From positions 250,001-295,000 of the forward strand of contig JACVTC010000158.1 in the NCBI GenBank assembly GCA_016946835.1: a stretch of DNA of 45,000 nucleotides. The letters are read 5' to 3'. The notes under the pieces were generated by a model. That model did not search any database and had not been told where the DNA came from. It was given only the letters and a program-made list of their open reading frames with translations. Shown piece by piece: positions 1 through 45,000 of this stretch (positions within the stretch are counted from its first letter, which is position 1; each line of letters starts with the position of its first letter). The DNA is from Neocallimastix lanati (nom. inval.). Taxonomy: Eukaryota; Neocallimastigomycota; Neocallimastigomycetes; Neocallimastigales; Neocallimastigaceae. A program made the translations under genes and the position numbers.

Positions 1-894
1 AAATTGATTTTTTTTTTCTTTAAAAAAAAAAGAAATTGAAAAATAAAATAAAAGTAAAATAAAATAAAAGAAAATTAAGAATAGTAAAATAAATAATATT
101 AAAATAATGTATATAAAATAAAATATGTATATTATATTTATTTTATTAATAATAAAAAAATTATATAAAAGATATTACTATTTTTTTTTTTTTTTTTTTT
201 AAATATTTATACTATTAAATTATGTAAATAAAGTATGTTACTAAGAATTTAGTTTTTTATTTTATAAATGAATCTTCCATTTTTATTTTTATAATTATCT
301 TTATTTTTATAACTTTGTTTATATTGTAATGATTAAATTTATGAGATTAATTATTATTTTCTTTAAAGGAGAATACATATATAACATTTTAAAATATATA
401 TCGCTATAAAAATATCGATATTAGATGATATATATAAAAAGAATGAAGATTGTATTTAATTTCAATTTAAATTATCAAAAAAATTTGTGATCTATATTAA
501 TAATTTAATGTAATGGTTAATAATATTTATGGATATATAAATAAAACAATTATAAATTGAAAATATAAATTATTTATGTAAAAGTTATAAAAGTTATTAA
601 TATATACATAAACATTAAAATTAAAATTAAATTGTTAAAGGAGTGAAATATTTCTTATTTAAATAATTATTGAAGTTTTTACTAAAAAAAAAAATTTATT
701 AATTATTTTTATTATATTAATTATTTATTATTTGTTTATTTATTTATTAATAATTTATTTATTTATTAATTATAATTTATTTTTTTTAAAAAACTAATTT
801 ATTATATTATATATTATATTTTTTTTATATTAAAATTTGTCTAACCAAAAAATTTTTTATTTAAATTATTTATATATAAATATTTTTGTATTTT

Positions 895-925
<31 letters not shown>

Positions 926-2113
926 TTTCTTCACACTCAATTTTGTCATTTAAGATTAAGTCTTATTAAAATAAAAAAAAAAGAAACTAAACAATAAAGC
1001 AATAAAGAAGAAATAAAATATAATAAAAATAAGATAATAAATAAATTTATATATATATATAAAGGAAAATAATAATAAATATTTATATATAAAAAATAAA
1101 ATAATAATAAAAGTAAAAAATTTAAAAAAAAAACAAAAAAAAACAAAAAAAACAAAAAAAAAAAAAAAAACAAAAAAAAAAAAAAAAAAAAGGAAAAAAA
1201 TTTTATTTGCATTTTAAAAATAAATAAATTTTAGCTTATTGATTAGTTTTATCTTAGTTTTTTAGATTACAGACTTTGTAAGTTATATTTTTATAAAATA
1301 AATATATTTAAATAATAGTAAATTATATAAAAAAAGTAAATAAAATAAACCTGATAAATGTATAGGGCAAATAATATAAAATATATAAGTAATATTTTAT
1401 ATGAATATAAAAAGTTATAAAAAAAAATATTACTAATAGATATCAGAAGAAATAGATATTTATTATAATCATATTTTTAATAAATAAATAGAAATTTAAA
1501 CTAAATATAATAATATATTAAAGAAAAAAAAAATAAATATATAAATTAAAAATATATTCTTAGTTAATGTTGGTAAATAATTATCAGTCATTAATAGATA
1601 ATAATTTAAGTAATAAAGATATAATTTAAATAAAAATGAGAAGAAAAAAAAAAAGAAAAGTAATAAAGATTTATAGTAACAAAGATTTTATTTATTTACT
1701 TATTTATTATATGTTAAATAAAAAAGGTATACTTAATATACTTAATATAAACAATAGAAATTTGTGAAATAAAAAATAAAGTAATATATATTAAATTGGA
1801 ATAATATCAGTAAAATATTCATAATATTAAATAATAATAATAAATTGAAATAATTAAAACTATTTATAAAGTATATTAAATAGAAATAAAATAGGAAGAA
1901 AAAATAAAAAATGAATTTAAATTTATAATTTATATATTTTTCAGTATAAAAAAATATAAAAAATAGTAAAAAATTTAATAAAATAAATTAGAAAAAGATA
2001 AATGTTGATAAACTAATATTATAATAATTTTGTAAAGTTTATACTAACGAAATAATAAAATAATAATTTCTTGATAACTTTGTATTAATATAGAATAGAT
2101 AAAATAAGGCAAA
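1..2113. other. A/T-rich intergenic region upstream of the tricalbin gene
   Basis: Almost entirely A and T, with A or T runs (for example around 181-200, 900-924 and 1139-1191), short AT repeats and no open frame with normal amino-acid composition. The few longer frames here read as Phe/Leu/Ile/Tyr strings, which is what A/T homopolymers give. The last few hundred bases should hold the promoter and 5' leader of the gene starting at 2114, but I see no specific element. Confidence 0.7.
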
Positions 2114-5100
2114 ATGGAAACAACTGAGAACGCAAATCCAACTGTTCCTGTAAACAATACGACTGAAAATAAAACTGATACTCAAGAAGTACAATCATCT
2201 CCAGCTCCAGCTCCAACTCAACCAACTGGACAAGCTGAACCAGCTCAACCAGCTCCAGGTATTGAGGTTCAATCACAGCCAGCTACGGAAGTTCAGCCAC
2301 TACCAGCTTCAGAAGAAAAACCTACTTCAAATGTTGAAGGAGAAAATAATACAAATACTGATGCTGTTACTGATAATGAAAATGATGATACCGTTAAGGT
2401 TAATGGTAATACAGTTACTATTGATGCTCAGCCATTCGTGTCAGAACTTTTCAGCAAGAATCCAGGTGAAATTGCTAAAGTTTTTGATATGGATCCAAAA
2501 CAATTGAAGAAAGAACAAAATAAATTAAAGAAGAAGGGTTCTGTTATGGATAACAAATATGCTAATTTATTCTTATTACAAAGTATAAGAGATGAATGTG
2601 GTATTCTTGTTATGGGTTGTTTAGCTTCTTGGTTATTAACTCGTATAGGATTTTCTATTTATTGGACTATTTTTGTTATGGCTGCTACGCTTATGTCATA
2701 TATTACCTATAATAATCGTAAGAAGCATTTATACTATAATAAAGAAAGAAAAGCCTACCAACAAAAAGTATAGTATTATTTGTTTAGTAGTTAAATATAA
2801 TGAAATGTTTCTTATTATGATTAGTTTTTCTAAATAATTTATAAAAATTAAATAATTATCATTTAGATAGTTAATAACTTTTAACGATAAGTATTAATTA
2901 TTGCTAATAAATTATTTTAAATAAAAAAATTATTTTAATTAAATTACTCTGAATGTAGGTAAGATTGAATTCAGAAAATCCTGAAACATTAAATTGGTTA
3001 AATTATATTCTTAGAAAGGCATGGCCAACTGCTGAACCATTAATTGGTGGAATAGTTATGGAAAATGTTAACGGTATCTTGGATGGTATTGAAATTGGTC
3101 TTGTAAGTTTTTATATATTGTATTTAATTTTTTTTTAAGTTGTTAATTCTTTTTTAAATATCTTTATTAATTTTGTACATATTTAATTTATATAAATATT
3201 ATGAATAGGATTCAATTAAAATTACTGAATTTTCGTTAGGTACAGAAGCCCCAAAGTTAATGGAAATGTGCCCAAGTACTGATTCTGATCCAAATGTTAT
3301 TGTAAGATTTATTAATTACCCAGAATAGATATATTTATTAAACTTAATACTAATTTTTTTTTCTAATTGTTAATAATACTTAAATTTTAAATATTTACAT
3401 CTATAGAAATTTACTTGCCTTGCCAAGTATGAACCACTTGATGAAAATAAAATTTCAAAATATGATATTGAATCTGGTGAAAAGAGAGCATCCAAAATTG
3501 TTCTTGGTATTAAGCCATCTAGTATTGTACCAAATATTCCAACTCAAGTTACTAATATACTTTTTATTGGAAAAGTAAGTTTAAAAACCAAATATAGTAA
3601 TATAAAAATTCATTAGTTTTTTATTTTATTTATTTATGTTTTTAAAATAATTTAATTAATTATTAATAATAATTAATTTTTTTTAGTTATTATTTGTCAT
3701 TACTACAATGGAATCTTTCCCATATGTTAGAAAGGTTGAATTTACTTTTGTTGAACAACCAAATATTAGTTGGGATTTAAAACCATTAAGTGCTGGTATT
3801 GATATTATGAAGGTAAATAAAAAAAATGGAAAAATATAACCTAAAAGATTATATATTATATATATATATTTTATAAGTTATGTTTAATATTAAAAATTCA
3901 TTTAAAATATTTATTTATCAATAATTAAAGTTTGGTTTAGATAATGCAATTGATATGATTGTTAAAAAGATTATAGCTGGTATAGCTTTAGAACCAACAA
4001 GAATTACACTTGAGATTAAAGATATGATTGAGTCTATGACCTTAGATCAACCAATTGGTCTTCTTAAGCTTAACTTCTATGAAGGTAAGGACTTAAAGAA
4101 TACAAGTAAATTGGGTGGTAAGGATGACCCATATGCTAAATTTTCTATTAATGGAAATGAACTTGCTAGGACTAAAATTATTGGTAATGATCTTAATCCA
4201 TCTTGGAACCATACTGAATATGTTATCGTATCTGGACTTATTTATGCTGATCCAAAGAATAATTCTGATTTAGCAATAATTGAAGTCATGTCCGACAATA
4301 ATCTTAAAAAAGATAATGTTATGGGACGTGTTGAAAACTTCTATTTACGTCAATATATTGCTTTATGTGAAATTGAGAATAGAAAGAAGCTTGAAATTGA
4401 AAGAGAAGCTCTTTTTATTGAAAACCTTAATAGGCAAGGTATTACTGATGAAAAAGAAATTGCTCGTCTAAGAAAAGAAGAAAATAAGAAGAGAAAGAAG
4501 GAATTAGCTCAAAGAGAAAAGAATAAGAGTTTTGCTCAAAACTTACTTAGTAGCTTAGAAGTTTCAGCTGAAGAATACATTAATAGTTTAAATCCAGTCG
4601 AAAGAAAAGAATATATAGATAAATGGGGTGATCCATTAGTTGAAAGTGATACTGTTTTACAATTATATCAACTTGGTAAGGATAATGAAATAGATAAAAC
4701 TAAACCAGCTGGTAAAATTAGAATGGGTATTAGTTATATTCCATTAAACGTATTCAATGAAAATTTTGAAAATGATCAATCTACTGAAAAGTTTAGTGAA
4801 ACTGGTATTGCTAGAATTTGGATTTATAAGGTTCAAAAATTGGAAAAGAACCCAAATCCTTATTGTATTGCAGAAATTGATGGCCAAGAAGTTCTTAGAA
4901 CTCCAAAGAAGAAGTATAATAATAATCCTGGTTATAATAGTTTTAAGGATGTATTTATTAAAAACTTTAGTACTGCTAAATTGACTGTTACTGTTAAGGA
5001 TTCTGAAACAGGATCTGATTCTGTTCTTGGTACTTTTAGTTGGGAACTTATTGAAATTTACGAACGTCTTAAAGAAGATCCAGGGGCTAATTGGTTCAAA

Positions 5101-7182
5101 TTATCTAGTAAATTTGAAGAAGCTGTTATTAATCTTGGTCTTGAATGGAAGCCAATGATTATGAATATGAGCTCTAATATTCAAAAACCAATTGGTGTTT
5201 GCCGTTTACTTGTAAAGGGTGCTAAAAATTTAAAGAATAATGAAAAAATTGGTGTAGCTGATCCATATTCAAGAATTTATCTTTCAGGAAAGGAAATTGC
5301 TGTTACTGACATTGTTGAAAATAGTCTTAATCCAGATTTTAATGAAGTATACTATTTGATGATACGCTCAAAGAATGATAGACTTGGATTTGATATTTTT
5401 GATCACTCTGAAATGAAGAATGACCAAAAATTAGGTAAAGTTGAAATGAATATTACTGATATTTGTAGAAATATTAAAATTAATGGTGAAACAGTCCCAA
5501 TAACTGACTCTTGGAATGCTATGGAAAAACTAATGCAAAATCAAAATCTTCAAAATGGAGATGTTAGTGCTCCACTTTACGATAAACAAAATGAAGGAAA
5601 GGTACGTCAAGGTAATATTGAGTTTAATTTAAAATTCTTTGAAATTGTTGATCTTGGTTTAAATAATAATGAAACTGAAAAAGACAAACAAGAAGATACT
5701 GCTGCTCAAAATAATTTAGCTTCTGAAAATACTGATAGAACCTTTGTTAATAAGGTTAAAGATAGTAATTTACTTTCTGGTATTATTCGTGTTAAGATTT
5801 ATAGTGTTAGTGACTTGCCAAAAGCGGCTTTCTACAATATTGACTCTTACTTCGAAGATGAACCTTTCAATGTTTTATTAAGTACTCCAAGAACACCAAA
5901 ACCAAGTACTGGAGGTAATGTTGAAGCAATTGTTGAAGGTTTTGTTAGAAATTATCAAAATACTAAGATGGTATTCGGTATAAATGATAAGAACGGTAGC
6001 ACTGTTAAAAGATTAGCAACATTGTCTATTCCAATTGAACAATTAATTACTGGTAAATTGGGAATTGATGTTCCATTTATTCATATTTGTGACAATGGTA
6101 CCACTAAAATAAAACTTGGTGTTGAATATGAACCATTAAATATGCAATTAGAAAGAGGTGAACTTTCACCAGAAATGGGAACATTAAAGGTTCATATTGC
6201 TAAAGGTACTGTAAAGGGTGTGGATTCTAGTGGTACTAGTGATCCATATGTCAAGGTTATTTTTAGAGGTGAATCTGTTTATAAAACTGGTGAAATTAAA
6301 AAGACTTTAACCCCAGAATGGAATGAAAACTTTAGTCTTGATATTTCTGATCGTAAATCTAATAAATTAGTTTTCCAAGTTTATGATTGGAATAAGGTTC
6401 AAAAGGATGAACTTATAGGTCAAGGTGTCGTTCCACTTTACAGTATATATGATAAAGAAAAAGTTAGTAAAACTATTTCAATTTATAACCATAATAAAAA
6501 AGGTGACATAGAAAGTGAAGAAGCAGGAACTCTTGATCTTGATTTTGAATTTATTCCATCTCTTCACAACAAAAGAATGCGTAATCGTATAGGAAATAAT
6601 AATGCAGCATTGAAGTTAGCAGGAGGTGTTGCTGGAGGCGTTGCTAGTGGTGTTGGATCTGTTGCTGGAGGTGTTGCTAGTGGTGTTGGATCTGTTGCTG
6701 GTGGTGTTGTTGGTGGTGTTGCTAGTGGTGTTGGTAGTGTAGCACGTGGTATTGGTTTAAAGAAATCCAATAAGAGTACAGGTGGAAGTACTATTAAAAT
6801 TAAAATTATTAAGGCTGAAGGCTTAAAGGCCGTAGATAGTTCAGGTACTAGTGATCCATATGTTAAAATTGAATATCAAAAGAAAGCAATATATAAGACT
6901 AAGATTATAAAGAAGAACACAAGTCCAGTTTGGAATGAAGAATGTTCTATGAAATTCGATAGAGAGAGTTCAGAACCAGTCGTTTTTACTCTTAAGGATA
7001 ATAATGTGATTGGAAAGAGTACTCCTCTTGGTTTTGTCGAAGTTAATATCAATGAAGTTCTTTTCAACGCTGGTGAAGTATCTATTAACAGAGACTTTGA
7101 TGTTCAAAATGGTCCTGGTAAATTAACTTTACAAATTGATTGTGATGAAAGTGCTACAACCCCAACGAATGTAGAAAACTAA
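2114..7182 (+). CDS. Tricalbin-like protein (membrane hairpin, SMP domain, multiple C2 domains), six exons
   Basis: Exons by eye: 2114-2767, 2959-3102, 3209-3301, 3407-3574, 3687-3812 and 3931-7182. All junctions are phase 0, with GT donors and TAG or AAG acceptors, giving about 1478 residues. Yeast Tcb1-3 are about 1180-1545. Residues 1-110 are Pro/Thr/Glu-rich and acidic. About 161-197 is a hydrophobic double span typical of an ER hairpin anchor. Exons 2-6 (about 222-400) fit the lipid-transfer SMP domain (ETLNWLNYILRKAWP at its start). C2-like units start near 438, 687, 817, 1012, 1145 and 1349. Asp-containing calcium-loop motifs such as SDPYVK and ADPYS are clear in the units at 817, 1145 and 1349. 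Inside the first C2 region is a charged helical insertion (about 537-600). Before the last C2 is a Gly/Val/Ala/Ser-rich linker (about 1291-1335). Tricalbins tether ER to plasma membrane and move lipids. Function is inferred from this architecture. The start is the first ATG of an open exon with normal composition. Confidence 0.88.
6628..6738 (+). repeat. 33-bp coding tandem repeat in the tricalbin linker
   Basis: Two near-identical 33-bp units (6628-6660 and 6661-6693), followed by a diverged longer copy to 6738. Each encodes an 11-residue unit, VAGGVASGVGS. The units lie in frame between the last two C2 domains and give a flexible, weakly hydrophobic tract. Confidence 0.85.
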
Positions 7183-7977
7183 TAAATTTTCTTATTGTAG
7201 AATGTAATAATATTACTTGGCAATAATAATAAATATAATTGTATGTATCATACAAATTAATTATAAAAATCATAAAAAAGATCATAAAAAAAAAAGACAT
7301 TTTTATTCTTTTTATTATTATTATTTATTATTTATTATTATTATTATTATTTTATTTTATTTTATTATTTTTTTTAAATTTTCATTAAAAGTATAAATAG
7401 TTTGAAAATAATTAAATATAAAAATTTATAAATATATTCAATAGTAAACAAAGCAAATATACAAATATATAAATAAATATTAAGACAAAATATTAAAAAT
7501 ATATAAGGTAAAAAAAAAAAAAAAAAAAAAAAAATTGAAATAAAAAAAATTAAAAAATAATAATAATAGTAATAATAGTAATAATAATAATTATAGTAAA
7601 TAATAACAAATAAAATAATAATAATTAAAATATATAATTTTTTAGTCATTAAAAGAAAAAAAAATATATAAATATTTTTTTTCGTTTATTAGTAATTAAA
7701 AACAAAATAATTAACAAAGGCAAACAATATATTAAAAAAAAAAAAATTAAAATAGGCAAATAATTATATTAAAAAAAAATTTATAAAAAAAAAAATTTTT
7801 TTTTAAAATATATATTTTATTATTCATTAAATAAAATAATATATATATATTATATAAAAAAAAAAAAAAATTGTGTTGATATGTGAATGTTGTGTATGAA
7901 ATAAATAAATATATTTTTTTTTATTGTATGATAATAAATATTTAAAAGAAGATTTAAAAGTTCTAAATAAAGTTATA
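7183..7977. other. A/T-rich intergenic region between tricalbin and LINE-A
   Basis: Holds the tricalbin 3' flank and then (ATT)n, poly(A) and poly(T) tracts. No gene seen. The last bases (7977-7990) are the left copy of the LINE-A target-site duplication. Confidence 0.7.
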
Positions 7978-7990
7978 TAAAAAGGATTGA
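7977..7990 (+). repeat. Left target-site duplication of LINE-A
   Basis: ATAAAAAGGATTGA occurs here and again at 13322-13335, directly after the LINE-A poly(A) tail. The leading bases cannot be separated from the A-tail, so the certain part is about 12-13 bp. This fixes the 5' end of the element at 7991. Confidence 0.85.
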
Positions 7991-8077
7991 TCCCCGAGCA
8001 GGGGTGTACTCGATTTATGTATTTAAATCGCCTGCAAGGGGAATTAACTTTACTCTTATAAAGTAGATCCACAGTAC
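7991..8077 (+). ncRNA. Structured RNA at the extreme 5' end of LINE-A (possible pseudoknotted fold)
   Basis: The first 12 bases (7991-8002, TCCCCGAGCAGG) pair with 8031-8042 (CCTGCAAGGGGA): five pairs, a GA/AA internal loop, five pairs. Inside is a perfect 7-bp hairpin (8011-8017 with 8024-8030). A further 6-bp hairpin follows (8047-8052 with 8059-8064). GTACT at 8006-8010 can pair with AGTAC at 8073-8077, which would make a pseudoknot. The strand order resembles that of the HDV-like ribozymes found at the 5' ends of several LINEs. However, the closing stem is too long and I cannot find the conserved catalytic core, so ribozyme activity is only a hypothesis. Confidence 0.5.
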
Positions 8078-8116
8078 TGGTGCAAAATAGTAGTAAAGTT
8101 ATATTTTGTGTTAATT

Positions 8117-8146
8117 AATAACATTATGCGCAATGGTAATGTTATT
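8117..8146 (+). promoter_or_regulatory. 10-bp perfect stem-loop in the LINE-A 5' leader
   Basis: AATAACATTA at 8117-8126 is the reverse complement of TAATGTTATT at 8137-8146, with a 10-base loop. It lies in the untranslated leader. Role unknown. Confidence 0.5.
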
Positions 8147-8648
8147 GGTAAAATTTTTCTGGTGAACACTCACTGCGGAATATAATGGTGCATTTTTGGA
8201 ACATTGTTAAATAAGTTACACCCAAGAATTAGTAATACATTTTCATTGTATTTCTATTTTCATGTAGTATTACTATTCTCATGTAAGAATCTATTGTATT
8301 CAATTGTATTTCAACTTTATATTTCATGTATCACGTTGTAAGAGATTGATTCACTCTAAATCTTGTAGTAATTTATTTAACTCTTTACTAATTTTGTGCC
8401 ATTTTATTTCATCAATTCAATCTTAGTCATTAAATACTTTATGATATTCAATTTAAATAATATACTGAAAAAAGTGCTAAATCAAATTATTTTTCAATCA
8501 TTCAACAAACTACTAATTATCGAAATTATTTACTCCAAAAAGATATAAAATTATTACAATTCTCATTATACTCAAGACTTTATATTAAAAATTGACTTTT
8601 TTTTATTTTTTTTTTTAGTTATTAATTTTTAGTTTTTTTATTACTATT

Positions 8649-11600
8649 ATGGAAATCCAATTTATAAGAAATAAGAATTTCATTCTAAGAGGTTCAAGGT
8701 GCCACGGTATACCAATGGAGAATACGAAACTACTCTTTATCCGCGGACTTCGATCTTGGCCAGAAATCAAAATGAGAAGACATTTAAAGAAAACTCTGAA
8801 TGAATTAAATGATAAGGTTTTATCAGTTAAACGTATTGCTAATTTTAATGATGCATTCTTTAAAATTAAAATAGTAGGTAATGAAGAAGAATTAACATCT
8901 ATTACTGATTGTATTGTTAATAGTTTCAAACGTGCTTCAATTAATGTTATTAATTGTAGCAAAAGGAATCATAAATACAGTTTTTCTTCACTCAAAAAGA
9001 AACATTTTGCCTTATCAGAAAAAGTGAATTCATCTTATAATATCAACTTATTCACTACTTCAAATTCAAATGCAGATTCAAGTCAAAATTCAAATTCAAG
9101 TTCAAATACTGATTCATGTTCAAGTTCAAGTACTAGCTCAAGTTCAAGTTCAAGTACAAGTTTAAGTACAAGTTCAAGTACAGGTTCAAGTTCAAGTTCA
9201 AGTCCAAGTTCAAGTACAATTTCAAGTTCAAGTTCAAGTTCAAGTTCAAGTACAAGTTCCAGTTCAATTTCAAATTTATGTTTAAATTCAGTTTCAAGCT
9301 CAGATTCAAATTCAAATTTCAGTTCAATCAATTATAATAATTCCAATAATATTAATAACACTCATATTAATAATAATACAGTTAAAGAATTTTCTCTATG
9401 TGTCAGTTGGAATACTAATGGATGGAACTTTGATAAAAAAGACAGTGTTGAATTCTTTATTTCAATGTACAAACCACTTTTCTTATGCTTTCAGGAAACA
9501 GGAAATGGTTCAGGTTCTAGCAGTAAATATCCATGTCGAGTATCATTAAAAAACTACAAACATTTCTTCAAAAAAGCTAATAATGAAATTCCCGGTAAAA
9601 GAGGTCTTTATATTGGGTTTCATAATTCTTGTCAAGCCTCTCTTGAAAACAACACTTATGAGTATATTATTTCCTTGTATACTTATAATTTTTGGAATTT
9701 CACTAAATGTTCTATTGGTAATGTGTACGTACCTCATAGTGGCCATAGCCTTCATGCTAGAGCTGCTAGAATTGAAATATTGTCTTGGTTAAATAGTCAC
9801 TCTTCTCATCCTTCAATGTTGGTTGGTGATTTTAATTTACCTACTGAGAAATTAAGTAATTTGCTCTCTAAATTTAGTAATTGGAAAATTCTTCCCTTAT
9901 GGGGCTCCCCAATTTCATGGAGTAGAGGTAATAGAGAATCTGCTATAGATCATGCGATTGTCAATGATCATATGTTAGATTTACTTTCATATGGTACTTT
10001 TATTGACTTTCCCCCCATTTCGGATCATAAACCTTTATTAATAAAAGGTAAATGTTTTTCATCAGTTAATTCAGATAATTCTTTCTCTCTGCCTAAAAAG
10101 ACAGTTAAATGGGATAGATTAAAATGTATAAATGAAAAAGAATCAATTTTTGACAACAACTATTTTAGTGTATTAGAGGAAGTGATTCCAGATCCTAATA
10201 TTAGTATTGATGATATTTCAAAGAAATTTATTTCAACTTCATTCAATATTGCTAAGGAACTTAATATCACGTCAATTTCAGAAGTTCGAAAATCTTTTTT
10301 TCATATGTCGCAGAAAATATTTAATTTGCAAAAACTCAAAATGAAATTATATAAATCCATTAAAAGAAGAGGTTCTTATCATAATTTAGATGAATTTGAA
10401 GAATTAATTGATAAATATAATAGAATGTGCAAAATTATTCATCATATGTGTAATATTTATAGGAAAACTGAATACCAACATTGGATTAATACAGGATGTG
10501 AATATATGAAATCTCATAACCCTAAAAAAGCTTGGAAATGGCTTAAAACAACAGCAAAAGTAGATAAATTTAAAAATATGTCAAATTCTCCAGTAAAGGA
10601 CAAAAATGGTAAACTAGCTACTTCTACTAAAGAACAGTTAGAAGTATGGCACAATCACTATAAAAAACTTGCTTCAAGTCATTCTGATATCAATAGTGCA
10701 TTAATCGAATGGTCTAATAAATTTTCCAATGGAACAATTAGGTATACGAGACACAATGAATGGGATATAAATCAAGACATCAGTATAGAAGAAATTAGAG
10801 AAGCAATTTTGGCTACTCCAAATTATAAAGCTTCAGGCCCGGATGGAATTCCTATTGAATTTTATAAAGCTTTAATTCCTCCGGATGACGAAAATTCAGT
10901 AAATAATTCTTCTTCTGGTTTAAATTGTTTACAGAAGATATACTCAAGAATTTGGAATGGAGAATTTCCTAGCTCATGGAATGAAGCAAGTATTATATCT
11001 ATTCCTAAAAAAGGAGATGATCTATCTGATTGTGACAATTATCGAGGTATCTCTCTGATTAACAATGGTATTAAACTCATTTCGAAAATAGTCTCCAAAA
11101 GAATTTCAGAATATGGACTTAAAAATAATTTTATTAGGCCAGAGCAATTTGGATTTCGTACTAAAGAAGAATGTGTTAGTTTATTTATTTCAATTCGAGA
11201 AATTTGTCAAAGGCGTAAAAATGATAATAAAGAAACTTACCTGGCTTTTCTAGATTTAAAAAAGGCATATGATTCTGTTCCAATAGGTAATATTTTATAT
11301 AAATTAGATGCTTTAGGTATTAGAGGTAAATGTTATCAATTTATAAAAAATCTATATTTGACATCCAAAGCTAGTGTTAAAATTGATGATCAATATTCGG
11401 AATCTTTTAATATTATGAAAGGAGTTAGACAAGGTTGTCCACTATCACCAATTCTTTTCAATCTTTTTATTAATGACATTTTTAATGATGTTTCAGAACT
11501 TGGAATTCCTTTAGGCGAATCTAGATGTTGTGGTGGACTCTTTGCAGATGATATTGTTCTATGCGCACCGTCAAGAACTAAGTTGAAAAAAATGCTTAAG

Positions 11601-13052
11601 AAGGTAAATGAATGGGCTAAATTTAATATGATGAATTTTGGAATTAATAAGTGTGCAACGATGGTGATTCGACCAGACACACCTCTTTTTCAAAATAAAA
11701 GAGATCCTACTTTTTATCTTGCTGGTCAACCAATTCCAATAACTAAATGTTATACCTATTTAGGTATACCATTTGATAAAAGCTTATCGTTGAAACCTAT
11801 TATTAAATTACTTAACTCTAAAGTAACTAAAGCTCTCTTTTCTGTTAGTAAATTTCTTTCAAATTCCAAAATTCCTATTCCATTTAAGAAGATTATAATT
11901 AACTCTTATGTACTTAGTAAAGTCTCTTACTTTGCACCTTTACTTGGTTCGAATAAAACGAGAACAAATAATACTCAGAAATTAATTAATAAAGGATTAA
12001 GATGGATTGCAGGTATACAAATAGCCAAATCATTTATTAATGTATATTCTATTTCAAAAGATTTACATATTCCTCCATTGTCAGCTAAGTGTGCTTTGTC
12101 TCAGGTCAAATGTTTTGATAAATGGAAAAATTCAAATTGTATTATTTCCTATTTAGTTAATAATATTCCAAAATCTAGAAAATATACATGGACAAAAGAA
12201 AGTAGAACTCTTAAACGTAAACTAGAGAAAAGAGGTAATAACGATAATAAAATCAAGGATTTTTATTGGAAAAGAGATATGAAAATCAATTCTATTAAAG
12301 CTGAGTTTTATGACAAAAACAAATTCGAAGAAACATCAAAATTTATAAAACTTTGTTATGACTATCCTGATCTTTCATATGGTTTCTATTGGCTATTGAG
12401 AGCACGAAGCGGATATAGATTAGATGCTAGAATTGCTAAAGCTGCAAAAATAGTGGACCGAATGTGTCCTAATTTTTGTCCCTGTTGTAAAAGTAATAAA
12501 CAATGGATAAGTCATTGGTTAATTGATTGTCCCTTTTTCAATCATACTCGTAGTAAAGTTAATGATAAAATTTTATTTTTATATAATGCTTTTTACCGTG
12601 GCAACCTTACAAATGATATTGTTAATAGTAATAATGATAATAGTAATAGTAATAATAGTAATAGTTATAATAGTAATAATAATATTAGTAATAGTATTTT
12701 TAGTAATGTTAGTAATAGTATTGAAAATAATGTGTATATTGATTCTAGTGTGTGTGAAAAAGTGTTTAATTTCCTTCTTGGAGGTCGAAGTATTAATAAC
12801 AGTACAAGGGAATGGAAGGATCTATTTAAGTGCCAGATGAAATCAGGTGCTTATTCTGATACTCCGTTCTTAGTGGTTACTGCGGCACTTCTCCAATCGA
12901 TTATACCTATTGCTATTGGCCAGCAATGGTCTTTGTTCAATAGGTTCAAATCGAATCGTACTACTACTACCAAGAGCGTCAATGCTGAAGAAACAGTAAG
13001 ACAGGCCAGCAGGGCTAGCGCAACCAATGAAGATCATAATTTTGTATCTTAA
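8649..13052 (+). CDS. LINE-A polyprotein: endonuclease / reverse transcriptase / CCHC finger
   Basis: 1467 residues, uninterrupted. Residues about 25-100 have an RRM-like strand/helix pattern (LLFIRGL near the start) and may be an RNA-binding domain. About 135-205 is almost pure Ser, from TCAAGT hexamer repeats. An APE-type endonuclease spans about 247-465: SWNTNGW near 253, QETG near 281, VGDFN near 391, AIDH near 431, SDHKP near 458. Reverse transcriptase spans about 720-1010: SGPDGIPIEF, IPKKGD, NYRGISL, FLDLKKAYDS, GVRQGCPLSPILFN and FADD at 965-968. A C-x2-C-x8-H-x4-C finger lies at 1277-1294. An Asn/Ser-rich tract (about 1323-1362) follows. The protein nicks target DNA and copies its own RNA there. 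No separate upstream ORF1 is visible, which suggests a one-ORF element. The first ATG after the leader was taken as start. Confidence 0.93.
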   Translation: MEIQFIRNKNFILRGSRCHGIPMENTKLLFIRGLRSWPEIKMRRHLKKTLNELNDKVLSVKRIANFNDAFFKIKIVGNEEELTSITDCIVNSFKRASINVINCSKRNHKYSFSSLKKKHFALSEKVNSSYNINLFTTSNSNADSSQNSNSSSNTDSCSSSSTSSSSSSSTSLSTSSSTGSSSSSSPSSSTISSSSSSSSSSTSSSSISNLCLNSVSSSDSNSNFSSINYNNSNNINNTHINNNTVKEFSLCVSWNTNGWNFDKKDSVEFFISMYKPLFLCFQETGNGSGSSSKYPCRVSLKNYKHFFKKANNEIPGKRGLYIGFHNSCQASLENNTYEYIISLYTYNFWNFTKCSIGNVYVPHSGHSLHARAARIEILSWLNSHSSHPSMLVGDFNLPTEKLSNLLSKFSNWKILPLWGSPISWSRGNRESAIDHAIVNDHMLDLLSYGTFIDFPPISDHKPLLIKGKCFSSVNSDNSFSLPKKTVKWDRLKCINEKESIFDNNYFSVLEEVIPDPNISIDDISKKFISTSFNIAKELNITSISEVRKSFFHMSQKIFNLQKLKMKLYKSIKRRGSYHNLDEFEELIDKYNRMCKIIHHMCNIYRKTEYQHWINTGCEYMKSHNPKKAWKWLKTTAKVDKFKNMSNSPVKDKNGKLATSTKEQLEVWHNHYKKLASSHSDINSALIEWSNKFSNGTIRYTRHNEWDINQDISIEEIREAILATPNYKASGPDGIPIEFYKALIPPDDENSVNNSSSGLNCLQKIYSRIWNGEFPSSWNEASIISIPKKGDDLSDCDNYRGISLINNGIKLISKIVSKRISEYGLKNNFIRPEQFGFRTKEECVSLFISIREICQRRKNDNKETYLAFLDLKKAYDSVPIGNILYKLDALGIRGKCYQFIKNLYLTSKASVKIDDQYSESFNIMKGVRQGCPLSPILFNLFINDIFNDVSELGIPLGESRCCGGLFADDIVLCAPSRTKLKKMLKKVNEWAKFNMMNFGINKCATMVIRPDTPLFQNKRDPTFYLAGQPIPITKCYTYLGIPFDKSLSLKPIIKLLNSKVTKALFSVSKFLSNSKIPIPFKKIIINSYVLSKVSYFAPLLGSNKTRTNNTQKLINKGLRWIAGIQIAKSFINVYSISKDLHIPPLSAKCALSQVKCFDKWKNSNCIISYLVNNIPKSRKYTWTKESRTLKRKLEKRGNNDNKIKDFYWKRDMKINSIKAEFYDKNKFEETSKFIKLCYDYPDLSYGFYWLLRARSGYRLDARIAKAAKIVDRMCPNFCPCCKSNKQWISHWLIDCPFFNHTRSKVNDKILFLYNAFYRGNLTNDIVNSNNDNSNSNNSNSYNSNNNISNSIFSNVSNSIENNVYIDSSVCEKVFNFLLGGRSINNSTREWKDLFKCQMKSGAYSDTPFLVVTAALLQSIIPIAIGQQWSLFNRFKSNRTTTTKSVNAEETVRQASRASATNEDHNFVS
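9070..9330 (+). repeat. TCAAGT-type hexamer repeat coding for a Ser-rich linker in LINE-A
   Basis: Imperfect tandem TCAAGT/TCAAGTAC units encode alternating Ser codons between the N-terminal domain and the endonuclease. On the other strand the same repeat makes spurious Glu/Leu frames. Confidence 0.8.
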
Positions 13053-13282
13053 AATTATGATTAACATTGCGAAGTCAAAGTTAATTATTATACTTCAGTA
13101 TAATAATGCCCTTGTGAAGTCTTACAAATATTAATTAAATGAAACTAGAATATATTATACCATTATTTTATTTTTATTTTGTGTTTTATTTTTTGTTTAT
13201 TTTTTTATCTTTTTTTTTTATTATTTTATTACATGTATTTTATCAAATATTTAATTAATAAAGATGAAACAAGTTTGCTGCC

Positions 13283-13321
<39 letters not shown>

Positions 13322-13324
<3 letters not shown>

Positions 13325-13335
13325 AAAAGGATTGA
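13322..13335 (+). repeat. Right target-site duplication of LINE-A
   Basis: Second copy of ATAAAAAGGATTGA, directly after the LINE-A A-tail. See 7977-7990. Confidence 0.85.
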
Positions 13336-13370
13336 ATGATTGGAATGTTTTGTTTAATAACCAAATTTAA

Positions 13371-13497
13371 TCACTGAAACCTATACAATCCAAATTAACA
13401 GTAATTTAAATGTCAAGTTAAATTTGTACTTTCGATTTCTTATTAATAAATCTGTTCCTCTCCCATTGAAGAAATATGTTTTAATTTCGTTTATTCT
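13371..13497 (+). repeat. Displaced LINE-B fragment, direct repeat of about 15580-15706
   Basis: Nearly identical to the stretch downstream of the reverse transcriptase core of the same element. It is in the same orientation but in a different reading frame from the endonuclease sequence it abuts. It marks a rearrangement at the 5' end of LINE-B. Confidence 0.85.
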
Positions 13498-13500
13498 AGT

Positions 13501-16500
13501 AATATTTATGTTCCTACGGTCACTCATAAGGAAGAAAGAAAGAATGCCTTTTCAGAAATTACTAATTGGATAAAGAAACATACTAATACACCTTCTATTC
13601 TTGTAGGTGACTTTAATATGTCTAAATCCCAATTAGATAGTTTACTTAATAAATCATCTTATCAGTGGTTCACTAAAAACTTATCAGGTCTCGATTTCAC
13701 ATGGGCTCGGGATGGTAGATCGTCTTGTATTGATCATGTTTTATTTAATTGTAAAATGAAGGAATACGTATCTGTTTGTAGTACATTCAATGATATATCT
13801 GACCACTTCCCTCTTATCCTTTTCTGTAAGAAAGATGACTCTGAAGGTTTTCGTGCTCCTACTCCTTCTAGAAGATTCAAGTGGTTCCAACGCATGTGTA
13901 ATGAAAAGCATAATGAAATATTCTCAAGTAACTACTTCTCAATTCTTCTTAATGAATTTGATGATAATAAAGAATTAAGTTCTAATGAAATGGTCAATAA
14001 ATTTATAGAAACAGCTAATAAAGTTGGTGATAAAGTTCATGCTAGAGTTCCTTGTGATCTTAAAGGATCAGCTTTCCACTGCCCTTATTATATCAAGAGA
14101 CTTTCTCATGAAAAGCATGATGCATTTAATGAAATCAAAAATTTTTCTTTAGGTTCTAATCTTGAAAACCTTGATGAATTTTTAAATTTGCTTCGTGAGT
14201 ATAAAAATATATGTGGTAAAGTCAGGTCAATTAAGTTTTCTATTAAATCAAAACAATTTCATCAGTCAATAGAATCTGCATGTAATGATTTTAGTAATAA
14301 AAATGTTAGGAGTGCTTGGTTAAAATTAAAGAAGCTATCTCGCCCTATGTACTCTAATTCTATTTCGTCAAGTGTTTTAAAGGACAAGCAGGGTAACTTT
14401 TTATTTTCACATTCGGATCAATTAAATCGATTTGCTGAACATTACAGTGAACTAGCTTCTGATGTTACTCAACACAGTTTGGATAATGAATACTGGGTAA
14501 GTTTATTTGGAACTAATCCTAATAATAATCTTACTTGGGATATTAATGATTCTATTACTATGGAAGAAATTCAAAACGCTGTGCTTGAAATGAAAAACAA
14601 TAAAGCTCCTGGACCCGATGGTATTCCGATTGAATTTTTTAAAGCCTTCTTTAGTAAATCTGATTTATCCGATAATCAAGATGATTCTTCAGATGATCAC
14701 TACTCTAAGTGTGCTAAATGTTTACTTTCATTATTTAACAAAATCTGGGATGGTGATTTCCCTGAAGAGTGGAATTCAGCTTCTATAATATCAATTCCAA
14801 AAAAAGGAGATCTTTCGGATTGTAATAATTATCGTGGTATTTCTCTTATTAATGTTGGCTTAAAAATTATTTCAAAGATTGTTACTAATAGAATTGCTAA
14901 ATATGCCCTTGAACATAAATTTGTTAGACCTGAACAATTTGGATTTAGAAATAAAGAAGAATGCATAAGTTTGTATATTTCAATTAGAGAGATATGTCAA
15001 AGAAGAAAATTTAAAGGAAATTTTACTTATCTTGCTTTTCTCGATCTTAAAAAAGCCTATGATTCAGTTCCTATCTTTAATATTTTGACCAAATTATATA
15101 ACTTAGGAATTAGAGATAAATGTCATCTGTTTTTAAAGAATCTTTATCTATCCTCTAAAGCTCGTGCTTTTTTTAATGGTAATCTCTCAGAAGAATTTTC
15201 GATTAATCGTGGTGTTAGACAAGGATGCCCTCTATCTCCTATTTTATTCAATTTGTTCATTAATGATATACTGGATAATTGTGATAAGTATGGTGTATAT
15301 TTAGATTCTCAATATTGTTGTGGTGGACTTTTTGCGGATGATATTGTTTTAGTTGCTCCATCTAAACAAGCTCTTAAGAAAATTTTGAATAAAGTTCATG
15401 AATGGGCTATTAAAAATGAAATGACTTTTGGAATTAATAAGTGTGCTACTCTTGTTGTAAAACCAATTAACTTTGTTAAACCGATAAATTATGAAGATCC
15501 ATCTTTCTTTATTGGTAGTAAAAAATTACCTAAAACTGACAACTATACTTATCTTGATATTCCTTTTGATGAATCTTTATCACTGAAACCTATACAATCC
15601 AAATTAAACAGTAATTTAAATGTCAAATTAAATTCGTACTTTCGATTTCTTATTAATAAATCTATTCCTCTCCCATTGAAGAAATATGTTTTAATTTCGT
15701 TTATTCTTAGTCTTGTTTTATATTATGCTGCTCTCTTTGGTTTAAATAAGAGCAGATGCTCTAAAGCTCAAAAAATTATTAATAGAGGACTTTATTGGAG
15801 TTATGGATTTAAATCTCGCAATTCTTCTGTTAGTCTCTATGATATTACTCTTGAATTGAGAATACCTTCTCTTTCATCTGTCTGTGATATATCTTAATTA
15901 CACTGCTTTAGAAAATGGGGAAAACTCATCATGTATTATTTATCATCTCACTAATAATATTCGACTATGTCACATTACTCATAAACTAAAGAATCAAGGA
16001 CTTTGGATAAGAAATTAAATGGTAAAAAAAAAACAAGTGAAATAAAAAAGTTTTATTGGGAAAGAGATGTCTTCAAACCTTCAAAAGCTAAATAAGCAAT
16101 TATTTACAAGGAGAATGATTTTGGATTGATTTCAGAAATCAAAAACTTAACATTTCAATATCCTAAGTATCAGTTAGAATTCTTTTGGATTTCTCGAATT
16201 AGGTGTGGTTTTAAATTTGACATGAGTATTTCCATTAAAAGAAAAATTGTCTCAGAAGATTGCCCTAAATGTTGCCCTTGTTGTGGTGTTAGTGTACCCA
16301 ACTTTTCTCACTGGATCTTTGCCTGTAAAGAATTGAAAAAATACAGAAATAAATCTTTACCTTTTCTAGATGATCTCTTTTTGAAGTTTGCAATGATAAT
16401 TGAACAAAAATCCTTGGATGTTTCTTTAGATTCAGAAAAGGATTATGATAATAATATTTATTATAATATATTGAGTGCTCTTCTTGGTGTGCGTTCAATA

Positions 16501-16842
16501 TATTCAAAAATTAAAGTTAATGATGGGGAACAAAGACAATTAGTTGACAATATTTTTAAACAAAGTTCAACTGTTCCGTATTTTGTGAGGATTGCGGAGT
16601 TTCTAACGAACGTAATACCATTAATTTGTCGATCTTTTAGTTTGATGATGAAATGGTATTCCGTTGAATCTACCGTTACCAAGAGCGTCAACGTCGAAAT
16701 GATAAGGCATGGATTTTCACCTCCAGATACAGATTCGATTGATAACACTAATACTGAAATTATTACTCGCAATAATGGACGTGGTGTTATTATCGAGGAA
16801 TGGGAAAAGTTAGAGGCTATTGCTTCTAACGCACTTTTATAA
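13501..16842 (+). pseudogene. LINE-B polyprotein, partial endonuclease plus reverse transcriptase plus CCHC region, disrupted
   Basis: An open frame runs from the junction near 13501 to the TAA at 15895-15897, with the first ATG at 13618. It holds the distal endonuclease (LVGDFNM, SCIDHVLFN, SDHFPLIL) and a complete-looking reverse transcriptase (APGPDGIPIEFF, IPKKGD, NYRGISL, FLDLKKAYDS, GVRQGCPLSPILFN, FADD at about 15331). The in-frame stop, a frameshift near 15925 and further stops near 16016 and 16093 separate it from a last open piece (about 16126-16842). That piece has the same C-x2-C-x8-H-x4-C finger (CPCC then HWIFAC). The first 390 or so residues expected from LINE-A are missing. 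It is not expected to encode a working protein. Confidence 0.85.
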
Positions 16843-16959
16843 TTTTATAATATATAATATTTTATTTTATGTATTTTATTTGTTATTTTTCATTTAAATC
16901 ATGTAATTTTATTATTATTATGAATTAAATAAAGTTTTCTCTAAGTCTAAAAAAAAAAA

Positions 16960-17615
16960 AAGAACCTATCTCTAATATTTTGACCAAATTATATAACTTA
17001 GGAATTGGAGGTAAATGTCATCTGTTTTTAAAGAATCTTTATCTATCCTCTAAAGCTCGTGCTTTTTTTAATGGTAATCTCTCAGAAGAATTTTCGATTA
17101 ATCGTGGTGTTAGACAAGGATGCCCTCTATCTCCTATTTTATTCAGTTTGTTCATTAATGATGTACTGGATAATTGTGATAAGTATGGTGTATATTTAGA
17201 TTCTCAATATTGTTGTGGTGGACTTTTTGCGGATGATACTGTTTTGGTTGCTCCATCTAAACAAGCTCTTAAGAAAATTTTGAAATAAAGTTCATGAATG
17301 GGCTATTAAAAATGGAATGACTTTTGGAATTAATAAGTGTGCTACTCTTGTTGTAAAACCAATTAACTTTGTTAAACAGATAAACTACGAAGATCCATCT
17401 TTCTTTATTGGTAGTAACAATAATGGACTTGGTGCTATCATTGATGAATGGGAAAAGTTGGAGGCTATTGCTTCTAACGCATTTATATAATTTTATAATA
17501 TATAATATTTTATTTCATGTATTTTATTTCATTTTTTTTTTCATTAAAATCATATAATTTTATTATTATTATAAATTAAATAAAGTTTTCTCTAAGTCTA
17601 AAAAAAAAAAAAAAT
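16960..17615 (+). mobile_element. LINE-B copy 2: 5'-truncated, internally deleted
   Basis: Begins directly after the A-tail of copy 1, inside the reverse transcriptase (matching about 15070 onward), and covers GVRQGCPLSP and FADD. An extra A near 17283 shifts the frame, and the FADD copy reads FADDT instead of FADDI. At about 17416 it jumps from sequence like 15526 to sequence like 16770, losing roughly 1.25 kb, then continues to the same 3' UTR and an A-tail (about 17601-17614). The open stretch 16980-17288 is only a remnant. Confidence 0.87.
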
Positions 17616-17869
17616 TTTGAATATTACTTTTTATTTCACATTACTCTTCTAAATCTAAATATTAAAAGTTCTAATTGGACAAATAATATTTTTTTTTTAA
17701 TTCTGTGTTTCTTTATTGTTTTTTTTTCTTTTTAAATTAAAAATATTCATTTATTTAATAAATAAATAAATAAAAATTAAAGTAAGTTTTTTTATTTTTT
17801 TAAACATTTTTCAACTTTGAAGATTCAAAAAGTGAAATAAAATTTTATTTGAACTTTCAACTTTGAAAG
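17616..17869. other. A/T-rich spacer between LINE-B copy 2 and decayed LINE-C
   Basis: No gene. Contains the motif TTTCAACTTTGAA twice (about 17809-17821 and 17857-17869), about 35 bp apart, just before the LINE-C homology begins. This may be chance or an old duplication. Confidence 0.5.
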
Positions 17870-19215
17870 TAGCACTTCTCAGAATGAATCCTAACCAAGA
17901 AGTTACTTATTCCGATTGTGCAAAATATTTATTTTTTAGTATTACATAAAATTTGAGATGGAGAATATCCTGCTATCTATTTTTTCTATTCCTTAAGAAA
18001 GGGAATCCTTCAGATTATAATAATTAACCGTGGTTATTTTCACTATCTTATCAATGTAGGATTAAAGATTCTGTTAAAAAATTTCTCTAAAACTATGCAT
18101 TTTCTCATAAAATTATTAGACCAGAACAGTTTTGGTTTAGAAATAAAGAAGAATGAATTAGCTTATTTTATCTCTATTCGTGAAGTTTCTCAAAGAAGAA
18201 AATTTAATGATCAATTTATCTTATTTTTTTTGACCTCAAGAAAAAAAAAAAAAAAAAAAAAAAGCTTATGATACAGTTCCAATTTATAATAAAACTAAAA
18301 ATCTTAATAATATTGGTATTCGTGGTTAATGTCTTCAATTTTTTTCCAATCCATCGTGGTGTTCGTCAAGGATATCCCTTATCATCTATTTGATAAATAC
18401 AAGAGATATGATAATAATTACTGCTAAAAAAAAAAAAAGTGTTGTGATGGGTTTATTTGCTGATGATATTTTCTTGCTATTACCTACAAAATCCTCTTTT
18501 AAAAACCTTTTAAATAAAGTTCATGATTGGGGTATCAAAAATAAAGTGACCTTTTGAAATTAGTAAATACAATATACTTGTTATATTTGTCGTTAAAACC
18601 AATTCATTCAATATATTGATGAAATTTTTTATTAATTTGTCTTTAATTGTTCATGAAAAATCATTTGAACATTTCCGATGGTAAAGAGGACGATTTTGAT
18701 GATTAATAATAATTAAAAGGTACTGTGATTCCTTAGTAGGAAAGACAGTATATGAAGTTTTAAAAATTAACTCGGAGGAAAGAAATCGCTTTAAATTAAT
18801 AATATTTTTATATCACCTAAGAGGGTCTTCTTCTTTCCCTTTTACATATTTTGTAGGGATTACGAGAATTCATTACTAAAGTTATGCCTATTTTGATCAA
18901 TGATTTTTTTTTTTTTTTTTTTACATTATGATCAAATTGTATACCATTAGACCAACCTACAGTTGTCAAGAATCGTTGACATCAAAGCGATAAGACAAAG
19001 AAGAAATTCTAATAAAGATTCGAAATGATAGCTATTATTCTCATAGAGCTATCATCGATGAATGGGAAAGAGTTAGAAGTCATTTCGTTCTTGAAACTCA
19101 TTGCGAAGTTTTTTTTTTTTAATATTAATGTAAAAAATTTCATGTATTTTATTTTCATGTATTTTTAAAAATTATTCAATAGGGATAAGAAAGTAATAAA
19201 TAAAATTTAGAAAAA
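17870..19215 (+). pseudogene. Decayed LINE-C copy (reverse transcriptase to 3' end)
   Basis: Short pieces in all three frames match the minus-strand LINE-C and LINE-B. They include a relic of the IPKKGD/NYRGISL region (about 17990-18060), RPEQFWFRNKEE (about 18117-18155), DLKKAYDT split by an A-run (about 18230-18275), HRGVRQG (about 18351), GLFADDI (about 18450) and the C-terminal end. The 3' UTR shares the TTTCATGTATTT motif of the minus copy. Many stops and frameshifts, no TSD recognised. Several simple A or T runs in the ancestral sequence have grown to 14-24 bases. Confidence 0.8.
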
Positions 19216-19330
19216 AGGATAATTAGGAGTCACTTTTTTTTTATTTTAATTATATTATAATGTCTTATATAAAAATCAAAAAGTTTAAGTATATTAACTT
19301 TTTTTTTACTCTTCAAAACCCACACATATA

Positions 19331-19505
19331 TATATTTATCAGAAATGATATTTAAAGAGATATAAAAAAAAAAAAAAAAAAAGAATATATCAGAAATAAT
19401 ATTTAAGAGTTATAAAAGCAAAAAACAAAAAACAAAAAACAAAAAAAAACAAAAAAAAACAAAAAAAAAGAATATATCATAAATGATATTTAAAGAGTTG
19501 CAAAA
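19331..19505 (+). repeat. Three diverged ~36-bp tandem units, each followed by an A-rich tract
   Basis: Units at about 19331-19367, 19383-19417 and 19470-19505 share the core ATCAGAAATGATATTTAA (third copy ATCATAAATGATATTTAA). Each is followed by poly(A) or CAAAAAA repeats. The arrangement looks like repeated short A-tailed pieces. Origin unknown. Confidence 0.65.
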
Positions 19506-19515
19506 ACAAAACCAA

Positions 19516-19880
<365 letters not shown>

Positions 19881-20120
19881 CTTTTATACTGAAACCAAGC
19901 TATATCTGATTAGCATTGGGATGTAGGTTTCCTTGCCCAGCATGGTTGAATGGTTTAAGCATGAGTATTTCACCAATTTATGACTTATATATACGAAATA
20001 GGCAGCTGAAGCACGTTTTAACATGCAAAAGTGTCTTTAATTTTATATGAAATATAAAATTAAGAACACTTTATTCTTCATAAGTGAGAAATTTTTTTTG
20101 AAAAAATAAAAAAAAAAAAA
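19881..20120 (+). other. Non-repetitive island with a tRNA D-arm-like motif and a long hairpin
   Basis: More balanced in base composition than its surroundings. CATGGTTGAATGGTTTAAGC at 19941-19960 resembles the D arm / A box of a tRNA-Ser or tRNA-Leu gene, but no B box follows. Downstream is a strong hairpin: 20029-20048 pairs with 20052-20071, with a 3-base loop and one 2-base internal mismatch. It could be a SINE remnant. Confidence 0.4.
20029..20071. repeat. Long inverted repeat (18 paired bases)
   Basis: AAGTGT plus TTAATTTTATAT pairs with ATATAAAATTAA plus ACACTT around the loop GAA. A 2-base mismatch separates the two helices. Confidence 0.85.
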
Positions 20121-20129
20121 AAAACAGTT

Positions 20130-20335
20130 TAGAAGCCTTAGATTTTAATTATTGAAATAAATCCAAAATCATTTTCCTTGTAAATAATTGCTTTTTTAGC
20201 TTCTGAGGGTTTGAAGACATCGCTTTCCCAATAAAACTTTTTTATTTCACTTGATTTTTTACCAATTAATTTCTTATCTGTCCTTAATTCTTTAGTTCGT
20301 GAGTAATGTGACATAGTAGGAATATTTGTGAAATT
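20130..20335 (-). mobile_element. Short LINE-B fragment
   Basis: On the minus strand this matches the plus-strand region about 15955-16130 of LINE-B copy 1, between the reverse transcriptase and the CCHC finger. It has neither end of the element. It lies just outside the target duplication of the minus-strand LINE-C, so LINE-C inserted next to or into it. Confidence 0.8.
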
Positions 20336-20354
20336 TAATTAAATAGATAAAAAG

Positions 20355-20363
20355 TAGATAAAT

Positions 20364-20367
<4 letters not shown>
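20355..20367. repeat. Target-site duplication of minus-strand LINE-C (A-tail side)
   Basis: TAGATAAATAGAT, repeated exactly at 22209-22221, directly abuts the T-run that is the element's A-tail on the minus strand. Confidence 0.8.
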
Positions 20368-20413
<46 letters not shown>

Positions 20414-22208
20414 CTAGGAATAAACTTTATTTAATAATATTTTAATTTTTTTTTAAAAAATACATGAAGTTTAAATACATGAAATTTTTTTTTTATATTA
20501 ATATTAAAAAACTACGTTATGAGATTCGAGGACGAAAAGGCCTCTAACTCTTCCCATTCATCGAAGATAACTCCATGTGGATGAAAATTATCATTCGAAT
20601 CTGTATCAGAATTTCTTCTTTGCCTTATCGTTACGACGTCGACGCTCTTGACAACGGTAGGTCTAACACTATACAAATCGATCATGGTGTAAAAATCACC
20701 CATCACAATAGGCATAACGTTAGTAAGGAATTCCGCAAGCCCCACAAAATATGAAATCGGGAAAGAAGACTCGTTCGAAGGTGATTGAAAAATATTATTA
20801 ATATATCGCCTTCTTTCCCCCGAGCCGATCTTTAAGATTTCAAATACGGCATTTCCGCCAAGAAGGAGACACAGCACGTAAAAATTGATATTATCATCAA
20901 AATCTTCCTCTTTATCATCAGGAATGTTCAATGATTTCTCATGAACAATAAGAGAAAAATTAATAAAAATTTCATCAACAAAGGGAATGAAATGTTGCCT
21001 AAATTCTTCAAATTTAGGACATAAAAGTATCCAATGTGTAAAACTAGGTATGCTGTTACTCTCACCACAACAAGGGCAGTATGTTGGGCAATTTTCTGAT
21101 ACTAGATTACTTTTAACATACGTTTTTACATCAAATTTGAATCCACATTTAATTCGTCCAATCCAAAAAAATCCAAGAGAAAATTGTGAATATTTAAGTG
21201 ATAGACGTTGAATAAATTTTTTAAAACCAAATTTAAATTTCTTGTATTTTGTAGATCTGATCGCAGGAGTGCTTGAATAATGAATATTTTCCCAGTAAAA
21301 CTTCCTTATTTCTCCAGGAAGTTTATTATTGTGCTTGTGTACTGCTAAACTCCGTGCTTTTTTCGTCCAAGAATAGTGAGAAAGTGTAGGTATATTTTTG
21401 ACTAAATGAGAAATAATACAAGAAGAATCTTTCCACTTTTTAAAGCATCGAATCATCGCTTTAGCACAAAAACTAGCTATAGGAGGTATAGAAAGTTCCT
21501 TAGACATATTGTAAATTGAAGTATTGGAGGTTTTATTTTTAAACCCGAAACTCCAGTACAAACCTCGATTAAAAGCAGTTTGAGCTTTTTCAATATTCTT
21601 TTTATTTGAACCAAGTAAGGGAGCATAATAAAGAACTGAACTAAGGACAAAAGAAACTAGTATACGAGTTTTAAAGTAGAAAGGAACATTCCTATTGGTT
21701 AAAAAACTAAAGAAAGAGTTAACTGTATAATTAATTTTACTATTCATCTTAGCAATAATAGGTTTTAAATCCAACGATTCATTAAAAGGTATACCAAGAT
21801 ATGTATATTGATTAGTGCTTGGTATATAGTTCATACCAAGTCTAAATGTAGGATTTTCATAATGTCTTGAAGGAATAAAATTCTTTGGTTTAACAACTAG
21901 TGTAGCGCATTTATTGATTCCAAAGGTCATTTCATTTTTAATACCCCAATCATGAGCAATATTCAAAAGGTTTTTAAGTGAAGATTTTGTAGGAGCTAAT
22001 AATACAATATCATCAGCAAATAATCCACCACAACACTTTTTCTTTTCAGTAATCACACCATAACTTTTACATTTATCAAAAATATCATTGATAAATATAT
22101 TGAATAAAATAGGTGAGAGAGGACATCCTTGGCGAACACCACGGTGTATTGGAAATTCTTTTGAAAGTTTACCATTAAAGTTTGTAGTTGACTGTAGAAT
22201 TATATAGT
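20368..22208 (-). mobile_element. LINE-C, 5'-truncated, with target-site duplication
   Basis: Read on the minus strand it starts inside the reverse transcriptase at 22208, codes to 20512, has a 100-bp 3' UTR with ATTAAATAAAG, and ends in a tail of about 43 A (20410-20368). Exact 13-bp copies of TAGATAAATAGAT flank it. 5' truncation is the usual outcome of target-primed reverse transcription. Confidence 0.9.
20512..22208 (-). CDS. LINE-C polyprotein, C-terminal part (reverse transcriptase core to CCHC end)
   Basis: Open without a stop from the 5' truncation point (about 565 codons). Only a GTG near 22056 could start the annotated frame and no ATG begins it, so it is a fragment. It contains HRGVRQGCPLSPILFN (about 22140-22090), GLFADDIV, a YLGIPF motif after the core, and a finger of CPCC, then HWILLC, with 10 residues before the His. 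It ends at TAA/TGA-proximal sequence near 20512. The absence of stops and frameshifts points to recent insertion. With no endonuclease and no complete reverse transcriptase it should be inactive. Confidence 0.82.
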
Positions 22209-22221
22209 TAGATAAATAGAT
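22209..22221. repeat. Target-site duplication of minus-strand LINE-C (5' side)
   Basis: Second copy of TAGATAAATAGAT. See 20355-20367. Confidence 0.8.
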
Positions 22222-22442
22222 AAAAGTAGAAATATTTTGATGGATGTATTATCCACATAATGAATGACTATCAAATTTATTTAAATTAAAAAAATAAAAA
22301 AAATAAAAAAAATAATCTTTAGAGAGGATTAAATCTATGAATATATAATTATCGATGTAATTTAGAAAGGAAATAATTTTTTTTTTTTTTTTTTTAATCA
22401 TTAAGATTAAAAACAAATTTAATATTAAATAAATAAATAAAA

Positions 22443-22485
<43 letters not shown>

Positions 22486-22499
22486 AAAAAGCATTATGT

Positions 22500-22539
<40 letters not shown>

Positions 22540-22941
22540 CTTTTTTATTTTATTTTTTTTATTCATTTATTAAATTTAATTATATATATATAATATATTT
22601 AATGGATGGAAGAATTTTTTTTTTATTTTTTTATTTTTTTTTCAATGTATATATTAATATATATATATAAATGAATATAACAAGAAAATTACTATATTCA
22701 AAAACATGATAATAAAATAGAATAGATATCATTATTTCTATGTATTTTTTTTTTTTTTGTTAATTATGTAATTTTAAAAATAAATATAAATATATATATT
22801 TATTATTCATTATTTCATATTTAAAAATTTTAATAATTTTTAATTCTTATTTTTTGATAATTATTGTTATTACTTTTTAGACTATTTCTTCCATTTTATA
22901 ATATTTGATGATAATAATAAATATTATTAATTTTAAATAGT
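22222..22941. other. A/T-rich region downstream of UBC8, with simple repeats
   Basis: Contains a run of about 13 AAAT units (22434-22486), a T-run of about 39 bases (22501-22539) and AT repeats. No gene seen. Being 3' of UBC8 it should hold that gene's 3' UTR. Confidence 0.7.
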
Positions 22942-24229
22942 TTATAATTCCATAGATCCTATTTCATCATCAGAGAAAGACTCTAAAGAACTCATATCAT
23001 CTTCTGATCCACTATCATCAGTTGCAGCATCAGCAGCTTCTTTAGTAGCATATTTGGCAACATATTCTTTTAAATTTTAAAATAAAAATATAATATATAT
23101 TAATATTAATATTAATATTAATATTATTATTGATAAATGATATAAAAAATATAAAAACTTGTTTTTATTATAATAATTATTATTATTATAATAAAAAATT
23201 TATTGTTATTTTTATTATTATTATTATTTTATTTGTTTTAATTTATTACCTCTAACTTTTTGTTCATAAGCTGTAGGTTCACGCATTAATAAAGCAGCAG
23301 CATCACCATTTAATGGATCAGTTGGATTTGGGTATCTAAGAAGTTGTGGTAAGAAAGCTTCAAAAATATTTACCATATCTAATATTAAAATAAATATTTT
23401 AATTTTAATTTTTTTGTTTTTTTTTTTTAAAAAAAGAAAAAGAAAAAGAAAAAGATATTAATAATAACATTAATAATATTAATAATACTAATTTATATTA
23501 GATTTAATATTTTTTACTTAATTTTAATATATATATATATATTTCATTTAAAAAATTTACCAAACATTGGAGACCAAGTTTGATTAATGACATCTAAACA
23601 AACAGAACCACTCCTATTATATATATATATATATTTTAAATTTTATTAATATTTAATATTAATATATATTTTAAACTTTTTATTATTTATAGAAATTCAT
23701 TATATATAATTAATATAGAAATTATATATATATATATATTTACAATTCATCAATATTTGGATGGAAAATCTTATTCATAAATCCAATAGAAGGTGATTTG
23801 TATGGGTATTGATCTGGTAATTCAACATGTACCTTCCATACACCACCATTAAATGGAGCTTTTGTACATAAATAATAATAATATTTTATGTTATTTTTAA
23901 AATTTTTATATTTTGATAAAATTTTTTAAATATAATTAGTAAATTAATTTTTATGTACTTTTTAAATTTATTTTATTATATAAATTAAAAAAAATCAAAA
24001 TTTCAATAAAAAAAAAAATTTTTTTATTCATACTATCTTTTGGACCATGGAATCTAACATAGAACTCCTGCATGTTATCATTGACTAAAGTAACTTCATA
24101 GTCACTCATTAAACTTTTTATAATAGTATATATTTATACATAAAAATTTAGTTATTAGTTTAAAATATATTAAATATAAAATATAATATAAAATCTTATA
24201 TTTTTAAAACAAAATTCTAATTATGAATA

Positions 24230-24273
<44 letters not shown>

Positions 24274-24557
24274 TTTTATTTAAATTTAAATATATCCTTT
24301 TTACTTAATGAACATATTTTCTCTCTCATTACTTATTTATCTTTTATCATATCATTATTATAATATAATATTTTAATTTTATAAATTTTATAATAAATTT
24401 AACTAATAAAAATAAATAAAAAAAAAACAATTTTTTCCCCCTTGTATAGAATTTTAATAAAATTATTAAAATGTTTTTATTTTCATTAATATAATAGACT
24501 TTTTATGACTTACAGTTTCATAACATCGGTTTCAATTCTTCTTCTTGGAGATGACAT
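22942..24557 (-). CDS. UBC8: Ubiquitin-conjugating enzyme E2, Ubc8/UBE2H type, six exons
   Basis: Minus-strand exons: 24557-24514, 24113-24034, 23858-23744, 23613-23561, 23378-23250 and 23066-22942. Joined they give 181 residues without a stop, against about 183 for human UBE2H. It begins [15 protein letters not shown], as in UBE2H. The HPN tripeptide (FHPNID) precedes the catalytic Cys in [32 protein letters not shown] is the conserved stretch after the active site. The C-terminus is a Ser/Asp/Glu-rich acidic tail ([11 protein letters not shown]), a hallmark of this subfamily. E2 enzymes carry ubiquitin as a thioester to an E3. In yeast Ubc8 works with the GID ligase on gluconeogenic enzymes, which is family knowledge. 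Donors are GTAAGT, GTATGA, GTAAAT, GTAAAT and GTAATA. Three of the five acceptors end in AAG. Confidence 0.93.
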
Positions 24558-25789
24558 TTTTTATTATACTGTAATTTTTTTATTTTTTTTTTAATTTAAA
24601 TAAATATGTGAAATGCGTAGTTAATATTATATGGTATTATTATTATTTTTTTTTTTAATTATAGCTTATTGATAATTTTTTGAAATAGATATTTTTTAAA
24701 TATAAAAGACTATATTTTTTAATAATTATTAAATATTGATATTAAGTTATGATATATGAAGTGATAAGCGTTTTGGTGAGCTTTTTTTTTTTTAAAAAAA
24801 AAAATAAGTATTTAAATATATATTAAGATATTTAAAATTAATATATTTTACATAAAATAATTTTAATTTATAAATACTTTTTTTTCTTCTATATATTATT
24901 AATAGAAAAAATTAAAAAGTTCTACTAAATATCTAATTTAATATATATTTTTTATCGATATTTAAAATATTTAAATTTACAAAAAAAATACAATAAATGA
25001 ATAAAAAAAATTTTTTTTTTAGTTCTTCTATTTTATATTTATATATTTTTTTTTTAAAAAAAAAAAATTAAAATAAAAATAAAGATAAAACAAAAAAAAA
25101 ATCAAAACAATTTATTAGTGATTAATAAATAAATGATTAATTAAAATAATAAATAAAATTAATAATAATAATAAAATAATGATAATAATAATAAATAAAA
25201 TTAATTATTAATGGAATTAATAAAAATTAAAATTAAATAATTAAAAAAAATAATCCTATTAATAATAAAATTTATAATTGAGAAAGTTGAAAAGTATAAT
25301 ATAATATATATAATATAATAAGTATAATATAATAAATATAATATAATAAATATAATAAATATAATAAATATAAATTTTAAATATAATTCTAATTTTAAAT
25401 ATTTATTATTTAAAAGTATAAAAAAAAAATAAGAAATGATGATGATATTATTATGAGATATTTCCTAATATTAATTAGTAATTGAGAATAATTTTAAAGA
25501 AATTAAAAAAAAAAAAAAAGGAAAAAAATTTTTATGATATATAAGGAATATATTTATCCATATTTAAAAGTTTTTTTTAAATTAAAAAATATATACTATA
25601 ATATATATGTAATTTCCTAAATTTATATATTGTAATTTAAATATAATATATGATCACTATTTATTTTTTTTCTTTTTTATTCCTATAATAGAATATAATC
25701 AATAATATATTCTATTTTATTTCTATTTCATTTCTATTATATTTCTTTTTTTTTTCTTTTATATTTCTATTTCATTTCTATTTATTTAT

Positions 25790-26010
25790 TACTCATTTAT
25801 TTATTTATTTATTTATTTATTATTTATTATTTATTATTTATTATTTATTATTTATTATTTATTATTTATTATTTATTATTTATTATTTATTATTTATTAT
25901 TTATTATTTATTATTTATTATTTATTATTTATTATTATTTATTTATTTTTATTATTTATTATTCAATTGTTATTTATTTATTATTTATTATTTATTATTC
26001 AATTATTTAT
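25790..26010. repeat. Heptanucleotide TTATTAT (period 7) array
   Basis: About 25 units of a 7-bp period, starting as TTTA tetramers and interrupted near 25935-25980. It is the complement of the array at 27482-27965. Confidence 0.85.
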
Positions 26011-26020
26011 TATTAATAAT

Positions 26021-26100
26021 ATGATTGCTAATTTATTTACTTCTACATATAAAAAAATTTTTTTAAATTTTTTTTTTATGTGAAGTAAAGCAGAAATCAT
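26021..26100. repeat. Imperfect foldback (inverted repeat)
   Basis: ATGATTGCTAA..TTTACTTC at about 26021-26043 is mirrored by GAAGTAAAGCAGAAATCAT at about 26082-26100, with A and T runs near the centre that also pair. Possible relic of a small foldback element. Confidence 0.5.
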
Positions 26101-26699
26101 TTGACTTTTTACTTTGTTCAAAAAAAAAAAAAAAGATAAATAATTTATTATTAATTATTCTTTTCTTTATATATTTTTATTTTTATTTTTATTTAATTAT
26201 TGATAATAAAATTATTTCATTTTTAAGCATTCTTACTTTTACTTTTATAATGTTTAAAGAAGAAAACAATAAAAAAAAATTATTTGGACATATTCTATTA
26301 AAAAGAATTAAAAATAAATGAATAAAAACAATTCGATTAAATAATTTTATTTGTTTATTTCATATTTATTATTAAACCAAATAGAAATTATAATTCCATT
26401 TTTTTTTAATATATATATATGATTTTAAATTATTTTTAATATATTGATTTCTTTTTTAGTTTTGCTTTATTTTTATTATTTAAAACTCATTTTAATTTTA
26501 TTTTATAATAATAATAATCAAATAGGATTTAAATGTGTATCAATATTTATCAATATTTATATTTTAACTTTTTTTTTAATAAAATTTATATATTCAATTA
26601 TTTATTTATTCATTCAATTATATTTCCAACTATTAAAATAATAAAAATAATAATAAAATATTAAAAAAAGGTTAAAAACAAATTAACAAATTTTAGTAT

Positions 26700-26940
26700 T
26701 ATTTTGAATTTAACTCTTTAAATTTGGTCATATGGTGGCTGAATTAATCACGTGATATTAATCTAACTTACTATTAATAGTTAGAGTTGAATTTTTACTT
26801 CAGTACTCTGGAAATTTCTATTTGGTTGTAAATATATATACTTATCATTTGTGGCTTTATAAATATATTATCATTTATTATTTGAAAAGTTGTAGTGCAA
26901 ATTTTATACCCTATAAATAATTAATATACCCTAGTTTTAT
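26700..26940. other. Non-repetitive island with nested palindromes
   Basis: Noticeably less A/T-biased than the flanks. It contains a near-palindrome centred on CACGTG (26744-26761), an inverted repeat CTAACT/AGTTAG (26763-26768 with 26779-26784) and AACTCT/AGAGTT (26712-26717 with 26783-26788). No open frame fits it. It could be a promoter or an unrecognised repeat. Confidence 0.4.
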
Positions 26941-28351
26941 AAAATAAAAAAAAAAAATAAAGAAATAATAGTAATATAAATATTAAAATAATAAATAATA
27001 AATGATAATAATAAAAATAATAATAAATATTAATAATAAAAATTATAGTAATAATATTTATTATTAGTAATATATAATAAATAATAAATATTAGAAATAA
27101 ATATTAAATAATAAATAATGAATAATAATAGTAAAAATGAATAAGTATATACACAGTATTAAAAACAATAGTTTTTAATATAATTATATAATAAATAGAG
27201 ACTATCAAATAATACAAAAAAAAAAAAAAAATAGAAAAATATTAAAAAAAGGTACTTTTTTTTTTATTTTCTGTTTTATTAAATGAGTTTAATATTAAAA
27301 GATTTTTTCTACAAAATTAAAAATACTTTAATGAAACATCCATTAATTATTAATTAAAAAAAAAAAGAAATAAAAAAATTGTAAAAAAAAAAAAACACTG
27401 ATTTTCACTATTATTTGTTTAGAGTCATTCAAACAGATTTTTCTTACAATAAAATAAAAAAAAAGTATAAAATATTAATTATAATAAGTAATAAATAATA
27501 ATAAATAATAAATAATAAATAATTGAATAATTGAATAATAGAAATAATAAATAATAAATAATAAATAATAAATAATAAATAATAAATAATAATAAATAAT
27601 TAAATAAATAATAAATAATAAATAATGAATAAAAAATAATAAATAATAAATAATAAATAATAAATAATAAATAATAAATAATAAATAATAAATAATAAAT
27701 AATTAAATAATAAATAATAAATAATAAATAATAAATAATAAATAATAAATAATAAATAATTAAATAATAGATAATAGATAATAAATAATAAATAATAAAT
27801 AATAAATAATAAATAATAAATAATAAATAATAAATAATAAATAATAAATAATAAATAATAAATAATAAATAATAAATAATAAATAATAAATAATAAATAA
27901 TAAATAATAAATAATAAATAAATAATAAATAATAAATAATAAATAATAAATCGTAAATTGTAAATAGTAAATAATAGAAATAGTATACATAATTAATAAT
28001 ATAAAAAAAAAGTTAATTATAATTGTTAAGTGATAATTCATATTTAATTAATTAAATGAAATATGTTTATAAAAAATAAAAACGGAACCTAAAGATGAAT
28101 TTCAATATAAAATAAAGTTTTAAAAAAAAATTAAAATTTAAAATATTGAAAAAATTAATTTTTTTTTTTTTAAAGTATTATTATAATTATATTATTATAA
28201 TATTAATTATTAAATATTATTTTTTTTTATTTTTGTTGAATTTTTGAAAAAAAAAAAATTTAATTTGAACAAACAAAAAAAGAAGTTTGCTAATAAGAAA
28301 TATATTCATATAATAATAATAATAAAAATTATTCAGTTTCAATTGAAAAAA
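26941..28351. other. A/T-rich intergenic region
   Basis: Outside the heptanucleotide array it holds only A/T runs and short AT repeats. I see no coding exon or RNA gene. Confidence 0.6.
27482..27965. repeat. Heptanucleotide AATAATA (period 7) array
   Basis: About 480 bp, mostly exact 7-bp units, with a few variants (TTAAATAA, GATAATAGA). It makes the long Ile/Tyr/Leu frame on the minus strand, which I reject as a gene. Confidence 0.92.
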
Positions 28352-28355
28352 GCAG

Positions 28356-28897
28356 GAATTTTATTATTTGAAAATGATCAAAGATTATAAAGTAGCTTAT
28401 GCCTCATTTAATCCAAAAATATGTAGTAATATGGTATTGACTCTTCTTGATATACAATATTTCCCCTTTTATTTATATGAGACTTGTTTTATTAACAATA
28501 GATATTGTTATATATATATATATACATATGATATACTATATTATTATTAAACAAATAAACAAAAACAAAAACAAAAACAAAAACAAAAAAAAACAAAAAC
28601 AAAAAAAAACAAAAACAAAAAAAAAAAAAACGTAATAATAAAATATAATAAAATATAATAAAATATAATTAAATAAAATAAATAAAATGGCTTTTCTTTC
28701 CAAAAGATGAAAAAATATTTTAAAAAACTGGACCATAACTGTATTATAAAGAATATTACCAAGTAAATACAAATATATTCCCAATAAATAGATAAATAAA
28801 TAAATAAATAGATAGATAAATTAATATTAATAATGATAATAATAACTGAATTTCAATGTATAAAAATTCGAAAATGAAATTTCCCAAAACATTAACA

Positions 28898-28931
<34 letters not shown>

Positions 28932-29647
28932 TATATGTATAATATACATATATATTATATTTTTACTATATTGAAATAATATTAATAACATATACTATTA
29001 TATAAAAAAAAAAAAAAGTGAAACAATTACCAAAGAAAGTCAAGAAAATATGATCTTAATTCAAAAAGAAAAAGAAAATATCAAAGAAATTTCAAATAAT
29101 TTCTCAAATAAGGTTTTTTTTTTTTTTTTTTTTTTTAATAATTATTCCATTTACAATTTTATATAATGTATATATATATATTAATAATATATATATATTA
29201 TTAATTATTTTTATTTTTATTTTTTTTTCTAAAATTTATCAAACATTTTATGAAATTAAAAAAAAAAAAAAAATTAATATTTTTTTTATATATTATTTAA
29301 ACTTTTAATTCAAAATAATAATATTTAAAAAGTTAAATAATTCAATTGATTCGTGGGAAAACTTAAGAAATGTATTTATTAATAAAAGTAATGAATATTA
29401 TCATAAACAATATGAACTATTAAACCAAAAAAATGCATATTTAGTTAATGAGTATATTAAAATGGTAAGTTATTATTTTTATTAATATAATATAAAAAAA
29501 CAAAAAAATTTTTTTTTCTTTTTTTTTAAATATATACAAATTATATTTTAGAAAAACAACAATAAAATATATACGCCTGTTTTATCTTTGGTGTTGAAAA
29601 TTTCCTTCATTATATATATAATAACTATTGTATACCAAAATATATAA
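28356..29647 (+). CDS. Unrecognised small coiled-coil, tail-anchored protein (3' exons only reliable)
   Basis: The best-supported exons are the last two. Exon 29333-29464 (44 codons) follows AAG and ends at a GTAAGT donor. Exon 29552-29647 follows TTTTAG and ends in TAA. They encode a polar, Asn/Lys/Tyr-rich segment (SWENLRNVFINKSNEYYHK), then a single hydrophobic stretch of about 18 residues (LSLVLKISFIIYIITIVY) four residues from the C-terminus, as in tail-anchored membrane proteins. Possible upstream exons are 29021-29103 (Lys/Glu-rich, coiled-coil-like, but with a poor GTTTTT donor) and about 28356-28432 (KDYKVAYASFNPKIC). The start is not found. Architecture would suit a SNARE-like or membrane-adaptor protein, but I do not recognise a family. 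Confidence 0.4.
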
Positions 29648-29967
29648 TAAAACTGGGAATAATAATAATAATAATAATAATAAAAATAAATATATCTATT
29701 CAATTTTTGTTTATATTAATTTAATAGAAATTACCTTTTATATAATTATTGTAATAAAGGAAATATTCAATATAATAATAATAATAATAAATTTATATTA
29801 AATTATATATAACTTATATATTACTTTTAATGGAATAAATATTTATCTATTAGATTTTATGTATATCATACTATTTATATCATTTATTACTATAATGTTT
29901 CTATTAATTTATTTTATTTTTTATTATTTATTTATTTATTATTTTTTTTTTAATTACTTATTATTAC

Positions 29968-30002
<35 letters not shown>

Positions 30003-30391
30003 GCATTAATATATTTACTGAGAAAAAAAAAAAAAAAAAAAAAAAAAAAAGGTATTTGATATCAGTATTTACTGTTTGTAACTTATTTACTTTTTACTTT
30101 ACTTTTTTTTTTAAATTATTTTTAAAATTTTGTTGTATAAATTTAATTACTATTACATATATCTGTATTATGAATAGTAAAATATGAATATTCTTTTACA
30201 TATATAATTAATATTAAATATTACTGAAAATTTTCAGGAGGAAATGTAGTTGAACCTATTTAAATATTGTTATTATTATGTAATTGATCTTTTATATATA
30301 TATATCCTTTTATTTTGAGTTTTATTTCTATAAAAGTGACTTTATATAGATTGTTTATATTGAAAAGAAATGAAAAAGAAAAAAAAAAATT
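29648..30391. other. A/T-rich region between convergent genes
   Basis: Lies between the 3' ends of the putative tail-anchored gene and TRS23. Contains (AAT)n, (TTA)n (about 29970-30002) and an A-run (30022-30050). No gene seen. Confidence 0.65.
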
Positions 30392-30578
30392 CTATGAAGA
30401 TTCATTAATACTTTTTATATAACGTAAAACATTAACATCAAAAAGTTCACAACGAATTGGCATTTCTGGGGTATAAAATGGATTTTTCATAACATAGTCA
30501 GAATAAATTTCATAGACTTTTTTTAAATAAATTTCAACACGAGTTTGGTCCGGATCAGTGGTCATAATAAATTTTGTA

Positions 30579-30622
<44 letters not shown>

Positions 30623-30747
30623 ATATTGTTGTTATTATTGTTATTGTTGTAATTGTTTTGTTGTAAATAATTTTTTTCATAAATGTTGAATTGTTTATTT
30701 ATTTATTTGATAATTATAAAATATTCAATATTTTTTCAATGTAGTAA

Positions 30748-30781
<34 letters not shown>

Positions 30782-31569
30782 TTTTAAAAAAAAAAAAAAA
30801 AAGAAAAAAAAAACATTTCATTTGAAAAATATTTTATGATTTTTTTTTTTTTTTTTAATTTCATTAAATAAATATATATATATATCAATATAAATAATAA
30901 TAATAAATACAATAATAATGATTATAATGTTAATATATATAATTATTTTTAATATAATAAAAAAGAAAAAAAAATAAAAATAAGAAAGAGAAGAATGCTT
31001 TCTTATATATATATTAAAATTTTGAAAAATTGGCATAAATTATGTACCGGTTTGAGTTTGAAAACAATGAAGATTAAAATTACTAGCTTCAATAATTTCA
31101 ATACCAGAAGAAGGAACTGGTGCAATTCTTGTTGAAATGGTATGAACACTAAATAGTAATAATAATTAATTATTATTATAATAGAACGTAATTGTATATA
31201 ATATATATATATATATAATAATAATAAATTAATTAATAAATTTATATAATTATAATAGAATACTAAGGTTATTCTGTAGGTTTATGTTTTTTTTATATAT
31301 ATATATATATATAAAGATGATTTTTTAACATTTTCTATTAATGATATATATATATTCTTTCATTATTTATTTATTTATATTTTAATTTATTTTATTCCAT
31401 TTTTCACTGTTGAATTTCTTCATTGAAATATATATTTAAATTACCCGTGGAATGTTCCGGCCAATACTAAATATTCATTACTATCAAGTTTTGATGGGGA
31501 AGAAGAAAAACCTTTTTGGTATATTAAACCACCGGCCTTATTAATAATCATTAAAGAAGATATAGCCAT
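30392..31569 (-). CDS. TRS23: TRAPP complex subunit Trs23/TRAPPC4 (sybindin family), three exons
   Basis: Minus-strand exons: 31569-31445, 31148-31048 and 30579-30392, giving 137 residues with an open frame through both junctions. It begins [20 protein letters not shown], matching the family start ([14 protein letters not shown]). Exon 2 has [19 protein letters not shown]. Exon 3 has [13 protein letters not shown] and then the hallmark [28 protein letters not shown]. Trs23 is a longin-fold core subunit of TRAPP, the Rab GTPase exchange factor and tether acting in ER-Golgi traffic. The protein is shorter than human TRAPPC4 (about 219 residues) because the insertion after the first strands is almost absent. 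Some fungal orthologues are also short, from memory. Intron 2 ends in 41 A followed by G. Confidence 0.92.
30581..30621. repeat. T41 run (A41 immediately upstream of a TRS23 3' splice site)
   Basis: Uninterrupted 41-base T run. On the transcribed strand of TRS23 it is a poly(A) stretch directly adjoining the AG acceptor of intron 2. Confidence 0.9.
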
Positions 31570-31705
31570 TTCTTTTTTTTTTTATGGTATTGAATTATGT
31601 ATATATATATATTTTTTAAAATATATTTAGTAATAAAAAAAAATGTTTTAAAATTTTTTTTTATGAAAAATTTTATTTCACTTTTTGTAAATTTGAATAG
31701 TAAAT

Positions 31706-31740
<35 letters not shown>

Positions 31741-32964
31741 TTATTTCATTATTTCATTATTTATTATTTATTATTTATTATTTATTATTTATTATTTATT
31801 ATTTATTTATTTATTATTGTTTAAAGATATTTTCATTCATCTTTTTTTTTAATACATTATTATATTAAATGTATTGTACATAACTTTTAAAAAAATAAAA
31901 TAAAATAAAATATATGCATATATATATAATAATATAAATAATTTAAAAAATATAATGATTTTTTCTATTCTTTTTTTCCAACATTTTCATACATAAACAA
32001 AAAAAAAAAGGAGAAAGAAAAAATGATATCTTTTTTTTTTTCATTATATGGTTGTCTGTAATTTTTAGTTTTTTTCATTAATTTTTATTACTATTATTTT
32101 TACATAATAATAATAATAGTAAATAAATAAAAATATAAAAATTAAATATTAAAAATTAAAAAAAAAAAAAAAAAAATTGACTGAATAACTTTCCATTGTT
32201 GATTAGACTTTCGTCACTGATATGGGATGTGTTGAAATTGTAAAAAAAAAAAAAAATAAAAAAAAGATTATTATTATAATATGCGTATTTGAGTTACAAA
32301 AAAAATATATATATATATATATATGTAGAGAGAGAGAGAGATTAAAAAAGGGATAATAAAGATATTCTGATACGGGTGAGTAGGATTAATTTTCATATGC
32401 TTTTATAGTGAGGGTTACTAGTTGATTAATTTTGTTTATGGTGAAACGTTTGAAGATAATAAACTAGTAATAATAATAACAATAAATAAATAAATAAATA
32501 AAACAAATGAAAATGAAAATTTTGAAAAGAAATCAAAAAATTTAAAAAAATTTTTTTATCCCTATGAATAAATGTTAAATATTTATATGAATATATATAT
32601 ATATATATATATAAAAGGTTCTCAAAGAAAAAAAAATATAAAGGGTTAAAACTAGAAAAAAAAAACATACATTATATATATATATGTTAATATTCTATTT
32701 TTTTTTTTTTTTTTTTTTAATATTGCTTTTATTTTTATTATAGTATATAATATTATTTATTTATTATATATTAATTATATATATCTATATATTTTAAAAA
32801 ATTTTTTTATTAATTTTTTTTTATTGCTTAAATAATACATATTTTATCAACATCAACAAAAAAAATATATGCTATTATATTTTTATTTTTTTTATTAATT
32901 TTTTTTTTTTTTGTAATTTCATTTTAAATTAATTGTTTAATTCTAATTTTAAAGCAAGATGAAA

Positions 32965-33009
<45 letters not shown>

Positions 33010-33900
33010 ATTAATAAGGTAGTATAAATTAATAGTATATTTATGTCTAAATTTTTTTATATTTATATTATTAAAATAAAAAGTATTCTTCCATAAATAA
33101 ATAAATAAATAAATAAAAAATATATATATAAAACTATTGACTAAGGGTAAAAAAAAAAGGAGGATTATTAATTATTGAATAGTCAATTTAAATTTTTACT
33201 TTTTTTTTTTATTTAATTGTTCATTTATTTATTAATATGAAAAGATATTTTATTTGATTTTTAAAAAAAAAATATTTTAATAATTAAAAGTTGTTTAAAC
33301 TTTTTAATATTATTATTGAATAATAATAAATTGTTAAAATACGAATTTTAAATTGTAATAATTATTATTATTACTAATTATATAAATAATTGATTATCAT
33401 ATTTTTTTTAAAAATATATATATATATAACTATTAATTAATAATTACTTCTTTTATTATTTATTTAATATCAATTAACATTCGACATTTTCTTATTAATA
33501 TTTTATTTTGTAATTTAATTAATTTATTTTATTTTAATTCAATCTGTACCTTTATATTCTTATTTCAACTACTTAGTTTATTCCATCAGTAACTTTATAT
33601 TCATATTTCAACTCTTTATTTCTTTTATATATACATATATAATTCTCTATAATAATTCATTTAATAATAATTCATTACTAATTTTTCTATATTAAAAATA
33701 ATATATATAAATATTTCTTTTTCTCCAATTTTTTTTTTAAATCAATTTTATTTGTAGTTATAATGATAAGTTAATGCTTAATTAATATATTAATATTTAA
33801 TTTTTCCGTATTTTTAATGTATAATATTTTTTTTTAATAGTGGATAAAATATTATATAAATTAAATAAGAATTTTACTATTTTAAATGATATAAATGGAG
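31570..33900. other. A/T-rich intergenic region upstream of TRS23
   Basis: Contains TTTA and period-7 TTATTTA arrays (about 31709-31822), A/T runs, an AG dinucleotide run (about 32328-32341) and an A42 tract (32966-33007). The stretch about 32180-32460 is less simple in sequence, but no frame, splice pattern or RNA fold convinced me. Confidence 0.6.
32966..33007. repeat. A42 tract preceded by AAGATGAAAC
   Basis: The ten bases before the A-run equal part of the LINE-A 3' end (AATAAAGATGAAACAA). It may be a remnant of an extremely truncated LINE-A insertion, or chance. Confidence 0.3.
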
Positions 33901-33902
33901 AG

Positions 33903-34443
33903 TGTTGCATTTCGGAAACGTGACTTTATATAAAATGAGGCGCATTCAAATAAATCATAAACCCTTTATGTAAGTGTGGCTTAAGTTATATTATACATAA
34001 ATATTTAATAAATAATAAAATAATATTTAATAATACTTTAAATATTATTTAATAATAAATTATTAAATAATATTAATTTTAAAGATATAAATTATATTTG
34101 TATTTTTTATTTATAATAATTTGTTCTTTTCCTCTATTTATTTAACTTCAATTTTTGGATTTTTTCATTTTTTAAAGGTTAAAAATAAAATGTATTTAAT
34201 TTTTAAAATTTATTATTTATTTTATTTAGTGTTTCTTTAATTAATTCATTTTTTTTTAAAGAAACAATTATAAATGAAGTATATGAGAAATTTTTTTTGA
34301 AATTTAAAAAAAAGAAAAAAAAATTAACCTAAATATTTTTCTAGTTTTATTTATTTATTTATAATTATATAAAAAAATTAAAAACGTGGGGTGTTAAATT
34401 ACCAATTAAATTTTATTTATAAGCCACGTTTCGAAATGCATCA
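33903..34443. repeat. Pair of ~34-bp inverted repeats, ~470 bp apart
   Basis: 33903-33936 and the reverse complement of 34410-34443 share TGCATTTCG(G)AAACGTG(A/G)CTT, with one indel and few mismatches, then AT-rich ends with ATAAAAT. The sequence between them is plain A/T. There is no clear target duplication outside. Could be termini of a small non-autonomous transposon or paired regulatory sites. Confidence 0.55.
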
Positions 34444-34523
34444 TATTCATATAAATAAATGAACAAATAAATAATAACTTGATAAATGATAATAAAGGAA
34501 AAAATATATATATATATATATAT

Positions 34524-34561
<38 letters not shown>

Positions 34562-36949
34562 ATTAAAAAGATATATTTTTTATTTAAAAATTTATAATAT
34601 TAATTATTATTAGTATAAAAATAAAATTAATTTTAAAAATATAAATCATTAATATTGAATTTTTTTTTATTTGTATTATTTTCAATAATTATTATTATTA
34701 TTTTCAATTTCATATTTAAATAGTTGCTATTAACAATTTCATAGTATTTTCTTTAGAAATATGATATAAAAAAAAAAAAAAAAAAGAAATTTAAAAATAA
34801 AAAAAAAAAAAAAATAAAAACTATTTATAATGTAAATGTAATTATCAAAAATTTATCTATTTAATTTATTTATTTATTTATTTGCTTATTTATTAATTAA
34901 TAGAACAAAAGTAATAAAAGAGGAAAAAAGAAAAAACAAAAAAAAAAAAATAAAATTAAATTAAATTTATAGTTACATTTAATCTATATATATATATATA
35001 TTTTTAATATTTTTGATACAAAATATTAACAAATTAACAATTAAAGATGATTTTATTATATATCTATTGGTAAATTATAATATAAAATAGAGAAAAATAG
35101 AAATATAAAATAAAATATAAAGAAAAATATAATAAAATATAAAATATAGAAATATAGAAATATAAAATAAAATATAAAGAAAAATATAATAAAAAAATAA
35201 AGAAATATAAAATAAAACATATTTTATATTATATTTTTAAATATTAATAATAATTATTATTAAAAAAAAAATAAAAATAAATAAATATATATATATATAA
35301 TAAAGGTAGAATTGAGTTATTATCATTAATAATAATAATAATAATAAAGTATATATATATATATATTTTTATTTTAATTTTAAAACATATTTATTTGTAA
35401 TATATATGTATATATATAAACATATTATTAAAAAAATATACAAATATTTAAATTTATATGTGTAAAGAAAGATTTAAAAAAAAATAGGTATAATAATGAT
35501 TTCATACTTTTACCTATTTTTTCTTTTTTTCTTTTTTTTTTTTATTGAATAAGAGTTTTATTCATGAGATATTCTTTTTTTTTTTTTTATTTTTTTTTCT
35601 TTAGAATAAAAAATGAAAAGAAAAAAAGAAATATATGCATATATACTGGCATTTACAAAGAATCATCAATTCATCTTTTTTATGTTTTATTTTATTTTAT
35701 TTTATTATTAATAAATAAATATGGAATAATGGAATAATCTTTTAATTAAATTTGACATGAAAAAATTAATTTTTATAATTTTTTTTTTTGGAATTTCCTT
35801 TATAAAAATAAGTAAATAAATACATAAATAAATAAATAAATAAATAATTGATTAATTAATTAAATATTTTAAGTATATAATTTATTCTTATTTTACATAA
35901 TTGTTTAAACTTTAGATAGAATATCAACTATCATAGTGTTAAGTAACATTTTTTATATTTTTGTGTTATTTTTTAATCATTTGGAGATTTTTTTTATTTT
36001 CATTTTCTTCATTTTCTTTCTTTTTTTTTATACAAATAACATCAAATGAGAAATTACTACTACATTACTATCTCTATCCTATCATTTTATTAAATAAATA
36101 TACATGTATTTAACCCCCTAAAAAAAACAAATAAAACTTTTTTTATATTTTTTATTATATCAATATTTAAAATAGAGCTTCATAGGTTTTTATTTTAAAA
36201 ATACACTAATTTATTTTTTTATCATACCGTTTTTCTTTTGCACCTTCATTTAAATATACATATTATAGTATAACATCATTAATATTAACAATCTAAATGA
36301 AATATAATATATTAAATATATTAATATTTATTATTTTTCTTTTATCATTATTAACATTATCATTATCATCATAGTAATAGTTATATCATTTACTTAATAT
36401 CAACAAATAAATTGTTTTATAATTTGTTTTATTAATAAAAATAAAAATAAAAATATTAATACGTATATTAATATGTAATATTATAATATTAATTATTATT
36501 GTATAAATGTGGATTATTATTTATATTTATTTTTTTTAATAATTTAAAAAAGTTATTGGTGTATAATTTAGTGAAATCGTAATAAATTATTGCTACTGAT
36601 TTCTATTTTATATTAGATTTTTAAACAAATAAAGAATTATCATATATAACACCATATATCCATATATATTCATTTTTTTTAATATAAAATATTACCATCT
36701 TTTCCTTTAATAATTATTTTACTAAAAGTATTATAAAACATATCTATCTATAGGTATATAATAATATCAATGATAAAAAATAACTAATTTTAATTGAATA
36801 TGAAACCTTTAAAAATATTAAAGAATTAATATATTATATTTTAATATTAACAGTAGATATAAAAAAAAAAAAAATAAAAATAAAATAAAAAAAGAGGACA
36901 TAATATTTATTAATATTATTTGCATTTTTAAATATTTAAATAATTTTTT

Positions 36950-36996
<47 letters not shown>

Positions 36997-39500
36997 AGAA
37001 AATATTATTGTCATTCATATCACATATTATTTTTCATGTTTTATTACATGAAATACTTTTTCGATGCCTTCTAGTACATTGTTATATATTTAGTTCTTTA
37101 TTATTTTTATTTAATTTTAATAAATTTATTATTATTATTATTTTAATTTTTATTATAAATGCTAATCGTTTCAAATTTAAAAAATATTTATATATATATA
37201 TATATATAATAACCAATATATATTTTAATTTTCATTCCAATCCATCCGTTATTATTTAATCTATTGTATGATTAATATTTAAATATTGAAAATTAATTAT
37301 TTATTAATTAGTTTCATAAATTACGACTTCAATTTCAATTGAATAAACTTAATTATTATTATATTTTTTTTAATAGATAATCTATATTAAATTTATTTTA
37401 CTTTATTTTATATTATATTTATATTAAAAAGCTTGGTAATTCACATCAACTTATACTATAATAATTATTCATTTTTTTTATAACAATAAAAATTTTATAT
37501 GTGGGTGGTTAAATAATTGTTTTGTGAATTTAGATATTCATTTAATATCATTATTTATTATTCTTTATTCGTAATTCTTTATTCTTTATTATTCTTTATT
37601 ATTTTATATATTGATTTTATAAGTAGTAAATTTGCAATTTAATTTTTTTTTATTTTATTTAAAAAAAAAAGATAATAAAAAAAAAATAAAGATTAATAAA
37701 TAATAAATTATGTAAAATAAAATTATATAAAATAAAATTAAATATAGTAAAAATATATATATTATTATGTAATATAAATATATAATTTATTATATTACAT
37801 GTAGCTACTACTAATTAATGATTATAATTACAATTTATATTGGACTAAAAAAAAAAGTAAACATTTTATTAATAAATAATTAATTAATATATATAAAGTT
37901 AAAACATTCTATTATAAATTAATATATTATATATATTAATTCGATTATAATTAATATATACTCAAATATAATTAATTAATATACTATTAATTTAAATTTA
38001 GTTAATAGACCAGAATCCAAACATTCCATATATTTTAATTTATAGTCATGAACTTATTAATAATATATTCCAATATAAAATAAATTAATTGTTTTATTAC
38101 TAAATCATATTTTAAATATTTATTCCTCGAATTAAAAAAATTTTTTTCTTTTTTTTTTATTTTAATTTATTTTTATATATTCAATTTTATATTATAATAT
38201 ATGGGATTGTAACTTGAGAATTGAAACATTTATTAAATATTTATTATAATAAAAATATAAATATATGCATAAAAATAAATATAAATAATAAAAATAGATA
38301 TAAATAATATAGAATAAAAAATAAATAAAAACTATATATATTGAAATAAAATGTAAATATATAAAATTTAGTTTAAATATATATATTCCTTAATATAAAA
38401 ATAAATTAAAGATATATATATAAATAATAAATTATAATATAATATATATATATAATCAATATATATGAAATAATTTAAGTCAAAAAAGGTAAATTATATT
38501 TATTATATTATTTATTATTATTTATTACTTATTATTTATTATTTATTATTTATTATTAATTATTTATTATTTATTATTTATTATTTATTATTTTATTTCT
38601 TATTATTTATTACTTATTATTTATTATTATTTACTTATTCGTTATTCGTTATTTATTATAAATTCAATGTCTCTATTTATACTTATACTCAATATTTACA
38701 TTTATATATTCTCATATTTATTTATTTTGAATATATTATATATAAATTATATAGATTAATATTTATATGATGTAATCTTTTTATTATTCTGTAAATGTTT
38801 ATTTTTTTAAAGTAATTTATTCTAAAAATTATATATAAATGCTTTTTATTAATATTTTTTTCTCTATTTCTATAAACAAAAATGTGATTGTAATAAATTA
38901 GTTTTATTTCTTTATTATTATCAATATCTAATAATTATAATAATTAAGGATTAATAGTTATTGATTAATAAATAATAAATAATAAATAATAATTAATAAT
39001 TAATAATTATTAAATGAATATTAGAATTTAATAATAAAATAATTCTATTTATTTTCTTAATATTTTATTATATTTGATTTTATTTAAATATTTTTAATTA
39101 ATATATATAAAATTTAATTTATTTTTTATTCTACCGTTTAATCTAATCATAAAAAGTTTAAAATTATGGAATATATATTCAAAGAATATTGTTAGTGTAT
39201 TGTAGGAATATATTATATTTTATGGTTAATAGAGTTACACAATATATTGGAAGACTAATATTAATAATAATAATATATAAAAATAGAAAAATAAAAAAAT
39301 AGAAAAAAAAAAAAAATGGAAAAAATAAAAAAAAATAATAAAAATAATAAAAAAATTAATTTAGGGAGTTAGAATTCTAATGAATATTCTACTTTTATGA
39401 GGAAATATAACTAAGAAATATCTAAATTTTTTTGTTTATTTGTTTGCTTGTTTTAAATTTAGATTCTTTATATGTATATATAAATATAAAAAGTTCATTA
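34444..39500. other. A/T-rich intergenic region
   Basis: About 5 kb of A/T simple sequence: A33 at 34528-34560, ATATA tracts, a T-run of about 33 bases near 36957-36989 and TTATTTA repeats (about 38500-38640). I find no exon with normal amino-acid composition, no tRNA and no other gene on either strand. Confidence 0.6.
38500..38645. repeat. Period-7 TTATTTA array
   Basis: Imperfect tandem TTATTTA units, with the same motif as the arrays at 25.8, 27.5 (complement) and 31.7 kb. Confidence 0.75.
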
Positions 39501-39512
39501 TTTATATATGTA
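39501..39512. repeat. Left target-site duplication of the SINE-like element
   Basis: TTTATATATGTA, repeated at 39993-40004 right after the T-tail. The site is A/T-rich, so some of the match could be chance. The left copy, however, ends exactly one base before the first base of the tRNA-like acceptor stem. Confidence 0.65.
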
Positions 39513-39587
39513 GCCATGTTGGTCCAGTCGGTTAGGACGATACAGGTCACTGTAGAGGGCGGGGTTCGAATCCTCGGCATGGCACCA
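39513..39587 (+). other. tRNA-derived head of the SINE (pol III A and B boxes)
   Basis: Acceptor arm GCCATGT (39513-39519) pairs with GCATGGC (39577-39583), followed by A and an encoded CCA (39585-39587). D arm GTCC/GGAC with loop AGTCGGTTA (39522-39538). T arm CGGGG/CCTCG with loop TTCGAAT (39560-39576). A box around 39519-39530 and an exact B box GGTTCGAATCC (39563-39573). The anticodon arm is two bases short, with a 6-base loop (GGTCAC) and only four pairs, so this is a derived promoter domain, not a working tRNA. The loop is nearest to tRNA-Asp. Confidence 0.85.
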
Positions 39588-39953
39588 AATAATCGGATGA
39601 GGTTTCTATCCTGGGATATCATGAGACCACACGTGATGTCCATAAGGCTTTCCCTCTGATGATTATTTCACCCAACCCTGATACTACTCTTTGAATTGAA
39701 GCATAGACCTTGATGATTGTAAAATTTCCAATCGCCAATGATTACACCCACTAGGGAGGAGTTAATGGTTCCGTTCTGATGCTCGTGGTCATTAGAGATA
39801 TATGTAGGAACGTTAGGAATGCATCTCCGGGCAGTGTGTAACGACGATTGAGAGCGGCGAAGCTGATACAGTATGCCAATAACTCATCACCTTACAGTTA
39901 ATTAATAACTGTATGGCCATATGGGAGATGGGTACCCATATGTGCAAGTCTAT

Positions 39954-39992
<39 letters not shown>
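39513..39992 (+). mobile_element. tRNA-headed SINE-like element with poly(T) tail
   Basis: A sharply bounded island of balanced base composition (about 440 bp) in nearly pure A/T DNA. It opens with a tRNA-like domain (39513-39587), continues with about 365 bp of non-tRNA body with no long convincing ORF, and ends in a run of about 37 T. A 12-bp direct repeat flanks it. Head, body, tail and duplication are the layout of a SINE. The T-tail on the same strand as the pol III promoter is unusual, since most SINEs end in A-rich or short repeats. I do not recognise the family. Confidence 0.75.
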
Positions 39993-39998
<6 letters not shown>

Positions 39999-40004
39999 TA
40001 TGTA
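39993..40004. repeat. Right target-site duplication of the SINE-like element
   Basis: Second copy of TTTATATATGTA after the T-run. Its first T bases cannot be separated from the tail. Confidence 0.6.
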
Positions 40005-41248
40005 TATATATTCATTTATTTATTTATATTTATGTTTAATTTTTTATTATTTATTTATTTATGTATTATTATATTCTTTTACTAATTTATTATTTTAAAA
40101 TTATTGGATTGGATTGTTTCAATGTTTATAAAAAAAGTTTTGAAAGTAAATGAATAAACTAAATAAATCAACTATAAATAGTATAAAAAAATTCTAAATT
40201 TATTTTATTTTATTTTACTTTTATTTATACAAAAAACGAGAATAATTTTTAAAATAGAAATTATTTAAAGAAATAATTAAAAATTAAAAAGAAATAAAAA
40301 TAGGCTAATAACCTAAATAAAAGAAGGAAAAATAAATATATTAAAAAAAATATAAATAATTTTTCATTTTTTTCAATAAAAAAACATAATTAATTAAAAT
40401 AAAAATTAATCTAACTATTTATTAATTTAAGAGTAATAAAAGTAAATATAACTAAAATTAATGTTTTATTAATATTTTTATTATTGTTAAATACGTATTG
40501 TGCATTGGAAAAATGATTATTGAATATACTTTTGATAAACATTTTTTTAAAAGAAAGTGATATTGTATAATTAAGAAAATTTCAAACATTTGGTTGGGAA
40601 GACAAATTTAAAATATATATATAAACAATTGATTGTGAAGGCAAATTTTTTAAAAAAAGTATATAAATTAAACTTAAAAAATAAAATTAAAAGAAAAGGA
40701 TAAGATATATTTTAAAATTTATAAAGATAATAATAAATAAAATAAATGACAGCTTGACACAATATTATATTTATAATTAAATATATGAATCAAAGGATAT
40801 TATAAATAAATATGAATAAATAATTGTTTTTAATTTTGTTAATAAAATTAAAAAAAGTATAAATATAAATGTTTTCCAATTTTGCTGAAGAAAATTAAAT
40901 AATAATTAAAAGTATGAACAAAAATTTATAAAAATTTATAAATTTTTTAAATTAAGAAAAATTAAAGATCAATAAGTAAAATTTATGATAAAGAATTAAT
41001 TTATTTTACGACTCTTTAAAAAATTTTTTTTTTTTAAAAAAAAATTAAAAAAGAAAATACAATTTATAATATTTACAATTTTTGATTTATTCTTATCATT
41101 TTTTTTTTTTAATAAGTAAACTAATTCAAATATTATAAATATTTTATTAAATAAATTATATATATTGGATAATAGAATTACTAAACTTTTGAATCTTTAA
41201 ACACTGTCAATAAATTAAAATTAAATAATAAGAAAAAAATAATATATC
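40005..41248. other. A/T-rich intergenic region upstream of CMK1
   Basis: A/T simple sequence with no gene seen. The last part should contain the CMK1 promoter and leader. Confidence 0.65.
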
Positions 41249-41388
41249 ATGGCTCCAAATCCTCCATCTGTTGTTATTTCAAAATCAGCTGATAATCAAC
41301 CACCACTTTTACCTTGTCCATATCGTACTGGTAAATTCCTTGGACAAGGTTCCTACGCCAAAGTTAAGGAAGCAATTGAAGTGAGTTT

Positions 41389-41429
<41 letters not shown>

Positions 41430-42837
41430 GAAAAATGATAAAAAAAATATAAATTTTTTTGTAAAAAATAATAAATGTTCCTATGTCTCCACAGAAGATA
41501 TTTATATATTATATTTTTATATTTATTTATAAATTAATAAAAAGATTGAAACTGGTAAAAAATTTGCTGCAAAGGTCATTAATAAGGAATTTATGGCAGG
41601 AAAGGAAATGCTCTTCATTAACGAACTTAACATTTTAAAGAAAGTTTCTAAGGCCCATCCAAATTTAGTTACTCTTCACAGTTATTTCGAAACACCATTA
41701 AATTGTAAATCTAAAATTTTAATATTCATTGTTTCTTATAAACTTTTTTTATATAAATCATAATAAATATAAATTCATAATTTTAATTTTTTTTTATTAT
41801 AACATATTGTTTTAATAATATATAATTTTTTATATAATAATATAAAAAACAAATCTTTAAAAAAATTTTTTATAGGGTATTTAATTATGGATTTATGTGA
41901 AGGAGGTGAACTTTTCGATAGATTATATCAAAAAGGTACTTTCTATGAAAAGGATGCTATAAATGTTATTAAGCAAGTCATTGAAGGTATTGCTTATTTA
42001 CATGATAATAATATTGTTCATCGTGATATTAAGGTATATAGTCAATTTAAAATTTAGTTATTTTAAATAATATAATTATTAAAAAAAAAAAAAAGATTAT
42101 ATTAAAAATAATTATTATTAATACATTCTTATTAAAAAAAAACAAAAAAAAAAAAAAATTTTATATTATATTATATTATATTATATTATATTATAACATT
42201 TTATATTAATATTAATAAATGAATTGAATAGGCTGAAAACATTATGTTCAGAACTAAGGATGAAGATAGTGAAATTGTTATTGCTGATTTTGGTTTATCA
42301 AGATTTATTAACAATGATAGTGATAGAATGCTTCAAACTGTTTGTGGTACTCAAGGTTATATGGCTCCAGAAATTATTTTACACAAGGGTCATGGTAAGC
42401 CAGTAGATATGTGGGCAATTGGTGTTCTTACTTTCATTATTCTTTCTGGTTATTGTCCATTTTCAGGTGAAACCGTAGCTGAAGAAAATAATAATATTGT
42501 TCATTGTAACTATGAATTCGAACCAGCAGAATTCTGGGCTGGTATTTCTGAAAACGCAAAAGATTTTATTAGAAAGTTACTTGTTTTAGATCCAGAAAAG
42601 CGTATGACTGCTCATGAAGCCTTACAACATGAATGGATTATATCTAAACCAGCTGAAGCTGTCGATTTACTTCCAACTGTTCGTGATAATCTTAAGAAGA
42701 AGTTCAGAAAGGCTGTCATTGCTATTAATGTTGTTAATCGTCTTCGTACACCCCAAAATGTTGGTAGACCAATTACTCGTTCACCATCTCCTTCTCCTTT
42801 TATAAATAAGGAAAAATTAAATGTTAAGGAAGAATAA
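41249..42837 (+). CDS. CMK1: Calcium/calmodulin-dependent protein kinase, fungal CMK1/CMK2 type, four exons
   Basis: Exons: 41249-41380, 41545-41704, 41876-42033 and 42232-42837, total 351 residues. Kinase motifs in order: Gly loop GQGSYAKVKEA (about 33-43); catalytic Lys in FAAKVIN (exon 2); hinge region LIMDLCEGGELFDRLY; catalytic loop HRDIKAEN spanning the exon 3/4 junction; DFGLS; GTQGYMAPE in the activation segment; then GHGKPVDMWAIGVLTF and HEALQHEW. Downstream, KKKFRKAVIAINVVNRLR (basic and hydrophobic) fits the autoinhibitory/calmodulin-binding helix of CaMKI-like enzymes. A short Ser/Pro tail ends the protein. The kinase would phosphorylate Ser/Thr substrates in response to calcium-calmodulin. 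Ala replaces the usual Pro in HRDxKPEN. Fungal CMKs are close in order and sequence, from memory. All four exons join in frame. Confidence 0.93.
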
Positions 42838-43017
42838 GTTTGATATATTTTTTTTTATTTTTGAAAAAAAAAAAAGAAAGAAAGAATTAATTTTTATTTA
42901 AATTTTTTTTTCTTTTTCACAAATTTTATAGAATTAAATATATACAATATAATTTTTTTTTTTTCAACTCTCATTTAAGAAATAATTTTTTTTTTTAATA
43001 TATATGTTATTTTAGAA

Positions 43018-43059
<42 letters not shown>

Positions 43060-43442
43060 TTAAAAAAAAAAAAAAAAAAAAGTAGTTTTTAAGAATTTTT
43101 TTTTATTTTCTTTAATATTTTAATTTAAAAATGAAAGTACAATCTTTTTTTTTTTTTTTTTCTTCTTCTAAATAGATTTTATTATATAAATAACATTAAT
43201 TTACTTTTTTTAATTATAGAACAAATTAAAAATAACAACACCCAAAAAAAAAAAATTTTTTTTGTAATAATAAAAATAAAAATAAAAAATAAAAAATAAA
43301 ATTAAATAAAAAAATAAAGTATTTATTTAAAAAAATTTTTTTTAATGTAATAAAATTAAATTATATAGAAACATAATATATATATATATATTTTTAAAAA
43401 AAAGAAAAAAGAAAAAAGAATTTTTCTTTACTTCATAAATAT
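42838..43442. other. A/T-rich region downstream of CMK1
   Basis: Contains (AAT)n (43019-43059), an A-run directly after it and several T-runs. Holds the CMK1 3' end. No gene seen. Confidence 0.7.
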
Positions 43443-43448
43443 TCTTGT

Positions 43449-43957
43449 GGAAGTATTAATAACAGTACAAGGGAATAGAAGGATCTATTTAAGTGCCAGA
43501 TGAAATCAGGTACTTATTCTGATACTCCATTCTTGATGGTTACTGCGGCTCTTCTTCAATCGATTATACCTATTGCTATTGGCCACCAATGGTCTTTGTT
43601 TAATAGGTTCAAATCGAATCCTACTACTACTACCAAGAGCGTCGATGCTGAAAAAACAGTAAGACAGGCCAGCAGGGCTAGCGCAACCAATAAAGATCAT
43701 AATTTCGTATCTTAAAATTATGATTAACATTGTGAAGTCAAAAATAATTATTATACTTCAGTATAATAATGCCCTTGTGAAGTTTTACTGATACTAATTA
43801 AATGAAACTAGAATACATTATACCATTATTTTATTTTATTTTATTTTGTGTTTTATTGTTTATTCTTTTATTAATTTTTCTTTTATTATATGTATTTTAT
43901 TAACTATTTAATTAATAAAGATGAAACAATTTTTACTACCATTAGAAAAAAAAAAAA
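43449..43957 (+). mobile_element. LINE-A copy 2, severely 5'-truncated
   Basis: Matches the last coding 270 bases and the 3' UTR of LINE-A (about 12785-13290), including the KSVDAEKTVRQ end of the protein, the AATAAAGATGAAAC near 3' end and a 12-base A-tail (43946-43957). A G-to-A change makes TAG where LINE-A has a Trp codon (about 43476). TCTTGT flanks it at 43443-43448 and 43958-43963, a possible 6-bp target duplication. Only the C-terminal tail of the protein is present. Confidence 0.87.
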
Positions 43958-44164
43958 TCTTGTAAAATATTTATTTTTCCTTAAACTTTTTATTTTATAT
44001 ATAGATATTTTTACATTTAATAAAATAAAATAAATAAGTAAATAAATAAAAAAATTTGTAACAAATTAATATGTGTTATATAAAAATAATAATAGTAGTA
44101 ATTTTATATTATTTTTTTTTTTTATTTAATAATTTATGATAAATGTATGAAGTGTAAACAATTT

Positions 44165-44198
<34 letters not shown>

Positions 44199-44719
44199 GG
44201 AATAATTATATTTAACATATATTAAAAAAAAATAGTATTATTATAATAATAAATAAAAGAACAATAAACAATAAATAAATACAATTTTTAATTATTATCA
44301 TTTTCATAGGTAAAAAAATACCAAGTCAACAAAAATGTGACTAGTAAAGATTATATAAAGATTTTGAATTATAAATAAAAAATAAATATAAATATTTATA
44401 ATAATAATATTAATAATAAAAATAAAAAATATATACATAAATATTTTTTTGGCTAATAGTCCAATCAAATTGTTAAAATGAAACCAATTTTTTTTTTTTT
44501 TAAATAAAAATTAAATTTTAATAAGAGGTTAATAGATTAATTTTTTTTATTTAAAATTTAATTTATATATGATATTATAATATTTAATATAACAAAAAAA
44601 AAAATTTTTTTTTAAATAATAGAAATTTAAATAAATATAAATATATACCATTAAATAACATATAAATATAAATTAAAAAAAAAAAATATAGACATATAGA
44701 TATATTCCTATAATATAAA
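43958..44719. other. A/T-rich intergenic region upstream of RRP40
   Basis: A/T runs, including a T-run near 44170-44198. No gene seen. The last few hundred bases should include the RRP40 promoter. Confidence 0.65.
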
Positions 44720-44920
44720 ATGTCAGAAACTGAAGAATTTAAACCTTATGCTATATTACCAGGAGAAACAATATCATTAGATAAATATAAGAATGATAAA
44801 GATGTCATAAAAATTGGTCCAGGATTATTACATGAAAAACAAAAAGTTACAGCGATAAAAGCTGGTACATTAAAAAATCATAATAATCAAAAATGGTGGA
44901 TTGATAGTTCTCAAAGAAGA
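44720..44920 (+). CDS. RRP40: Exosome complex cap subunit Rrp40 (EXOSC3), first exon, cut by window end
   Basis: An ATG opens 67 codons ending at a probable GTAAAA donor at 44921 (phase 0). After that the frame turns into A/T simple sequence. The peptide has the N-terminal features of Rrp40: a LPGETISLDKYK stretch, then KIGPGLLHEKQKVTAIKAGTL, then WWIDSSQRR just before the position where the family continues with YVP and the S1 domain. Rrp40 is one of three S1/KH cap proteins of the RNA exosome, which degrades and trims RNA in nucleus and cytoplasm. The rest of the gene lies beyond the window. The only doubt is the exact donor. Confidence 0.85.
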
Positions 44921-44928
44921 GTAAAATA

Positions 44929-44965
44929 TTATTACTATTATTTTATTATTATTTTATTATGATTA

Positions 44966-44999
<34 letters not shown>

Positions 45000-45000
45000 G
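44929..45000. repeat. (TTA)n-rich tract in RRP40 intron 1
   Basis: TTATTA repeats that begin just after the putative donor and run to the window end. Confidence 0.7.

Follow-up and report, generated by a model that had tools for sequence, protein, structure and literature searches.

The element at positions 39501–40004 of the window (the whole 45,000-nucleotide stretch of Neocallimastix lanati DNA that was analysed) is very probably one copy of a tRNA-derived SINE family of an anaerobic gut fungus, recently active, presumably transcribed by RNA polymerase III, and mobilised by a LINE through priming of an A tract on the U end of the SINE RNA. Near-identical copies are scattered over the genome between distinct target-site duplications, some of them cut at the 5' end, and their T tails vary in length.

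Structure of the element

Along the window, the element and its borders read as follows.

39501..39512, no strand: left target-site duplication, TTTATATATGTA, read from the sequence
39513..39954, + strand: SINE core, 442 bp, identical to the subfamily A consensus except at 39657 and 39688
39513..39587, + strand: tRNA-like head with an encoded CCA at its end; the anticodon stem is closed by a 4-nt loop
39520..39531, + strand: A box, TGGTCCAGTCGG, read from the sequence
39563..39573, + strand: B box, GGTTCGAATCC, read from the sequence
39588..39893, + strand: tRNA-unrelated body
39894..39912, + strand: first predicted 3' hairpin, ACAGTTA..TAACTGT
39918..39942, + strand: second predicted 3' hairpin, CATATGGG..CCCATATG; in subfamily B the stem is one pair longer, through an insertion on each arm
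39946..39952, + strand: AAGTCTA, which one resident LINE class also has at its end, immediately 5' of the poly(A)
39955..39992, + strand: T tail of 38 T, followed by 3 T equally assignable to the duplication
39993..40004, no strand: right target-site duplication, TTTATATATGTA

The initial annotation had described a tRNA head with intact A and B boxes and an encoded CCA, followed by T37 and a 12-bp duplication. Direct reading of 39513–39587 confirmed the head, and the duplication is present at 39501–39512 and 39993–40004; the tail had been counted short, the uninterrupted run at 39955–39995 being 41 T, the final three of them ambiguous with the right duplication. Judged against the consensus, TGGTCCAGTCGG and GGTTCGAATCC are intact A and B boxes. 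ARAGORN reported the head as a tRNA whose two-base anticodon could not be read, and the Rfam tRNA model gave no match at its cut-off anywhere within the window, head included. Lacking a usable anticodon and falling below the Rfam cut-off, the sequence is thus a degenerate tRNA head and not a tRNA gene. The G+C content of the core is 45%, against 15% in the flanks of 30 copies. The sense strand of the whole core contains no run of four T, an absence that is not significant (13% of mononucleotide and 33% of dinucleotide shuffles lack one as well), and the folding energies are unremarkable (z of -1.1 to -1.9, with a further value of -1.5).

A genome search for tRNAs listed 63 matches, 57 of them at an equal top score. 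The one candidate source tRNA that was read (L150, on contig C67) is a tRNA-Arg(TCT) and was set aside, being by eye unlike the SINE head. As a separate observation, 31 of the 57 equal-score matches lie on a single contig (C555:170732-399007), some 530–553 bp apart, as in a tandem array. Wider searches gave partial, weak matches in phage records, none covering 80%; an exact 20-base body pattern was absent from the viral contigs searched, and one exact head pattern from the prokaryote genomes searched.

A young family dispersed over the genome

The host assembly comprises 199 Mb in 762 contigs and is AT-rich. The fungal dockerin PF02013 is associated with Neocallimastigomycota, and in this assembly all 150 scored matches, the best 150 of 1,440 candidates, were to that domain, with none in 14 bacterial and archaeal control genomes. 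Taken with the size and A+T content of the assembly, this indicates a host in that phylum. A DNA search with a 445-base SINE query gave 40 scored matches (the best 40 of 630 first-look candidates), every one full-length at about 100%. Exact patterns extend this count: a 15-mer from the 3' end occurs at 305 genome sites, a 24-mer from the head at 216, and the end pattern of subfamily B at 44, and the reversed control of each occurs at none. The first 60 of the 305 3'-end sites were fetched and all proved to be this SINE, 34 of them complete from base 1–4 through to the 3' end, the other 26 shortened or damaged. Seen from the other end, 66 of the 71 heads on contigs C1–C111 (of 216 in total) have a SINE end at full-length distance. 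For 52 of the 71 the exact 3' end lies about 430 bp downstream, as paired by position with partial reading; the remaining 19 were fetched: 5 are broken, and 14 run the full length but either have diverged at the end or reach the flank after fewer than three T.

Heads and ends lying 0.8 to 5.8 kb apart raised the possibility of longer elements, which we rejected: those that were read proved to be copies either interrupted or nested (L133 with L092; L139), the 5.8-kb pair on C89 having been read at its head only (L145). In the case of L133 and L092 (C13:1438848-1440597), one SINE seems to be interrupted by about 1.3 kb of inserted DNA, which has an 8-base near-repeat (ACGCTTTG / ACACTTTG) on either side and is possibly a DNA transposon.

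Identity to the subfamily A consensus in 38 of 78 full-length copies, including 11 among the 48 not chosen for likeness, marks the family as young, and it was probably active very recently. Seven copies, recognised by their 3' end, and L142, recognised by its hairpin sequence, fall into subfamily B, the older of the two. Between the A and B consensus sequences there are 8 substitutions and 3 indels, and two of the indels, an extra T and an extra G (the latter being A in two old copies), stand opposite each other in the 3' hairpin. Pairing at this place is kept in A, in B, and in the old copies L137 and L143 (as T-A), which carry other changes in the stem. That both halves of the pair came or went together suggests selection on the stem. 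Since the position is mismatched or bulged in seven further old copies (L080, L085, L092, L094, L112, L120 and L125), the facing indels count as support for such selection, not as proof.

Marks of target-primed insertion

Flanking duplications were sought in 90 copies, the 30 best matches and the 60 fetched 3'-end sites, with a threshold of at least 10 bp. Such a duplication flanks 73 copies, is absent from 17, and is distinct in 72 cases; lengths run from 11 to 19 bp with a mode of 15, and 50 of the 72 fall at 14–16 bp. At least two of those counted (L083 and L090) are mere T runs. The initial annotation had held that a SINE would be proved by many copies that all start at one 5' position, have T tails and differ in their flanking duplications, and would be refuted by a single copy or by shared flanks. 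What the genome contains is the former: 305 sites, 66 of 71 heads with full-length spacing, and 72 distinct duplications among the 73 measurable.

The duplication is retained in 15 of the 26 shorter copies. Ten of these (L067, L068, L084, L088, L091, L105, L109, L117, L123 and L124) have a 15–17 bp duplication that starts at most one base from the cut, the signature that target-primed reverse transcription of the LINE type leaves. Dispersed or segmental duplication of an RNA polymerase III-transcribed non-coding RNA gene, without retroposition, would account for copies that are near-identical and for one pair, L007 and L008, with a flank and duplication in common; given that the other duplications are distinct, that flanks differ, that 5' cuts come with duplications, and that tails vary, we allow it virtually no chance. 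Judged by the 5' truncation and variable tails seen in the sequence, the SINE is retroposed by target-primed reverse transcription.

Three unusual copies were met along the way. L175 (on C62) is cut inside the 3' hairpin, and its first bases form a perfect palindrome, ATACTGGGTACCCAGTAT, as though the end of the cDNA had snapped back and primed itself. In L080 (on C5), the last 186 bases of the SINE are fused to an apparent partial tRNA arm with the B-box-like GGTGTTCGAATA, which suggests a template-switch chimera. L156 (on C22) holds the last 18 bases of the SINE only, with the telomere-repeat-like AACCCTAACA upstream.

The T tail and its probable primer

Between the core and the duplication (72 copies), the tail is all T or empty in 52 cases, T with G in 19, and TTTATG in 1; its length has a median of 10 bases and ranges from 0 to 40. 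T tails occur in both subfamilies, and A-tailed copies were found nowhere in the genome above control (TGCAAGTCTAAAAA, 1 site, control 1; GCAAGTCTATGAAAA, 0 sites, control 0). Beside a T tail, detection itself biases the start of a duplication to T, and the junction is exact only where the tail ends in G; at these exact junctions, the duplication begins with T in 11 of 12 copies, against 44% T in the flanks (binomial 0.0008). Such T-first duplications point to an A tract at the target as the probable primer, pairing with the U end of the polymerase III transcript.

Five copies selected by their heads (L136, L137, L141, L147 and L149) have no T beyond the duplication, and so a long T tail is dispensable for insertion. 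The SINE RNA probably needs just a few U of the polymerase III terminator, with the long T tract made during insertion. This offers a likely and plain answer to a puzzle raised in the initial annotation, that a T tail on the polymerase III strand would normally end transcription after a few T. Tail repeats such as TTTTGTTTGTTTG resemble stuttering on an RNA-terminal G-U-U-U, which we infer as their source, an inherited interrupted tail being the alternative; in the same way, long T tails could be inherited from the source copy rather than produced by slippage.

Which LINE may move the element

Eight LINE ends were read, four in the window and four elsewhere, in a sample steered by the window and by one endonuclease family, and all eight carry poly(A). 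Among the five genome stretches fetched for this purpose, four hold A-tailed LINEs and one (L130) is LTR-like. A search with RVT_1 yielded no LINEs: LTR elements dominate it, and the loci opened, which we take to be Ty3-like, show integrase-type frame ends. The resident LINE of the window compared with the SINE is located as follows.

7991..13321, + strand: LINE of one resident class, full-length, with 14-bp duplications

It lies in a nest of several LINE copies (7977–22248), the others being cut or inserted into one another. The window LINE encodes an Exo_endo_phos endonuclease along with a reverse transcriptase that, of the solved structures, matches LINE-1 ORF2p best; a search of solved structures for relatives of one LINE segment found none. 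As to target sites, the window LINE has one clear duplication, L151 and L129 have 9–10 bp by eye, and L152 and L128 none by eye.

One LINE class ends in CTAAGTCTA(A)n, with 298 exact sites when A12 is included (control 1); a second ends in CCTAGTCTA(A)n, a third in GCCGTT(A)n, and the SINE in GCAAGTCTATG(T)n. The comparison with LINE 3' ends that the initial annotation had suggested gave a 7-nt match, AAGTCTA, in one class, and beyond this no longer match, no hairpin in common, and LINE tails of poly(A). Across the three classes read, the SINE and LINE ends have at most 7 nt in common, and in the third class 3 only, where a stringent-type SINE/LINE pair would share tens of bases. Seven shared bases at the same place were reached by 289 of 20,000 shuffled SINE ends (1.4%) and by none of 414 interior 14-base windows of the SINE; arising by chance at that rate, and having been spotted before it was tested, the match serves as a lead only. 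At -2.0 to -4.3 kcal/mol the LINE ends form weak folds, against -17.1 for the SINE end, whose hairpin they therefore lack.

From the other direction, the last nine bases of the SINE followed by T6 (AAGTCTATGTTTTTT) occur at 187 sites (control 4). All 63 whose positions could be checked coincide with the longer SINE end pattern, and the 40 of these that were read are SINEs; no T-tailed LINE was found among the 63.

Two candidate helpers can be weighed on this evidence. The first is a resident poly(A)-tailed L1-like LINE that would recognise the SINE 3' end (AAGUCUA, perhaps more) and tolerate the U end. It draws on the 7-base match between the two ends, on the lack of a T-tailed LINE among the checked AAGTCTATGTTTTTT sites, and on a precedent from plants, where the T-tailed ZmSINE2 and the A-tailed ZmSINE3 alike share their 3' end with LINE1-1_ZM (PMC3747384). 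Set against it are the shortness and chance rate of that match, the 3 nt of the third class, the missing hairpin, and the sole LINE target in the window for which both ends were read, which starts with ATAAAAAGG, unlike the T-first SINE targets, a difference that the choice of primer could explain. We consider this helper possible, while leaning against it. The second candidate is another, T-tailed LINE clade of the same genome, outside our steered sample of LINE ends. T-first targets and a T tail would fit a LINE whose RNA ends in U, and none of the LINE ends read has an equivalent of the SINE 3' hairpins, whereas none of the 63 checked AAGTCTATGTTTTTT sites departed from the SINE. To this clade we assign nearly an even chance, and it is because of the fold result that we place it slightly ahead of the resident A-tailed LINEs.

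Discussion

Our preferred reading of the element, a retroposing SINE primed on its U end, can be put as a sequence of steps. RNA polymerase III would start at the tRNA head by means of the A and B boxes and terminate among the first T of the tail; the transcript, about 445 nt long, would end in ...CUAUG-U(n). A LINE-encoded protein would capture this RNA at its 3' end and nick AT-rich DNA, where a 3' A tract at the nick would pair with the U end and prime the copying. The tail may then be lengthened by slippage on this short stretch of U to as many as 40 T, with the adjacent G sometimes copied in. A cut in the second strand about 15 bp away would produce the target-site duplication, and an early stop of copying would leave the 5'-cut copies.

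How does this family compare with known systems? The initial annotation had called a T tail on the polymerase III strand rare, and it is indeed uncommon, poly(T) SINEs being exceptions; it is also already in print for plants (PMC3747384). There, p-SINE1-3 of rice end in (T)n and Au in (T)2-5, the LINE tail being entered as "no data" for both; a poly(U)-recognising LINE, not yet identified, is suggested for T-tailed SINEs; and ZmSINE2 ends in (T)n and has a 3' hairpin in common with the L1-clade LINE1-1_ZM (PMC3747384). Like the plant p-SINE1-3, Au, ZmSINE1 and ZmSINE2, the gut-fungus SINE is tRNA-derived and ends in (T)n or a short T stretch without poly(A) (PMC3747384). The likeness is one of layout; the host belongs to another kingdom, and its SINE tails extend to 40 bases, in some copies with G interrupting the T. 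Unlike the ZmSINE2 hairpin, which is common to its LINE (PMC3747384), the hairpin of the gut-fungus SINE is present in none of the LINE ends read.

Among fungi, the screen for Aspergillus SINEs looked for an oligothymidine tract that follows the tRNA-unrelated part (PMC5063351). AfuSINE2 of Aspergillus fumigatus is thus, like our element, fungal, tRNA-related and drawn from an oligothymidine screen, with its CCA end marked; in contrast, it is of low copy number, with degenerate promoter boxes and no cloverleaf fold, whereas the gut-fungus SINE has hundreds of near-identical copies and intact boxes (PMC5063351). Mg-SINE with MgL in Magnaporthe and SINE2-1_BG with Tad1-24_BG in Blumeria likewise join a fungal tRNA SINE to a LINE helper, as would be the case here. 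Those pairs are listed with a common tail (PMC3747384), and no such pair was found for the gut-fungus SINE among the LINE ends read. Our search of the open-access literature found no report of a SINE in anaerobic gut fungi, consistent with a family that may be undescribed. Because T-tailed tRNA SINEs are known from plants, it represents a new family of a known kind.

What is the relevance of such a family? Poly(T) SINEs such as p-SINE and Au come with "no data" on the helper LINE (PMC3747384). A more specific proposal is that an A-tailed L1-like LINE mobilises a U-ended polymerase III RNA, its reverse transcriptase reading a short 3' signal (AAGUCUA, perhaps the SINE stem) and the primer at the nick, whether A tract or T tract, following the end of the RNA, so that the terminator would double as the priming site. 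We judge this unlikely; if true, a LINE of this type whose primer matches the RNA end would answer the question of what moves poly(T) SINEs. A family that is young, abundant and near-uniform, with clean duplications, renders the primer, the slippage and the helper readable from sequence and open to test, and it adds a recently active SINE to the anaerobic gut fungi.
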